Made by a program: the position numbers and the translations under genes. Below, in pieces: positions 1-64,000 of a stretch of 64,000 bases of DNA. This DNA is from Methanothrix sp. (GTDB lineage: Archaea > Halobacteriota > Methanosarcinia > Methanotrichales > Methanotrichaceae), in assembly GCF_030055635.1 (NCBI RefSeq), contig NZ_JASFYM010000010.1:1-64000 (forward strand). Direction: 5' to 3'. Position 1 is the stretch's first letter; the number at the start of each line of letters is the position of its first letter. Under the pieces are notes generated by a model that did no database searches, was not told the DNA's origin, and saw only the letters and a list, made by a program, of their open reading frames with translations.

Positions 1-60
1 GTGTACGCACCAAGGCAACGAGGTGCTCAGCCCGCGACCACTAACCGCCCGAGCAGCCGT
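1..60 (+). rRNA. 23S ribosomal RNA, 3' end (partial)
   Basis: The first ~60 bases resemble the conserved 3' terminus of archaeal large-subunit rRNA, including the stretch with GGCAACGAGGTG and the CCACTAACC block that corresponds to the terminal ACTAA segment of 23S. The rest of the gene lies upstream of the window. The exact mature end is uncertain by about 10 bases. It is followed on the same strand by tRNA-Cys and 5S rRNA, which supports assignment to an rRNA operon. Bases 61-108 look like spacer. Confidence 0.75.
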
Positions 61-108
61 CCCGCTGATCTCAGGCGAATTCTGGATCTGTAAAGCGCAT
101 ACACAAGC

Positions 109-193
109 GCCAAGGTGGCGGAGAGGCTACGCAAATGCCTGCAGAACCATAGCGGATAGCATTACCACTCCGGTTCGAATCCGGACCTTGGCT
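109..193 (+). tRNA. tRNA-Cys (GCA) with a 13-nt intron
   Basis: The acceptor stem is GCCAAGG (109-115) with CCTTGGC (186-192), and the discriminator is T193, as expected for tRNA-Cys. The T arm is TCCGG/CCGGA (169-185) around TTCGAAT. The anticodon stem is AATGC (134-138) with GCATT (159-163). They enclose 20 bases instead of 7, so an intron of 13 nt is inferred. A four-pair helix CTGC/GCGG flanked by three-base bulges AGA and ATA forms a bulge-helix-bulge that places the cuts after G144 and T157. Splicing then leaves the loop CTGCAGA with anticodon GCA (141-143) and the intron at the canonical 37/38 site. It sits between 23S and 5S. Confidence 0.93.
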
Positions 194-202
194 TCATAAG
201 AG

Positions 203-321
203 AGCGGCGGCCATAGCGGCGGGGAAACTCCTGAACCCATCCCGAACTCAGAAGATAAGCCCGCCCACGTCCTGCACTGTACTGAGGTGCGCGAGCCCTC
301 GGGAAATGCAGGTCGCTGCCA
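203..321 (+). rRNA. 5S ribosomal RNA
   Basis: The sequence contains the conserved 5S core CCCATCCCGAACTC and the loop that follows it. Helix I forms between 204-212 and 311-319 with two G-U pairs. The length of about 119-120 nt is normal for 5S. It lies 10 bases after tRNA-Cys on the same strand, so the three RNAs are probably one transcript. Ends are estimated from helix I. Confidence 0.93.
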
Positions 322-411
322 ACTCTCACTAAAATACTTTGAATTGCTCTCTTCGATTATTTTCGATGCGGAAAGGTTATCACTCATAAAGCCAGATTTA
401 CTCTGATTTTG

Positions 412-966
412 ATGTCCGGCTTTGTGAAATTCGACCCGCGCACGAGGCTTGTGCATCTTGAGGAGCACCTGCGCCGTATCCACAGAAACCTCCCCATAGA
501 GGAGGCCAGGATACAGCTTCTGAGATGCAGGCTAGTTGCCTACAAACTGATCGCAGAGATCAGAGATAGCAGGTACGATAAATCGTATGTGGACAGGCTC
601 ATGTCTGAGATATACGACAAGCTGAGCGAGATATCAGGATCCAGGCTCACAGATCCATACATGGATCCATGCGAGTCGCAGTATAAGATACTTGAGGAGC
701 TGAAGAGCTACAGGTACAGGGACCCGAACGAGCGCTTCATGAGGTTCGTGAGAGAGGAGTTCAGGGAGATATTCATCCCCACGCTTTTCCTTTTGACCTA
801 CCTCTGCAGGTCCGAGAAAAAATACACATGGGATGAGGTCAAATTGCAGCTCGATGGGATCATGCGCGATCTGCGTGTCGACGTTTCCTGGGATGAATGC
901 GAGGATGAGCTGAAGAGATACGCGAGGAAGGTCTTTCCTGTTCTGGATATTGCAGTGGCGGTGTGA
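412..966 (+). CDS. hypothetical protein, 184 aa
   Basis: This gene is not recognised. The product is rich in charged residues and appears mostly helical, with many Arg, Glu and Leu, and no signal peptide or membrane segment. Two Cys-containing stretches lie near the C-terminal half (LLTYLCRSEK and SWDECEDELKRY). ATG 412 is preferred over the TTG one codon earlier. No clear Shine-Dalgarno is seen. It follows the 5S gene by 90 bases and may use its own promoter there. Codon use matches the rest of the window, which argues for a real lineage-specific gene. No function is proposed. Confidence 0.7.
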   Translation: MSGFVKFDPRTRLVHLEEHLRRIHRNLPIEEARIQLLRCRLVAYKLIAEIRDSRYDKSYVDRLMSEIYDKLSEISGSRLTDPYMDPCESQYKILEELKSYRYRDPNERFMRFVREEFREIFIPTLFLLTYLCRSEKKYTWDEVKLQLDGIMRDLRVDVSWDECEDELKRYARKVFPVLDIAVAV

Positions 967-1017
967 TTGTATACACACAATAATTTCCCTCGTTCGTCGA
1001 CCACTCTCAATGCAATC

Positions 1018-1026
1018 TTTATATTA
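1018..1026 (+). promoter_or_regulatory. TATA box for the PRC-barrel/Thg1 pair
   Basis: TTTATATTA in an AT-rich island is a good archaeal TATA element. A start site about 25 bases on would fall near 1050. This favours a leaderless ATG at 1057 over the ATG at 1045. Confidence 0.5.
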
Positions 1027-1056
1027 TACATAATGTAGATAACAATGGCGATCTGC

Positions 1057-1323
1057 ATGGATGCAGAGATCTCATCGATACTGGGCCTGGAGGTCTACAC
1101 AGATCGTGGCGTATTTGTTGGCAAGGTGGAGGACGCTGTTCTGGATGCTGAGAACGGCACCCTGAGCGGCATAGCTGTCGGATCCCTAAACAGAGAGCTC
1201 TTCGATCTCAAGGGCAGGGGAATCATAGTGCCGTTCAGATGGATCACCGCGGTGGGAGATATAATCATAATGAGGCACACAAAGAGGGCCGTCGCGAATA
1301 AAGATGCACCTCCCAGAGAGTAG
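1057..1323 (+). CDS. PRC-barrel domain protein
   Basis: This small single-domain protein (88 aa from ATG 1057, 92 aa from ATG 1045) has the PRC-barrel pattern: a start like SSILGLEVYTDRGVFVGKV, the VLDAENGTLSGI turn, and a closing strand IIVPFRWITAVGDIIIM. PRC barrels are small beta-barrels found in photosynthetic reaction centre H subunits, RimM and many short archaeal proteins. The archaeal ones have no settled role and are often thought to be adaptor or RNA-associated modules. The stop codon is one base before the next gene's ATG, so the two are probably cotranscribed. Confidence 0.85.
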   Translation: MDAEISSILGLEVYTDRGVFVGKVEDAVLDAENGTLSGIAVGSLNRELFDLKGRGIIVPFRWITAVGDIIIMRHTKRAVANKDAPPRE

Positions 1324-1324
1324 C

Positions 1325-2011
1325 ATGACCAGAACAGGCTGCAGGAACGGGGCGATATTCTCAGAGCTTCGCGTTCGTTCCCCTTTTTTCGTCCGCGTTG
1401 ACGGCCGCGGGTTCGGGAGGATGCTCAGGGATTTCAGCAAGCCTTATGACCTTGGATTTGCACGATCGATCGTCTCCGCTGCAAGGTTGTTCATGGAGAG
1501 CTCCGGCCTTGCTCCGATCCTCACATACACATTCTCAGATGAGGTCAACCTTCTCTTTCTGGATGAGCCATTCAGGGGGAGGCTTGAGAAGCTCGACTCT
1601 GTCACAGCATCATACATCTCATCATCGCTCTCCATATCCCTCGGCAGAATTGTCTCGATGGACGCAAGGGTGATACCTGTCTGCAGGGATGAGATACTGT
1701 GCTATCTTCAGGAATCCCAGGCCGAAGCATGGCGGAACCACGTATTCTCCTACGGCTTCTACGCTCTTGTCGGTGAAGGTAAGAGCCATGCTGATGCTAT
1801 GGAGACCCTCCGCAACATGAGGGAGAGCGATATACATGAGATGCTCTTTCAGCGCGGCGTGAATCTCGCCAGGACCCCAGCCTGGGAAAGGCGAGGGGTC
1901 ATGATATACAGATCGAGCTCAGGCATCGTCGAGGACTGGGAACTCCCGCTCTTCACCACCGAGGACGGGCGCAGACTCCTGGAGGAGATACTGTCTCCAG
2001 AGGAGCAATGA
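1325..2011 (+). CDS. tRNA(His) guanylyltransferase family protein (Thg1-like)
   Basis: The product belongs to the Thg1/TLP family, which adds nucleotides in the 3'-5' direction to the 5' end of tRNA. The metal-binding motif FVRVDGRGFGRM is near the N-terminus, and the second acidic motif TFSDEVNLLF follows about 55 residues later, as in known members. The length of ~228 aa is normal. The start is taken as ATG 1325, just after the upstream stop and behind CCCAGAGAG; ATG 1304 would add seven residues and overlap the PRC-barrel gene. Archaeal members are thought to act mainly in template-dependent tRNA 5'-end repair, because many archaea encode G-1 of tRNA-His. Confidence 0.92.
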   Translation: MTRTGCRNGAIFSELRVRSPFFVRVDGRGFGRMLRDFSKPYDLGFARSIVSAARLFMESSGLAPILTYTFSDEVNLLFLDEPFRGRLEKLDSVTASYISSSLSISLGRIVSMDARVIPVCRDEILCYLQESQAEAWRNHVFSYGFYALVGEGKSHADAMETLRNMRESDIHEMLFQRGVNLARTPAWERRGVMIYRSSSGIVEDWELPLFTTEDGRRLLEEILSPEEQ

Positions 2012-2180
2012 CCCTAAAAATGAGTCGCCTTCGTACAAATGCAGAATGCTCACGCCGGTGATTTGGCGAATCGGCAACCTTGCAGAAAGAGGCGGAGGCA
2101 TTGCCCCGGTTGGGCTTAACAGAGTTGTTTCCTCTGAGGGGGCGCCAGCATGAGAGATGGTGAAAACACCCGGAGGCTCA

Positions 2181-2274
2181 TCTCCGCGAATTATTGGACT
2201 GAACCGGATTTTCGGTATCTTTGTAGCTTCCTTTTTCGTCATTCTCACCAACCGCTAATTCACATGGATGCGCC
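2181..2274. repeat. dispersed intergenic repeat, copy 1
   Basis: This block closely matches 19004-19097 in the same orientation. Shared words are CCGGATTTTCGG, TTTTTCGTCATTCTCAC, CCGCTAATTCA and TGGATG. It lies between the convergent Thg1-like and propeller genes. Bases 2040-2130 before it show weaker likeness to the copy at 42848. No coding frame is convincing, so it is treated as a noncoding repeat family. Confidence 0.7.
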
Positions 2275-2292
2275 ACACCCGGATAAAATACG

Positions 2293-2318
2293 CTCGCCAT
2301 GAGCGCGCTCATGGCGAG
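2293..2318 (-). terminator. perfect 26-bp palindrome at the 3' end of the propeller gene
   Basis: The two 13-base arms are exact reverse complements with no loop; each arm starts CTCGCCATGAGC. The minus-strand stop codon of the propeller gene lies inside it. Read on the minus strand it is followed by ATTTTAT, so it could act as a terminator or an mRNA end-stabilising hairpin. A protein-binding site is an alternative. Confidence 0.6.
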
Positions 2319-5300
2319 TAGCTGTCGTAGATGTAGATGTCCTTATCTCCGCTCCTGCTGTCCTCCCATACGATCTTCCTGCTACCTATGCGCGGCTTAG
2401 TCTGATCTCCAGGCGCTATGCATATCGGGATTTCCTTGCCCGTGGAGAGATCGAACGCGTAGATATCCCAGTCACCATTCCTCTTATCCTGCCAGACGAT
2501 CACGCCGCTCTCGATATCTGGATTCGTCTGATCGCCCGGATCAGATGTTATCCTGATCTCCTTGCTGTTGTTCGTGTCGAAGGCGTATATGTCCCAGTTG
2601 CCGTTCCTGTTGTCCTGGTACACTACGATGTATCCATCCGTAGCAGGGTTGATCTGATCTGCCGGATCTGTCGTCACAGGGCTCTTCTGCTGTCCCTTCC
2701 AGATGTAGACGTTCCAGTTTCCGTCCTTGTTATCCTGATAGACAGCGATCTCTCCTGCGCTTCTCGGGTTTGTTCCGCTCGGAGGTATCGCCTCCACAGG
2801 CTCTGTGCCTCCATAGACAAGCTTCTTGTAGAGCCTCCAGCCAGCGAAAGAGAGGTCCTGCCAGACGAGATACTTATCTCCGATCGATATAGGTGAGGGA
2901 GTGAAGAACTCAGCACCTGTGAGCTGTGATCTGTTAGCTGTTATCACATCGAATGTTCTGACCGCCCAGTTGTTGTGCTGCGGGTTCTGGCCGACCCATG
3001 CTATCACAGTTCCTCTTATGTCAGGGTACATATCGTAGAGCGGGCCTCCAGCCAGGGGGATCTCAACGTTCCTGAAGAGATCGTAGACGTAGATGTCAGG
3101 GTTACCTGTGCGGTTGTCCATCCAGACAACGAAGTTGCCGCTCACAGCGGGCATGCTCTGCTCACCCGGAGCTCTGCACACAACGCTTATCTGCCCCCCG
3201 AGGCTCTCGTATCTCGGTTTGCCCCTCGGCGCGTCCAGCCACACCAGCTTCTGATCCATGTCCGGCTTCATCTGTCCTGGCCCTGATGCGATCAGATCGT
3301 CCTTCCACGTCGTTATATCCAGCCTGCGGAGGGACCCATCCTCATCTACGTATGCTATGTACTTCCCTGAGACCGCTGGAGATGTCTGCATTCCAGGCCT
3401 CGGATACCTCTTGCTCCACTTCTTGTCGTATACGTAGTAGGCTATGTCGCCGGTGGCCCGATCCTCCCAGACGATCGTGTTTCCAGAGACGTCAGGGAAG
3501 ACCTGGTCCCCATCGCCTGTGAGCTTCGTCTCGTTGCCCGTCCTCAGATCGTATACGTATATATCCCAGTTGCCGTTTCTGTCATCCTGCCAGACGATCA
3601 GGCTCCCCGAGATCTTCGGGTACATCTGATTGCCCTGCCTGCGCAGCGGTTCTGTACTGCCATCGGAGATGTTGTAGAGCACAACATCCCACTCCCTTGA
3701 GGAGTTATCCATCCAGACGATTCTGTTCCCGGAGATATCTGCCCACACCTGATCGCCAGGGCCGGTCGCAACAGCTGTAACAGCTCCTGTTGTCAGGTTG
3801 ATCATGTACACATCTGAGCTGCCTGAGCGGTAATCCGACCAGACGACATTCTGGCCGGAGGCCCTCGGGTACAGCTGATCGCCGTCCGCTCTGACTATTG
3901 GAATCTCGGATCTCGTGAAGAAATCAAAGCCGTATATGTCCCAGTCGCCGCGCCTGTTATCCGACCACACCATAAGACTGCCATTTGTTGATGGGAAATC
4001 GGTGCTCAGCCACAGAAGTGGCTCCCAGAGCGGTGATCTCGCCCTTATCTGAGGCCTTCCAGAGCTGTCATCAGTCCAGACGATGTATTTATCGCTGAGG
4101 ATCTTGCTTGACGCTATGGGCTTCACCCTGTAGGGATCTCCCTTGCCGTCGCTAGGCGTCTGATACATCGGCAGCGTCGAGACCGGCACCTCTATGCCCT
4201 TCTCAAGGTCGTAGAGGTAAATGTCGGCCGCTCCGCCCCTCTCATCAAGCCATGCAACATACCTTCCGTAGACACAGGGCGCTCCCTGGTTGTAGCCGTT
4301 TGTGCATATCGGTGTCTCCCTGCCGGTCGTCAGGTTGTACGAGTAGATGTCCCAGTTCCTGATGCTCGCATTCGGAGCGTTCCTTCCATCAGCCCACACT
4401 ATCGTATCCCCGTGAATCCATGGCTGTACCTGGTTGGCAAGGTTTGTGCATATCGGTGTCTCCCTGCCGGTCGTCAGGTTGTACATGTAGATATCCCATT
4501 TCCCTGACCGCCTGTCAGCCCACACGATCCTGTCGCCTGATATCACGGGAGATAACAGCTGTGCTTGCTGCTGTGTCGTTATCTGTCTCTCGGATCCCTG
4601 GAGTATGTCATAGACGTAGATCTGATCGCTGCCAGTTCTGTTATCCATCCACACCACGTACCTGCCGTCGATCATCGGGTATCTCTGATCAGATGGGTCT
4701 TTGGAGAGCTGCCGCTCCTTCCCTGCCCGGAGATCATACAGAAACACATCCAGGTTTCCGTTTCTCATGTCTGTGTATATCACATAATCCCCGGAGATAT
4801 CGGGGCTGCTGTGGTCGATATCGTCATTTGTGATCCTGATCTCCTCTCCGGTCGTGAGGTTCATCATGTAAACCTGGTACCGCCCTGTCCTGTCATCCGT
4901 CCACACAACCCTGTCGCTGAAGATCGCAGGATTTGTGTGATTGTACATTCCCTGAGTCACAGGCAGATCCGGCAGTATAGTTCTATCCCACATGTAGATA
5001 TCCGGATCCTGGATCCCCTGCCTGTAGTCGGTCCACACAACACCTCTCTCGCTGATCGCCGGCTCCATCACAATGGGACCGCGGATCAGCGTTGCCTCCT
5101 CGCCAGTGTCAACATTGTAGAGAACTATCTCCGTCCCGTTGTTCTGCCAGGTGATGTTTCTCCCCCAGACAGATGGTGCTGTCTGGATTCCTGGGCGCGC
5201 CAGGACGGTCTCCCTCCCTGACGATAGATCAAAGAAAGCGACATCCATCTCGCCTGATCTGTTGTCGGCCCATGCGATTATATCCCCATCGATCGCGGGA

Positions 5301-5920
5301 AGCGTCTGGTCGCCAGATGCTGTGCAGATCGCCTTCTCAGATCCGCTTTTGATATCGTACATGTAGATGTCGAAGCTGCCGCTCCTCTCATCTGCCCAGA
5401 CCACCCGGCTGCCGCTCACCTTCGGGGTGATCTGGTCCTTCTGAGCCGATGTCACACGCTTCTGCTGGTTCGTCGAGAGATCCTTGAGGTATATGTTCCA
5501 GTCGCCATCCCTGTCGTCGCTCCATACCACCACATCGCCATCGATATCTGGATCTGTCTGGTTGCCGTTATCACCGCAGACGATCTGCTCGACTCTGTTC
5601 TTCACATCGTAGAGGTATATGTCGGCGTTGCCGCTTCGCATATCCTGCCACACTATTCTGTAGCCGGATACAGCGGGATTGATCTGTATGAATGGATCGA
5701 TGCAGACCCATCGCTCAGCGCCTATCTCGAGGTCGTACATGAAGATATCGAAGTTCCCGCTCCTGCCGTCTGCCCATACCACTATGTGTCCGTCGATATC
5801 AGGCTGCTCCTGCTCTGATCCCGTATAAACAGCAATCGGGCGATCCTTTCCAAGATCTGCACCGGATGCCGTGAACACGGTTGTGATGAAAATGATGAGA
5901 GCTATCGTTCTGCATATCAT
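2309..5920 (-). CDS. secreted giant beta-propeller repeat protein, 1203 aa
   Basis: An N-terminal signal peptide (MICRTIALIIFITTVFTASG) is followed by about 28 repeats of roughly 42 residues. The core of each is DIYxYDLxTGxE, then DQxxPxISGxxIVWxDxRxGxWD. This is the WD40-like/TolB-type pattern in which one repeat makes one propeller blade, so 28 blades could be four seven-bladed propellers. No C-terminal anchor or membrane segment is seen. The protein is expected outside the membrane, perhaps as a surface or matrix protein. Repeat 12 carries a short insertion and repeats 14, 19-21, 23 and 24 are degenerate. No enzymatic motif is visible. Confidence 0.88.
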   Translation of the reverse strand: MICRTIALIIFITTVFTASGADLGKDRPIAVYTGSEQEQPDIDGHIVVWADGRSGNFDIFMYDLEIGAERWVCIDPFIQINPAVSGYRIVWQDMRSGNADIYLYDVKNRVEQIVCGDNGNQTDPDIDGDVVVWSDDRDGDWNIYLKDLSTNQQKRVTSAQKDQITPKVSGSRVVWADERSGSFDIYMYDIKSGSEKAICTASGDQTLPAIDGDIIAWADNRSGEMDVAFFDLSSGRETVLARPGIQTAPSVWGRNITWQNNGTEIVLYNVDTGEEATLIRGPIVMEPAISERGVVWTDYRQGIQDPDIYMWDRTILPDLPVTQGMYNHTNPAIFSDRVVWTDDRTGRYQVYMMNLTTGEEIRITNDDIDHSSPDISGDYVIYTDMRNGNLDVFLYDLRAGKERQLSKDPSDQRYPMIDGRYVVWMDNRTGSDQIYVYDILQGSERQITTQQQAQLLSPVISGDRIVWADRRSGKWDIYMYNLTTGRETPICTNLANQVQPWIHGDTIVWADGRNAPNASIRNWDIYSYNLTTGRETPICTNGYNQGAPCVYGRYVAWLDERGGAADIYLYDLEKGIEVPVSTLPMYQTPSDGKGDPYRVKPIASSKILSDKYIVWTDDSSGRPQIRARSPLWEPLLWLSTDFPSTNGSLMVWSDNRRGDWDIYGFDFFTRSEIPIVRADGDQLYPRASGQNVVWSDYRSGSSDVYMINLTTGAVTAVATGPGDQVWADISGNRIVWMDNSSREWDVVLYNISDGSTEPLRRQGNQMYPKISGSLIVWQDDRNGNWDIYVYDLRTGNETKLTGDGDQVFPDVSGNTIVWEDRATGDIAYYVYDKKWSKRYPRPGMQTSPAVSGKYIAYVDEDGSLRRLDITTWKDDLIASGPGQMKPDMDQKLVWLDAPRGKPRYESLGGQISVVCRAPGEQSMPAVSGNFVVWMDNRTGNPDIYVYDLFRNVEIPLAGGPLYDMYPDIRGTVIAWVGQNPQHNNWAVRTFDVITANRSQLTGAEFFTPSPISIGDKYLVWQDLSFAGWRLYKKLVYGGTEPVEAIPPSGTNPRSAGEIAVYQDNKDGNWNVYIWKGQQKSPVTTDPADQINPATDGYIVVYQDNRNGNWDIYAFDTNNSKEIRITSDPGDQTNPDIESGVIVWQDKRNGDWDIYAFDLSTGKEIPICIAPGDQTKPRIGSRKIVWEDSRSGDKDIYIYDSYSP

Positions 5921-6025
5921 CTTGCATTCCTCATTCCACAGGCGATCAGTTCATTTTCCGTACAACTACATGAACCTATCTCGACATCTGTCGTTAATCG
6001 TTCTAGTACTAATCTCACATCAGAC

Positions 6026-6033
6026 TTAAATAA
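6026..6033 (+). promoter_or_regulatory. TATA box for enolase
   Basis: TTAAATAA lies about 39 bases before the enolase ATG. The expected start site near 6055 gives a very short leader. Confidence 0.5.
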
Positions 6034-6064
6034 CTCCCGCGCAGACTCCTGCCCGTGGTAATTT

Positions 6065-7327
6065 ATGTCACTGGAGATCGAGAAGATCCATGCGAGGGAG
6101 ATACTGGACTCTCGCGGTAATCCCACTGTGGAGGTTGATGTCTGGACATGCTGCGGGTTCGGAAGAGCAGCGGTGCCGTCAGGAGCATCCACAGGCACAT
6201 ACGAGGCGCTGGAGCTGAGGGATGGTGGAGACAGGTATGATGGAAAGGGCGTGCTGAAAGCTGTCAGGAACGTCAATGAGGTCATCGCGCCCAAGCTCAT
6301 CGGGCTGGATGTGATCGATCAGAGGGGTATCGATCAGATCATGATTGAGTTGGATGGTACACCGAACAAGTCGAATCTGGGCGCTAACGCGATACTCGGG
6401 GTCTCATTGGCGGTAGCAAAAGCCGCTGCTAGCTCTCTTGGAATTCCGCTCTACAGATACCTGGGCGGCGTCTCGGCCACGAGGCTGCCTGTGCCGTCAC
6501 TGAACGTGCTCAACGGTGGGAAGCATGCAGGAAACGATCTCTCCATACAGGAGTTCATGATAGAGCCGTGGGGCGCGGAGAGCTTCAGCGAGGCGCTGAG
6601 GATGGCAGCAGAGACGTACCACGCCCTGGGAAGGATCCTCAGGGGGAAATACGGCAATGTCGCAACAAACGTCGGATTCGAGGGCGGATACGCTCCTCCG
6701 ATATCGAAGACCAGAGACGCGCTCGATGCGATAATGGCCGCGCTGGACGTCACAGGGTACACAGAGGAGATCAAGCTCGGGATAGATTCTGCGGCCTCCA
6801 GCTTTTACCTGGACGGAGGCTATTCCATAGATGATAACAGGCTCTCGCCAGGGGAGCTGATAGATCTCTACGTGGATCTGGTGAGGACATATCCGATCGT
6901 GCTCATAGAGGACCCGTTCGAGGAGAACGCCTTCGAGGACTTCGCAGAGCTGACGAAGAAACTTCCAGACACGATAATAGTGGGCGATGATATCTACGTG
7001 ACGAACATGGCGAGGATCGAGAAGGGCATAAGGATGAGATCCACGAACGCTCTTCTCCTCAAGCTCAACCAGATCGGCACGGTCTCCGAGGCGTTTGATG
7101 CAGCCACGCTCGCATACAGGAACAGCTTCAAGGTGATGGTGAGCCACAGATCGGCTGAGACAGAGGACAGCGCCCTCGCAGATGTATCTGTGGCGATAGG
7201 CGCTGAGCTCATAAAGACAGGAGCCCCGGCAAGGAGCGAGCGGAACGCGAAGTACAACCAGCTCCTGAGAATCCAGGAGGCGCTCGGCAGCTCATCCAGC
7301 TACGCCGGCAGGAGGAGATGGAGCTGA
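6065..7327 (+). CDS. eno: enolase (phosphopyruvate hydratase)
   Basis: Enolase interconverts 2-phosphoglycerate and phosphoenolpyruvate in the cytosol. It serves mainly gluconeogenesis in an acetate-using methanogen. The family signatures are all present: AREILDSRGNPTVEVDV at the N-terminus, EGGYAPPI, the metal ligands in IEDPFEE and VGDDIYVTN, the catalytic Lys in LLKLNQIGT, and SHRSAETED near the C-terminus. The length of 420 aa is normal. It is divergent from the propeller gene, and its stop is followed by a short repeat element at 7351. Confidence 0.98.
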   Translation: MSLEIEKIHAREILDSRGNPTVEVDVWTCCGFGRAAVPSGASTGTYEALELRDGGDRYDGKGVLKAVRNVNEVIAPKLIGLDVIDQRGIDQIMIELDGTPNKSNLGANAILGVSLAVAKAAASSLGIPLYRYLGGVSATRLPVPSLNVLNGGKHAGNDLSIQEFMIEPWGAESFSEALRMAAETYHALGRILRGKYGNVATNVGFEGGYAPPISKTRDALDAIMAALDVTGYTEEIKLGIDSAASSFYLDGGYSIDDNRLSPGELIDLYVDLVRTYPIVLIEDPFEENAFEDFAELTKKLPDTIIVGDDIYVTNMARIEKGIRMRSTNALLLKLNQIGTVSEAFDAATLAYRNSFKVMVSHRSAETEDSALADVSVAIGAELIKTGAPARSERNAKYNQLLRIQEALGSSSSYAGRRRWS

Positions 7328-7350
7328 GATATATCTGTGGTAGATAGCAG

Positions 7351-7406
7351 CATGGCGCAACCTCCGGTCCTCAGGTCGGGAGAGGAGGTCACCCGGCCGG
7401 AGGGTT
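7351..7406 (+). repeat. 3'-end element, copy A (after enolase)
   Basis: GGCGCAACCTCC, then TCAGGTCGGGAGAGGAGGTCACC, closely matches 7885-7930. It can fold into a hairpin with arms CCTCCGG (7361-7367) and CCGGAGG (7397-7403). It lies just downstream of the enolase stop. Confidence 0.65.
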
Positions 7407-7412
7407 AGAAGA

Positions 7413-7421
7413 TTTTTATAC
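7413..7421 (+). promoter_or_regulatory. TATA box for the HIT gene
   Basis: TTTTTATAC lies 31-39 bases before the ATG at 7452, implying a nearly leaderless mRNA. Confidence 0.55.
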
Positions 7422-7451
7422 CACTTTTTCTTAAAATCTCACCGTGAAATA

Positions 7452-7877
7452 ATGACCGAGAGCTGTGTCTTTTGCAGAATCGTCAGTGGAGAGGAGCCGG
7501 CTCATATTATAGATGAGGACGAGCTCTCCATGGCGATACTGGACATCAACCCGCTCGCCAGAGGGCACTGTCTGGTGATACCGAAGCGTCATGTCCCGTG
7601 GTGGCATGATCTTGACGAGCAGGAGGTCTCAAGCCTCTTCAGGCTCGCACGCTCGGTATCTGAGAGGATCAAAAGAGCCTTCGGGCCGGATTTTGTGGCG
7701 ATGTATGCAAGGGGGAGGAGGATACCGCACACGCACATATTTCTCGTTCCAACATACAAGGGTGATCCAGTCGACAGGTTCTTCAACGCCCTTGAAGGAT
7801 TCCAGGAGTCATCGGCCATCCTGGCATCGCTAAGGAATGAGCTGAAGGAGACTGCCGAGACCCTGAGAAACGTGTGA
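7452..7877 (+). CDS. HIT family (histidine triad) protein
   Basis: HIT proteins are small nucleotide hydrolases or transferases. The start CVFCRIVSGEEPAHIIDED and the segment LDINPLARGHCLVIPKRH are typical. The triad near residue 97 reads PHTHIFLVP: the first His and the middle nucleophilic His are present, but the third position is Phe. The usual NxGxxAGQ approach to the triad is also replaced by MYARGRRI. The 141-residue length is normal. Activity may be altered rather than lost, because the nucleophile is kept. The substrate cannot be told from the sequence. Confidence 0.9.
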   Translation: MTESCVFCRIVSGEEPAHIIDEDELSMAILDINPLARGHCLVIPKRHVPWWHDLDEQEVSSLFRLARSVSERIKRAFGPDFVAMYARGRRIPHTHIFLVPTYKGDPVDRFFNALEGFQESSAILASLRNELKETAETLRNV

Positions 7878-7884
7878 TATAGAG

Positions 7885-7930
7885 TAACAGGGCGCAAGCT
7901 CCGCTCTTCAGGCCGGAGAGGAAGTCACCT
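7885..7930 (+). repeat. 3'-end element, copy B (after the HIT gene)
   Basis: AACAGGGCGCAAGCTCCG then CTCTTCAGGCCGGAGAGG starts eight bases after the HIT stop. CTCCG/CGGAG can pair (7899-7903 with 7914-7918). It matches copy A in core and in the trailing AAGTCACC. Confidence 0.65.
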
Positions 7931-7955
7931 GGATGGTGTGCTTCAGGGGGTCACA

Positions 7956-8792
7956 ATGGATATCTGGTGCGGGAATATATCTGAAAGGAGGGTTTACAGC
8001 AAGGAGGAGAGCGTTGAGCGCCTTCTCTCCCCTGGGAAACCATCATCAGAGCCGCAGATCGACATACGGGCTGCTGCTATCGAGCTGGGCTTTGTGAGCG
8101 ATGACAGAGAGTACAACCAGCGCCTCAGGGACGTCGCGATCGCTCTCGTCAAGCGCCAGCTAGAGAGCATGTGCACCCCAGAATCAGATCTCCTGCAGAT
8201 GGTTGAGTCTCTGGATGATCTGAATGTTGCGATAAACCTTCTCGAGGAGCGCCTGTACGAGTGGTCTCTCTTTTACGGCATGAGGTGCAGGGGTGAGGAG
8301 CTGGCGAGAGCTCTCTCTGAGAGGGAGGGAATCGGCGTCGTGGCGAGATCCCTGCTGGAGCTGATCAGAGCCAGAAAGGATATGGAGGGGCTTCTCGAAA
8401 GCAGAGCAAAGGAGCTGGCCCCGAACCTCTCCTCGATCCTGGGGCCGGTGCTGGCTGCCAGGCTGATCTCGAGGGCTGGCGGCCTTGAGAGGCTTGCGAG
8501 ACTTCCGGCATCCACGATGCAGGTCATCGGCGCTGAGAGGGCCCTCTTCCGGCACCTCAGAGGTAAGGCACCATCGCCGAAGCACGGGCTCATATTCAGG
8601 CATCCGCTGATCCAGTCATCCCCGAAGAGGCTGCGGGGCAGGATCGCGAGGGCGCTAGCGGCGAAGCTCGCCATTGCAGCCAGAATCGACCTCTACTCAG
8701 GCACTCTCGATCAGAAGCTCGCGGAGTCGCTGAACGAGCGGGTGCTCCAGATACGAAACAAAGCCACGAAGGGCAGAAAAGAGGACAAGTAA
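7956..8792 (+). CDS. Nop5/Nop56-58 family C/D box sRNP protein
   Basis: This is the archaeal Nop5 scaffold that joins L7Ae-bound C/D box guide RNA to fibrillarin for 2'-O-methylation of rRNA and tRNA. The C-terminal half is a Nop domain: APNLSSILGPVLAARLIS, LARLPASTMQVIGAE, and HGLIFRHPLIQ, then a basic tail. The middle (about 90-140) is helical, fitting the family coiled coil. ATG 7956 is chosen for AGGGGG six bases upstream. At 278 aa it is a compact member. Fibrillarin is not adjacent; it lies about 38 kb away at 46897-47535, although the two are neighbours in many archaea. Confidence 0.93.
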   Translation: MDIWCGNISERRVYSKEESVERLLSPGKPSSEPQIDIRAAAIELGFVSDDREYNQRLRDVAIALVKRQLESMCTPESDLLQMVESLDDLNVAINLLEERLYEWSLFYGMRCRGEELARALSEREGIGVVARSLLELIRARKDMEGLLESRAKELAPNLSSILGPVLAARLISRAGGLERLARLPASTMQVIGAERALFRHLRGKAPSPKHGLIFRHPLIQSSPKRLRGRIARALAAKLAIAARIDLYSGTLDQKLAESLNERVLQIRNKATKGRKEDK

Positions 8793-8823
8793 TATAAAGT
8801 ATCATGTGAGAGATTGGAAGGAA

Positions 8824-9258
8824 ATGTACACGCAGGCAGACAGGAAGATACTGATCAAGACGATCCAGACGATGAACCAGCATCTACCTCCGAAGAGGAA
8901 GACGCTGGCAGAACTCCTGGATGAGGAGAAGCCGGGGATAAAGGGCAAGGACAACACATTCTATGTGATGGACAGGCCCGAGCTCGATCTCATCTCCAAC
9001 TCCATCCCCAGATTCATGTGGTCGCGAATCAGGCTTCCAATTCTCATAGAGATGTCCCCGGAGCTGGGAAGCGGATCAGCAAGGATACAGGGCGAGGCTG
9101 AGATAGAGGCGGTCTCGAAGATACTCAACCTCAAGCGCGGGGATATCGGCAGCAGGAGCATGGTCATATACCTGCCGGATGTGAGGGAGCTGAGGCGGAA
9201 GCTGCCCACAACAACGCAGTACGCGTTCGTGACATCTCTGAGAGAGGATTCGCTCTGA
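8824..9258 (+). CDS. UPF0216 (DUF61) family protein
   Basis: This 144-aa archaeal protein matches the UPF0216/DUF61 family in its LPPKRKTLAELL start, the YVMDRPELDLI segment and the LRLPILIEMSPELG-like block. The function of the family is unknown. ATG 8824 is preferred because GGAAGG lies just before it; a GTG at 8806 would add six residues. It follows nop5 by 31 bases and is probably in the same transcript, so a link to RNA modification is possible but unproven. Confidence 0.85.
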   Translation: MYTQADRKILIKTIQTMNQHLPPKRKTLAELLDEEKPGIKGKDNTFYVMDRPELDLISNSIPRFMWSRIRLPILIEMSPELGSGSARIQGEAEIEAVSKILNLKRGDIGSRSMVIYLPDVRELRRKLPTTTQYAFVTSLREDSL

Positions 9259-9274
9259 GCCAGGATCCAACATG

Positions 9275-9285
9275 TTTTTTATACT
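9275..9285 (+). promoter_or_regulatory. TATA box for the helical-repeat gene
   Basis: TTTTTTATACT lies 33-43 bases before the ATG at 9318. A Shine-Dalgarno GAGGTGA (9308-9314) follows. Confidence 0.55.
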
Positions 9286-9317
9286 CATTACGCGAATATC
9301 CTAACAAGAGGTGACAT

Positions 9318-9863
9318 ATGGCTGAGTCTTTCGAGGAGGCCCTTAGGCTCTTCAAGGAGAGCATGGCTCGTGGTGGCTACAAGGAGGCTGCCAGGATCAA
9401 GGAGCAGTACTCTCTGCCGAACGATCTGCTCCAGGATGCAGTCGAGGCGGCCTTCAGGAAGAACATAGAGCTCGGCGAGTACTCTGTGGCGGCCGAGCTC
9501 GGCAAGACGTACGGCCTCGATCCCAAGATCGTCAAGGAGGCTGCGGCGAGATCGTTTCAGAGGAAGATGGACAGCGAGCAGTACAAGGCCGCTGCGAAGT
9601 GCGCAAAGGAGTTCGATCTTCCAAAGAACATGGTGCAGGACGCGGCATCCAGGGCTTTCAGGAAGAGCATGGACTTCGGGCTTTTGAAGAATGCCGCCAA
9701 GATCGCAGAGGAGTTTGATCTCCCGATAACGCTCAGGATGGAGGCTGCGCAGGCAGCTTTCGATATGTACGTGAGCTCGGGGATGTACTCCAAGGCGATA
9801 AAGCTCGCGAGGAAGTACGGCCTGCCTGAAGATGTGATACGCGCGGTGGAGCGGAGACGTTAA
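9318..9863 (+). CDS. helical-repeat protein, 181 aa
   Basis: The product consists of about five tandem repeats of ~35 residues with the pattern A-x3-F-x-K-x-M-(D/E)-x-G-x-Y-x2-AA-x2-A-x2-(Y/F)-x-LP. This suggests an alpha-alpha superhelix similar to TPR or HEAT repeats, used for protein or RNA binding. It has a clear TATA box and Shine-Dalgarno of its own. ThiDN starts nine bases after its stop, so the two may be cotranscribed. The family is not recognised. No signal peptide or catalytic motif is seen. Confidence 0.82.
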
Positions 9864-9872
9864 TCTGGCAAG

Positions 9873-11225
9873 ATGGAGAGATCTGTTCTCACAGTAGGCG
9901 GCTCCGACTCAGGTGGAGGGGCCGGTATCCAGGCCGATCTGAAGACCTTCGCAGCGCTGGGGATCCATGGTTTGAGTGTTATCACTGCTGTGACCGCTCA
10001 GAACACACTGGGCGTTCGCGATGTATTTCCAGTACCGGCAGAGATGATAGCATCACAGCTGGATGCTGTCGCTGATGACTTCGATATCCTCTGGGCGAAG
10101 ACAGGGATGCTCTTCTCGCCTGACGCGATCTCCCTGGTCGCGGAGAGGCTGAATGCGCTGGACTGCTCCGTGGTGGTGGATCCTGTGATGGCGGCGGAGG
10201 CCGGCGGATCGCTCATCGCAGATGGCGCCCTTCCCGCACTCATAGAGAAGCTGATACCCTTGGCATCTGTGGTCACGCCGAACATCTTCGAGGCAGAGGC
10301 GATCACAGGCGTGAAGGTTAGTGATCTTGAAAGTGCAAGAGCGGCTGCCCTGAGGATCATTGACATGGGCGCCAGGGCTGTTGTGATAACCGGCGGCCAC
10401 CTCGAGTGCAGAACCGCAGGGCTGCCGGCTGGCGAGTGTGTGGATATTCTTGTCACAAAAGACGGAGCCGCATGCATATCCGGCAGGCGGAGATCGGGCG
10501 GCAACCACGGTGTTGGCTGCACATATTCAGCTGCGCTGACAGCGTACCTCTCAGCGGGCATGAGTCTGCAGGAGGCTGCAAGACAGGCGCAGGAGTTCGC
10601 AGCGCGCTCGATCGAGGGGAGCAGGCAAGTCGGCCGAGGAACAGCACCTGTGGACCAGACCGCGGGTTTGAGGGAGGACGCGGAGAGGTTTCGCGTTTTG
10701 TCCTCTCTGGATCAGGCGGTATCCATGCTCGCAGAGGAGAGGATGTTCGTCGATCTCATCCCCGAGGTCGGGTCGAACATCGGGATGGCTATACATGGGG
10801 CTCGCTCGGAGATGGATGTCGCTGCAGTGGAGGGCAGGATCGTGAGAGCCGGCAGGAGGGCGCACGTCTCCGGGTGCATGAGGTTCGGCGCGAGCAGGCA
10901 CATCGCGCGGATCGTGCTCGCGGCGATGCGCTTCGATCCCGGGATCAGAGCTGCCATGAACATCAAACTGGATGAGTATGTTCTCTCAGAGGCAGCGTGC
11001 ATGGGCCTCAGGATATCGAGCTTTGACAGATGCGAGGAGCCGCCGGGAGAGAGCACGATGAGCTGGGGGACAGCGAGAGCGATAGAGCGGCTGGGAGCAG
11101 TGCCTGATATCATCTGGGACTCCGGTGGAATGGGAAAGGAGCCGATGATACGCATTCTTGGCAGAGATGCCGTCTCCGTGGCCACCGTGGCGATCATGCT
11201 CTCGAGAGCGGTCGGAAAACGATAG
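9873..11225 (+). CDS. thiDN: bifunctional HMP/HMP-P kinase - thiamine-phosphate synthase (ThiDN)
   Basis: Residues ~1-255 are ThiD, a ribokinase-fold enzyme that phosphorylates hydroxymethylpyrimidine and its monophosphate. Motifs are [18 protein letters not shown] at the start and [19 protein letters not shown], the anion-hole region. Residues ~265-450 are ThiN, the archaeal thiamine-phosphate synthase domain that replaces ThiE, with VPEVGSNIG-like and [16 protein letters not shown]-like blocks. This fusion is common in euryarchaea. The length of 450 aa is normal. No THI-box riboswitch fits the nine-base gap upstream. Confidence 0.94.
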
Positions 11226-11281
11226 GAAGATATAAATCGATGGCTCATAGTAGGAGAGGACCGCTGTCTGGAGTGAGTTGG

Positions 11282-11500
11282 ATGGGATGCGTAAAGCCGA
11301 GCTATATTAAAAACTTTGCGAAGAAGCTCATGAGCACATACGAGGGAGAGTTCACCACTGATTTTGAGATGAACAAGGAGAAGGTCTCAGCCTACACGAA
11401 CGTGCAGAACAAGGCGATAAGGAACAGGATAGCAGGATACATCACCAGGATACTGGAGCAGAGGGCGACCCTGAGATCAGAGGTTGAGTCCAATGTTTAG
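11282..11500 (+). CDS. rps17e: 30S ribosomal protein S17e
   Basis: The sequence MGCVKPSYIKNFAKKLM, TDFEMNKEKV and KAIRNRIAGYITRIL matches archaeal/eukaryotic S17e. ATG 11282 gives 72 aa, close to the archaeal length; an earlier in-frame ATG at 11240 would add an unrelated 14 residues. GAGTGAG lies just upstream. Its 3' end overlaps dapA by eight bases. Confidence 0.95.
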   Translation: MGCVKPSYIKNFAKKLMSTYEGEFTTDFEMNKEKVSAYTNVQNKAIRNRIAGYITRILEQRATLRSEVESNV

Positions 11501-12380
11501 AGGGGTATTTCCCGCGATAATAACCCCCTTCAAGGACGATGGATCTCTGGACGAGGATGGCCTGCGAAGAAACGTCGAGATTCTCTCAAGGACCGGCATC
11601 TCCGGCATAGTCCCGTGCGGCACCACCGGTGAGTCCGCGACGCTGAGCCACGAGGAGCACAAGAGGGTCGTCGAGATAGTGATCGAGTGCTCACAGGTGC
11701 CGGTCGTGGCAGGGACTGGCTCCAACAACACATCAGAGGCGATAGATCTGACAAGGCATGCTGCCGATGCCGGGGCAGATGCTGCTCTTCTCATAACACC
11801 CTACTACAATCGTCCGAACGACAGGGGTCTGTTTGAGCACTTCAGGAGGGTTGCGGAATCCGCTGACATTCCCATTGTTCTTTACAACGTTCCAAAGAGA
11901 ACTGGTGTCGAGCTCCGTCCCGAGGTTGTGGCAAGGCTCGCGGAGATCAGCAACATCGTTGCTGTGAAGGAGGCGAGCGGGAGCCTGACGCAGGTATCGA
12001 GGATAATAGAGCTCACAGCGGGCAGGAACTTCTCGGTTCTATCCGGAGATGATGACCTCACGCTGCCGATGCTGGCGCTCGGGGCAACCGGTGTCGTCTC
12101 TGTGGTCGCCAATGTCGCCCCGCGTGCCACCGTGGAGATGGTGGACGCCTTCCTGAATGGAGATATCAAAAGGGCGCGGGAGCTTCACTACCGGCTTGCG
12201 CCACTCGTGCGTGCGATGTTTCTCGAGACGAACCCGATACCTGTAAAGACCGCATACCGCATGATGGGGCTGGCAGCAGGTCCTCTGAGGCTTCCACTGG
12301 CTCCGATGTCGGAGGAGAATGAGGCCAAGCTCAGGGATGTGCTCACAAAGATGTCAGACCTGACGGGCGATGTGAGATGA
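11493..12380 (+). CDS. dapA: 4-hydroxy-tetrahydrodipicolinate synthase
   Basis: DapA condenses pyruvate with aspartate semialdehyde in lysine/diaminopimelate synthesis. The Schiff-base lysine is in NIVAVKEASGSL, the catalytic Tyr in LLITPYYNRPN, and the GTTGESATLS substrate loop is intact. The length of 295 aa is normal. ATG 11493 is inside the end of rps17e; a TTG three codons earlier is possible. The stop overlaps dapB by four bases (ATGA), indicating translational coupling. Confidence 0.97.
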   Translation: MFRGVFPAIITPFKDDGSLDEDGLRRNVEILSRTGISGIVPCGTTGESATLSHEEHKRVVEIVIECSQVPVVAGTGSNNTSEAIDLTRHAADAGADAALLITPYYNRPNDRGLFEHFRRVAESADIPIVLYNVPKRTGVELRPEVVARLAEISNIVAVKEASGSLTQVSRIIELTAGRNFSVLSGDDDLTLPMLALGATGVVSVVANVAPRATVEMVDAFLNGDIKRARELHYRLAPLVRAMFLETNPIPVKTAYRMMGLAAGPLRLPLAPMSEENEAKLRDVLTKMSDLTGDVR

Positions 12381-13150
12381 TAGACGTTGCCTTGACAGGG
12401 GCAAAGGGCCGGATGGGGTCCCTCATTATCGATGAGATGAGGAGCTCCCGGGATCTGAAGCTCGTGGCTGCGATCGATATCGTGGGGGTGGGAGAGCCTG
12501 TGCTTGGAGATGTCTTTGTTTCAGATGCCAGGGAAGTGCGCAGGGTTCTCAGGGAGTCTCAGCCCGATGTGCTGATCGACTTCACGGTGCCGTCTGCAGC
12601 CCTGGATAACATCCGCGCGGCTGCTGATAGCGGAGTGGCTATCGTCGTCGGCACCACAGGGTTCTCAGAGGAGCAGTTCTCCATTATAGAGGATACGATA
12701 AAGAGCGCAGGCATCGCTGCTGTGATCTCGCCCAACTTCAGCCTTGGAGTCAACATATTCTGGAAGCTTGTGGAGATGGCAGCCAGATCGCTCAGCGATT
12801 ACGATGTGGAGATCATAGAGATGCACCACCGCAGGAAGAAGGACGCACCCAGCGGGACTGCGATGAGAACCGTTGAGATTCTCAGGCGCTCTCTGGGGAT
12901 AGAGGATATCCGCTACGGCAGAGAGGGCATGTGCGAGAGAGGGAGAGAGATCGGGGTGCATGCGGTCAGAGCGGGCGATATTGTGGGGGATCACATCGTC
13001 CTGTTCGCAGGTCCAGGGGAGAGGATAGAGATCAAGCACCAGGCGCACAGCAGGTCAGCCTTCGCCACAGGTGCCCTGAGGGCTGCAAGATGGGTCGTCA
13101 AGGCCCCGCCGGGAATCCACAGCATGGAAGAGGTGCTGGCTTCGAGTTGA
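12377..13150 (+). CDS. dapB: 4-hydroxy-tetrahydrodipicolinate reductase
   Basis: DapB reduces the DapA product with NAD(P)H. The Rossmann start VALTGAKGRMGSLI, the DFTVPSAA and GTTGFSEEQ segments, and the active-site block EIIEMHHRRKKDAPSGTA are all present. The length of 257 aa is normal. It overlaps dapA by four bases. A short unrecognised gene overlaps its stop codon. Confidence 0.97.
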   Translation: MIDVALTGAKGRMGSLIIDEMRSSRDLKLVAAIDIVGVGEPVLGDVFVSDAREVRRVLRESQPDVLIDFTVPSAALDNIRAAADSGVAIVVGTTGFSEEQFSIIEDTIKSAGIAAVISPNFSLGVNIFWKLVEMAARSLSDYDVEIIEMHHRRKKDAPSGTAMRTVEILRRSLGIEDIRYGREGMCERGREIGVHAVRAGDIVGDHIVLFAGPGERIEIKHQAHSRSAFATGALRAARWVVKAPPGIHSMEEVLASS

Positions 13151-13593
13151 TACTGTTCAGAGAACCAGATCTTGTGCTGGATGATACAACGGTATCGCCG
13201 GTCTCAAGAGCGCAGAACAGAGTGGGCATCTGCACCGCCTGCGATGGATATCTCCTGAGTTTAGGGTATTACAGACACGCGGGCAGGTGGATGGTCGCAG
13301 CCAGATGCAGTGCCTGCTCCAGAGCTCTGCTCATGGTCTACGGCGATGACTGGTCCTGGATAGAGGATCTGCCGCTTGTGGTGGATGAAGTGAATAGGCA
13401 TGAGCCTGCGATAACCTCTCTCAGGGTCTCCGAGGTGCCGCAGGAGAGGCTGGAGGTGGTATTCACACCCGCTGAGATAAGAGACATGATCGCATTCCAG
13501 GAGGGGAGACCCTACGTCCGCCAGAACCTGTACAGGGCCAGGGCAAAGCTCGAGAGGTTCGAGCGTCTCTTTGGGGTCAGGATAGAGCTGTAA
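13147..13593 (+). CDS. hypothetical protein with paired Cys motif, 148 aa
   Basis: The start is inferred as TTG 13147, overlapping the dapB stop in the arrangement TTGA. The protein has CTACDG near residue 37 and CSACSR about 25 residues later. This CxxC-CxxC pair suggests a zinc-ribbon-like fold. The C-terminal part (EIRDMIAFQEGRPYVRQNLYRARAKLERFE) is helical. There is no signal peptide. The tight coupling to dapAB suggests coexpression but gives no function. The family is not recognised. Confidence 0.7.
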   Translation: MILFREPDLVLDDTTVSPVSRAQNRVGICTACDGYLLSLGYYRHAGRWMVAARCSACSRALLMVYGDDWSWIEDLPLVVDEVNRHEPAITSLRVSEVPQERLEVVFTPAEIRDMIAFQEGRPYVRQNLYRARAKLERFERLFGVRIEL

Positions 13594-13708
13594 GAGTGTA
13601 AGCTGGCCTTTCCAAAACCCCGCTCTAAATATGTTGTAGGTTGTGCGGCTCGATTGCTTGATTTGCCCTCCCCAGTACACCTCTTTCATAAGCATGTGTT
13701 AACTTGCG

Positions 13709-14068
13709 TCAGCTCTGCGCCCTTCTGAGCACGATCCTGTCACCCTCTTCCACATTCGAGAAGACCTCAAGACCTTCAGAAATCCTTCCAATGTGGTTCA
13801 CCGGAGAGTACGGCTGTGTCCTGCCGAAGAATATGCATATCGCATGACCCGGCACCCAGTAGGATATATCGCCTGCGTTCGCTGATGGGGATGCGTTCTC
13901 ATCCTCGCATTCAATAGGCGTATCGAAGTATACCTCCTCGCCCCAGAGCATCGCCCTCCCCTCGATCGGCAGGGCGTTCCAGACAGCATCAGCAGTTCGC
14001 GGGTTCCTGTTGTCGAGTTCCGCGATGGCTATGCCCAGACCCTCTATATCGATCTCGATTCTCCTCAA
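13709..14068 (-). CDS. cyclophilin-like fold protein (TM1367/Cyclophil_like family)
   Basis: This 119-aa protein matches the small prokaryotic cyclophilin-like family: the FDTPIE-like strand, a GDISYWVPGHAICIFFG segment, and PVNHIGRI. Such proteins share the cyclophilin barrel, but peptidyl-prolyl isomerase activity is not established for them. It reads toward dapB's neighbour and is followed upstream, 67 bases away, by the histidine kinase on the same strand. The last codons carry the GGGCGCAGA word seen in the 3'-end elements. Confidence 0.82.
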   Translation of the reverse strand: MRRIEIDIEGLGIAIAELDNRNPRTADAVWNALPIEGRAMLWGEEVYFDTPIECEDENASPSANAGDISYWVPGHAICIFFGRTQPYSPVNHIGRISEGLEVFSNVEEGDRIVLRRAQS

Positions 14069-14135
14069 AAGATCACCTCCTTTATAGGAAAGCGGCAGAA
14101 GACCCCCTCAGGGGAAGGGATAAAGTCACGATTCA

Positions 14136-16448
14136 TCAAGAGACCACCGGCAGCGTGAAGCAGAATGCAGTCCAGCTGCATCCGTCCGATTCCACCCATA
14201 TCCTCCCGCCATGGACCTCGATGATTCTCTTGACTATAGGCAGCCCGACACCGGTCCCATCGCTCTTCGGATCGACCTTGTAGAAGAGCTCGAAGACCTT
14301 CTCCCTCTGGTTCTCAGGTATCCCGATGCCGTTATCTCTCACAAAGAATACACCATCTCTGTAGAATATCTCGATCACAGGCCTCTTATCTTTTGGTGTA
14401 TACTTTATGCTGTTGTCGATCAGATTGACCAGCGCCTCGATGAGCCTCTCGCGGTCGACGCGGACCGTGGGCATCCCCTCTGCTACGTTTAACTCAGCAC
14501 CCCTCTTTTTGATCACCTCAGCGAGCTGATCGATCGCATCTTTAACTAGAAGCTCAAAAGGCACATCCTCAGGCGGGTTGATGACACGGCCTATCCTGGA
14601 GAGCTCCAGGATGTCGCTCAGGAGCAGATCCATTCTCTCAACAGATCTAATTATAGTCTGCAGGCTCTTCCTCGCCTTTTCCACATCCCCTTTCTCGATA
14701 TCGATCTCTGCAAGGCCCGCAAGCCCGCTTATTGTGATCAGCGGCCTCCTGAGGTCATGGGATACCGTGTACACAAACCGCTCCATCTCCATGTTCCTCT
14801 TCTCCAGCTCCGCTGTTCTCTCCTTCACCATCTGCTCCAGCGAGTCCTTGAACCGCCGCAGCTCCTCCTCTGCCCGTCTTCTCTCTGTGATATCTATGAA
14901 GGTGGCAAGCAGCGTCTTATCCCCCTCGAGCTCCATGGTGGCGGATGCATAATCCAACCACCTCACATCCCTGCTCTTCGTGATTATCCTGAACTCATAT
15001 CTCGGGGGCGCCGGCTCTCCGCGCATCTTGCGTTCATACATCTTCTTGAGCCATGCTGCATCCTCTGGATGGACCACCATCCATACCGGCAACCCTATCA
15101 GCTCGTTCCTACTGTAACCCAGGATCGCCTCTCCGGCTCTGTTGACGTACACAAACCTCTCATCCCTCATGATCGCTATGCCTGCAGCTGTGCTCTCTGC
15201 CAGCACCCTGAACCTGTTCTCGCTCTCCCTCAGAGCATCCTCTATCCTCTTTTCTTCTGTGATATCCTCTCCCAGAGACTGGTACTCCAGAACCTCCCCG
15301 TTCTGGCCGAATATCGCCCTGTCAGTCCAGCGCTGCCATCTGATCTCATTCCCCTTCTTCACCCTGTGCACATAGGTCACATAAGGCCTCTCAGGAGTCA
15401 GTCCTCTGAACCTCCGCAGGACCTCCTCCCTCTCATCCTCAGGTATCAGCTCGAGGAAAGATCTGCCGATGATATCCTCCCTTTTCAGGTTAAAATACCT
15501 GCAGTAGTTCTCGTTGACGAAGGTGAGGACTCCATCGCGATCGAAGCGGCATACTAGAAACGGCATGTCCTCCACGATCGATCTGTACCGCGCCTCGCTC
15601 AGGCGCAGCGCGTTCACTTTCTTCACATTCTCGGTGATATCACGTATCACCTCTATGGCTCCCTCGACCTCGCCCTCTGAACTGTATATGGGCGCAGCCT
15701 TAAGCCACAGATGCGAGCCCTCCGGCCCAAATGTTGGTATGAAAACCTCCGCAGTTAGCACGTCCCCATCTCGGTGCAGGTTTCTGTACTCTTCTTGCAG
15801 AGACTCATCATATCCCTGTATCACAAGATCTGCAAGCACCGGCCTTCTGCGTCCGTAGAACGGGATCGCGCACTCGTAATTTCCCTTTCCAAGCATATGA
15901 TCCTTCTTCACTCCAGTGAGCTCCTCAAGTGCTCTGTTCCAGATGATAACCCTGCCATCTCGATCTATGCCGAATGCAGGATCCGGCATGAACTCAAGAA
16001 TATCCATCAGCATGCGCTCGGAGCTTTTCGCTTGCTTCAAAATGGTATGGTGGTCGCTCAGATCTGTCAGCACGTATATCGAGCCCACCACCCTTCCGCC
16101 CTCACATCTGGGCACACCTGTTATGAGCACTGGAAGGGTTGAGCCATCCTTTCGGAGAAGCCTCACCTCATAGCTGTTCGTGATCCCATTGAGCCTCTTC
16201 GCCCTGCTCTCCAGAAGTCTTGGAATGTCCTCTGGATGCAGAAAATCTTCAATGGATCTCCCCACAATCTCGCTCACGGGAACTCCCAGCATCTGGGCGA
16301 AGGCCGGGTTCACGTACTCGATGATCCATCGCCCATCCACAATCCTCGACGCGGCAACGCCCTGGCCGAGCGAGTTCAGTATCTGGGAGGCCAGCTCGCG
16401 ATCGATCTCCGGATCTGGCATGGTTGGCAGGATTGATGTGCATGTCAT
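14136..16448 (-). CDS. PAS-domain sensor histidine kinase, ~770 aa
   Basis: There are four PAS/PAC units (about residues 10-130, 145-265, 270-390, 395-520), then HisKA with the H-box VSHDLRRPL (His near 560), and a HATPase domain with N-box NLIDNSIKYTP, G1 DNGIGIP and G2 GTGVGLPIV. No transmembrane segment is found, so it is a cytosolic sensor. No response regulator gene is adjacent, which is common in methanogens. ATG 16448 (MTCTS) is chosen; ATG 16421 is also possible, and a much longer frame back to 16583 has no domain content. The signal is unknown. Confidence 0.93.
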   Translation of the reverse strand: MTCTSILPTMPDPEIDRELASQILNSLGQGVAASRIVDGRWIIEYVNPAFAQMLGVPVSEIVGRSIEDFLHPEDIPRLLESRAKRLNGITNSYEVRLLRKDGSTLPVLITGVPRCEGGRVVGSIYVLTDLSDHHTILKQAKSSERMLMDILEFMPDPAFGIDRDGRVIIWNRALEELTGVKKDHMLGKGNYECAIPFYGRRRPVLADLVIQGYDESLQEEYRNLHRDGDVLTAEVFIPTFGPEGSHLWLKAAPIYSSEGEVEGAIEVIRDITENVKKVNALRLSEARYRSIVEDMPFLVCRFDRDGVLTFVNENYCRYFNLKREDIIGRSFLELIPEDEREEVLRRFRGLTPERPYVTYVHRVKKGNEIRWQRWTDRAIFGQNGEVLEYQSLGEDITEEKRIEDALRESENRFRVLAESTAAGIAIMRDERFVYVNRAGEAILGYSRNELIGLPVWMVVHPEDAAWLKKMYERKMRGEPAPPRYEFRIITKSRDVRWLDYASATMELEGDKTLLATFIDITERRRAEEELRRFKDSLEQMVKERTAELEKRNMEMERFVYTVSHDLRRPLITISGLAGLAEIDIEKGDVEKARKSLQTIIRSVERMDLLLSDILELSRIGRVINPPEDVPFELLVKDAIDQLAEVIKKRGAELNVAEGMPTVRVDRERLIEALVNLIDNSIKYTPKDKRPVIEIFYRDGVFFVRDNGIGIPENQREKVFELFYKVDPKSDGTGVGLPIVKRIIEVHGGRIWVESDGCSWTAFCFTLPVVS

Positions 16449-16791
16449 ATTAGAAAGTTTTGATATGTTCAGGCAATTTTGAGAAGAGATAACATGAAGG
16501 AAATGCAGGTCCTCCTGATGGTTATGAGCATATACAGATCCCCTCGCATGGTGCTTTGCGGCACTGGAAGTACCTATGACCATTCATCCTCAAAATCACA
16601 TGCTGAACCGAGACATTTACATTTCCGGATATTCACGGTATAGCGGATCATCGAGTGGGATCCAGCAGGCGGGCTGACCTGAGCTGCTGTCTCTGCCCAG
16701 CAGATCGCAGCAGTTCGCAGAGTCTCGCCGCCCAGGCTGTCATGTGATAGCATAAACGCTCTGCCATTTGCCGTGCTGATGTGTGATCGAG

Positions 16792-18063
16792 ATGGACCTC
16801 TACGTTGTGCTCTGTGCATCATTTGGATTCCTGCTTGGCGTGATCAGCGGCCTGATACCCGGGCTGCACGTCAATACATTCGCCGCGATGCTCCTCGGGG
16901 CGTCGCCTGCGATGATGAAGCTGGGGCTGAGTCCATACCACGTGGCTGTGATAATACTGGCTGCCAGCATATCCCAGACGTTCCTGGATTCGATTCCAAC
17001 GGTATTCGTGGGAGCTCCTGATTCCGATACCGTGCTCGCGGTGCTGCCAGGCCACAGGCTCATGCTGAGAGGCAGGGGCATAGAGGCTGTGCGTTTATCT
17101 GCTATTGGCTCAGCCGGATCGGTCCTGGTCGCTCTCGCTCTCATACCACTCCTCTCGTGGATATTCAGCAGCTACTACGATCTTCTGATGGAGTGGATAG
17201 GGCTCATCCTGCTGGGCATAGCTATCATAATGATAATGAAAGAACGGGATGCAGATCCTGCTCCATATAAAACCATGAAGAGACGGGCGCTTGCGCTCTC
17301 GGTCTTCCTGACGAGCGGACTGCTGGGGATTTTTGCTTTTGAAAACCAGGATCTTCTCTCCTCCCCTCTGGGGCTTGAGCCAGATATTCTTCTCCCGCTG
17401 CTCAGCGGGATCTTCGGCGCGTCCTCTCTGATCCTCAGCATATTCTCATCCACGGAGATGAGAGAGCAGAGGGAGACAGGATTTGAGCTTTCAGCGCTGC
17501 CACTGGTGAGATCGATCATCCTGGGAGGAGCCGCAGGCTCTGTGGTCGCCTGGATCCCCGGAGTATCCCCGGCAGTGGCGACAATGCTCACAAGGCTCGG
17601 AAGGGGCGTCGAGGATGAGGATCAGTCTGCAAGAGAGTTTCTTGTATCCATCTCCGGCGTCAACACCTCATGCGCAGTGCTCTCACTGGTGGCTCTCTTT
17701 GTTATAAGCAGGCCGAGAAGCGGAGCTGCCGCAGCAATAAATGAGCTCATCGATCTCGATGCGCGCCATCTTCAGGCCATGATAGTAATAGCGACAGCCG
17801 TGGCGCTTGTATCGTACATAACAACCATATGGCTCGCCTGCATCGCCGGATCTCTCCTGTCGAAGATCGATTACAGGAAGCTCTCGATCTTAGTTCTCGG
17901 ATCGCTTGCTCTGGTCGCCTTCATCTTCACAGGGGCGTTTGGCATCTTCATATTCCTCGTATCCACGCTGATCGGCCTCGCCCCGCATCTTGCCGGAATA
18001 CGGAAAACGCATGCTATGGGCGTGCTGATGCTGCCACTCATCGTCTACTACCTCACAGGATGA
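16792..18063 (+). CDS. TctA-like integral membrane protein (COG1784)
   Basis: The hydrophobic protein of ~423 aa has about ten membrane segments and the family signatures GVISGLIPGLHVNT near the N-terminus and GSVVAWIPGVSPAVAT in the second half. These two internally related GxxPG motifs are typical of the TctA/DUF112 carriers. Bacterial TctA works with a small TctB and a periplasmic TctC, and neither is seen here; archaeal members are usually solitary. The substrate is unknown. ATG 16792 is chosen over GTG 16783. Confidence 0.85.
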   Translation: MDLYVVLCASFGFLLGVISGLIPGLHVNTFAAMLLGASPAMMKLGLSPYHVAVIILAASISQTFLDSIPTVFVGAPDSDTVLAVLPGHRLMLRGRGIEAVRLSAIGSAGSVLVALALIPLLSWIFSSYYDLLMEWIGLILLGIAIIMIMKERDADPAPYKTMKRRALALSVFLTSGLLGIFAFENQDLLSSPLGLEPDILLPLLSGIFGASSLILSIFSSTEMREQRETGFELSALPLVRSIILGGAAGSVVAWIPGVSPAVATMLTRLGRGVEDEDQSAREFLVSISGVNTSCAVLSLVALFVISRPRSGAAAAINELIDLDARHLQAMIVIATAVALVSYITTIWLACIAGSLLSKIDYRKLSILVLGSLALVAFIFTGAFGIFIFLVSTLIGLAPHLAGIRKTHAMGVLMLPLIVYYLTG

Positions 18064-18288
18064 GATCGTGGCGATGTGTGATGCATCATGGATGCTCTGC
18101 TCGTACAGCAATTGATGCCCTGTGAGATGGCACATCCCTTTGATTATGCGGATCAGTAACCATCAGAAAGAAGCAAAGCCTGCTGCTGGTCGAGTTACCA
18201 GCGCTTGCCTCTAGACTATACGACAAGAGCTAAAACTGAACCAAACTCAGTTAAATTAAAATTTATATGATATGCATCCAAATCTTCG

Positions 18289-18873
18289 TTAAAACCAGAC
18301 AGCGAAAGCCTTTATGCTCGATACGGGCAAGTCCTCCATGCCGAACGTGCCGCCCCAGCTTCTCTTGAAGATCTGCTTTGTCAGCGGCTCTATCAGTGTC
18401 ATCTCTATGCCGCCCTCCTCCTCAAGCACCACAGCGCTTGCCTTATCTGCTGCATCTGATGGAGAGCCCGTGGCGATGCACCACATGTTCCCAGCGCTCT
18501 CAGCGATGTCGTCGAGCATGAGATCCGCCCGCATTATCTCATCCCCAAGCCGGCGGGACGGGAGGGCGTATGATACATCCTCCAGCGTCACAACCCCCAC
18601 GATATCCATCGACCTGGGAGAGGACAGCCTGATGAGAGAGCACGCGCATCTCGGGTTGTACTCCCGGAACATGTACCAGAGCCTTCGCGCGCTGATATCT
18701 CCTGATGGGTCTGAGCCATGTGGCTCCGGCCTGAAAGCGCTCAGCACAGCTCTGACAGACCTCATGGGTATGGCAATATAACTATAATCATTTGGATATA
18801 TTGAGCTGCGAGCACCAGTTGCATTGTATACCGCCTTTATCAGCATCTGATAGCTCAGCACCAGATCATCCAT
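18289..18873 (-). CDS. hypothetical protein, 194 aa
   Basis: The gene is not recognised. The product is soluble, with a mixed alpha/beta pattern, and has no signal peptide. It has a good minus-strand promoter: TTTTTATATTTGG lies just upstream of the ATG in the rc of 18886-18900. It is flanked by the TctA-like gene (convergent) and the tungstate transporter (divergent). No function is proposed. Confidence 0.68.
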   Translation of the reverse strand: MDDLVLSYQMLIKAVYNATGARSSIYPNDYSYIAIPMRSVRAVLSAFRPEPHGSDPSGDISARRLWYMFREYNPRCACSLIRLSSPRSMDIVGVVTLEDVSYALPSRRLGDEIMRADLMLDDIAESAGNMWCIATGSPSDAADKASAVVLEEEGGIEMTLIEPLTKQIFKRSWGGTFGMEDLPVSSIKAFAVWF

Positions 18874-19338
18874 ATGAAAAAGTTATTCTTTCCAAATATA
18901 AAAATTTTTTCTGGATAGGTGTTTGTGCAGACCGATCCCCACTTCCATTCGGAGTTTAAGACGCGCTGAGATCACGGGTCGAATCGATGAATCTTTTTTG
19001 TCTCATCTCCTCGAATTACCTGAAAGCCGGATTTTCGGGATCGGTGAAGGATCTTTTTCGTCATTCTCACTGCTCCGCTAATTCATCTGGATGAGCCTCA
19101 GTTTTTAGGTTCAAGGTCGCGCACATGTACCGCCGAGATCAGGAGATGAACTCGCATGATCCATGAGGGTTGCTTTTGGTGCTGATCAATACCCGCCCAT
19201 TCAGTTATTTTCTCGATTACCTTTCGTGATATCGCTCTCATCATTCATGACATCGTTCAGCTCAGGATTTTTTACCAAAACGCTTACATACAAGTGGCAT
19301 CGTTAGCAATTATGTTTACAGGAAGGGAGATGATTTAG
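18874..19338. other. intergenic region upstream of tupA
   Basis: This 465-base gap has the AT-rich promoter of the minus-strand hypothetical gene at its left end, a dispersed repeat copy at 19004-19097, and the tupA promoter region at its right end (a TATA-like CTTACATAC near 19283). No convincing gene is seen. Tfx-type regulation here is possible but no operator can be defined from one site. Confidence 0.5.
19004..19097. repeat. dispersed intergenic repeat, copy 2
   Basis: It is the best match to 2181-2274, in the same orientation over about 90 bases, including CCGGATTTTCGG, TTTTTCGTCATTCTCAC and CCGCTAATTCA. Confidence 0.7.
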
Positions 19339-20214
19339 GTGAGTTGTTATGCAAAGCTGATCTTTGTGGCATTACTGCTCTGCATGCTCTCCGAATGTGG
19401 TGCAGCAGACGACAGGCTGAGAATTGCAACTACAACGAGCCTTTATGATACAAAGCTTCTAGACACGCTGGAGAGCCGGTTTGAGGAGGAGTATGGAATA
19501 TATGTTGACATAATCTCCGGTGGGACAGGGTTCGCGCTGGAGCAGGGGAGGCGCGGAGATGTGGATCTGCTTCTGATACATGACAAAGCAAGAGAGTACG
19601 AGTTCATAGCTGAAGGATATGGCACCGAGAGGAGATGCTTTGCGTACAACTACTTCTACATCGTCGGACCCGCCGATGATCCTGCAGGAGTAAAGGGCAT
19701 GAACGCATCCGAGGCGTTGAGGAGGATTGCAGATGCTGGAAAGAGCGATCCAGATGTGAAGTTCGTCTCACGCGGCGACAGCTCCGGGACGCATGCGCGT
19801 GAGAGGCTGCTCTGGAAGATCGCCGGCATCGAGCCTGCAGGGAGATGGTATCTTGAGTCTGGCCAGGGGATGGGAGCGACACTGATCATGGCAGATGAAA
19901 AGAGGGCTTACACGCTCACGGATATGTCGACGTACATGGCCTTCGCGGGCAACCTGAGCCTCGTGCCGCTGGTGACGGGGGGCGAGGAGCTTCTCAATGT
20001 GTACGCCGCAATACCGGTCTCTGCATCAGAGCATCCTGATCTCGCGGAGAGGTTCGTGGAGTTTCTTCTTTCTCATGAGGGGCAGGAGATCATAGCAGGC
20101 TACGGAAAAGATGTCCACGGAAGAGCGCTGTTCTATCCAGCAGCCGGTCACTGCGCAGAGATCGGATGCAATGCCTCGGAATGTCCGGGAGAGATGGTGA
20201 GCGCAGTTGGATGA
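19339..20214 (+). CDS. tupA: tungstate ABC transporter substrate-binding protein
   Basis: The protein has a signal peptide (MSCYAKLIFVALLLCMLSECG) and then the TupA signature IATTTSLYDTKLLDTL, the SGGTGFALEQGRRGDVDLLL segment, SRGDSSGTHARERLLW and YTLTDMSTYMAF. It binds tungstate outside the membrane for the TupBC transporter. A lipobox-like Cys is present near residue 20. GTG 19339 is the likely start, with GGGAG upstream. It overlaps tupB by eight bases. Tungsten is needed for tungsten-type formylmethanofuran dehydrogenase, whose B and D subunits are encoded at 35323-36921. Confidence 0.93.
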   Translation: MSCYAKLIFVALLLCMLSECGAADDRLRIATTTSLYDTKLLDTLESRFEEEYGIYVDIISGGTGFALEQGRRGDVDLLLIHDKAREYEFIAEGYGTERRCFAYNYFYIVGPADDPAGVKGMNASEALRRIADAGKSDPDVKFVSRGDSSGTHARERLLWKIAGIEPAGRWYLESGQGMGATLIMADEKRAYTLTDMSTYMAFAGNLSLVPLVTGGEELLNVYAAIPVSASEHPDLAERFVEFLLSHEGQEIIAGYGKDVHGRALFYPAAGHCAEIGCNASECPGEMVSAVG

Positions 20215-20893
20215 GATAGCAAGAGGATTCATCAGGGCGATCGAGCTGATACTCGAGCTGAACCCGGAGGTGATCGAGGTCGCACTCCGATCACTTTTCA
20301 TCTCGCTCGCCTCAGTCACCATCGCATCTCTGATCAATGTGCCTCTTGGGTGCCTGATACATTTTCACCGCTTCCCCGGGAAGAGCTGGATGATCAATCT
20401 GATACAGACCCTCTACAGCATGCCCACCGTGACCGTCGGGCTCCTAGTCTTCCTGCTCCTCTCAAGGTCTGGCCCGCTCGGAGGCTACGGACTTATGTAC
20501 ACTCCATACGGAATGATCATCGGCCAGACGGTGCTTATAACACCGGTCATCCTGGGGCTCACGGTATCCGCTCTCAGCGGTGTCAGCGACGATGTCAGGG
20601 ACACAGCAATCTCGCTTGGAGCTGACAGGCTGCAGGTGATGTGGACGGTGATAGCGGAGGCACGGGGCCCTGTGCTTGCGGCTGTGCTCCTCGGCTTCGG
20701 AAGAGCCCTCTCCGAGGTGGGCGTCGCGATGATGATAGGCGGAAACATAAGAGGATACACGAGAGTTCTCACGACGGCGATAGCTCTCGAGACATCCATG
20801 GGGAACCTGGAGATATCAATAGCTCTGGGTCTTATTCTGATCTCGATAGCTCTGGTGGTGAACACAGTTGTCGGCAGGGTCCAGGGGTGGTGA
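20207..20893 (+). CDS. tupB: tungstate ABC transporter permease
   Basis: This 228-aa membrane protein has about six transmembrane segments and the ABC permease EAA-type loop DTAISLGADRLQVMWTVIAEARGPVLAAVLLGFGRALSE. It matches TupB in length and in the YSMPTVTVGLLVFLLLSRSGP stretch. The start is TTG 20207 inside the end of tupA. It overlaps or abuts tupC. Confidence 0.93.
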   Translation: MDEIARGFIRAIELILELNPEVIEVALRSLFISLASVTIASLINVPLGCLIHFHRFPGKSWMINLIQTLYSMPTVTVGLLVFLLLSRSGPLGGYGLMYTPYGMIIGQTVLITPVILGLTVSALSGVSDDVRDTAISLGADRLQVMWTVIAEARGPVLAAVLLGFGRALSEVGVAMMIGGNIRGYTRVLTTAIALETSMGNLEISIALGLILISIALVVNTVVGRVQGW

Positions 20894-20895
20894 GG

Positions 20896-21657
20896 ATGAT
20901 CCAGCTTGAGGGTGTGACCGTGGAGAAGAACGGGATGATGATACTGAATGATATCAATATCGAGGTCAGGACCGGAGAGACTCTGGGGGTTATCGGGCCT
21001 ACAGGCGCCGGAAAGACAACGCTGCTCAGGGTGATGGATCTCATCGAGATTCCCTCAAAGGGTCGTGTGCTCTTCAGGGGTGAGGATCTTCAGAGAGAGA
21101 GCGAGAGGCTGGCAGCCAGGCGCAGGATCGGCGTGGTCTTCCAGCGGCCTGTGATGCTCAGGGGCAGCGTTTACGATAACGTGGCTTACGGCCTCAGGAT
21201 ACGCCGTTTATCTAAAGAGGAGATCGATGAGAGGGTCGGGGCCGCTCTCTCAGATGTCGGCCTGGAGGGATATGAGAGAAGGCCCGCAAGGACGCTCTCA
21301 GGAGGGGAGATGCAGAGGGTGGCGCTTGCAAGAGCTCTCGCGATAAGCCCGGAGCTCCTGCTCCTTGATGAGCCGACCGCCAATCTCGATCCCAGAACAT
21401 CTCATGTGATAGAGGATCTGATATCCAGGGCGAAGATGCGGGGGATGACCACGGTTATATCAACTCACGACCTGCCCCAGGCGGTGCGTCTGGCTGACAG
21501 GATTGTGATCATCATGGACGGCAGGGTGGTCTCATCCGGATCCGCGGAGTTCCTGATGAGCTCTGATTCCGATGACGTGAAGGCCTTCCTGCATGCAGGG
21601 ATGCTGAGACCGGTGGGCTGGAGGTTGGTTCATGAACACATGCGGGTTCCTCACTGA
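20896..21657 (+). CDS. tupC: tungstate ABC transporter ATP-binding protein
   Basis: The ABC ATPase has Walker A GPTGAGKTT, Q-loop VVFQRPVML, signature LSGGEMQRVALARAL, Walker B LLLLDEPTANLD and H-loop STHDL. ATG 20896 fits the AGGGG at 20883-20887; GTG 20890 would overlap the tupB stop. It completes the tupABC operon. The 3' end overlaps the Tfx gene by 26 bases. Confidence 0.94.
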   Translation: MIQLEGVTVEKNGMMILNDINIEVRTGETLGVIGPTGAGKTTLLRVMDLIEIPSKGRVLFRGEDLQRESERLAARRRIGVVFQRPVMLRGSVYDNVAYGLRIRRLSKEEIDERVGAALSDVGLEGYERRPARTLSGGEMQRVALARALAISPELLLLDEPTANLDPRTSHVIEDLISRAKMRGMTTVISTHDLPQAVRLADRIVIIMDGRVVSSGSAEFLMSSDSDDVKAFLHAGMLRPVGWRLVHEHMRVPH

Positions 21658-22063
21658 GAGGCAGATCCAGGTTCTGCGTCTCAGACGGAGGGGATTATCG
21701 CAGGAGGAGGTGGCTGAGATTTTAGGCACGACCAGATCGAATGTCAGCATCCTGGAGAGGAGGGCGATGCAGAACATAGACCGCGCGCTTGCGACCTTAA
21801 AGCAGTGGAAGATGATCCAGGCGCCTGTTGCCGTCAGGATCCCCGAGGGGACGGACCTCTTCGCCCTTCCCGGGATCATATTTAGAGAGGCCGACGCGCG
21901 AGGATTGAAGCTGCCGGTGAACTCCATCGATATCCTGGCGAAGTTGAAGGAGATCGCCCCGCATCTCACCAGGAGAAGGCTCATCGAGAGGAGTTTCGAT
22001 ATCTACGTCACGGAGGACGGAGAGATCTATGTTGAGGAGATCGATGAGAGCAAAGCGGTGTGA
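21632..22063 (+). CDS. Tfx family DNA-binding protein
   Basis: The N-terminal helix-turn-helix (LTERQIQVLRLRRRGLSQEE, then VAEILGTTRSNVSILERRA) matches Tfx, which in Methanothermobacter binds downstream of the fmdECB promoter for molybdenum formylmethanofuran dehydrogenase. The C-terminal ~80 residues are the conserved Tfx partner domain. Its overlap with tupC suggests it senses or reacts to the molybdate/tungstate state and may regulate this operon and fwd genes. That regulation is inferred. Confidence 0.9.
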   Translation: MNTCGFLTERQIQVLRLRRRGLSQEEVAEILGTTRSNVSILERRAMQNIDRALATLKQWKMIQAPVAVRIPEGTDLFALPGIIFREADARGLKLPVNSIDILAKLKEIAPHLTRRRLIERSFDIYVTEDGEIYVEEIDESKAV

Positions 22064-22132
22064 TCCGCGCTCCATTCTTCGCTGCGGTGTGCATCTGTTT
22101 GCCATTCTGAGTGGTATGGATGCTGGCGCATG

Positions 22133-22211
22133 CGGTCGAACCGTCGGAGAGGCGAACTCTGGCAGTTCCCATCACCAATAGACTCCGTCTACGATATTAC
22201 CGATCCGCCGA
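22133..22211. repeat. dispersed intergenic repeat, copy 3
   Basis: It is the reverse complement of 42848-42930 with gaps. Shared words are TCGAACCGTCGGAGAG at one end and ACCGATCCGCCGA at the other. Confidence 0.65.
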
Positions 22212-22371
22212 ATCCCAGGGATGAGCCTCGATGCTTTCCTCAGGTCTGTAACTCAAACATGCAGCCACACAACAGCGTTCATCAGTTCCCGCGCACTGCC
22301 TGCACGGCCAGGGGGAGCTCGTCATTCTCGCACGCTGATCATGTGCAACCATGTCCGATATTGGAGTGAAT

Positions 22372-22387
22372 AGTCCCATGTGGGACT
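22372..22387. terminator. hairpin terminator between convergent genes
   Basis: AGTCCCA-TG-TGGGACT is a perfect inverted repeat, seven bases from the deoxyhypusine synthase stop and followed on the plus strand by TTCCTTCT. It could serve both strands. Confidence 0.55.
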
Positions 22388-22393
22388 TTCCTT

Positions 22394-23344
22394 CTAACTG
22401 TGTGCACCCCTCTCCCCGACCCTGGTGATGACGGATGCAACAAGCAGAGGAAGCGTTATTGTCGCGTCCCCGTAGACCGTGACGTGCCTCGCCTCAGGAT
22501 CTATCTTTCCCCAGGATATCGCCTCTGATAGCGTCGCGCCTGAGAGACCGCCTGCCTCTGGATGATCTGTTGTGAGCTGGATCGCGAGCCTGAAGCTGTT
22601 CGGGGTTACGAGCATCGACTGCAGGGCGAAGTTCTTGGGAACCCCACCACCGACAATCAGTATTCCAGCCCTCTCCGATTCGTAGCATATATCGACTATC
22701 TCCTTCACATCACCGAGAACATCTACGTTCAGCTTTTTTGTCTGCCTGTGGAGCCATGCCTGAAGCCCTATCATCGAGTCCGCTATCGCGGGGCAGAACA
22801 CAGGCACACCACAGTCGCTGGCGCTTCTGAGTATCGATCTCCTGTCGTCTATCTTAGACCCTATCTCTGCCAGAAGAGCCCTTCCTGAGATGGGATCTTC
22901 CCTGTCAGGAAGCACATTCTGGACCAGCTCCTCGAACCTTACGAAGTCCTCGTCTGTTATGTACACATCGTATATCCTCGATATCCCAGACCTCCTCAGC
23001 TCCGAGTCATCCGCCTCAACATATCCGAGGCAGTGATGGCTGAACGATTCCACGATATCATGCACAAGATTCGCTCCTGTTGTGACGAGCACATCTATCA
23101 TTCCTCTCCTTATGAGATCGGAGATCAGATCCCTCATGCCAGCAGGCACCATCGCACCTGCGAGGGTGAAGAACTTCCTGTAATCCCCCTCCACCATCTC
23201 CTGATAGATCTCAGCGGCATGTGCGAGCCTGCGTGCACCGAAGCCGCAGCCCTCCATGCCCCTCACCATCTCATCCACACTCATATTAGGCCTTACAGAA
23301 AGCTGTCGAACACGGTCCATCAGCATCGCTCCATGGATCAGCAT
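22394..23344 (-). CDS. dys: deoxyhypusine synthase
   Basis: The enzyme transfers the aminobutyl group of spermidine to a lysine of aIF5A. The active-site lysine is in LSEAISWGKIDPEA, the NAD-binding TTGANLVHD and GDATITLPLLVAS are present. The length of 316 aa is normal for archaea. Start alternatives are ATG 23344, 23326 and 23284. An inverted repeat CTGATGG...CCATCAG (23354-23383) lies just upstream of the start and could be an operator. Confidence 0.95.
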   Translation of the reverse strand: MLIHGAMLMDRVRQLSVRPNMSVDEMVRGMEGCGFGARRLAHAAEIYQEMVEGDYRKFFTLAGAMVPAGMRDLISDLIRRGMIDVLVTTGANLVHDIVESFSHHCLGYVEADDSELRRSGISRIYDVYITDEDFVRFEELVQNVLPDREDPISGRALLAEIGSKIDDRRSILRSASDCGVPVFCPAIADSMIGLQAWLHRQTKKLNVDVLGDVKEIVDICYESERAGILIVGGGVPKNFALQSMLVTPNSFRLAIQLTTDHPEAGGLSGATLSEAISWGKIDPEARHVTVYGDATITLPLLVASVITRVGERGAHS

Positions 23345-23548
23345 CTTATGCTCTGATGGAATTCATTCTTTTGGTGCCATCAGGTGCGTTCAGGGGTTTT
23401 GACGAACTTCCTGTCAAGGAATCAAGTCACTGTAAAGATCTGAACAAACCGGAGCCCGTGACGTAATTCCTGGTGGGAGCTGTGGAGCTGCATGATGGCA
23501 ATTGATACGATTAAAATACCGAACTGTCAATAGTAAATCACCAGGGTC

Positions 23549-25006
23549 CTAAACACGCGCATCCCCATATGCCTCCTCTGCGGTCTCCACGACGAGAGAT
23601 ATGAGGTCCTCTGGCCTGTTTATGTAGTAAACCCTTCCGAGAGAGCTGAGAGCCTCCAGGACATACCTGTCCCTCCCCTTCTCGTCTATGCAGAAGAGCA
23701 CAAACCTTCCGATTGATGCGGCCTCTTTGATGTACTCCCACTGGGTGTAAAGGTTCTGTATTCCTGTGTCTGTTATGCACAGTATCAGGCAGCCCCTCCT
23801 CTCCTTCACCAGCTCCAGGATCCTGCTTCCTGGTATGTTCGTTCTCCCGCATAGGTACTCAACCAGAACATCCTCTACAGCATCAAGGTCCCTGCACCAC
23901 GGCTGCACAAGAAATCTCTCGCTGAAGTTTATTGCGGCGATCTCAGCGCCCTGCTCGTAGGCGAACTGTGCAGCCTTGAACGCCGCCAGCGTAGCGTAGA
24001 ACGTCCTCGATCCCCTTCTGTGGCCGTCCATGGACCTGCTGCTGTCGAGAACCACAAGAAGATCCGGAACATCGGATCTTCCAGGAGTCATGCTGCATGA
24101 CTCGCACTCTCTCCTGTAAGTGGTCACCCCCGGAACAAGCCGGGTGCTCATGCTGAGCGAGTAGTTCACATCCAGCTCGCTCGGAGGATCATCGAAGCGC
24201 CATCTCGTCGTGCCTGTCGGGTAGGAATCTCTCCTGCTGGACCTGCTAGCAGCGATCTCTATTCTGTACCCCTGGTCGCGGTACCACCGCTTGAGATCCC
24301 CCCTGATGCCAAGCACGTCCAGGCACCTCATGTACTCCTCCGGCTCGAGCTCAGATGCGAGACCTGAGAGCGGGGCGGATCTCGCATTCCCCCGCAAAAT
24401 CTCCAGGGATCTGATCTCGTCCCTTCCAAGATATCCTGGGGATAGCGGAGAAAGGACCATGGCCATCTGCTGGCACTGTCTCTTCCACAGAGACCTCTCC
24501 CGAACGCCGGAGGCGAAGATCTGGAGCAGAAGTCTCGTCTCTGGTGTCTCCGATGCGCCGCAGACATCCACAGACCAGTACCTCTCGAGGAACGATAGAA
24601 TCGCCATATCCAGCTCTGATTCTGCATGCTCAGCAGTACGCCTCCAGAGGTGGATCACCTTCTGCTCGTCGGATTCACTCCTCTCCAGCCTGAAGGAGTC
24701 TACCACTATATCGCTGAAAATGTTCACGATCGTCCTCGCAAAGCCCGTATCGTTTCTCTTGATGCCCCGCAGAGCTGAGAGGGCCAGCTCACCGGCAACC
24801 TCAAGCGACCTCGGGCAGAGGATGTAATGCAGAATGAGATGCTCGAAGAGACTCTCCAGATATATCTCATCGCTCAGATCCTCCTCCCTGATGGATATCC
24901 TGTAGTTGTCGAAGGGGAAGACGCCGGAGCCGTCAGAGGATATCACCGGGCGCGGAAGCTGCGGGTAGTGCCACTCGCTCCGTGCCATCTCCCATATCCT
25001 GAGCAT
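23549..25006 (-). CDS. VWA-domain protein, partner of the MoxR-like ATPase
   Basis: The C-terminal ~170 residues are a von Willebrand A domain with a full MIDAS motif: DSSRS (about 321-325), T in GRTNIP, and D in CITDTG. The N-terminal part contains EHLILHY (about 55-61) followed by NIFSDIVVDSF. This H-x3-H plus D arrangement recalls the putative metallopeptidase part of DUF2201/VWA proteins, but the canonical HExxH is absent. ATG 25006 directly follows the stop of the GXGXG gene (TGAGATG), so the two are coupled. MoxR/VWA pairs usually remodel or load metal centres of a target enzyme; the target here is unknown. Confidence 0.85.
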   Translation of the reverse strand: MLRIWEMARSEWHYPQLPRPVISSDGSGVFPFDNYRISIREEDLSDEIYLESLFEHLILHYILCPRSLEVAGELALSALRGIKRNDTGFARTIVNIFSDIVVDSFRLERSESDEQKVIHLWRRTAEHAESELDMAILSFLERYWSVDVCGASETPETRLLLQIFASGVRERSLWKRQCQQMAMVLSPLSPGYLGRDEIRSLEILRGNARSAPLSGLASELEPEEYMRCLDVLGIRGDLKRWYRDQGYRIEIAASRSSRRDSYPTGTTRWRFDDPPSELDVNYSLSMSTRLVPGVTTYRRECESCSMTPGRSDVPDLLVVLDSSRSMDGHRRGSRTFYATLAAFKAAQFAYEQGAEIAAINFSERFLVQPWCRDLDAVEDVLVEYLCGRTNIPGSRILELVKERRGCLILCITDTGIQNLYTQWEYIKEAASIGRFVLFCIDEKGRDRYVLEALSSLGRVYYINRPEDLISLVVETAEEAYGDARV

Positions 25007-25007
25007 C

Positions 25008-25742
25008 TCACCTTCTTCCAATCTCGATCCTGACACCGCCCGCCCTCCAGCCTGCGTTCTTTCCAGCATTGCCGCAGATCTTTATCAAGCCGCCCTTCGC
25101 GAGTATCCCTGCGTAATCCCCCGCGTCTCCGAGCACGGTCAGACGTCCTGAGCGCATCAGCCAGCCGGCCCTCTCGCCGACGTTGCCCTTGACGAGTATC
25201 CTGCCTCCGGAGTTGTTTACCCCGATGAAGCTTCCCGCATCTCCCAGGATCACGCCCCATCCCCCGCTCATGTTCCTGAACGCATAGGTCCCGCATGAGG
25301 ATGCGACTATCCCACCTCCGGTCATCCCCTGACCGAGGTAATCACCCGCCTCACACATCCTGATCATGCCGAAGCTCATCCTCTCGCCCACATGTGATGG
25401 TCTGCTCTTCTTATCACCGCTCAGTATGAGATTCCCACGGGAGAGCTCAAGCCCCGCGAAGTCCATGGGGCGCACGGTGACAGGCTGCTCGGATCTCTCT
25501 GCTGCGATGCTTGTGATGTAACCCCATATCACAGATTCCTTCTTTCCATGAGGTGTGCTCGATAGAAGTCTTGGAATTATGTCATCGCTGACCAGCTCCG
25601 CGATCTCCCCCTTCTCCGGATGATCCGCGACCCTATCTGCGAGATCCTCGAGGCTTATTACTCTTTCCCCTTTACCGGATTTTAGCCTTTTGTGCCGGAT
25701 CCTTCCTCCATATGCGCTCTCCATCATCTCCTTCAGTCCCAT
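25008..25742 (-). CDS. GXGXG-motif beta-helix protein
   Basis: Residues ~125-244 are a run of GxxxG/GG repeats (for example GQGMTGGGIVASS, NSGGRILVKGNVGERAG, LAKGGLIKICGNAGKNAG) that match the GXGXG domain of glutamate synthase alpha C-terminus and FwdC. This makes a right-handed beta-helix. The N-terminal ~120 residues are not recognised. There is no glutamate synthase or FwdC partner next to it. It lies between the ATPase and VWA genes on the same strand and overlaps neither. A scaffold or cofactor-protein-assembly role is an inference from that context. Confidence 0.85.
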   Translation of the reverse strand: MGLKEMMESAYGGRIRHKRLKSGKGERVISLEDLADRVADHPEKGEIAELVSDDIIPRLLSSTPHGKKESVIWGYITSIAAERSEQPVTVRPMDFAGLELSRGNLILSGDKKSRPSHVGERMSFGMIRMCEAGDYLGQGMTGGGIVASSCGTYAFRNMSGGWGVILGDAGSFIGVNNSGGRILVKGNVGERAGWLMRSGRLTVLGDAGDYAGILAKGGLIKICGNAGKNAGWRAGGVRIEIGRR

Positions 25743-25835
25743 CGTCCCAGCCCCGGTACGGGAAAACAGATCGTGATGTTCGTCGACATCTCAACACCTC
25801 TTGATCCAGCGGCGTAGGTGTCGATTTCCCTTACA

Positions 25836-27107
25836 CTACCTCATTCTCTCGAGCATCGGGATGTAATCCAGCCTTGCGATGGGGTCGTCGTACTCGGAGA
25901 GTTCTTTTACTGCTCTATCAACAGAGATCTCACCATCGATCGCTCTCGAGAATATCATGTTCATCTCCCCGCGCTCGTTAACGGTCCTGTCTATGCTCTT
26001 CTGAACCAGATCGGAGATGTACTCCAGGCGCCTTGCGCCGTAGTATGGCGGCCTCTCAAGCATGGAGCGGTTCGGTGTCACCCTGTGCCATATGATGTAG
26101 GGTGCAACCGCTCTAAGAACCTCGATTCTGGATCTGTCATTGATACCGCATACAAATGAGACTGCCTTCGTGAACGCTCTCAGATCCTGGCGGACCCTGT
26201 CCGAGAGCCCCTCATCGACCTGCCAGCAGCAGACCTCAGGGTTGTTGAAGTAATGGCATCCAGAGCAGAGACCGTGATTTGGGTTCTTCCCAGAGAGCTG
26301 TGTCTTGTCGAAGCACGGTGCGCGCTCGCATAGCGTGAAGTCTCGGATGAGTGAGACTATGCAGAGCTCTGCGAGAAGATCAAGCTTTATGCCATCGACC
26401 GCGTGGGGCAGCGCATCGAATTCGTCTGCTGAGAACCTCGGAAGCTGCTCAGCCAGATCTCTAACCTCATCCAAGCGCTCCGCGAGGTTCAGGCCAGCGA
26501 GAAAGTCAGGCTGTACCGCAGGCACACATGCTGATATTCTATCCATAAGAGCCTCATCAACAGGGTACGTGGAGCTGAACTCAGGGTTCATCGTGGCGAA
26601 GTAGCATGTGTCCCCCGGCACCAGCACCTGGCCCGCATAGGTTATCTTTCCCTTCTTGATGATCTCCAGGAAGAGGTTCTGCTTTCCGGCAGGAAACCTG
26701 TTGATCTCGTTGATGAGCTTCCATCTCGATCTCGCCCAGGGCGTCCAGAGCACTCTGATCTCTGTGCTGGAGTGCTGCATCCACTGTCTTGGATCTATGA
26801 ATCCGATGATCTTCTCCTCCGTCTGCTCTGGGTGGCCGGAGACCATGAGGTTCTCAACATCATCAAAGCTCATGTTCATGAAAGCGCTGCCCAGAATGTT
26901 CACAAGCGTGGTCTTGTTCGCGCCCATGCCGCCGTAGAGAATAACAGCCCTGTTCCTCAGGCATGCATTGGCTAGACAGAAGATGAGCTGCGCATTGAAC
27001 CTCCTGGATCCGATGGAGAGATCCCTTACTCCGACGTGAAGGCGCAGCTCCTCCAGGGCATTCATGAGCGATGTGAGCTTAGAGAGCAGATCCCCAGACG
27101 GTACCAT
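25836..27107 (-). CDS. MoxR-like AAA+ ATPase with a Cys-rich insertion
   Basis: Walker A reads GGMGANKTT (59-67), with Asn where Gly usually precedes the Lys. Walker B is LINEINRFP (131-139), and sensor 1 is FATMNPEFSSTYPVDEALMDR-like, as in MoxR/RavA ATPases. Residues 249-294 hold seven Cys (249, 260, 265, 281, 284, 293, 294) including CSGC and CC. That is unusual for MoxR and suggests a zinc or Fe-S site. The 423-aa length exceeds typical MoxR (~320). It heads the ATPase/GXGXG/VWA set, with 93 bases before the next gene, and is divergent from the acetyl-CoA synthetase cluster. Confidence 0.87.
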   Translation of the reverse strand: MVPSGDLLSKLTSLMNALEELRLHVGVRDLSIGSRRFNAQLIFCLANACLRNRAVILYGGMGANKTTLVNILGSAFMNMSFDDVENLMVSGHPEQTEEKIIGFIDPRQWMQHSSTEIRVLWTPWARSRWKLINEINRFPAGKQNLFLEIIKKGKITYAGQVLVPGDTCYFATMNPEFSSTYPVDEALMDRISACVPAVQPDFLAGLNLAERLDEVRDLAEQLPRFSADEFDALPHAVDGIKLDLLAELCIVSLIRDFTLCERAPCFDKTQLSGKNPNHGLCSGCHYFNNPEVCCWQVDEGLSDRVRQDLRAFTKAVSFVCGINDRSRIEVLRAVAPYIIWHRVTPNRSMLERPPYYGARRLEYISDLVQKSIDRTVNERGEMNMIFSRAIDGEISVDRAVKELSEYDDPIARLDYIPMLERMR

Positions 27108-27462
27108 GATGCTCTCAGAAATGCCTGACGGGCTTAAAGGCTTTCCTTCACCGAGAGGACAAACACGTGTTCAGAGGTCTGCGCGATCTGAGAGGGTGGT
27201 TGATACGGGTCGTATTAATTTTATCTATATTATGAAAATATGTCCTTAAGATCTACCTGAATACCGGACGATCTGACCTCAAAAGAGCCCACCACCCAAG
27301 AGAAACTATAATTATTATTTATTATATTATCATAGGAATAGGGGGCGAATGATGGTGTAAACCAATAGATTTATTAATAATGAACATAATCTATCATTAA
27401 CATCTGCCGCACTGTTGCCCTCAGACCACGCGGCGGATGGAGATGAAAGGAGGTTTATAAAA
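27108..27462. other. divergent promoter region, MoxR-like set and acs1
   Basis: This 355-base gap is very AT-rich in its right half. It holds the acs1 TATA candidate (27370) and an acs1 leader of about 60 bases with a strong Shine-Dalgarno. The left part should contain the minus-strand promoter of the ATPase gene; TTAATTTTATC near 27216 is a possible part of it. No gene is seen. Confidence 0.5.
27370..27378 (+). promoter_or_regulatory. TATA box for acs1
   Basis: TTTATTAAT follows ATAGA, as in the acs3 promoter (ATAGATTTATAAAT). The start site would be near 27400, giving a ~60-base leader. AAAGGAGGT (27446-27454) precedes the ATG by eight bases. Confidence 0.5.
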
Positions 27463-29445
27463 ATGGCCGAGGAAACCGCAAAGACCGCGGTCCTTCTCGA
27501 GGAGAAGAGGTTGTTCCATCCCCCGAAGGACCTGGTCGAGAACTCAAATGTCATGCAGTGGATGAAGAAGAAGGGCTTCAAGACAGAGAAAGAGATGCGA
27601 GAGTGGTGCTCCAAGAACTATGTCGAGTTCTGGGATGAGATGGCCAAGACCTACGCGGATTGGTTTGAGCCCTACAAGCAGGTCCTCGACTGGAAGCCCC
27701 CGTATGCCAAGTGGTTCGTTGGCGGAAAGTGTAACATGGCCTACAACGCCGTGGACAGGCATGCGAAATCCTGGAGGAGGAATAAGGTAGCATACATTGC
27801 TGTGGGGGAGCCTCTTGGCGACGTAAGGAAGTTCACCTATGGGGATCTGTACAGGGAGGTCAACAAGCTTGCAAACGGCCTGAAGAGCCTGGGAGTCAAG
27901 AAGGGCGACAGAGTCAGCATATACATGCCCATGATTCCCGAGCTGCCGATAGCGATGCTCGCCTGCGCGAAGATCGGCGCGATTCACAGCGTCGTCTTCT
28001 CAGGATTCAGCTCGAAGGCTTATGCTGACAGGGTGATAGATGCGGAGTCAAAGATATCCATCACCGTGGATGGCTTCTGGAGGCGCGGCAAGATCGTGGA
28101 GCTCAAGAAGCAGGCGGATGAGGCGATTCAGGAAGCTCCAACTATAGAGCATCAGATCGTCTACAGGAGAACAGGACAGGATATCCCATGGAACAAGGAC
28201 AGGGACATATGGTGGCATGATCTTGTAAAAGATCAGCCGGCTGAGTGTGAGACCGAGCAGCTCGACCCGGAGCACAGGCTGTACATCCTGTACACATCAG
28301 GAACTACAGGAAAGCCAAAGGGCATTGAGCATGCGCACGGCGGATACTGCGTTGCTGTCCCGCAGACGCTGCACTGGGTCTTTGATCTCAAAGAGGATGA
28401 TGTCTGGTGGTGCACAGCCGATATCGGATGGGTCACAGGCCATTCGTACGTAGTCTACGGCCCGCTCTCACTCGGCGCGACCAGCATAATATATGAGGGC
28501 TCTCCTGATTACCCGGACTTCGGAAGATGGTGGTCCATAATCGAAGAGTTCGGCGTCAACGTGCTCTACACAGCTCCCACCGCCATAAGAATGTTCATGA
28601 GGGCTGGTGAGCAGTGGCCCGCCAAGTACAACCTGAAGAGTTTGAGGCTCCTGGGCACCGTGGGCGAGCCGATCAACCCCGAGGCCTGGGTATGGTACAG
28701 AAAGAACATCGGAAGGGACGAGCTCCAGATCATGGACACATGGTGGCAGACCGAGACCGGCACGTTCATAGGATCGCCGCTTCCGATAACACCGCTCAAG
28801 CCTGGAAGCTGCACGTTTGCCCTGCCCGGGTACAGCATGGATGTGTGGGATGAGGCCGGAAAGCCTGTGCCTCCCGGAGAGGGCGGCAACATAGTCATAC
28901 TTGAGCCGTATCCTTCGATGCTGAGAGACTTCTACAAGGATCCGCAGAGGTACTTCAGGACTTACTGGGAGACATACTGGAATGTCAGGCCCGGCACATA
29001 CCTGGCAGGCGATAAAGGAAGAAGGGATGAGGACGGCTACTTCTGGATACAGGGCAGGATCGATGATGTCATCAAGGTAGCGGGCCACAGGATCGGTAAC
29101 TCCGAGGTCGAGTCAGCCGCGGTCTCGCATCCAAAGGTCGCAGAGGCAGCAGTCATCGGCAAGCCGGATCCGGTCAAGGGCGAGGTCATAATAGTATTCG
29201 CTATCCTCAGGGAGGGTGTGCAGGAGAGCGAGGAGCTGAAGAAGGACATCGCACAGCATATCCGAGCCACACTCGGGCCTGTGGCAATGCCTGAGGCTGT
29301 CTACTTCGTCAAGGACGTGCCGAAGACCAGATCCGGAAAGATCATGCGCAGGGTCATAAGGGCAAAGGCGATGGGGCAGCCGGTCGGTGACATCTCCACA
29401 CTTGCAAATCCAGAGGCTGTGGACGCTATACCGAAGATCGTGTAG
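27463..29445 (+). CDS. acs: acetyl-CoA synthetase (AMP-forming), copy 1
   Basis: The enzyme activates acetate to acetyl-CoA with ATP giving AMP and PPi, the first step of aceticlastic methanogenesis in this lineage. The 660-aa protein has the adenylation motif [11 protein letters not shown] (near residue 277), [24 protein letters not shown] and the C-terminal lysine in [11 protein letters not shown] (near 626), the site acetylated in bacterial Acs. It is the most divergent of the three in its central region ([23 protein letters not shown]). The strong Shine-Dalgarno and AT-rich leader suggest high expression. Confidence 0.97.
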
Positions 29446-29455
29446 GGCGTCCGCA

Positions 29456-29477
29456 AATTTTATTTTTAATATTTTTG
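29456..29477 (+). terminator. T-rich terminator after acs1
   Basis: AATTTTATTTTTAATATTTTT follows the stop within 10 bases, a typical archaeal poly-U terminator. Confidence 0.6.
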
Positions 29478-29657
29478 CTATTTGCATGTTTATATGCAGC
29501 CGGGTTAGTTATCAAATAATTTTATATAGTTTGAGAGCCATTCGCTTTACTTAGTGATTCAACAATATGTAATATTGCAGAAAGATTTGTTTACTTCAAC
29601 AATACTTTAATGATTTTTCAATATCATTATTAAACATTATTTTCATTCAAACGTTAA

Positions 29658-29667
29658 CTTTATAAAC
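29658..29667 (+). promoter_or_regulatory. TATA box for acs2
   Basis: CTTTATAAAC gives a start near 29690 and a ~100-base leader. The 348-base acs1-acs2 gap is otherwise AT-rich with no gene. AAGGAGTG precedes the ATG. Confidence 0.6.
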
Positions 29668-29793
29668 GAAAGAGATAATTATCGATCGTAATAATGCCTC
29701 TGAGCCTACACATCCTGATTTGTCTGCTGGGAGGGCAGATTCGCAACGGATCGGGAGGGGCTGGAGGCAGAATGACTGTTAAGGAGTGTCAAA

Positions 29794-31782
29794 ATGGCTG
29801 AGCAAAAAGCTGCTACAACTGCGGTTCTTCTTGAGGAGACAAGAGTATTCTATCCCCCGAAGGAGCTAGTGGAGAACTCAAACGTCATGCAGTGGATGAA
29901 GAAGAAGGGCTTCACCACTGAGAGGGAGATGCGCGCCTGGACCGGCCAGCACTACATAGAGTTCTGGGATGAGATGGCGAAGACGTATGCCGACTGGTTC
30001 GAGCCGTATGCGCAGATCCTCGAGTGGAAGCCGCCGTATGCGAAGTGGTTCGTGGGTGGCAAGTGCAACGTCGCATACAATGCCGTGGACAGACATGCGA
30101 AGGGCGCAAAGAAGGACAAGGTCGCCTATATCTTCGTGCCAGAGCCGACAGATCAGAAGGTGCAGAAGATAACTTACCTGGATCTGTACAAGGCTGTCAA
30201 CAAGTTCGCAAACGGCCTGAAGAGTCTTGGTGTAAAGAAGGGCGACAGGGTCAGCATATACATGCCCATGATCCCGGAGACACCGATAGCGATGCTCGCC
30301 TGCGCGAAGATCGGCGCGATTCACAGCGTGGTCTTCTCAGGATTCAGCGCTGGCGGTCTGCAGAGCAGGGTGCTCGATGCGGAGTCCAAGGTTGTCGTCA
30401 CCACCGATGGCTTCTACAGGCGCGGCAAGCCGCTCCCGCTCAAGCCGAACGTCGATGAGGCTGTGCAGAACGCCCCGAGCGTTGAGAAGGTTGTAGTGGT
30501 CAAGAGAGCCGGAATCGATGTTCCCATGAAGGAGGGCCGCGACATCTGGTACCACGAGCTCATAGCCAATCAGCCGGACGAGTGTGAGACGGAGAAGATG
30601 GACTCGGAGGACAGGCTGTTCATCCTGTACACATCAGGCACAACAGGGAAGCCAAAGGGCATTGAGCACGTCCATGGTGGATACTGCGTGACACCAGCAC
30701 AGACTCTCCACTGGGTCTTCGATCTCAAGGACAACGATGTCTGGTGGTGCACAGCAGATGTCGGATGGATCACAGGCCACTCCTACGTCGTCTACGGCCC
30801 GCTCTGCCTGGGTGCGACGAGCATACTCTACGAGGGCGCTCCTGACTATCCGGACTTCGGCAGATGGTTCAGCATAATCCAGGATAACAAGGTCTCCGTG
30901 CTCTACACAGCTCCCACTGCGATCAGGATGTTCATGAAGGCTGGCGAGCAGTGGCCGCTGAAGTACGACCTGTCCAGCCTGAGGCTGCTCGGCTCGGTCG
31001 GCGAGCCCATCAACCCTGAGGCGTGGGTATGGTACAGGAAGTACTTCGGAGGCGACAGGTGCCCGATCATGGATACCTGGTGGCAGACAGAGACTGGATG
31101 CTTCGTGGTCTCTCCACTACCGATCACACCGCTCAAGCCTGGCTCGGCAACATTCCCGCTGCCCGGATTCAACACTGACATCTACGATGAGGATGCAAAC
31201 CCGGTGCCCCCAGGAATGGGCGGAAACATCGTCAACATTACACCCTGGCCGTCGATGCTCCGTGCGTTCTACAGGGATCCTGAGAGGTACATGAAGGAGT
31301 ACTGGCAGATGTACTGGGACATCAGGCCCGGTATATATCTCGCGGGCGATAAGGCCACAAGGGACAAGGACGGATACTTCTTCATCCAGGGCAGGATCGA
31401 TGATGTGCTGAAGGTCGCAGGCCACAGGATCAGCAACGCCGAGGTCGAGTCCGCTCTCGTCTCCCATCCGGCAGTTGCCGAGGCAGCTGTCATCGGCAAG
31501 CCCGACGAGGTCAAGGGCGAGGTCATCGTGGCCTTCGTGATCCTCAGGGAGGGCGTGAAGGAGAGCGAGGACCTCAAGAAGGAGCTTGCAAAGCACGTCA
31601 GAGGTGTTCTCGGGCCTGTTGCCTATCCGGAGATCGTCTACTTCGTCAAGGATGTGCCGAAGACAAGATCCGGAAAGATCATGCGCAGGGTCATAAAGGC
31701 CAAGGCGCTTGGCAACCCCGTGGGAGACATCTCCGCGCTTGCGAATCCGGATGCAGTGGACGCCATACCGCTCATCAAGTGA
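29794..31782 (+). CDS. acs: acetyl-CoA synthetase (AMP-forming), copy 2
   Basis: This 662-aa paralog has all motifs: [35 protein letters not shown] and [11 protein letters not shown]. It has its own promoter and terminator, so it can be regulated apart from copies 1 and 3. Its central part ([16 protein letters not shown], then [20 protein letters not shown]) is almost identical to copy 3 at DNA level, while its N-terminus ([14 protein letters not shown]) differs from both others. Confidence 0.97.
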
Positions 31783-31789
31783 GCGGTTC

Positions 31790-31810
31790 AAATATTTTAT
31801 TTGATTTTAC
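31790..31810 (+). terminator. T-rich terminator after acs2
   Basis: AAATATTTTATTTGATTTTA begins eight bases after the stop. Confidence 0.55.
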
Positions 31811-31960
31811 GTGATGCTGTGTTTCGGTTGAACTCTTTTGGTTTCTTACTTTGGATCTCCTTTCATTGATGGCGAAATGTTTTGCCACATAATACTTTTG
31901 CTGCATGTATCACGAAAAATAATTAATACAATTTTTTACTAACAATTCTATATCGATAGA

Positions 31961-31969
31961 TTTATAAAT
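31961..31969 (+). promoter_or_regulatory. TATA box for acs3
   Basis: TTTATAAAT is the clearest TATA element in the 379-base acs2-acs3 gap. The start near 31990 leaves an unusually long leader of ~170 bases, GC-richer than the promoter, with GGAGGT (32150-32155) just before the ATG. No regulatory fold was recognised in it. Confidence 0.6.
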
Positions 31970-32161
31970 GGGCAATACGTATGGAATTATCGTGTTTCCG
32001 GAGTCTCCCAGTGCTCATAGGTGATCGCGGCATGGCAGTTGTAGATTTGCCGGAGGACTTCTTGACCCGCTTCTTCTCAGGAGGAGTTCTCGAGTGGAGC
32101 TCATGCCAGCGGCATCGTGAGACGGAAGCACGTGAAGATCTATATAAATGGAGGTATGTAA

Positions 32162-34141
32162 ATGGCTGAGACTGCAAAGACTGCTGTTCTGCAGGAGGAG
32201 ACCAGGATATTCAACACTCCCCAGTGGATAATCGAGTACTCGAACTCCTACCAGTGGATGAAGAAGAAGGGCTTCAAGACAGAGAAGGAGATGCGAGAGT
32301 GGTGCGCCCAGAACTATCTTGACTTCTGGGACGAGATGGCCCAGACGTATGCGGACTGGTTCAAGCCATACACCCAGATCCTCGAGTGGAACCCGCCATA
32401 TGCGAAGTGGTTCATTGGCGGCAAGTGCAACGTCGCGTACAACGCCGTGGACAGGCACGCGAAGTCCTGGCGCAGGAACAAGGTCGCGTACTACTTCGTC
32501 GGCGAGCCTGTTGGCGACACAAAGACGATCACGTACTACCAGCTCTACCAGGCTGTCAACAAGATGGCAAACGGCCTGAAGAGTCTGGGAGTCAAGAAGG
32601 GCGACAGGGTCAGCATATACCTGCCGATGATCCCCGAGCTCCCGATCACGATGCTCGCTTGCGCGAAGATCGGCGCGATCCACAGCGTCGTCTTCTCAGG
32701 ATTCAGCGCTGGCGGTCTGCAGAGCAGGGTTACCGATGCAGAGGCGAAGGTAGTCGTCACATCTGATGGCTTCTACAGGCGCGGCAAGCCGCTCCCGCTC
32801 AAGCCGAACGTCGATGAGGCTGTGCAGAACGCCCCGAGCGTCGAGAAGGTCGTCGTGGTCAAGAGGGCAGGGCTTGATGTGCCCATGAAGGAGGGCCGTG
32901 ACATATGGTACCATGACCTCGTCAAGGATCAGCCCGCAGAGTGCTACACGGAGGAGCTCGATCCTGAGGACAGGCTGTTCATTCTCTACACATCAGGCAC
33001 AACAGGAAAGCCAAAGGGCATCGAGCATGCACATGGCGGCTTCTGTGTCGGCCCCGCATACACGACCGCATGGGCTCTGGATGTCCATGAGGAGGATGTC
33101 TACTGGTGCACAGCTGACTGCGGCTGGATCACAGGCCACTCCTACGTCGTATACGGCCCGCTCTGCTTGGGCGCGACGAGCATACTCTACGAGGGCGCTC
33201 CTGACTATCCAGATATCGGCAGATGGTGGTCCATCATCGAGGAGTACGGAGTCTCTGTATTCTACACAGCCCCCACTGCGATCAGGATGTTCATGAAGGC
33301 CGGCGATCAGTGGCCGAAGAAGTACAACCTCAAGTCGATCAGGATCCTGGCATCTGTCGGCGAGCCGCTCAACCCGGAGGCATACGTCTGGTTCAGGAAC
33401 AACATCGGGGGAGGGCAGGCACCGATCATCGATACATGGTGGCAGACTGAGACCGGATGCCATGTGATCGCCCCGCTCCCGATGACACCTGAGAAGCCTG
33501 GCTCTGTGGCATTCCCGCTGCCTGGGTTCAATACAGACATCTACGATGAGGACGGCAACTCCGTGCCGCTCGGCTACGGCGGCAACATCGTCCAGAAGAC
33601 GCCCTGGCCGTCGATGCTCCGCGCCTTCTTCAGGGATCCTGAGAGGTACATGAAGGAGTACTGGCAGATGTACTGGGACATCAAGCCCGGCACATACCTG
33701 GCAGGCGACAAGGCGACGAGGGACAAGGACGGCTACTGGTGGATCCAGGGCAGGATTGATGATGTGCTGAAGGTCGCAGGCCACAGGATCAGCAACGCCG
33801 AGGTCGAGTCCGCAGCGGTCTCGCATCCAGCGGTTGCTGAGGCAGCTGTCATCGGCAAGCCCGACGAGGTCAAGGGCGAGGTCATCGTGGCCTTCGTGAT
33901 CCTCAAGGAGGGCGTGCAGGAGAGCGAGGACCTCAAGAAGGACATCGCAAAGCACGTCAGGAGCGTGCTCGGGCCTGTTGCCTATCCGGAGATCGTCTAC
34001 TTCGTCAAGGACGTGCCAAAGACAAGATCCGGAAAGATCATGCGCAGGGTCATAAAGGCCAAGGCGCTGGGCAAGCCGGTCGGCGACATCTCAGCCCTCG
34101 CCAACCCCGAGTCCGTCGAGAACATCCCGCTCATCGTCTGA
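32162..34141 (+). CDS. acs: acetyl-CoA synthetase (AMP-forming), copy 3
   Basis: The 659-aa protein has [35 protein letters not shown] and [11 protein letters not shown]. It is a mosaic: its N-terminal ~110 residues follow copy 1 ([24 protein letters not shown]), while the centre and C-terminal part follow copy 2 ([35 protein letters not shown]). Its own stretch [24 protein letters not shown] differs from both. It has its own promoter, long leader and T-rich terminator. Confidence 0.97.
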
Positions 34142-34147
34142 GCGTGG

Positions 34148-34169
34148 AAATTTTATTTTTACATTTTTC
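34148..34169 (+). terminator. T-rich terminator after acs3
   Basis: AAATTTTATTTTTACATTTTT starts within eight bases of the stop, in the same style as after acs1. Confidence 0.6.
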
Positions 34170-34299
34170 AGGCAATCTGAGTCCACCTTAGTGTTTTCCT
34201 GGGATTGTCAGTAGTTGCTTACTGAGTCATCACAAGAAACTACACCAGTCAAGTCCTCTGCTTACTCAGAAAGGAAGGACCTGAGGAGATCGTCTGTAA

Positions 34300-34382
34300 T
34301 GCGGGGGACGGGAGTCGAACCCGCGAACCCCTTCGGGACAGGGTCCTAAGCCCTGCGCCTTTGACCTCTTGGCAACCCCCGC
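34300..34382 (-). tRNA. tRNA-Leu (TAG)
   Basis: On the minus strand the acceptor GCGGGGG pairs with CCCCCGC, with discriminator A. The T arm has GGTTCGACTCC, and the long variable arm is GTCCCGAAGGGGTT-like, as in class II tRNAs. The anticodon stem AGGGC/GCCCT-type pairing encloses loop CTTAGGA, giving anticodon TAG. No intron is seen. It starts five bases after the argF stop, so it may be transcribed with that operon. Confidence 0.93.
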
Positions 34383-34387
34383 GTTCT

Positions 34388-35326
34388 CTAAATCGGCCTG
34401 CGGCCCACAAGCCATTCCAGGACTGCCTTTGATGTGTGAAGCCTGTTCTCGGCCTCGTCGAATACAGCGCTCTGCGGGCCATCCATGACCTCGTCCGTGA
34501 TCTCCTGGCCCCTGTGCGCCGGCAGGCAGTGCATCACTATCGCGTCCCTCCCGGCGATCTCCAGAATCCTCTGGTTTATCTGGTACCTGCTGAAGCTCCT
34601 GAGGCGCTCCGCCTCCTCAGACTCGTCCCCCATCGAGATCCATGTGTCCGTGACGAGCACATCAGCACCACGTGCAGCCTCTGATGGCTCATACGTGATC
34701 TCCGGGACGCCGCCGAGCTCTCTGGCCCTTTCTAATATTTGGCCCTTTGGCTCATAACCCCTGGGCGACGCCACGATCATTCTCATATCCAGCATGGCAG
34801 ACGCCAGGATCAGCGAGTTGCACACGTTGTTCCCATCCCCTATCCATGCTATCCGGAGGCCCTCCAGATGGCCGAAATGCTCTCTGATCGTCATGAGATC
34901 CGCCAGTATCTGAAGCGGATGCTCCTGATCAGATAGAGCGTTTATCACAGGCACGCTCGAGTGCGCTGCAAGCTCCTCCACGGTCCTGTGGGAGAAGACC
35001 CTGGCTGTTATTCCATGCACATATCTTGAGAGAACCCTCGCGGTGTCTCCGATCGTCTCGCCGCGTCCGAGCTGCAGCTCACCTGCGCTGAGGTAGAGCG
35101 GATGCCCGCCGAGCTCTGCGGCTGCGACCTCCAGGGATACCCGGGTGCGCGTCGACGGCTTCTCGAAGATCATCGCAATGCTCTTTCCCGCAAGAGGCTT
35201 CATCTCACCGAGCGCACACCCGCCCCTTCCGGAGCGCTCGGCCTTGAGATCCTCCGCCCTGTCCAGGAGCGATATGATCTCCTCTGGGGAGAGATCGGCT
35301 ATCGATATGAGAGAGCGAGCGCTCAT
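34388..35326 (-). CDS. argF: ornithine carbamoyltransferase
   Basis: ArgF makes citrulline from ornithine and carbamoyl phosphate. The motifs FEKPSTRTRVS (carbamoyl phosphate), DQEHPLQILADL and HCLPAHRGQE are intact. The length of 312 aa is normal. It overlaps fwdD by four bases (ATGA), which couples an arginine gene to methanofuran-enzyme genes. Downstream is tRNA-Leu with a five-base gap. Confidence 0.97.
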   Translation of the reverse strand: MSARSLISIADLSPEEIISLLDRAEDLKAERSGRGGCALGEMKPLAGKSIAMIFEKPSTRTRVSLEVAAAELGGHPLYLSAGELQLGRGETIGDTARVLSRYVHGITARVFSHRTVEELAAHSSVPVINALSDQEHPLQILADLMTIREHFGHLEGLRIAWIGDGNNVCNSLILASAMLDMRMIVASPRGYEPKGQILERARELGGVPEITYEPSEAARGADVLVTDTWISMGDESEEAERLRSFSRYQINQRILEIAGRDAIVMHCLPAHRGQEITDEVMDGPQSAVFDEAENRLHTSKAVLEWLVGRRPI

Positions 35327-35700
35327 GAGACCATCCCCCTGAGAAGATCCTCAACTGTGGGAACTTTATCGTCTGTTGCGCTTATCTTCGCGCTGATGCT
35401 CTTGTAGCTGGGTATCCTGGTATCATCTGTCTCCGCTGGAACCAACCGGTTCGACCAGGGGCTGTTGGGCATGAAGGCCAGACCTGGATGCGCATCCTCA
35501 GATATTCTGGCCACGACGACAACCCTCCCGTTATCGCTCTCCACTAGCACATTCGAGCCCTCTTTTATTCCGGCCTTTGCAGCATCGCTTTTATCAAGGA
35601 AGACCACAGCGCTCATCCTTCTGTATTCCTCGCTGAACCTGTCGACCTCCTGTGCCTCGCTCTGGAATATGTCTCTGAACGTTACGATCGTAACCATCAT
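35323..35700 (-). CDS. fwdD: formylmethanofuran dehydrogenase subunit D
   Basis: The 125-aa protein matches FwdD/FmdD, the small molybdopterin-dinucleotide-binding subunit of formylmethanofuran dehydrogenase. The segment AGIKEGSNVLVESDNGRVVV and the GLAFMPNSPWSNRLVP block with TDDTRIPSYKSI are typical. It follows fwdB without a gap and overlaps argF by four bases. In an acetate user this enzyme complex would oxidise or supply formyl groups for biosynthesis rather than drive CO2 reduction; that role is inferred. Confidence 0.92.
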   Translation of the reverse strand: MMVTIVTFRDIFQSEAQEVDRFSEEYRRMSAVVFLDKSDAAKAGIKEGSNVLVESDNGRVVVVARISEDAHPGLAFMPNSPWSNRLVPAETDDTRIPSYKSISAKISATDDKVPTVEDLLRGMVS

Positions 35701-36921
35701 TCAGATCTCCTCCAGGATCCTCGTGAGAACCTCTTCATCTGATGGATACTCGCTCTTCACGATCGGATCGAACTCAATCCGCACACCGTCCATCCTGAGC
35801 GCGCTTCCTCCCGCCTCGATGCCAGAAAGAGCTGTTGGAATCACAACCCTTGAGAGCTCGGTGGTGAGTGTCCTGTGTGGATCGAGGGTTATCAGAGGTA
35901 CCCTTGCAAGCGCCTTCGCTATTCCTGCGGGTAGGGATGATATCGGATCAGATCCAACAATCATAGCAAGATCACAGCTCTCCGACGCCTCAACCACGCT
36001 GTACATCGGGCCGTGATCAACGCCATCAGCGAACGATACCCTGTTTATGAAGCCGGTCTCATCGAAGAGGAGCTGGTTGAAACCGCGCATGTTGTAATGG
36101 CCCACCATCGGTATAACATTGTATCTGGTGGTTTCGTTCAGCCTGTCCACCAGCGCTTTCAGGCGATCCATTCTTCCCCTGAGTGAATACGCGAGCCCCA
36201 GCCCGGGAAATATAGCGCCCATATCTGCTTTTTTCAAAGTGTTCATCATTGATATCATGGCCTTCTTGTCCCTCACCTTCGGGATCTTCCCGTCGAGGAC
36301 CGCAAGCATCGCATCTATGAGATCGGCATCTCCTCCGGGAGGTATCTGCACGAAGTTTCCGGCAAGTATCTTGGCGGTGGGAGATGCTCTGATGTCTATG
36401 AGAAACGCGGTCCTGTCCTCCTCATGCCCTCTCTGGAGCTTCTCCCCGCGCGGGAAGTACGAGAAGCGTGACATGTGTCTTGGGTGGCTGCTCGATGGAT
36501 CGCATCCCCAAAAGATCAGGGTGTCACCGTAGTTTCTCACATCATCCAGGGTGCAGCTCGGGATATCCCTGCGGATGATCATATCCACGATCTCCCCCTG
36601 GCATATGGAAGAGGTGTCGTCGATGATCGCCCTGGTCCTCCTCGCGAGCTCGATTCCCTTCCGCTGCGCCTCCAGCGTCGAGCACGACCAGCCGAAGAGC
36701 AGGGGTCTCCTTGCATTTCTCAGCATCTCCGCAGCTCTGGAGATCGCCTCGTCGATACCGGTTTGCTTACCATCAACCCTCGGCACAGGTCTGTCGGAGG
36801 TGAGGGACCTGTACCTCCCGAATCCCTTCCTGCACAGATTCTTCGTTCTGGTTATTCTTCTTCCATCAATCGAGACCTCGATATCATTGCAGAGAAGGGA
36901 GCATCCTGTGCATACAGCCAT
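35701..36921 (-). CDS. fwdB: formylmethanofuran dehydrogenase subunit B
   Basis: FwdB is the catalytic molybdopterin/tungsten-binding subunit. The N-terminal CTGCSLLCNDIEV with a later C (NLCRKGFG) forms the 4Fe-4S site. The metal-ligand Cys is in DDTSSICQGE, so it is the Cys rather than selenocysteine form. FWGCDPSSSHPRHMSRFS is also characteristic. ATG 36921 has AGGTGATC upstream; the length is 406 aa. Subunits A and C are not in this window. The tungstate transporter at 19339-21657 suggests tungsten as the likely metal, which the sequence does not prove. Confidence 0.93.
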   Translation of the reverse strand: MAVCTGCSLLCNDIEVSIDGRRITRTKNLCRKGFGRYRSLTSDRPVPRVDGKQTGIDEAISRAAEMLRNARRPLLFGWSCSTLEAQRKGIELARRTRAIIDDTSSICQGEIVDMIIRRDIPSCTLDDVRNYGDTLIFWGCDPSSSHPRHMSRFSYFPRGEKLQRGHEEDRTAFLIDIRASPTAKILAGNFVQIPPGGDADLIDAMLAVLDGKIPKVRDKKAMISMMNTLKKADMGAIFPGLGLAYSLRGRMDRLKALVDRLNETTRYNVIPMVGHYNMRGFNQLLFDETGFINRVSFADGVDHGPMYSVVEASESCDLAMIVGSDPISSLPAGIAKALARVPLITLDPHRTLTTELSRVVIPTALSGIEAGGSALRMDGVRIEFDPIVKSEYPSDEEVLTRILEEI

Positions 36922-36929
36922 TTGATCAC

Positions 36930-37388
36930 CTAGACGAACTCTATAGCCTTGCTCGGGCAGGTCGCAGTGCAGAGGTTGCACAGTATCCTGTTCGGGCCGA
37001 ACCGCCTGCACTCCTTGGGGTTGAGGCATTTCACGACCCCATCCTCCACGATCAGTATGACCTTATCGCTCTTCGGTCCTAAACCGATTGCAGAGCCCTT
37101 CGGGTCGTTTGCCACGTTCACCGGGCAGGCCACCACGCAGTTGCCACATCCGTAGCATCGCTCATCATGGATTATAAGTCCTGTCTCTGTGGCGCCTGCA
37201 ACTGGCGCCATGACCTCCCTGAGCTTCTTCAGCTTCGCCTCATATTTTGGCTCCAGCAGAGGTGTGCAGTCCTCGATCTGCTTCTCCCTGGCAAGAAGGG
37301 CAACAGCGAATGCCATGCATGTTGGCAGGCCGCACTTCTTGCAGTTCAGCTTTGGTGTTAGCTGATAGATCTCCATAGCGCTGACCAT
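36930..37388 (-). CDS. Fe-S protein with FeS (PF04060-type) and 4Fe-4S ferredoxin domains
   Basis: Residues ~10-45 have NCKKCGLPTCMAFA with a later C (EDCTPL), the Fe-S motif known from the corrinoid/CODH proteins. The C-terminal ~75 residues have CYGCGNCVVACP and a second set ending CNLCTATCPSKAIEF, a two-cluster ferredoxin. It precedes fwdB by eight bases, so it likely feeds electrons to or from FwdB. Start ATG 37388 has AGGTGAT five bases upstream. It may be called a FwdG/FwdF-like polyferredoxin, but the N-terminal domain sets it apart. Confidence 0.87.
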   Translation of the reverse strand: MVSAMEIYQLTPKLNCKKCGLPTCMAFAVALLAREKQIEDCTPLLEPKYEAKLKKLREVMAPVAGATETGLIIHDERCYGCGNCVVACPVNVANDPKGSAIGLGPKSDKVILIVEDGVVKCLNPKECRRFGPNRILCNLCTATCPSKAIEFV

Positions 37389-37542
37389 CAAACATCACCT
37401 GCCCTGCAGGGATTCTTATTTCCATGTGTAATAATAGTATCCATCGATCTGTGGTTGTGACACAGTTCGAACATTCATGGTATATCATGGCTCGAATACA
37501 GCAGAATCATTCGGTGCTGCGAGACACGACCTGTTAATGATA

Positions 37543-37552
37543 CTTTTATATC
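37543..37552 (+). promoter_or_regulatory. TATA box for glycogen phosphorylase
   Basis: CTTTTATATC lies 58-67 bases before the TTG start at 37610. Confidence 0.5.
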
Positions 37553-37609
37553 GAGGGGACGGGTTTTTAGGGATCCTCAGGTAGTATTCACTGCGTAGGG
37601 GCGGGCGAA

Positions 37610-39763
37610 TTGATAGACAGATTTCCAGAGGTACCGGCGAGGATTGATGGGCTGAGGGAGCTGGCATGCAACCTGTGGTGGTCGTGGCATCATCAGGCCA
37701 GGGATCTGTTCAACATGCTGAATCCTGCTGCATGGCAGCTCAGCGTTCACAACCCTGTGAAGCTTCTCCACGAGATCGATAGATCTGTGCTGGAGAGGGC
37801 TGCAGAGAACGAGCATTTCCTGAGGCACTACGACGCGGTCATCTCCAGGTTCAGGTCGGAGATGAGGGCAAAGGGCGGATGGTTCCCATCCCACATCAGG
37901 AACCCGACGAACGTGCCCATCGCGTACTTCTCAGCTGAATACGGCCTCCACCACTCGATGCCGTTCTACGCCGGAGGCCTGGGATTTCTGGCCGGTGACT
38001 ATCTCAAGGAGTGCAGCGATCTGATGCTTCCTGTCATCGGTGTGGGCTTCATGTACCCGGGCGGGTATCTCAGGCAGAGGCTGTCTCCCGATGGCTGGCA
38101 GCTGAGCGAGAGCGAAATCCTGGACAAGAGCCACGCACCGATATCGCAGGTGCTCGATGAAAATGGAAAACCGCTCCTCGTTAGGGTGCCTGTGATAGAG
38201 CCGCCGATATATGTTGGGGTGTGGAAGCTCAGGATCGGCAGGATCCCGCTGTATCTCCTGGACACAGACGTAGAGGCGAACGACCCGTGGAACCGCGGGA
38301 TATCATCACGACTCTACATCGGAGATGCTGAGCAGAGGCTGAGGCAGGAGATAGTGCTGGGCATAGGCGGCATGAGCGTGCTCGAGAGCATGGGCATAAA
38401 TAACCTGGTCCTGCATCTCAATGAGGGCCATCCTGCGTTTGCGGTCCTGGAAAGGCTCAGGTCTCTCATAGGAAGTGGCATGAGCTGCAGGGACGCCATC
38501 GATTATATCAGGAGCACGACTGTGTTCACAACACACACTCCAGTTCCGGCGGGCCACGACATATTCCCGTTCCATCTCATGGAGAAGTACTTCAACTCCT
38601 ACCTGCCATCAATTGGACTCACCCGCGATCAGTTCTTCAGGCTGGGCATAGATCCGGCAAACCCGCAGGCCGGTTTCAACATGACCGCATTCGCGATGAG
38701 GATGTCTCTTTACAGAAACTGCGTCAGCAGGAGGCATCTCGAGGTCACAGAGTCGATGTGGCGGCATCTCATCTCCGAGCTCAAATCAAATGGCGTAGTC
38801 ATCGATTACGTCACCAATGGTGTGCACATACTCACATGGCTCGATCGCGGCATGGAGGATCTCTTCAACAGGTATCTCGGCCTTGGATGGCTGGAGGAGC
38901 ATGATGATCCCTCGATATGGGCGCTCGTGGACGAGATACCTGACAGAGAGCTCTGGATGGCGCATCGAATGGCAAAGATGAGGTTGATAACAACGATAAG
39001 GGAGCGCGCGAGGCTCAGATGGGCCATGGACGGTGCAGATCCCAGGATAATAGTCGCGTCCGGCGTGCTCTTCGATCCATCCGTCTTCACAATAGGCTTC
39101 GCGCGGAGGTTCGCCACATACAAGAGGGCGACGCTGGTACTCCAGGACCTGAACCGCCTCAGGAGCATCCTCAACAACGAGGATATGCCGGTCCAGATAA
39201 TATTCGCAGGCAAGGCGCATCCTGCTGATGACACGGCCAAGCAGATAATCCAGAGGGTGTACAACGTAGCGAAGGATCCTAGCTTTGGGGGAAGGATCGC
39301 GTTTGTCGAGGACTACGATGAGCAGCTCGCCCAGTACATGGTCCATGGTGTGGACCTGTGGCTGAACACGCCGCAGCCGCCGCTCGAGGCATCCGGCACC
39401 AGCGGCATGAAGGCGATGATCAACGGCGTGCCACAGCTCAGCGTTCTCGATGGCTGGTGGATAGAGGGATACAATGGAAGGAACGGCTGGGCATTCGAGG
39501 GCGCAGAGGGCGCGGATCGGGATGTGAGGGATGCACACAGCCTCTACGATCTTCTTGAGAACGACATCGTGCCGTTGTTCTACAGTGTGGAGAACAACGA
39601 TGGTGTGCCGCATGGCTGGGTCAGGGTCATGAAGGAGGCGATAAAGAGCACCGCTCCCAGGTTCTCCGCAAGGAGGATGGTGAAGGAGTACACTGGCAAG
39701 TTCTACGTTAACGCCCTGGATGCGGCCAACAGCTTCAGCATGAATGAGACCCATGGGGAGTAA
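37610..39763 (+). CDS. glgP: alpha-glucan (glycogen/maltodextrin) phosphorylase
   Basis: This GT35 enzyme splits alpha-1,4-glucans with phosphate to glucose-1-phosphate. The N-terminal DUF3417-type segment (ELACNLWWSWHHQARDLF) marks the alpha-glucan phosphorylase subfamily. AYFSAEYGLHHSMPFYAGGLG is the active-site entry, and the PLP lysine is in EASGTSGMKAMINGVPQLS. The length is 717 aa. TTG 37610 is the likely start, preceded by GGGGCGGG. The stop codon lies within a short repeat element. It points to a storage polysaccharide in this organism. Confidence 0.96.
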   Translation: MIDRFPEVPARIDGLRELACNLWWSWHHQARDLFNMLNPAAWQLSVHNPVKLLHEIDRSVLERAAENEHFLRHYDAVISRFRSEMRAKGGWFPSHIRNPTNVPIAYFSAEYGLHHSMPFYAGGLGFLAGDYLKECSDLMLPVIGVGFMYPGGYLRQRLSPDGWQLSESEILDKSHAPISQVLDENGKPLLVRVPVIEPPIYVGVWKLRIGRIPLYLLDTDVEANDPWNRGISSRLYIGDAEQRLRQEIVLGIGGMSVLESMGINNLVLHLNEGHPAFAVLERLRSLIGSGMSCRDAIDYIRSTTVFTTHTPVPAGHDIFPFHLMEKYFNSYLPSIGLTRDQFFRLGIDPANPQAGFNMTAFAMRMSLYRNCVSRRHLEVTESMWRHLISELKSNGVVIDYVTNGVHILTWLDRGMEDLFNRYLGLGWLEEHDDPSIWALVDEIPDRELWMAHRMAKMRLITTIRERARLRWAMDGADPRIIVASGVLFDPSVFTIGFARRFATYKRATLVLQDLNRLRSILNNEDMPVQIIFAGKAHPADDTAKQIIQRVYNVAKDPSFGGRIAFVEDYDEQLAQYMVHGVDLWLNTPQPPLEASGTSGMKAMINGVPQLSVLDGWWIEGYNGRNGWAFEGAEGADRDVRDAHSLYDLLENDIVPLFYSVENNDGVPHGWVRVMKEAIKSTAPRFSARRMVKEYTGKFYVNALDAANSFSMNETHGE

Positions 39764-39790
39764 CAGGACGCAGCTCTTCAGGCCGGAGTA
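39761..39790 (+). repeat. 3'-end element, copy C (after glgP)
   Basis: GAGTAACAGGACGCAG then CTCTTCAGGCCGGAG matches copy B, and the glgP stop TAA is inside the match. Confidence 0.65.
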
Positions 39791-40206
39791 AGCACATACA
39801 ACAGCGAATATAACTGGAGACGCTCTTATCCATCTGATAACTTGCTCGGAGAGATAGTGGCGGTGCTATGCGTTCGTGGCGATTGAATGCGTGCTTCCAG
39901 CAACCTCCCTGCATGGCCTCCAAGTTGCCGGATACATAAGAACGACTGGAGAAAGCTTTCGACCACGTCGAAGCGCAGGAAGCTCCTCGCCAGCGAGGAG
40001 GGCACCATGCGGTCATGTGCTGAGTTCGGATCACTGAGCAGTCTGCCAAGAAACCGGTATCCATCGGCACATTACCTCAGAAAGTCTGTTTGGTCACCTG
40101 TTGACCTCAATGAATCGAGCACACGGCCAGCGTTTTCCGCTCACATCGCTCCAGCATCCCATCATGTGGACAGAGAGGGCATGTATTTCATCAAACATTT
40201 CTCTGA
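39791..40206. other. intergenic region glgP to prenyl synthase
   Basis: About 420 bases between glgP and the prenyl synthase promoter have no gene that can be supported. Both strands hold short open frames, but their products are low in any family resemblance. A decayed gene on the minus strand (39826-40008 region) is possible. AT-rich promoter sequence begins near 40190. Confidence 0.4.
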
Positions 40207-40217
40207 TTTTTATATAG
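40207..40217 (+). promoter_or_regulatory. TATA box for the prenyl synthase operon
   Basis: TTTTTATATAG predicts a transcript start near 40240. This is downstream of the TTG at 40232, so the next in-frame ATG at 40289 is the better start. Confidence 0.6.
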
Positions 40218-40288
40218 ATGCGGCAGCTTGATTGACCACAGGACGATTCACGCAAAAGCTAAATATCGTCCCTGCAGAGAATGCCTGG

Positions 40289-41158
40289 ATGTTTGCGAAC
40301 TGGGAAGAGCACGGGCTCATCGAGGACGGCCTGAGGTCGATTGTGCTTGAATCCCGCGGGCTGCATGTGGGTGATGTGATAGAGTACGTGCTCCTTTCTC
40401 CCGGCAAGAGGGTTCGCCCCCTGATACTTCTCTTCTCCTCAGAGGCCTTCGGGTGTGATCCAAGAGATGCGCTCAATGCAGCGCTGGCTGTGGAGCTCGC
40501 ACACGCAGCATCCCTGATACATGATGACATACTCGACTGCGGGATGGAGAGGCGTGGGGCTCCGAGCGCCTTAAGGAGATTCGGCATGGAGGCCTCGCTG
40601 CTCGGAGGCGATTATCTGATATCTATGTCGATAGGGCTGATCTCCTCCTACGGCCAACCCGCAATCCGGCTCTTCTCAAAGGCGTGCATGGATATGGCAG
40701 AGGGAGAGATCATAGATCTCTCGAGGATAGCATCTCCGCAGGAGTATTACCAGTGCATAACAAAGAAGACGGCATCCCTTTTCGCAGCATCTGCCAGGCT
40801 CGGTTGCATGATAGCAGGCGCGGATCGTGAGGATCAGATGCTCTACGAGAGGTACGGTCTCGAGCTCGGGCTTGCCTACCAGATAGTGGATGATCTCGAG
40901 GAGCTCATCGGCATCGATCAGGGCAAGAGGTCCGCGAAGAAATCGATGACCCTGCCGAGGATTCATAGCCTTAGATCCGGGCCGGAGGAGACCCTGAGGA
41001 TGTGTGTTGATGCTGTGAGAGAGCATACGGGCAGCGCTAGAGCCTCACTGCACAGCGCGGGTGGTGATCCGGAGATGAAGGAGCGTCTGCTCATGATACT
41101 GGAGAGCATGACAGAGAGCATGGTGAAGAGATGCAGCTTACCGAAAGCCCTCTCCTGA
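40289..41158 (+). CDS. polyprenyl (geranylgeranyl) diphosphate synthase
   Basis: Isoprenyl diphosphate synthases build C15-C20 chains for archaeal lipids. The first Asp-rich motif is LIHDDILD, SPGKRVRPLILL is upstream, and the second Asp-rich region reads YQIVDDLEELIG: two Asp and a Glu rather than DDxxD. The Lys/Thr pair is in CITKKTASLF. From ATG 40289 the protein is 289 aa; a TTG at 40232 would add 19. It overlaps the next gene by 28 bases. Whether it makes GGPP or a longer chain depends on the residues before the first motif (AVELAHAASL), and cannot be settled here. Confidence 0.9.
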   Translation: MFANWEEHGLIEDGLRSIVLESRGLHVGDVIEYVLLSPGKRVRPLILLFSSEAFGCDPRDALNAALAVELAHAASLIHDDILDCGMERRGAPSALRRFGMEASLLGGDYLISMSIGLISSYGQPAIRLFSKACMDMAEGEIIDLSRIASPQEYYQCITKKTASLFAASARLGCMIAGADREDQMLYERYGLELGLAYQIVDDLEELIGIDQGKRSAKKSMTLPRIHSLRSGPEETLRMCVDAVREHTGSARASLHSAGGDPEMKERLLMILESMTESMVKRCSLPKALS

Positions 41159-42270
41159 ATTTAAATGTTGATCTGGATGATGGCATCAGGCTCAGTGCGA
41201 CTGGCGCTCTCGCCCCTGTTGCGAAGCCGATCGTTAAAAAGATCAACGAGATATTCGAGAACGAGAAGCCGATCAGCACAGGTGACCGGCTTATATTCTC
41301 CACCTGGATCCCGCCAGCGCCCAGCAGGGCATTCGACAGGATGATTTCCGCTCAGCTGAGATCGCTTGTGCGCAGGAATATTCCGGATCAGCTCTCGATC
41401 TCGGTCTTCCGCGGCTGCCCGAACAGCTGCATCCACTGCTCGGCCCCCTCAAGAAGCGGGGATATTCTGGAGGGAGATGTTGTTAAAAGAACCATCTCCG
41501 AGGCCCTGGATCTAGGAACGTATCTTGTCACCTTCGACGGCGGAGAGCCGATGCTGAGGCATGACCTTCCTGATCTGATCGCAGGCGTCGATGACAGGGC
41601 GATCGCGACCTGCTTCACCAGCGGATACGCTTTGAGCGAGAATCTTGCGCTGGATCTCAGGAAGAGCGGCCTTTACGCCCTCAGGGTGAGCATAGACAGC
41701 CCAGTCGAGGAGCAGCATGATCGTTTCAGGGGAAGAGAGGGCGCGTTCAGAGATGCGATCTCCGGCGTCAGGAACGCTCTGCGCGCCGGACTTCTGGTGG
41801 ATCTCTTCATGGTGGTCTCGCCATACAACATAGACCAGCTTGAAGACGCATACTCCCTGGCATCTGATCTCGGGGCTCACGAGCTCTCCCTCTACGAGAT
41901 CGTGGCGGTGGGGCGGTGGAAGGAGCATGCGGAAGAGGTTTTATCCCCGCGGGATATCGAGCGTCTGGCCGATTTTCACAGGAGGATGAACAGGCTCCCG
42001 GATGGGCCGAGGGTCACGGCCCTTCCTTACCTTCTTTCCCCCCAGATGTTCGGATGCTTCGCAGGGAGGCGATGGATGCACGTCGATCCATCCGGAGATG
42101 TCATGCCATGCGCATACATGCCGATCAGCTTCGGCAACGTTAAAAATAGCTCTCTTAAGAACATCTGGATGAGGATGAGCAGGTACAGATGGTTCAGAGA
42201 TCGCTGCTCATGCCAGATGAAGGATGGTGTTTTCAGGAGTTTGCACTTTGAAAAGGAGGATGTGAAATGA
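41131..42270 (+). CDS. radical SAM/SPASM-type protein, coupled to prenyl synthase
   Basis: The radical SAM motif CPNSCIHC (Cys 96, 100, 103) and the SAM-binding TFDGGEP are present. Near the C-terminus are MFGCFAGRR, GDVMPCAYMPISFGN and DRCSCQMK, matching a SPASM-like extra Fe-S domain. The first ~85 residues form an extra N-terminal region with LNVDLDDGIRLSATGALAP. It overlaps the prenyl synthase gene and the following secreted-protein gene. The substrate is unknown; a lipid, a peptide or a cofactor are all possible. Confidence 0.88.
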   Translation: MQLTESPLLNLNVDLDDGIRLSATGALAPVAKPIVKKINEIFENEKPISTGDRLIFSTWIPPAPSRAFDRMISAQLRSLVRRNIPDQLSISVFRGCPNSCIHCSAPSRSGDILEGDVVKRTISEALDLGTYLVTFDGGEPMLRHDLPDLIAGVDDRAIATCFTSGYALSENLALDLRKSGLYALRVSIDSPVEEQHDRFRGREGAFRDAISGVRNALRAGLLVDLFMVVSPYNIDQLEDAYSLASDLGAHELSLYEIVAVGRWKEHAEEVLSPRDIERLADFHRRMNRLPDGPRVTALPYLLSPQMFGCFAGRRWMHVDPSGDVMPCAYMPISFGNVKNSSLKNIWMRMSRYRWFRDRCSCQMKDGVFRSLHFEKEDVK

Positions 42271-42812
42271 GGTTTTGCTATGCTGTTATTCTGATCATCG
42301 CCCTCATGGCGATGGTTGCTGGTGCGCAGAGGTACGAATCAACACCAACGCAGTATAACGATTCGCTGGGCGAGGGCCTGGGATGGATGACCATAGTGAG
42401 CCCAGAGCATACGGCTGAGTACCTGGCGAAGACAGGCGGTGCGACAGGGAGCGCAACCGCATACACGAGCATAGATCTGCGGGGGAACTGGTCGTTCGAG
42501 CTCAGGAGTCTTGATGAGAAGATGGTCGGAACAGTCAATCTGAACCTGGCCCAGATTGGCACAGTGGTCTTCGGTGCTGGCACTGTAAGAGGATCCGGTG
42601 CTATCGCCACTGCAAGCGGGGCGATTGTTGATAACACGCTCACGCTGAACATCGTGACGTATCCGAACGTGGAGCTCTACAGCGCGAGGTTCAACCAGAT
42701 CGGAGGTGGCGGAAGATCTGCTGCAGGATACTTCGACGCTTACTCGTCCTCCGGCGGATCCCTCCAGGGGAAGATCAGGGGCGAGAAGGACGTGCCCAGG
42801 ACGCTGAGCTGA
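42267..42812 (+). CDS. secreted hypothetical protein, 181 aa
   Basis: A signal peptide (MRFCYAVILIIALMAMVAGA) is followed by a beta-rich region with ELRSLDEKMVGTVNLNLAQ and many Gly, Ser and Thr residues, ending in GGSLQGKIRGEKDV. It overlaps the radical SAM gene by four bases (ATGA). No family is recognised. Because SPASM radical SAM enzymes often modify small peptides, it could be a substrate, but it lacks the Cys-rich or short-precursor look of those and this is speculative. Confidence 0.78.
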   Translation: MRFCYAVILIIALMAMVAGAQRYESTPTQYNDSLGEGLGWMTIVSPEHTAEYLAKTGGATGSATAYTSIDLRGNWSFELRSLDEKMVGTVNLNLAQIGTVVFGAGTVRGSGAIATASGAIVDNTLTLNIVTYPNVELYSARFNQIGGGGRSAAGYFDAYSSSGGSLQGKIRGEKDVPRTLS

Positions 42813-42847
42813 GATCCCCGGCGTCTCTTTTTTGCAAATCCGGCGAG

Positions 42848-42930
42848 TCGGCGGATCGGTATCATTTCAGAAGGGAACAAAGACGATTGCCTCTGCTGGG
42901 ACGGAGTTTGCTCTCCGACGGTTCGATCAC
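42848..42930. repeat. dispersed intergenic repeat, copy 4
   Basis: Its reverse complement matches 22133-22211 with gaps, sharing ACCGATCCGCCGA and TCGAACCGTCGGAGAG. Downstream, GTCATTCTCGCATGC (42971-42985) matches the end word of the other copies. Confidence 0.6.
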
Positions 42931-43005
42931 ATCTCCACGGCCAACCTATGGACGGCATTCTTGCTTTTGTCATTCTCGCATGCATGACCCTCAGCTTTAG
43001 ACATC

Positions 43006-43710
43006 TCAGAGGGCATCCTTCAGCGCCCTCACAAGCTCCGCGCGTATCCTGGTGCTCCTGTCGCCGCCGCAGACAGCCCCCCTCACACCCAGTATGTCGG
43101 GAGATATCGATCCGATCGCCTCGAGATCTCTCATCCCGAGGTTCCCGGCCAGAGCGGCCTCGAGCCCGAGATCATGGGCTGATCTGACGAACAGCTTCAG
43201 CTCCTCCACAGTCATGAACTCCAGCGTGGATCTGCCGTCTTTTATGGCGGTATCAACCATAACGACATCAGCTCCGCATTCAGCGGCTATCTGCGGAAGC
43301 TCCACAGGAGGCAGCGAGCCAGCCCTCCTGAAATCAGAGTATGCGGCTGCGACGACCTTCCTTCGCGAATCATGTTCCTTCACAGACCTCACGATCGGCC
43401 TCAGAAGCTCGATCGCCTCCTCCGGCTGCCGCACGCCCAGCAGGCCTGCCTTGATGTAATCTGCGCCTGATACTGCTGCTCCCAGAGCAGCGAGGCTCGC
43501 AGTTCCCGGCTTGAACGGGAGATCTCCTATAGTGGCGCTGACCGGCACCCTTCCTGCGACCAGCTCCACCACCGACCTGATCGCCCAGGGAAAGTTCGCC
43601 CCAAGTGACCCCTCCCTTGGGTTCTTGACATCGATTATGTCCGCACCGCCGTCCAGGGCAGCCATCGCCTCTTCAAGATTCATAGGACTTACCAACAGCC
43701 TCATATTCAT
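43006..43710 (-). CDS. mfnB: (5-formylfuran-3-yl)methyl phosphate synthase
   Basis: MfnB (DUF556) forms the furan ring precursor of methanofuran from two glyceraldehyde-3-phosphates. The start RLLVSPMNLEEAMAALDGGA, the Lys in DIIDVKNPREGSLGANFPW, and the KAGLLGVR block fit the family; length is 234 aa. ATG 43710 or 43704 may be the start. It is divergent from the HisA-like gene with only ~20 bases between, so the two probably share control sequences. Methanofuran is the substrate carrier for the Fwd enzyme encoded at 35323-36921. Confidence 0.93.
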   Translation of the reverse strand: MNMRLLVSPMNLEEAMAALDGGADIIDVKNPREGSLGANFPWAIRSVVELVAGRVPVSATIGDLPFKPGTASLAALGAAVSGADYIKAGLLGVRQPEEAIELLRPIVRSVKEHDSRRKVVAAAYSDFRRAGSLPPVELPQIAAECGADVVMVDTAIKDGRSTLEFMTVEELKLFVRSAHDLGLEAALAGNLGMRDLEAIGSISPDILGVRGAVCGGDRSTRIRAELVRALKDAL

Positions 43711-43730
43711 CAGTTCCCGAGAGGATAAGG

Positions 43731-44414
43731 ATGCGTTGCATCTTCGTGATGGACATATATAACGGTGAGGTGGTCCATGCGGTACGCGGGGAGAGGTCCA
43801 GGTACCGCCCCATAAACACATTCAGCAGGATGGTATCGACATCAGACCCCATCGAGATCGTGGAGATCCTTGCACCCAAAGAGGTGTACATCGCGGATCT
43901 GGACAGGCTCTCCGGCGGCGGGGATAATCTTCAGGTGATCGAGAGCATATCGTCGAGAGCCATCACCATGGCGGACATCGGCATCTCCAGCATATCAGAT
44001 CTATCCCTGCTCCCAGAATCTGCAACACCTGTCCTGGGGACGGAGACCGCATCGGTTGATCTGATCTCAAAGGCATCAGATCTCCGCGATGTAGTTGTGA
44101 GCATAGACATGAAGCACAGGAGGGTCATATCTAAGAGCGGTGATCTGGATCCGCTGGATCTCATAAAGGATATGAACGATCTCGATCTTCTCGGCATCAT
44201 ACTTCTGGAGCTCGACAGGGTCGGGACGTCAGAAGGCACAGATATCGAGTTCCTGAGCCGCGCCGTGGCCTCAAGCGATCATCCTATTCTTGTTGGCGGC
44301 GGAATCCGCGGCCTGAGCGATATTGATGCTCTTAAGGAGATCGGTGTTCAGGGGGTGCTCGTGGCGACATCTGTGCATTCCGGGGGAATACCTCTAGAGA
44401 TGATCCGGCGATGA
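43731..44414 (+). CDS. HisA-like TIM-barrel protein (COG1411)
   Basis: This 227-aa protein resembles HisA at its start (FVMDIYNGEVVHAVRGERS), in EVYIADLDRLSGGGDN and in HPILVGGGIRGLSDIDALKE. It belongs to the archaeal HisA-related group without a proven reaction. True HisA is encoded separately at 51021-51749. Its divergent pairing with mfnB suggests a role near methanofuran or one-carbon cofactor synthesis, an inference only. Confidence 0.82.
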   Translation: MRCIFVMDIYNGEVVHAVRGERSRYRPINTFSRMVSTSDPIEIVEILAPKEVYIADLDRLSGGGDNLQVIESISSRAITMADIGISSISDLSLLPESATPVLGTETASVDLISKASDLRDVVVSIDMKHRRVISKSGDLDPLDLIKDMNDLDLLGIILLELDRVGTSEGTDIEFLSRAVASSDHPILVGGGIRGLSDIDALKEIGVQGVLVATSVHSGGIPLEMIRR

Positions 44415-44580
44415 TCTCCGGTACGGTATGGACACCATGCCCCTTCAGCTTGTCCCCCCTCTGCCAGCCCCACATTCTCCCACCGTTCTGTCAGCTCTCG
44501 GTGTGCAATTTGGTCTGCTGACGATCCGCTCACAGGATCGCATTTTGTCTCGCCTGAACGATGGGAGGCCAGGATCCATC

Positions 44581-46059
44581 TCAAGTGAACCTCAGCTTCC
44601 TGACCTTCATCGTCGATAGATCGACGTGCGGCACTATTCCGGGCGTGGGCTGTATGTTCATCTTCTTCTGGAACTCTGTCTGTCCCTGCCAGGTGCCGCT
44701 GTTGATAACTGTCACACCCTTGTATCTCGTTATCCCAACGACATGCACGTGCCCGCAGTGGAGTATCGCTGGCGGCCTGTCGATCACGTAATGATCCTCG
44801 ACCTCCGGGGCGACGGAGACCCTGTTCCCGTATATCGGGCAGAGATGCCTCCTCCGGAGCATCTCAACCATCGCGAGCTCCGGCTCTCTGTATGAAAGGC
44901 CGGGAACTTTTAGCACAAAGTCGTCGATCGACCTCCCATGGTAGATCAGAACCGGCCGGGAGGAGATCGTTATCCATGAGGGATTCCCGACGAATATAAC
45001 ATTACTGGGGAAAAGCGATTGTATCTCCTTCGGGAGCGCTGGCTGCGGCTCGGCCTGTCTCACTATATCGTGGTTCCCGGGAGATATCACGATCTTTATC
45101 CTCGAGGGGATCTCTGAGATGAGATCGGCAGCCAGCTGATACTGCTCGTAGATGTCCTTTATCTCGAGCTCGTCCTCCTGCCCCGGGTAGACTCCGATTC
45201 CGTCGACGATGTCTCCAGCGATCACGATGCATCCTACACCAGAGCTGAGCCCAGTCGGATCTTCTCCGGATATCCAGGAGACGAAGCGATTCCAGGTATC
45301 GATCAGAAACGTTTTGCTCCCTACATGAAGGTCTGATAGAAAGAGAGCTCCTCCAGATGCAGATGTCAGGGGCTGGGGCTGAGCCTGGAGATCAGGCCAG
45401 ACGATCGACTTCGCGAATATCCGACCCTTTCCATCTGATGTTCCTGTGATTCCAATAACCTCGTCTGTGACGAGAAGCATCGAGTCCTCATACGCAGGAG
45501 ATTCCCTGGCGAAGAGCACGGTAACCATGCCTGTGGGATCCTCGATCTCCACGACTCTGGCTCGAGAGGTGTTTCTTATATCCATGATCATGCCGATAAC
45601 CGAGACCTCTCGCCCTGCTGTCTGCGCGCCAAGGCTCTCGATGGGCCGGGAGCCCATCCGCTTGCTCAGAAGATCGTGGATCTTCGCATATCTATCCCTG
45701 AAGTACTTCACGAAGTCCGAGTAGTTTCCCAGACAGGTAGATCTTCCTGTGATCTCCCTCAGCACCTCGACCTCCACGCCGGAGCTTCTCCTTTCCAGCG
45801 CGCAGCTCGTTGCTGAGGGTTCCCTCTCAGATCCCTCTGCTGCCTCCTCATCTGCTCTTCTGCACCTCCCGTCCAGGATTGAGAGGATCTGCTCTGCGCT
45901 TACAACAACCGTGCTGGCGTCGAGACTGCTTATCAGATGGTCAATCGATCCCGTGTCCTTTTTCGAGAGTATCTCTAGGGCCTCAGGTGTGAGCTGGTAT
46001 CCCCTCTCAGCGAACATCTGAACGATCTCGAGCATCGAAAGCCGTATAACACCCTCCAC
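44581..46059 (-). CDS. polB: DNA polymerase D small subunit (DP1)
   Basis: DP1 is the proofreading 3'-5' exonuclease subunit of archaeal family D polymerase. The calcineurin-like phosphoesterase motifs are intact: LFLSDLHVGS, VIAGDIVDG, VISPGNHD, YHGRS and CGHVH. The N-terminal third has an OB-fold region (VIGMIMDIRNTSRARVVEIEDPTG). The length is 492 aa from GTG 46059; ATG 46035 is an alternative. It is divergent from the signal peptidase with a 15-base gap. Confidence 0.95.
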   Translation of the reverse strand: MEGVIRLSMLEIVQMFAERGYQLTPEALEILSKKDTGSIDHLISSLDASTVVVSAEQILSILDGRCRRADEEAAEGSEREPSATSCALERRSSGVEVEVLREITGRSTCLGNYSDFVKYFRDRYAKIHDLLSKRMGSRPIESLGAQTAGREVSVIGMIMDIRNTSRARVVEIEDPTGMVTVLFARESPAYEDSMLLVTDEVIGITGTSDGKGRIFAKSIVWPDLQAQPQPLTSASGGALFLSDLHVGSKTFLIDTWNRFVSWISGEDPTGLSSGVGCIVIAGDIVDGIGVYPGQEDELEIKDIYEQYQLAADLISEIPSRIKIVISPGNHDIVRQAEPQPALPKEIQSLFPSNVIFVGNPSWITISSRPVLIYHGRSIDDFVLKVPGLSYREPELAMVEMLRRRHLCPIYGNRVSVAPEVEDHYVIDRPPAILHCGHVHVVGITRYKGVTVINSGTWQGQTEFQKKMNIQPTPGIVPHVDLSTMKVRKLRFT

Positions 46060-46074
46060 CAGATAAAACTCCCG

Positions 46075-46830
46075 ATGAAGCTATCTGATACTCTGGCAGG
46101 TCTTCCGTCCTTTGTCAAGGACATCATATTCGTCGTTGTTGTGGTTGGCGGCGTCTCCATTATCTCCCAGGTGCTTCTCGGCCTCTGGACCCCGATGGTC
46201 GCGGTGGAGTCCGGAAGCATGGTTCCGAACATGAATATCGGGGATATCATCATCGTGCAGGGCATATCCAGAACTGATGTGGTTACCTGGGAGGAGGGCG
46301 AGGCGAAGGGGTACAGATCGTTCAACAACCCTGGGGATGTCATACTCTACCGCCCCTACGGCAAGGAGAAGCTCGGCGTGCTCGATATAATCCCAGGCAT
46401 CCTGGGCATCGGGAGCGGTGGGGATAAGGCCACGCCCATAATACACAGGGCGATGAGGTGGGTGGAGAAGGGCGAGCCGATGTGGGAGGGGGGACCGCCA
46501 GCGCCGTTCGCGGGGTACATAACGAAGGGTGATCACAACGAGGTCATCGACCAGATGGCCGGCAGGATACTCGGTGTGCCGAACTACGCCTACATAAGAG
46601 AGCACCCGGAGCGGTTCAGGGAGACAGCTGATGGAATCCTAGTCGATAGAGAGACAGGCCTTGTTATTTACAGCCAGGGCAACACATCTTATGTGACAGA
46701 CGGGATAAGCTATCTTACACCGGTGCGGAAGGAGTGGGTTATAGGCGTCGCGAGATACAGGATACCGTATGTGGGCTATATCAGACTCATCCCCGAGATG
46801 ATCGTGGACTGGGTTCGCAGCATAATTTGA
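46075..46830 (+). CDS. signal peptidase I (archaeal S26B type)
   Basis: The membrane protein removes signal peptides. It has a hydrophobic N-terminal segment (FVKDIIFVVVVVGGVSIISQ), the catalytic Ser in AVESGSMVPNMNIGDI, His in IIHRAMRW and Asp in ITKGDHNEVID. This Ser-His-Asp arrangement marks the archaeal/ER type rather than the bacterial Ser-Lys type. The 251-aa length is longer than the average family member, mainly through an insert before the His and the region after the Asp. Confidence 0.92.
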   Translation: MKLSDTLAGLPSFVKDIIFVVVVVGGVSIISQVLLGLWTPMVAVESGSMVPNMNIGDIIIVQGISRTDVVTWEEGEAKGYRSFNNPGDVILYRPYGKEKLGVLDIIPGILGIGSGGDKATPIIHRAMRWVEKGEPMWEGGPPAPFAGYITKGDHNEVIDQMAGRILGVPNYAYIREHPERFRETADGILVDRETGLVIYSQGNTSYVTDGISYLTPVRKEWVIGVARYRIPYVGYIRLIPEMIVDWVRSII

Positions 46831-46849
46831 AGTGCATACTCCTCCACGG

Positions 46850-46895
46850 CCTCACGGCCCGGAGGTCTGCGCCCTTCTGCGCCCTGTTACTCTTC
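46850..46895 (-). repeat. 3'-end element, copy D (after fibrillarin)
   Basis: On the minus strand, GAGTAACAGGGCGCAG begins right after the fibrillarin stop, then a second GGGCGCAGA and CCTCCGGGCCGTGAGG. It shares the AGTAACAGG-CGCA core with copies B and C. Confidence 0.55.
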
Positions 46896-46896
46896 C

Positions 46897-47535
46897 TCAC
46901 AGGAGCTTTCTCGCGACGACCGCGATGTGGTCCCTGTGATGTGGCAGGTCGACCCTTTTCAGGAGCTCCACGCCCCAGAGGCGCTTTATCTCCTCATCGA
47001 AGATGTCGGCGGCCCGCGCTGTCGAGTCGATGGACATCGCCTTTATCATTACTATCATCAGCCCGTTGGGCTTCAGGTACATCGACGCGTTTCTCGATGC
47101 GATCTCCGCCTGGTTTCGCTGCGCCACGTCCTGGTATATGAGATCCACGGGCTCGACGATCCTGCGGTACGTCTCAGGGCGCGCTGCATCTCCCAGTAAT
47201 GGTATTATGTTCTCCCGCCTCTCTGCCAGAAGCAGCAGATCCCTCATCGCTCTGGGAGAGATCTCGACCGCGTAGATCATGCCTTCAGTGAGAATATCGC
47301 TGAGGTAGCTGACAGTGGCGCCGTTCGCAGCGCCCAGGTAGAGGACTTTACCGGATGGCACCACCCCCTCCAGGCACGGGTAACTCAGAAGAAGGGCGGC
47401 GAGCTTCGATCTTCGTGGATCCCATACTCTAAGGCCGTCAGCGATATGCTCGCCGTAGAGGGGCTCCTGGGAGGGCGAGCGGGTCGACAGGCGATCTTTT
47501 TTTATAATATAAAGCCCGGGGAGTATCTCCCTCAT
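46897..47535 (-). CDS. flpA: fibrillarin-like rRNA/tRNA 2'-O-methyltransferase
   Basis: Fibrillarin is the methyltransferase of the C/D box sRNP. The SAM-binding [18 protein letters not shown] and [12 protein letters not shown], and [16 protein letters not shown] are characteristic. The length of 212 aa is normal. It overlaps nikR by four bases. Its partner Nop5 lies at 7956-8792. Fibrillarin and a metal regulator sharing an operon is unusual. Confidence 0.95.
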
Positions 47536-47954
47536 AGCTCCGCGCCCACAGAGGTAGTGGTGAGCTTCACATGCTTGACGCCCTTCAGCGCCATCATCCT
47601 CTCTGCGGCTCTTCTCACATCCTTACCCTCGCCGCGAAGGATCACCACCTCGAGGCAGTTGTCCTTGTCCAGATGCACATGGAGGGTTGAGGTTATTATA
47701 TTTCCAAACTCATGCTGTATGTCCGTAAGGTTGTCCACCAGGCCGCGCTGATGGTGGGAGTAGACGATGGTTATCACGCCCACCCTCTCGCCCTCGACAT
47801 CGCTCATCCACTCATAGTGAATAATGTAGTTCCTTATCGCGTCCCTGATCCCCTCTGACCTCGAGGAGTACCCCCTCTGGGTGATAATCTCATCGAAGCG
47901 GCTCAGCAGCTTCTCCGGAAGAGATACGCCAATCCTCATGAGCTCCTGTTCCAT
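47532..47954 (-). CDS. nikR: nickel-responsive transcriptional regulator NikR
   Basis: NikR is a ribbon-helix-helix repressor with a C-terminal ACT-like nickel domain. The RHH part is [21 protein letters not shown]. Candidate nickel ligands are the His in YSHHQRG, and HVHLDKDNC, where the Cys completes the site. The length of 140 aa is normal. It is divergent from the amidotransferase gene at 48264, and an inverted repeat lies in the gap (47985-48017). Confidence 0.95.
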
Positions 47955-48263
47955 TAAACCACCACCATTTATTTCGGTCAGATATAGTAATAAAGCTATT
48001 GTAGTAAAATCTTACTATTTTTGATTTACGCTTTTTTCAGTAAGTGAAACTCAGAATCGAAGGGCTCAAACCCCGCTCTTCTTTGGTTTGTGTACACGTA
48101 TCTCTGAGACCAGAAGCATATGGTTCACAGAACTCATGGGTCATCGGGTGGAGATCCAAAAACCCTCCTTGAGGCAACACCACTCCAAAAAATTTACAGT
48201 CACCCTTTTCTCATATACCAAAGGGTCCCCGGAGGGGCGCGAGGTTTTTCATGAGATGAATGC
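47955..48263. other. divergent region between nikR and the CfbB/CbiA-type gene
   Basis: The 309-base gap is AT-rich near nikR. It contains the operator-like sequence and the nikR TATA (GCTTTATTACT on the minus strand, near 47990). The right part is GC-richer with a small hairpin CCCCGGAGGGG at 48228-48238. No gene is seen. Confidence 0.5.
47985..48017. promoter_or_regulatory. candidate NikR-type operator
   Basis: TAGTAA-AATC-TTACTA (48002-48017) is a perfect inverted repeat, and a second TAGTAA occurs 17 bases upstream at 47985. It overlaps the expected nikR promoter. It is placed to let NikR control itself and perhaps the divergent gene. It does not match the E. coli GTATGA-type site, so the assignment is by position and symmetry only. 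Confidence 0.5.
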
Positions 48264-49601
48264 ATGCATGAGATCATGTTGCCTGTATTTGTAATAGCAG
48301 GAACCCACAGCGGTGTTGGCAAAACCACCGTCACGCTGGGCCTGATGGCCGCTCTTAGGAGAAGAGGGCTGACTGTGCAGCCCTTCAAGGTCGGGCCTGA
48401 TTTCATAGACCCGACGCACCACACGGCGATATGCGGCCGGCCCTCCCGCAACCTGGACACATTCATGATGGGCGCAGACGGCGTGAGGCGATCTTTTCTC
48501 TCCGCGATAAGAGGTGCGGATGTGGCGGTGGTCGAAGGGGTCATGGGGCTCTACGATGGGATCGGTGGTGGCGAGGAGGCCAGCACAGCACATGTTGCAA
48601 AGGTTCTCGGGATACCTGTCTTGCTTGTGGTGAACGTCCATGGCATGTCCAGATCCGCAGCTGCCCTGATACACGGATTCAGATCCTTCGATCCTGCTGT
48701 GAACATCGCTGGGGTCATACTGAACCATGTCGGGAGCGAGCGCCATCTGAAGGCTCTAAGGGAATCCATAAATTTCAGAATATTCGGAGCGCTTCCGAGG
48801 AGGAAGAGCATCTCGCTCCCGAGCAGGCACCTCGGCCTGGCGATGGGTTTCGAGATTGAGCATGATGTGAACGCGCTTGCAGATCTGGTTGAGGAGAACA
48901 TACTGCTGGATGAGCTGCTCGATGCATGCACGCTACCGATCGCTGTGCCGGAGCAGGAGAGCAGGTATGGCGAAGAGCACAGTGTGCGCATCGCGATCGC
49001 CCTGGATGAGGCGTTCTGCTTCTACTACCAGGATAACATCGATCGCCTGAGGAGTGCTGGAGCGGAGATAATACCTTTCAGCCCCATCAGGGACGCACTT
49101 CCTGATGCTGATGGCATCTACATAGGCGGTGGATATCCTGAGCTCCACGCAGCCTCTCTCGAGTCCGGGAGGTGCATTCAGCAGATCAGAGCGGCAGCAT
49201 CTGATGGCATGCCGATCTACGGAGAGTGTGGCGGTCTGATGTACCTCGGAGAGAATCTCGTCCTTGAAGACAGGAGCTACAAGATGGCCGGGATCCTGCC
49301 GGCCTCGACTCTCATGACCAGGCATCTTCAGGCACTTGGGTACGTTGAGGCGGATGTCGTACTGGACAATCCTGTGGTTCCAAAGGGCAGCGTGATACGG
49401 GGGCATGAGTTTCACTATTCGAGAATGGAGTGCGACCGGGACGCAAAGCTCGCGTACAGGCTCAGGCGCGGCCAGGGGATCGCAAACGGCATGGACGGCC
49501 TGGTCGAGCACATGACCCTCGGCGGATACCTTCACGCGCACTTCGCATCATTCCCAGTGGAGAGGTTCATGGAGAGCTGCATGGCATACAGAAGGAGATG
49601 A
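48264..49601 (+). CDS. cobyrinate / Ni-sirohydrochlorin a,c-diamide synthase (CbiA/CfbB family)
   Basis: The 445-aa protein has an N-terminal dethiobiotin-synthetase-like ATPase (FVIAGTHSGVGKTTVTLGL, KVGPDFIDPTHHT) and a C-terminal glutamine amidotransferase domain with the Cys in GMPIYGECGGLMYLGE and the His near HFHYSRME. CbiA amidates cobyrinate; CfbB amidates Ni-sirohydrochlorin in coenzyme F430 synthesis. The sequence alone does not separate them. Position next to nikR favours CfbB. ATG 48264 or 48276 could be the start. Confidence 0.9.
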   Translation: MHEIMLPVFVIAGTHSGVGKTTVTLGLMAALRRRGLTVQPFKVGPDFIDPTHHTAICGRPSRNLDTFMMGADGVRRSFLSAIRGADVAVVEGVMGLYDGIGGGEEASTAHVAKVLGIPVLLVVNVHGMSRSAAALIHGFRSFDPAVNIAGVILNHVGSERHLKALRESINFRIFGALPRRKSISLPSRHLGLAMGFEIEHDVNALADLVEENILLDELLDACTLPIAVPEQESRYGEEHSVRIAIALDEAFCFYYQDNIDRLRSAGAEIIPFSPIRDALPDADGIYIGGGYPELHAASLESGRCIQQIRAAASDGMPIYGECGGLMYLGENLVLEDRSYKMAGILPASTLMTRHLQALGYVEADVVLDNPVVPKGSVIRGHEFHYSRMECDRDAKLAYRLRRGQGIANGMDGLVEHMTLGGYLHAHFASFPVERFMESCMAYRRR

Positions 49602-49743
49602 GTGGGTCCAAAATTGACTGCAGCCCGCCCAAGGCTGCCCGTTGTGGGTCAGAGGATATAACAGGAACAGAAAGCCGGACTCCTTGTCTCTTCCATCTTG
49701 TTCCCACCATCCAGATCTGGAGCAGAGGTGCATTCCATCCGCC

Positions 49744-49777
49744 TTTGAAGAAAGGAGTTTGCGCCCTGCTGATCCCA
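49744..49777 (-). repeat. 3'-end element, copy E (after gatD)
   Basis: On the minus strand CAGGGCGCAAACTCCTTTC then TTCAAAGGCGGATGG follows the gatD stop. CAGGGCGCAA and CTCC are shared with copy B. Confidence 0.55.
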
Positions 49778-51019
49778 TCACACATCCACCGGCGTGGATC
49801 CGGATATCTCTCCTGCCAGGGGTTTTGATATCATCTCCCTCGCCTCGTCCAGGCTCGATGTGTTCGCCAGAACCCACATGAGCTTGACCAGGGCCACCTC
49901 GGGGAGCATGTCCTCTGCCTCAATGGCCCCTGCAGCGAGCATGTCCCTGCCTGTATCGTAGACCCTGTCGCATATCCTCCCACGGAGGCACTGTGACGTT
50001 ACGACAACAGGTATGCCTTTCTCGGTGGCCTTTTTTATGAACGGTATCCAGTCGGACGCCACGTGGCCCAGACCTGTGCCCTCGATGACGATCCCCCTGT
50101 AGCCCGATTCTATGAGGTGATCGAATATCCCAGGATCAGCGCCGGGGAAGTACTTGATGAGCGCGCATCTCGGCTCGAGCCTGTCGAGCAGCTGGAGCTC
50201 ACACTCCCCGCGCTTTCTGTAATTTGAGAACGTCTCTATACTTCGTGTGGAGTAATCGACCCTGCCGATCGGTGGATGGTTTACAGACTGGAACGCGTCC
50301 CTCCTGGATGTGTGCATCTTGCGCACCCTGGTCCCCCTGTGGATCAGACAGTAGTCATCGCTGGTGCTCCCGTGCATGACGACGCAGACCTCTGCGATAT
50401 CGCTCACTGCGACCGTCGAGGCGCAGATCGCATTCATCGCAGCATCACTGCTGGGCCTGTCCGAGCTCCTCTGAGAGCCGACGAGCACAACAGGAACCGG
50501 AGTTCTGAGCATGAATGAGAGAGCGGCCGCTGTATACGTCATGGTGTCTGTCCCGTGGGTTATCACCACACCCTCCGCGCCGTTCATTACCTCCTTGGCG
50601 ACAGCCCTTGCGAGCTCTATCCAGTACTCTGCGCGCATGTTCTCGCTGAGTATTGTGTAGAGGACCCTTGCGCGGTACCGTGCGATCTCACCGAGCTCAG
50701 GTATCGCTGAGATTATCTCCTCAGCAGAGAACTGGCTCGTCACAGCTCCGGTCCTGTAATCGACCTTGCTGGCTATCGTGCCACCTGTTGAGATGATCGA
50801 GACCAGAGGCAGATCCTCGCGCATCTGTATCTGCTCAGGCGGCTTCTCGTGCTTCTGGGCTCTTTCCAGGACCTCGATCCTGTCGGGAATGAGCCCGATG
50901 TTGTAGCCGTTGCTGAGCTTTATGACGACATGATCACTGCGCGAGGGCATCAGTATTCCCTCGTATCTCATATCTCCTTTTATTACAGCCACTCTGTCTC
51001 CCAGCTCCATGGCCACCAT
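49778..51019 (-). CDS. gatD: glutamyl-tRNA(Gln) amidotransferase subunit D
   Basis: GatD is the asparaginase-like subunit that supplies ammonia to GatE for making Gln-tRNA(Gln) in archaea. The amidohydrolase motifs [14 protein letters not shown] and [13 protein letters not shown] hold the catalytic Thr, Thr and Asp; the Lys is in the [12 protein letters not shown]-like region or close by. The N-terminal ~70 residues are the GatD-specific small barrel ([19 protein letters not shown]). The length of 413 aa is normal. ATG 51019 follows the hisA stop as TGAGATG. GatE is not in the window. Confidence 0.95.
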
Positions 51020-51020
51020 C

Positions 51021-51749
51021 TCAAAGCGTTTTTGCAAAATCCAGCGCATCCCGCAGATCAAGCACGCCGGTATATATGGCAGTGCCTATCACAGCGCCTG
51101 CAGCGCCAGCTTCGCTGAGAAGCTTTACGTCATTAAGAGAGCTGACTCCACCAGCTGCTACGACAGGTATGCTCACAGCCTCGACCAGCTCTTTCGTTGG
51201 CTCGGGATCGACGCCGCGCTGCTGACCCTCTGTATCTATGTTCGTGAAGAGTATGGAGCCCGCCCCGAAGCTCTCGAAGACAACGCCGAGCTCGATCGCA
51301 TTGAACTCAAGAGTCCTCTGCCAGCCCTCTGATGTCACCTTCCCATCTCTCACATCCAGGGCCACCATGAGGCGATCCGGGCCGTACTCATCTGAAAGAC
51401 GCATCACGACTGGAGGATCCCTGAGCGCCATCGTGCCCAGTATGACTCGATCCACACCTGTATCCAGGACCTCTGCGACATCGGAGCGTCTTCTTATCCC
51501 GCCGCCGACCTGGACAAAGACGTCGAGCTCCTCGACGATTCTCTTGAGTACCGGCGCGTTAAGCCTGACGCCCTCTATCGCGCCATCGAGATCTATGATG
51601 TGCAGATGGTCCGCCCCCATCTCCACCCATCTCAGCGCCTGACCAAGGGGATCATCAAGCGACACAACCTCGCTGCCAGGCACACCCTGGACGAGCTGGA
51701 CGCATCTTCCGCCGCGCAGGTCCACCGCAGGGAATATGTCAAACGTCAT
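51021..51749 (-). CDS. hisA: ProFAR isomerase (HisA)
   Basis: HisA catalyses the Amadori isomerisation in histidine synthesis. The catalytic Asp residues are in [15 protein letters not shown] and [13 protein letters not shown], and phosphate-binding [12 protein letters not shown] and [12 protein letters not shown] are intact. The length of 242 aa is normal. It is coupled to gatD; there is no other his gene here. Confidence 0.96.
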
Positions 51750-52010
51750 GATGTCTCATGAGTGAAAGCTGCGGTGATATAACACTTGGCATGACCATGG
51801 AGCGCAGCAAACAATGTGTATGCACTGCTGATATGCGCGAGCTCATGAAGAATGTTCCCTAAGATCTCGTTTCCTGATGCACAGCACTGTCGTTAGATCC
51901 TGCAGGTCCAGAGGCGCACAGAGGGATGTCTGCCATTGCTGGAATCATGTCTGCCCCCATGGTGACTGGAGCCGATAGATAAAGCATTTAGACCAGCTCG
52001 CGTTCAGGAG

Positions 52011-53279
52011 ATGGGTGATAGATTGGAGAAGAGCATCGTGAAGGATATAAGGCTCGCGGACGCTGGAGAGAGGAGGATTGAGTGGGCGAGAAGGCATATG
52101 CCGGTGCTTCAGCTCATAAAGGAGGAGTTTGAGAGGGAGAGGCCCCTTGAGGGCATAAGGATTGTTGCATGTCTGCATGTGACCGTCGAGACTGCAAACC
52201 TGATAGAGACGCTGCGCGCAGGTGGCGCCGAGATCGCTCTCACAGGATCAAACCCGCTGAGCACCCAGGATGATGTTGCAGCAGCTCTTGCATCCCGCGG
52301 CATACACGTGTACGCATTCCGCGGCGAGAATGAGCGCGAGTACTACGAGTGCATAGAGCGCGCCCTCGAGCTCCGTCCCAACGTGACGCTCGATGATGGC
52401 GCTGACACTATAGCGGTAGTGCACAAAAGCCACCGCGAGCTCCTGCCGGAGATACTCGGAGGGTGCGAGGAGACCACGACAGGGGTCATGAGGCTCAGAG
52501 CAATGGCAGATGACGGCGCTCTGGCCTACCCTGTGATAGCAGTGAATGATGCAGAGACGAAGATGATGTTCGACAACAGATACGGCACAGGGCAGTCAAC
52601 GGTGCACGGGATTATGAACGCGACGAACTTCCTCTTCGCAGGAAAGACCGTTGTAGTCGCAGGCTACGGCTGGTGCGGCCGGGGGTTTGCGATGCGTGCT
52701 AAGGGCATGGGTGCGAACGTAATCGTCGTGGAGGCGGAGCCGAGAAAGGCGCTCGAGGCTGCGATGGACGGCTACAGGGTGATGTCAATGCGATCCGCCG
52801 CTCCGCTGGGGGATCTCTTCGTGACGCTCACAGGAGACATAAATGTGATAAGAAAGGAGCACTTCGAGCTCATGAAGGATCAGTCGATACTGGCGAACAG
52901 CGGGCACTTCAACGTCGAGATCGATATACCTGGGCTGGAGAGCATGGCCGTCTCCACAAACGAGATCCAGCCCAACGTGCGGGAGTACGTCATGCGCGAT
53001 GGTCGCAGGATATACCTGCTCGCAGAGGGCAGGCTGATCAACCTGGCCGCTGCTTACGGCCACCCCCCTGAGGTCATGGACATGTCATTCGCAAACCAGG
53101 CGCTCTCAGTGAGATACATCGTCGAGAACGGCAGGAGGCTTGAGCGGAAGGTCTATTCTGTTCCTGTTGAGATCGACAGGAGGGTGGCTGAGCTCAAGCT
53201 GAAGGCGATGGGGATAGAAATAGAGAAACTGACTCCAGAGCAGGACAGGTACCTGCACAGCTGGCAGATGGGGACATGA
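52011..53279 (+). CDS. ahcY: adenosylhomocysteinase (SAH hydrolase family)
   Basis: The enzyme recycles S-adenosylhomocysteine with bound NAD. Motifs include [43 protein letters not shown] and the NAD fold [21 protein letters not shown]. The length of 422 aa is normal for archaea. In Methanocaldococcus the homologue prefers S-inosylhomocysteine, so the true substrate here may be SIH. It overlaps the kinase gene by four bases. Confidence 0.95.
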
Positions 53280-54367
53280 GCATGGACATAAGCAGGGACA
53301 GCATTGAGAGATACCTCAAGAGCATATTCGGGGGTGGTGCCAGCCTCTCATCCATACGAAAGATGGGCGAGACCATCCCGACCACTGGAGATGTGAAGGG
53401 ATTCGGGTACGGCAGCCCGCTGCTGATAGAGTATCTTCTCGATGGCAGGAAGGAGTTCCTGGTGCTCTCGACGATGAGGGTGCAGCACGGCTTCGGGCAC
53501 GATCACTTCTCAGACAGGGCGCAGGTCATGCTCTGGCAGCACTCGGCATTCAACAAGCTTCCAAGGCATGTAAGATCAATAGACGTCGGGTACTTCACAC
53601 CATCCGGAGATATGAGATCATGTGGCGATGCTCAGGAGTTCTTTCTTGTGATGGAGAGGATCGAGGGTAAGGAGTACTTCTTCGATCTGGAGCGTGTCAA
53701 GGAGAGCGGGGCAACGGATCTTGACAGGATTCGAGCTGCGGCGCTCGCGGATTACCTCGCGGAGATCCACAGCGTGAAGCACAGCTGCCCGCCGCTATAC
53801 AGGCGCAAGATCAGGGACACTATCGGCCACGGTGAGGGGATCATGGGCATTCTCGATGATTATCCGGATGCTCCGGAGTTCCTGGAGCGCGGCGAGCTCT
53901 GTGAGATCGAGAAGAGGTGCGTGGAGTGGCGGTGGAGGCTGAGGTCGATGACCCACAGGCTCTGCCAGGTCCACGGCGATTTTCATCCATGGAATGTGAT
54001 GTTCAGGGAGGGCAGCGACTTCTCGGTCCTTGACAGGAGCAGAGGAGAGTGGGGAGAGGCGGCGGACGACCTGAGCGCGATGTCGATGAACTACATATTC
54101 TACTCTGTTCAGAAGGAGATGAGGCTGGCGGGAGGTCTCAGGGAGCTGTTCGAGATCTTCTTCGATAGGTATCTGGAGAGGACCGGTGACGAGGAGGTTC
54201 TCGATGTCATAGCTCCGTTCTTCGCGTTCAGAGCTGTTGTCGTGGCCAGCCCCACATGGTATCCGCTGCTCTCTCATGATGTGAGAAGAGTCCTCTTCAA
54301 TTTCCTGGAGAACGTTCTGGATGATGATTCTTTTGACTACAGGAACGTGAACAAATATCTGACATAG
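53276..54367 (+). CDS. aminoglycoside-phosphotransferase-like kinase
   Basis: The 363-aa protein has the APH/choline-kinase catalytic motif [15 protein letters not shown] and the following D in [20 protein letters not shown], with the second D of DRSRG in the place of the usual D-x-D/E pair. N-terminal segments ([14 protein letters not shown]) fit the ATP lobe. It lies between ahcY and a tRNA methyltransferase gene, overlapping the first by four bases and abutting the second. A small-molecule kinase, perhaps in nucleoside or methionine salvage, is plausible, but the substrate is unknown. Confidence 0.82.
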
Positions 54368-55381
54368 ATGGCAAAGCTCTACGCCTTCGAGCTCTCCGGA
54401 GAGCATCCGACGGTACCGAGGAGCGAGGCGCTTTCGCTCCTCAGAATCCATGCTGGATCCTTCAGAGAGGTGGCTGGAAGAGAGCGCTGTCTGCTTGTTG
54501 AAGCAGATAATCTCGATCTTGGGGTTATAGAGCAAAGGCTCGCGATGACCCACAGGATCCTTGAGGTCCTCACAGTCTGCGATGCAGAACCTGAAAGCGT
54601 GGAGCAGGCTCTCCGCTCGCTTGATCTCCCCAGACGGAGCTACAGGGTGAGGGCCAGCCGTCTCGGAGAATGTGCGATCAAAAGCCACGATCTCGAGCGT
54701 CTCGCTGGAGGGGTGCTCCACGCGATGGGCTACAGAGCGGACCTTGAGAATCCGAAGCTGGATATCCGGGCGATCATATCCTGCAATAAGGTTGTCTTCG
54801 GATACGAGGTCGCGAAACCCGACAGGGGTGGATTTGAGAGGCGCAGACCGCACCTGAAACCGTTCTTCTACCCGGGGGTTCTGATGCCGCGAATGGCGAG
54901 GGCTCTGGTCAACATTTCAATGATCAGACCTGGCGAGATGCTGCTCGACCCGTTCTCCGGAACCGCCGGGATTCTGGTCGAGGCCTGCCTCATAGGCATC
55001 AGGGGCGTGGGTGTGGATGTGCAGGAGAAGCTGAACAGGGGCGCCAGGGCGAACCTGGAGGGCATGGAGGCGGATCTGGTGCTCGGGGACGCCAGGTCTC
55101 TGCCGTTTAAAAATTCCTCTGTGGATGCAGTGGTCACCGATACGCCCTACGGCAGATCCGCGGTGATAAAGGCACGCTCGAAAGATGAGATCCTCTCGAG
55201 GAGCTTCGAGGAGATTCACAGGGTTCTCAGAGCTGGAAGGCGTGCCGTGATCGTCACAGACCGTCCTGTGGAGAATATGCTGAGATCGAGGGGGTTTAGA
55301 ATAGCGGAGCTCCACAGCGACAGGGTTCACAGGAGCCTGACGAGATACGTTCACGTGTGCGAGAAACCTGCGGACTTTTGA
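54368..55381 (+). CDS. tRNA (guanine(10)-N2)-methyltransferase (Trm-G10/Trm11-like)
   Basis: The N-terminal ~150 residues are a THUMP-type RNA-binding region (SYRVRASRLGECAIKSHDLERLAGG). The C-terminal Rossmann methyltransferase has LLDPFSGTAGILVEACLIG and motif IV reading TDTPYGRS in place of the usual D-P-P-Y. The length of 337 aa matches archaeal Trm-G10. The Pro-to-Thr change at the catalytic motif should be checked against close relatives. It starts directly after the kinase stop, so ahcY, the kinase and this SAM-dependent enzyme form one operon, with ahcY removing the product inhibitor. Confidence 0.88.
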   Translation: MAKLYAFELSGEHPTVPRSEALSLLRIHAGSFREVAGRERCLLVEADNLDLGVIEQRLAMTHRILEVLTVCDAEPESVEQALRSLDLPRRSYRVRASRLGECAIKSHDLERLAGGVLHAMGYRADLENPKLDIRAIISCNKVVFGYEVAKPDRGGFERRRPHLKPFFYPGVLMPRMARALVNISMIRPGEMLLDPFSGTAGILVEACLIGIRGVGVDVQEKLNRGARANLEGMEADLVLGDARSLPFKNSSVDAVVTDTPYGRSAVIKARSKDEILSRSFEEIHRVLRAGRRAVIVTDRPVENMLRSRGFRIAELHSDRVHRSLTRYVHVCEKPADF

Positions 55382-55390
55382 AACGCGGGC

Positions 55391-55403
55391 TACATATTAA
55401 TAC
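55391..55403 (+). promoter_or_regulatory. TATA box for the FilR1-type regulator
   Basis: TACATATTAATAC lies 42-54 bases before the ATG at 55445. Confidence 0.5.
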
Positions 55404-55444
55404 ATGGATTCCAAACCCTGGTTCGGTATTCTAAGGGGTTCGGC

Positions 55445-56254
55445 ATGACGGTGTGCGACGACTTCGATCTTGCAGAGGATCTGCTCAAGGGCTTCACAAG
55501 ATCTGCGATACGTACCAAGGTTCTTCTCTCACTCAGGGATGGCGAGCTGACCGCTGGGGATCTCGAGAGATCGCTGGGAACCAGGGCATCGACGATACTG
55601 CATGCAGTCAAGGATATGATCGAGGCAGGGACAGTTGTCAGAACCCACAGGGGATATAGGCTCACAAACACAGGTCGCATTCAGGCATTGATGCTGAGCA
55701 GGCTTTTGAGCGCGATTGTCGTGCTCGAGAACCACAGGGATTTCTGGATGACGCATGACATCAGCGCGATTCCTGATGATCTGCTTGTGGACATTGGCCT
55801 TCTCAGAGAAGGAGAAATAGTCAGCGGGGATCCGGCCGCGATACTCAGGACGCAGCAGATATTCGTATCACAGCTCATCTCTTCGAGGAGCATATACGGC
55901 GTATCGCCCATCATAATTCCGGAGTATCCCACAGCTATAGACACTGCTGTGAAGAACGGGGCGCACGTGGAGCTTGTTCTCACAGCTCCGATTGTGGAGA
56001 TAGTCGTGAGAGATTACAGGGAGATACTGGAGAATCTTCTCAAAAAGGAGAACTTCGAGCTGTACAGGCTCGATGCTGATGTCAGGGCTGCGTTTACCGT
56101 AATCGACTCCTCTCTCTCCCTCGGCCTCTTCAGGCTCGATGGCGGCTATGATATCGGCCAGGACCTGATATGCACAGGGGCTGGGGCCAGGGAGTGGGGT
56201 ATGAGGCTCTTCATGCACCACAAGAAGAGGGCGGAAAGGGTCACCTCGATATAA
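55445..56254 (+). CDS. FilR1/DUF1724 winged-helix regulator
   Basis: The N-terminal winged helix (IRTKVLLSLRDGELTAGDLERS, then LGTRASTILHAVKDMIEAG) is followed by the DUF1724 domain from about residue 100 (FVSQLISSRSIYGVSPIIIPEYP). Proteins of this type (FilR1) occur widely in methanogens, and one is linked to quorum sensing/acetate metabolism in Methanothrix harundinacea. The effector here is unknown. The length is 269 aa. It is monocistronic. Confidence 0.9.
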   Translation: MTVCDDFDLAEDLLKGFTRSAIRTKVLLSLRDGELTAGDLERSLGTRASTILHAVKDMIEAGTVVRTHRGYRLTNTGRIQALMLSRLLSAIVVLENHRDFWMTHDISAIPDDLLVDIGLLREGEIVSGDPAAILRTQQIFVSQLISSRSIYGVSPIIIPEYPTAIDTAVKNGAHVELVLTAPIVEIVVRDYREILENLLKKENFELYRLDADVRAAFTVIDSSLSLGLFRLDGGYDIGQDLICTGAGAREWGMRLFMHHKKRAERVTSI

Positions 56255-56471
56255 TAACAGCAATCGCTCTCGTGTGTTCACTTAGAGGTCGAGCGTGCAG
56301 GCTGCTGTAAGCGGGCATTCATTCTCCGAGAACGCATAGAATGACAAGTGCATCCTCTGGAAAGTCATCGCATGGCTGAGAGCACAGCAATATGCAGGGA
56401 TCTGTGCGTGACACCAAGATGATCTGGCGCAGAATATTAACATGGAGGGCGGGCAGATCCCGCCTCGCGGC

Positions 56472-57425
56472 TCATACCAGGCCAGCGCGCTGGAGTCTCA
56501 GCAGGGCTGTTGTGTCCAGCTTCTCTCCCTTCTTGAACTGATTCAGGATCTCCTCGGCCTCGCGCTTTGCAGCTTCCTTCGCGCGATCCTCTCTGGCATC
56601 GCGGCTCTTCTTCTTGAGGCCCATGATGATCTTATCAAAATCGCGGATCTCCCTCTGTGTCCTTATGAACTCTCTGTGCTGCTCATCCGCCGCCTCCTGC
56701 GCCTTTATGAACTCGCGGTGCGCAGCATCGGCCTCGGCCCTCTTCTGATCCGCCTCTTTGAACGTGGCAATCATCTTGTCGTGATACTCCTGGGCCAGCT
56801 CAGCGTACCTGGTGACGTCCTCGTGGTGCTTCGAGGCCTGCTCGCGCAGAGCCTGCGCCTCCTCAAGCAGCTTCTTCAGCTCCTCGTTCTTCTCGAGCTG
56901 CTCCTTGCGGAGCTTGAACTCGTTGTGGAGCATCGCGATCCTCTCGACGAGCTGCTTCTCCTTATCCGGGCTCAGCACCTCGGTCTGCTGTCTGAACTCC
57001 AGGTGATCTATCTCCCTGCGGAGCTCGCGGATCGACCTGTCCCCGGAGAGGTTGTACTTCTTACGGATCTCGTCGATCTTCGCGTAGATCTGGTTCGTCT
57101 TCTCGTTGAGCTCATCGCGAAGCTTCTTCGACTCCGCGACCTTGGTGTTGTACTCGTCGCGAAGCTTCTTGAGCTCCTGTGCCTTCTCTATGAGCTCCTT
57201 TGTCTCCTTGTTCAGCTCGTTCCTTTTCGCAGCCCACCTGCTGGCCTCTGCATTCAGCTGGCTGCGCTTCTCCTTGAAGATAAGCGACTCCTGTTTGAGC
57301 TTGGCCTTCTTCTCTTCCAGTTCTGCAAGCATCCCCCTTTTTTCCTCCTTTTCCAGCACATGGCTGGGGTTCTGCCTGGGCTCGCTGCCCAGCACGCCCG
57401 TGGGCGTATCTCCTCCTCTGTACAT
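56472..57425 (-). CDS. large coiled-coil protein, 317 aa
   Basis: From about residue 25 to the end it is a nearly continuous heptad-rich coiled coil (LKKLRDEYNTKVAESKKLRD, KEQLEKNEELKKLLEEAQAL), broken at the KYNLSGDRSI hinge. It resembles the archaeal COG1340 group of coiled-coil proteins, which have no settled function. ATG 57425 or ATG 57332 could be the start; the latter has GGAGG 11 bases upstream. No signal peptide or membrane segment is seen. Confidence 0.85.
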   Translation of the reverse strand: MYRGGDTPTGVLGSEPRQNPSHVLEKEEKRGMLAELEEKKAKLKQESLIFKEKRSQLNAEASRWAAKRNELNKETKELIEKAQELKKLRDEYNTKVAESKKLRDELNEKTNQIYAKIDEIRKKYNLSGDRSIRELRREIDHLEFRQQTEVLSPDKEKQLVERIAMLHNEFKLRKEQLEKNEELKKLLEEAQALREQASKHHEDVTRYAELAQEYHDKMIATFKEADQKRAEADAAHREFIKAQEAADEQHREFIRTQREIRDFDKIIMGLKKKSRDAREDRAKEAAKREAEEILNQFKKGEKLDTTALLRLQRAGLV

Positions 57426-58014
57426 TATGGGGTTCCCTCGACGGCAAATCAGCAGGGTCCTACACGTCAGATATCAACAAACAAGTGCGATCGCAAATGC
57501 GATGGCGCCGTTGTGCCGCATGCGTTCTCCACCAAAAGACATCCCTGTTGCGGACCATGCCGGTCGACTACTGTCCAAGCATCAGATACCTTTAACGTAT
57601 TAATCTTTTGGTAGCATCTGTATGGGGGTGAGATCGCATAGATGCCTCAGAGGGGCGGGTATTTGAGTTATAGGCTCGAATCACTGAACGAATCTTCTGG
57701 AATCAATGGCCTCGGACAAAAGACTCCATAAATCTGGGCTGAGTGCTGGGTTGTGTGCACAGATCATTGAACACAGCAGGTGACACCGCAGGATCTGTGA
57801 TCTGCTGTGCTAGAAGGTGTCGATTCCTGAAATTCCATTCAGCGATTCAGGCACGCGACCGAGTGCTGCGGATCTCAATTATGCCAGTAATAGTCGGTGA
57901 GCGCAGATGCTGTTTGCAGAAAAATCATTTAATACCAGAAGATCCTTAAAATATTGATATCCTGCGGGCACTTTCATCACAGGATCGCCGATTCTTCTTC
58001 GGCGTGCCTTCCCT
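57426..58014. other. long intergenic region before the P-type ATPase
   Basis: This 589-base gap separates divergent genes. I see no gene, repeat-family copy or RNA fold that can be supported. AT-rich promoter-like sequence for the ATPase occurs near 57925-57960 (TTTAATAC, then AAAATATTGATATC). Confidence 0.4.
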
Positions 58015-60774
58015 GTGCCACTGGATAAGCGCAGATGCATCGTGGGGGTTATTCAGATCGCAGAGCTGCAACCGCATTCCATACACGCAGATGATGTGCT
58101 CAAGCAGCTGAGCACCTCTTCAACGGGTCTCACCCGGGAGGAGGCGGCTGAGCGACTGGAGCGCTTCGGCAGGAACACGCTTCCGCGAGCAAAGCCTCTG
58201 AGCATACAGATGCTCTTTCTGCGGCAGTTTCTGAGCCCTCTGATCTATGTTCTCCTGGCAGCGGCTGCGGTCTCCTTCTTCCTGGAGAGGATGACAGACG
58301 CCATCTTCATCCTCGCCGTGCTCCTGATCAACGCGATCATCGGAACAGCCCAGGAGTATTCAGCCGAGCGGAACATAGAGTCTCTGAGAGATCTGGTCAG
58401 GACGTATGCACGTGTTGTCAGGGAGGGCGAGAGCTTTGAGGTGGATGCTGAGGAGTGCGTGCCCGGAGATGTGGTTCTCCTGGAGGAGGGCATGAAGGTG
58501 CCTGCCGATCTCCGCCTTCTCGAAACGCACGCTCTCGAGGTGGACGAGTCCCTGCTCACAGGAGAGTCGACTCCTGTATCAAAGGATGCATCTGCTCTGC
58601 TGAAATGGAATGCAGCCCTTGGCGATCGCGTCAACATGGCCTTCGCCGGAACCATAGTTACGCGCGGTCGTGGCAGAGGTGTGGTGGTGGCGACCGGCAG
58701 AGAGACCGAGCTGGGAAGGCTGGCCGGATCCCTGACAGACGTGGAGTCTGCGAAGCCGCCTCTGACAAGAAGAATGGAGGTATTCTCCGCGAACATAGCG
58801 AAGGCGGTACTGATAGCGGTTATTCTGATAATCGCCATCGAGGTCAGAAGGGGCATGGATGCGGCGCAGGTCTTCGTTCAGTCTGTGGCCCTTGCGGTCT
58901 CCGCTATTCCTGAGGGTCTGCCCGTGGCGCTGACTGTCGTGCTTGCGGTGGCGGTCAACCGCATGGCCCGGCGCAACGTCATCGTGCGTCGCATGGTTGC
59001 CGTGGAGACGCTCGGATCATGTGACTTCATAGCCTCCGACAAGACCGGCACACTCACGATGAACGAGCTGACTGCGCGGCTTGTAGCCATACCAGGCCAC
59101 GGGTTCATGGAGGTGACGGGAGAGGGAATCTCTCCGGAGGGGGAGATCAGAACCGCCCATGGAAAACCCACCGAGCAGGAGGAGCACATCATAAAAAGAG
59201 TCGTTACTGCAGCTGCTCTCTGCAACGAGGCGTTCTTCGGGATGCGCGATGGCCGCTGGGTACACCACGGAGATACCGTCGATGTGGCGCTTCTAGTAAT
59301 GGCGCACAAGGTGGGTGTTAGGCAGGCGGATATCACCGCGAGGTATCCGATGATCGCGCAGATACCGTTTGCATCTGAGAGAAAGTTCGCGGCCACGCTG
59401 AACAGGGTCGATGGCAGGCTCCATGCATTCGTCAAGGGCGCTCCTGAGACGCTGCTGGAGATGTGCAGCAGCATGGTCACAATCGATGGCGAGGCTCCGC
59501 TCGAGAGAGATGCGATCGAGAGATGCGCATCGGATATGGCGAATAACGGCTACAGGGTTCTTGCGATAGCCGATGGCGCGCTTGAAAGCGATGAGGATTT
59601 CTCTGATAGGCGGCTCAAAGGTCTCACTTTCCTCGGCCTGATCGGAATGATAGATCCGCTCAGACCAGAGGCAAAGCCCGCTGTGGCCAGATGCAGAAAG
59701 GCCGGCATAGAGGTTGCCATGGTCACCGGTGACCACCCGATCACCGCGCTGGCCATAGCCCGTGAGCTCGGAATGGCTCAGGGCATGGATGAGGTGGTGA
59801 CAGGCCCTGAGCTCAGAAAGGCGGAGCTGATTGGAAAGGAAGCGTTTGACGATCTTGTGAGGAGAGCGAGGGTCTTTGCAAGGGTTGAGCCAAGACAGAA
59901 GCTGGACATAATCCAGTCCCTGATCCGCCTGGGGCGTACTGTTGCGGTAACTGGAGATGGCGCAAATGATGCACCTGCCATGCGTGCAGCCCATGTCGGC
60001 GTCGCCATGGGAAAGAGCGGGACAGATATCGCAAAGGAGAGCGCAGAGCTGGTCATAACAGACGACAACTTCGCGTCCATCGTCGCAGGCGTGGAAGAGG
60101 GCAGGGTCGCATACAGCAACGTGCGCAAGGTCATATTCCTCCTGGTATCGACAGGGGCTGCGGAGATAGTGCTGTTCTTTCTCGCACTCTTTGCAGCTGT
60201 ACCCCTTCCACTGCTTGCTGTCCAGCTCCTCTGGCTAAACCTTGTGACCAACGGCATACAGCACATAGGCCTCGCCCTGGAGCCGGCCGAGGGTGATGAG
60301 ATGAGGAGACCACCTAGGCCCCAGCGAGAGGGAATATTCAACAGGATAATGCTGGAGAGGATACTGCTCTCGTCCATCGTGATGGGCGGAGTTGCATTCG
60401 GACTCTACAAATACCTCCTGGGCACAGGCTCGAGCCTGGATGAGGCGAGAAACAGCACGATGCTGCTCATGGTTCTTTTCGAGAACATACAGGTCTTCAA
60501 CAGCCGATCAGAGCTGCGCTCCGCGTTCAGCCTGAGCCCGACGAGAAATCCCACTCTGTTTTTTGGAACTCTTGGAGCCCAGCTGGTCCACATAGCAGCC
60601 ATGTACACCCCCTGGCTCAGCGGAGTGCTGAATATCGGGCCTGTATCACTGGAACACTGGGCCAGGCTTCTGGCGCTGGCGCTTTCAATCCTCATCGCAA
60701 TGGAAGCGTACAAGCTCGTCCGCCGGAGAATGTCCGGAAACTCACATGTCAGCGTAACTGAACCGCTGGATTGA
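58015..60774 (+). CDS. P-type ATPase, type II (cation-transporting)
   Basis: The ~919-aa protein has LTGEST, SDKTGTLTMNE with the phosphorylated Asp, and GDGANDAPAMRAAHVGVAMG, plus ten predicted membrane segments. The M4 motif is IPEGLP, as in Ca2+ and other type II pumps. In M5 the calcium-pump Glu is kept (STGAAEI) while the Asn is Gly, and in M6 the Asp is Asn (LWLNLVTNGIQ). So the ion specificity may differ from SERCA. The start is a GTG (58015 or 58042) with no clear Shine-Dalgarno. Confidence 0.92.
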   Translation: MPLDKRRCIVGVIQIAELQPHSIHADDVLKQLSTSSTGLTREEAAERLERFGRNTLPRAKPLSIQMLFLRQFLSPLIYVLLAAAAVSFFLERMTDAIFILAVLLINAIIGTAQEYSAERNIESLRDLVRTYARVVREGESFEVDAEECVPGDVVLLEEGMKVPADLRLLETHALEVDESLLTGESTPVSKDASALLKWNAALGDRVNMAFAGTIVTRGRGRGVVVATGRETELGRLAGSLTDVESAKPPLTRRMEVFSANIAKAVLIAVILIIAIEVRRGMDAAQVFVQSVALAVSAIPEGLPVALTVVLAVAVNRMARRNVIVRRMVAVETLGSCDFIASDKTGTLTMNELTARLVAIPGHGFMEVTGEGISPEGEIRTAHGKPTEQEEHIIKRVVTAAALCNEAFFGMRDGRWVHHGDTVDVALLVMAHKVGVRQADITARYPMIAQIPFASERKFAATLNRVDGRLHAFVKGAPETLLEMCSSMVTIDGEAPLERDAIERCASDMANNGYRVLAIADGALESDEDFSDRRLKGLTFLGLIGMIDPLRPEAKPAVARCRKAGIEVAMVTGDHPITALAIARELGMAQGMDEVVTGPELRKAELIGKEAFDDLVRRARVFARVEPRQKLDIIQSLIRLGRTVAVTGDGANDAPAMRAAHVGVAMGKSGTDIAKESAELVITDDNFASIVAGVEEGRVAYSNVRKVIFLLVSTGAAEIVLFFLALFAAVPLPLLAVQLLWLNLVTNGIQHIGLALEPAEGDEMRRPPRPQREGIFNRIMLERILLSSIVMGGVAFGLYKYLLGTGSSLDEARNSTMLLMVLFENIQVFNSRSELRSAFSLSPTRNPTLFFGTLGAQLVHIAAMYTPWLSGVLNIGPVSLEHWARLLALALSILIAMEAYKLVRRRMSGNSHVSVTEPLD

Positions 60775-61130
60775 CTGTTGGGTTCCCTGCGATCCGAATG
60801 AACTGGGTCTCTGAATTCTCATCCCGGCGCTCTGGCATGGCAGCAGATTTGGTATGAGTGAGCCACTGAAGACACCCCATTTCATTCGCTGAATCAAAAT
60901 CTCGGCCCATGCGGGCGGCTCGTCGAACAGCCCGCAGCAAATGCACATCGATCCAGGCAGCATGGGGGGCATGAGTCTGATGATCGTCCTCTCAAGATCA
61001 AACAAAAGATAATATCATTATATTTCATTATAATTTCTCTTTTTGAAGCGTTATTCACTCTGCTCAACGGCAGAACTAAATACTTCAAAAAGATTGTTTT
61101 CAGTGCTGAGCTTATGGGGTGGGCGTTCAG
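60775..61130. other. intergenic region before the CoA-transferase fusion
   Basis: The 356-base gap turns AT-rich from 61005 to 61105, where the promoter of the next gene should lie (AACTAAATACTTC near 61073 is a TATA candidate). Nothing else is seen. Confidence 0.45.
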
Positions 61131-63008
61131 ATGATGGGGCTTGAGGAGATGCGGAGCAGGTGGCCTGAAAAGTTTGCTCCAGAGAGATCCATATTCAGGA
61201 ACATACATCCAGGTGACAGGATATTCATCGGAACCGGCTGCGCAGAGCCGCAGCATCTTGTGCGCTCTCTGATCGATTACGTCAGCAGGTACCCCACAGC
61301 CTTCTTCGACGCCGAGGTAATCCACGTCTCGACCCTCGGCGTTGCGCCATACACAGATGAGAAGTTCAGGCTGAACTTCCGCCTCGATTCGTTCTTCATA
61401 GGGGAGAGCACGCGAGATCCAATAAACCGCGCTGATGCGGATTACACTCCCATATTCCTCTCAGCGCTTCCGGAGCTGTTCAGGAATGGAACGATAAATG
61501 TCGACATGGCTCTCATACAGGCCACGCCTCCGGACGAGAACGGAGATATGAGCCTTGGAATAAGTGTGGATATAATGAAGGCTGTGATCGAGAACGCATC
61601 CAGGGTTGCCGTACAGGTCAATCCTCAGATGCCGTATGTCCATGGAGACACTCTCATTAATATAAAAGATGTCGATTACGTTGTTTACCATGAGGAGCCT
61701 CTTCTGGAGTACGTGGAGAGCGCGCCGACAGAGCTTGCTCAGCAGATAGGAAAATATGTTGCAAGAATCGTGGAGGACGGGTCCACGATACAGGTCGGCT
61801 ACGGAAGCATACCGAATGCTGTTCTCTCGAACCTTCGTGACAAAAAGCATCTCGGGGTTCACACAGAGCTCCTCACGGATGGCATCGTTGAGCTCATGAA
61901 GAACGGCACTGTCGACAACAGCATGAAAACCCTCGATAGGGGGAAGACCGTGGCAACCTTCTGCATGGCCCGAAGAGAGACGTACAGGTATCTCGACAGG
62001 AATCCGGATGTGGAGTTCAGGCAGATCGATTACACCAACAACCCTCTGGTCATCGCAAAACAGAGGAACATGGTCGCGATAAACAGCGCGCTCGAGATCG
62101 ATCTCACAGGTCAGGCCACGGCTGAGTCCCTTGGAGGAACACTGTACAGCGGAATAGGCGGCCAGGCAGACTTCATGAGGGGCGCGGCCATGGCTCCGGG
62201 CGGCAAGACAATTCTCGCTCTGCCGTCAACAGCGAAGAATGGTAGTGTATCGAGAATCGTACCGTGTCTTAGGAGCTGTGCCGGCGTGACGCTGACAAGA
62301 GGCGATGTAAGATACGTGGTGACAGAGCACGGCATAGCTTACCTGCATGGCAGAAACCTGCGGGAGAGGGCTATGGCACTGATAGCTGTGGCGCATCCGA
62401 AGTTCAGGGCGTGGCTGATCGAAGAGGCGAAACGGATGAACATACTCTACAGGGACCAGATCGTTCTCCCGGGATGGCAGGGGATCTACCCCGAGCACCT
62501 CGAGGTCCACAGGGTAACAAAGACAGGTCTGGAGATCCTGATGCGCCCTGTGAGAATCAGCGATGAGCCACTGCTGAAGGACTTCTTCTATTCGCTCTCA
62601 GAGGAAAGCAGGTACCAGAGGTTCATCTCTATGAGAAAAGAGGTCCCAAGAGATCTGCTCCAGAAGCTCACCATGATCGACTACACAAACAGAATGGTGA
62701 TACTCGCCACGCTCCCAGGCAGGGAGAGGGATGTGGTGATCGGCATGGGCCAGTATGAGATCAACAAAGATAAATACACCGCAGATATCGCGCTTGCAGT
62801 CAGGGATGACTACCAGAACCAGGGCGTGGGGAGCGAGCTTCTATCGTACCTGACACAGCTTGCGAGGAAGAGCGGCCTTCTCGGATTCACCGCAGAGGTT
62901 CTGGCAGAGAACAATCGCGTTTTCAGGCTCTTCGAGAAGATGGGTTTTGAGGTGGAGAAGATCAACGACGCAGGAATATACTACATGAAGCTCAGGTTCA
63001 GAACATGA
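61131..63008 (+). CDS. acetyl-CoA hydrolase/CoA-transferase fused to a GNAT domain
   Basis: Residues ~1-445 are a 4-hydroxybutyrate/acetate CoA-transferase type enzyme: the catalytic Glu is in LGVHTELLTDGIVEL, and GGTLYSGIGGQADFMRGA is the CoA-site glycine motif. Residues ~460-625 are a GNAT acetyltransferase with the acetyl-CoA motif QNQGVGSELL. ATG 61131 is chosen with GGGGTG upstream. The enzyme could move CoA between acetate and another acid or release acetyl-CoA, and the GNAT part could acetylate a protein or small molecule. Whether it acts on the acetyl-CoA synthetases in this window is unknown. Confidence 0.9.
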   Translation: MMGLEEMRSRWPEKFAPERSIFRNIHPGDRIFIGTGCAEPQHLVRSLIDYVSRYPTAFFDAEVIHVSTLGVAPYTDEKFRLNFRLDSFFIGESTRDPINRADADYTPIFLSALPELFRNGTINVDMALIQATPPDENGDMSLGISVDIMKAVIENASRVAVQVNPQMPYVHGDTLINIKDVDYVVYHEEPLLEYVESAPTELAQQIGKYVARIVEDGSTIQVGYGSIPNAVLSNLRDKKHLGVHTELLTDGIVELMKNGTVDNSMKTLDRGKTVATFCMARRETYRYLDRNPDVEFRQIDYTNNPLVIAKQRNMVAINSALEIDLTGQATAESLGGTLYSGIGGQADFMRGAAMAPGGKTILALPSTAKNGSVSRIVPCLRSCAGVTLTRGDVRYVVTEHGIAYLHGRNLRERAMALIAVAHPKFRAWLIEEAKRMNILYRDQIVLPGWQGIYPEHLEVHRVTKTGLEILMRPVRISDEPLLKDFFYSLSEESRYQRFISMRKEVPRDLLQKLTMIDYTNRMVILATLPGRERDVVIGMGQYEINKDKYTADIALAVRDDYQNQGVGSELLSYLTQLARKSGLLGFTAEVLAENNRVFRLFEKMGFEVEKINDAGIYYMKLRFRT

Positions 63009-63094
63009 AGCTCAGGGCGTTTCGAGTTCTGCGCTGATCTCAGGCAGCGGTGCTGTTTTGTTTCGAGACAAGCTTTCTGCCCTCACGGCCGTCA

Positions 63095-64000
63095 TTATGG
63101 CATGCGGTTCTTCGAGAGCCTCATGACCCTGATCTCGCGGGCCCTCATGAACGCCATGTCGCTCTCTGTGTACCTTCCCAGCGCCTTGAGCACGACCCCC
63201 TTGTTGTACCATGCATCTTCATCCCATGGGTTCAAAGATATCGCATCCTTGCATGCGCTGAGCGCCTCCTCGTACCGGCCGAGGTTGTAGAGGGACCATG
63301 CACGGCTCTTCAGTGCAGATACGTTGTCGGGGTCGATGCTGAGAACGCGATCAAAGCATTCCAGCGCATCCTCATATAGACCCATGGCCCGGAATGTTAT
63401 GCCCTTCGCGTACCATGATTGAGCGTGCTCTGGATCAACTGAGAGGGCTGAGTTGAATGCCTCTATCGCCCTTGATGCCATTCCCATGGCTCTGTAGGCG
63501 ATGCCCTTACCATGCCATGCCTGGACAGATCCCGGGTCGAGCCTGAGCGCCTCCTCGTAGCAGTCCAGAGCCTCATCGTACCTGCCAGTGCTGTGCATCG
63601 ACTCGCCCATCCTGATCCAGCACGCTGAATCCGATGGGCTGAGCTCAAGAGCCCTCTCAAAGCACTCGAGGGCTTCGCTGTGCCGCCCGATCGTCTGGAA
63701 AGTCTCCCCGAGTATGCACCAGTCCCTGGCCTGTGAGGGGTCGAGATTCAGAGCCACACGGTAGGCCTCGATCGCCTCCTCGTACCGCCCCATGGAGAGA
63801 AGCGCCAGGCCCTTCTGCCTCCAGCTCTCCGCATCCGCAGGCCTGGAACCGATGCATCTCTCGATCCATGCAAGCGCATATTCAGGATCCCTGTCTATGG
63901 CCTCCTGATAGGAGGAGATCGCATCATCGCATCTTCCCAGAATGAAGAGCACCTCTGCGCGGCTCTCCCAGGCCTGGACGCACCCCGGATCAGCCTCTAT
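63095..64000 (-). CDS. TPR repeat protein (5' end outside the window)
   Basis: At least eight 34-residue tetratricopeptide repeats (for example GRYEEAIEAYRVALNLDPSQ) run from the window's right edge to the stop at 63095. The frame stays open through 63953-64000 and still reads as TPR (EADPGCVQAWESRAEV), so the true start lies outside and the internal GTG near 63952 is not the start. TPR proteins are scaffolds for protein assembly. The partner is unknown. Confidence 0.9.
   Translation of the reverse strand: MEADPGCVQAWESRAEVLFILGRCDDAISSYQEAIDRDPEYALAWIERCIGSRPADAESWRQKGLALLSMGRYEEAIEAYRVALNLDPSQARDWCILGETFQTIGRHSEALECFERALELSPSDSACWIRMGESMHSTGRYDEALDCYEEALRLDPGSVQAWHGKGIAYRAMGMASRAIEAFNSALSVDPEHAQSWYAKGITFRAMGLYEDALECFDRVLSIDPDNVSALKSRAWSLYNLGRYEEALSACKDAISLNPWDEDAWYNKGVVLKALGRYTESDMAFMRAREIRVMRLSKNRMP

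Follow-up and report, generated by a model that had tools for sequence, protein, structure and literature searches.

Several metalloenzymes are matured by protein pairs that combine a MoxR-type AAA+ ATPase with a partner containing a VWA domain. Pairs such as NorQ/NorD and CbbQ/CbbO insert the metal or activate the enzyme, and in systems of the CbbQ/CbbO, NorQ/NorD and CoxD/CoxE type the client is usually encoded by neighbouring genes. To our knowledge, there is no archaeal MoxR/VWA case with an identified client. That MoxR proteins mature specific enzyme complexes is well known (PMC3893208), and in the NorQ-NorD mechanism a finger of the VWA protein sits in the AAA+ pore while ATP drives twisting of a linker (PMC13036017). 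Bacteria also have ternary MoxR-vWA systems, in which the additional conserved component is VMAP, iSTAND, FtsH or a beta-propeller (PMC7159879). Here we analyse an archaeal set in which a MoxR-like ATPase and a VWA protein are accompanied by a GXGXG beta-helix protein. No paper on a GXGXG protein as the third part of a MoxR/VWA system was found in the openly accessible literature, nor any mention in papers of the locus tags around Mthe_1193, nor a relevant paper on MoxR in Methanothrix, Altiarchaeum or A. veneficus. The trio thus looks undescribed, in agreement with the original prediction that it fits no known pair; the MoxR/VWA kind of machine is itself known.

The set lies in a 64,000-nucleotide stretch of Methanothrix sp. 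DNA (hereafter, the window), where it occupies positions 27107-23549 of the minus strand in the order MoxR, GXGXG, VWA (Table 1). The three open reading frames were found exactly where they had been predicted, and those of the GXGXG and VWA proteins overlap by 62 bases. Directly downstream on the same strand is a deoxyhypusine synthase gene (22394-23344; PRK02301, 1e-141). Three tandem acetyl-CoA synthetase-like genes on the plus strand (27415-29445, 29794-31782 and 32162-34141), which group together by similarity, are divergent from the set. An ABC transporter, also on the plus strand (19339-22063; binding protein, permease and ATPase), looks like the tungstate/molybdate type and is followed by a gene for a Tfx-type DNA-binding protein; both are conserved beside the set in this genus only.

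Table 1. Genes of the set and the motifs and predicted elements within their products (window coordinates).
Feature	Position	Strand	Description
MoxR-like AAA+ ATPase	25836..27107	-	423 aa; AAA_5/AAA_3 matches; PDB fold match
Walker A	26910..26933	-	GGMGANKT, residues 59-66; N in place of last G
Walker B	26706..26711	-	NE, residues 133-134; N in place of D
Cys4 insert	26226..26330	-	C260-x20-C281-x2-C284-H-x8-C294; possible metal or Fe-S site
GXGXG (FwdC-like beta-helix) protein	25008..25742	-	244 aa; ~100 N-terminal residues non-FwdC
VWA protein	23549..25069	-	506 aa; helical N-terminal domain, predicted hairpin, VWA domain
Predicted beta-hairpin before VWA domain	24071..24238	-	residues about 278-333; candidate MoxR-pore finger
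MIDAS	24032..24046	-	DSSRS, residues 342-346; D342, S344, S346 invariant

Orthologues of the MoxR protein, with 64-92% identity, are present in 34 of 37 Methanotrichaceae genomes (61 genomes searched); the other families sampled among these 61 gave no orthologue and generic MoxR matches only. In each of the 30 Methanotrichaceae loci retrieved, the three genes are adjacent and keep one order, mostly overlapping by at least 4 bases in an operon structure. With ~50-90% identity and an unchanged order in about 30 genomes, the three reading frames are conserved more than chance would allow, and the pairwise distances of the three proteins correlate (r 0.75-0.89). Neighbours outside the set vary from genus to genus in this family. 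Divergent to the set in several of its genomes, from some of the other genera, is a gene cluster with members assigned by eye as PfkB-type kinase, aldolase-like, phosphoglycerate mutase-like and HprK-like (L034, L037, L038, L043, L045 and L050).

One Methanotrichaceae genome (G023) has lost the set. Next to a PfkB cluster that is still intact, the site that holds the three genes in relatives contains only a VWA remnant (L161:7554-8292); its last 135 residues are 94% identical to a relative, and the MIDAS DxSxS segment is missing. No MoxR orthologue was found genome-wide, and the set locus has no GXGXG gene either. Since the set was lost as a unit, joint function of its members would be expected, although a single deletion would also explain the loss. 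The scar marks a recent natural loss and is usable for comparison.

When 394 genomes of the phylum were searched with a VWA profile made from Methanotrichaceae alone, distant matches beyond that family came only from one family of 55 genomes (f9), which we take to be Archaeoglobaceae, its genome G125 presumably being A. veneficus. This profile missed several f9 genomes, which a combined profile recovered, and with the wider profile 14 genomes of the family match below 1e-100. A MoxR of the same type is encoded in 13 of these 14 and in none of the remaining 41, the exception (G335) being a genome that is 68% complete. Presence of MoxR and VWA therefore agrees in 54 of the 55 genomes (Fisher p ~1e-11, ignoring phylogeny), and 3 of 13 genera carry the set. 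It has diverged from the Methanotrichaceae version: the genes overlap in the order MoxR-VWA-GXGXG, a second GXGXG gene comes next in genus g64 and part of g55, and in g62 MoxR lies at a separate locus from the VWA-GXGXG pair. The second GXGXG gene of g55 adjoins a conserved gene, in both orientations (L141, L143, L202, L242 and L243), that is presumably TIGR00266/AIM24-like. In two genera of Archaeoglobaceae, MoxR is closely preceded by a radical SAM gene (L205:10297-11208, L206:10220-11101, L207:7983-8873 and L209:7518-8459).

The trio also occurs in Candidatus Altarchaeum. All four genomes encode a MoxR orthologue (51-52% identity) and a protein of 571-588 residues with two GXGXG regions, and a VWA protein belonging to the family of the set is encoded in three of them; nothing was matched in G422, a genome that may be incomplete. 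Here the three parts lie at separate loci, and gene order therefore does not account for their co-occurrence. A pair made up of a divergent MoxR protein (526 aa) and a VWA protein is encoded in G441, a further genome of the Altarchaeum phylum (L212:629-3671); its VWA member has a HETCH motif. The set thus co-occurs far beyond the genome of the window, and no glutamate synthase genes accompany it, which argues against the GXGXG gene being part of a glutamate synthase-like operon. Found in two further archaeal groups, the trio looks like a real enzyme-assembly machine. A scan of a genome collection used two peptide patterns, both taken from the Methanothrix version, and the Archaeoglobaceae version may therefore be far more widespread.

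The MoxR protein matches AAA_5 (6e-5) and AAA_3 (1.5e-5) of Pfam, and the fold of its predicted structure matches MoxR 2r44 and RavA in the PDB. We compared Walker A and B, the sensor 1 Asn and the arginine finger as criteria of the MoxR branch. Across 42 sequences, K65, T66, E134, N174, D189 and R190 do not vary. Position 64 of Walker A is N in all Methanotrichaceae and Altarchaeum rows and G in Archaeoglobaceae, while position 133 of Walker B is N in 26 of 26 Methanotrichaceae rows and D in the other two lineages; both motifs are canonical in Archaeoglobaceae, where the Cys4 insert is also present. The altered Walker A had been predicted, and the change in Walker B had been missed. With both motifs non-canonical, the ATPase activity of the Methanotrichaceae protein is uncertain. 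The seven cysteines announced for residues 249-294 are all there in the window protein (249, 260, 265, 281, 284, 293 and 294); conservation narrows them to C260, C281, C284 and C294, which are kept in Methanotrichaceae and Archaeoglobaceae, with Altarchaeum retaining C281 alone, whereas 249, 265 and 293 are not conserved. The four make the insert a possible metal or Fe-S site. Residues 259-299 are predicted to be disordered (pLDDT below 50), and the model is therefore uninformative as to the geometry of the cysteines.

Pfam matches of the VWA protein are weak (0.05). Its predicted structure (pLDDT 82) has as its first PDB match the VWA domain of NorD in the NorQ-NorD complex (9qh8_G), followed by many other VWA/I domains. 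The MIDAS, predicted to be full, is so: D342, S344, S346, T410 and D434 are all invariant in 30 sequences from the three lineages. Ahead of the VWA domain the model places, at low confidence, a hairpin of ~50 residues with strands at 278-289 and 316-326, a layout that is likely to correspond to the finger of NorQD. The predicted H-x3-H element exists in the window protein as H77 and H81, and both positions vary among relatives: H77 is absent from most Archaeoglobaceae and H81 from several sequences. The Altarchaeum protein reads HEICH at this position, which, speculatively, might reflect an ancestral metallopeptidase-like site.

The GXGXG protein had been assigned to the FwdC/glutamate-synthase type without its usual partners, and this proved correct. 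It matches PF01493 (5.6e-7) and the model of FwdC, formylmethanofuran dehydrogenase subunit C (9e-20), and its profile matches FwdC (8.5e-21) and glutamate synthase (8.7e-7) in the PDB. Judged by sequence, it is closest to FwdC, the scaffold of formylmethanofuran dehydrogenase, which bridges the two catalytic modules of that enzyme (PMC11656701). The protein is nevertheless distinct from FwdC: its score of 71 bits is under the curated FwdC cut-off of 130.65, its N-terminal ~100 residues have no FwdC match and share a G-Y/F-x-x-S/T motif with relatives in other lineages, and no FwdA, FwdB or FwdD gene was seen beside it in the set loci of the three lineages. True FwdC genes adjoin a FwdA-like gene, and a FwdC proper is encoded separately in set-bearing genomes. 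The GXGXG proteins of the three lineages, which occur as single genes, pairs or a tandem fusion, form no single clade in a weak, poorly resolved tree.

The set shares with NorQ/NorD and CbbQ/CbbO an AAA+ MoxR protein and a VWA protein with a MIDAS. It differs from them in the FwdC-like third subunit, in having no client gene alongside, in the Cys4 insert of its MoxR and, in Methanotrichaceae, in the altered Walker motifs. RavA of E. coli likewise works with a VWA partner, ViaA, but the similarity is low, and we know of no GXGXG partner of ViaA. We think it somewhat probable that the set is a ternary machine of the MoxR/VWA kind, whose fixed FwdC-like subunit most likely is an adaptor or placeholder scaffold for a multi-subunit metalloenzyme client. 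The MoxR protein would form an AAA+ ring, the finger of the VWA protein would enter its pore, and the MIDAS metal would hold a partner, in the manner of NorD with NorQ. The third subunit probably binds the client; its beta-helix would dock on the metalloenzyme or mimic the enzyme's scaffold. Twisting of MoxR/VWA driven by ATP could then open or close the metalloenzyme for assembly or insertion of the cofactor.

An unlikely reading, though one with an appreciable chance, is that the client is the GXGXG protein itself, or that this protein is a stable subunit of an enzyme, MoxR/VWA serving to mature a beta-helix complex whose other subunits are encoded elsewhere. Adjoining genes commonly encode the client in systems of the CbbQ/CbbO, NorQ/NorD and CoxD/CoxE type, and the single, paired and tandem-fused forms are what a structural subunit might show. 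However, a conserved catalytic partner gene is found beside the set in no lineage, and the Altarchaeum GXGXG gene adjoins that for ATP synthase subunit D, which is not a redox enzyme. Comparison of the set loci revealed no enzyme gene conserved as a neighbour across lineages, and gene neighbourhood was therefore not used as a clue to the client. The same variation bears on the original suggestion of a maturation factor for an enzyme of acetate or one-carbon metabolism (CODH/ACS or acetyl-CoA synthetase). Methanothrix lives on acetate, and in this genus the set is divergent from the acetyl-CoA synthetase genes; but it has these neighbours in this genus only, and CODH/ACS scores above the curated cut-off in 47 of the 55 Archaeoglobaceae genomes, most of them without the set. 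The link to acetate is not supported, and we regard such a role as very unlikely. In Archaeoglobaceae both CODH/ACS and FwdC are nearly universal, independently of whether the set is present, so that neither Fwd nor CODH/ACS generally depends on it; a variant form of either could still do so. Many Archaeoglobaceae genomes also have a second, shorter CdhC-like open reading frame of ~360 residues, below the family cut-off.

The bacterial ternary conflict systems (PMC7159879) likewise combine MoxR and vWA with a fixed third component, and the set could on this ground be a conflict or defence system. We consider this extremely unlikely. Its third part, GXGXG, is not among theirs; neither variable effectors nor an effector domain were found, and PADLOC gave no match. 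Unlike the bacterial systems, the set is archaeal, conserved and slow-evolving, as the identities among the MoxR proteins indicate, and is near-universal in Methanotrichaceae. Viral contigs were searched and gave no match. For the adaptor reading that we prefer, the client might be a FwdC-organised Mo/W enzyme, for example formylmethanofuran dehydrogenase, a guess in which we place rather little confidence. It is a longer shot that the Methanotrichaceae MoxR, with Asn in Walker A and B and the Cys4 insert before the lid, is a metal- or redox-gated switch, slow or non-hydrolysing, that assembles such an enzyme with the beta-helix as adaptor.

A third subunit related to an enzyme scaffold would hint at how client recognition works in a MoxR/VWA machine, and the altered ATPase site of the MoxR protein raises a testable question about how MoxR rings work. 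Little is known of how archaeal C1 enzymes are assembled, and the set would add a concrete candidate for a factor in this process. It is also a core trait of Methanothrix, which is a major organism in the conversion of acetate to methane.
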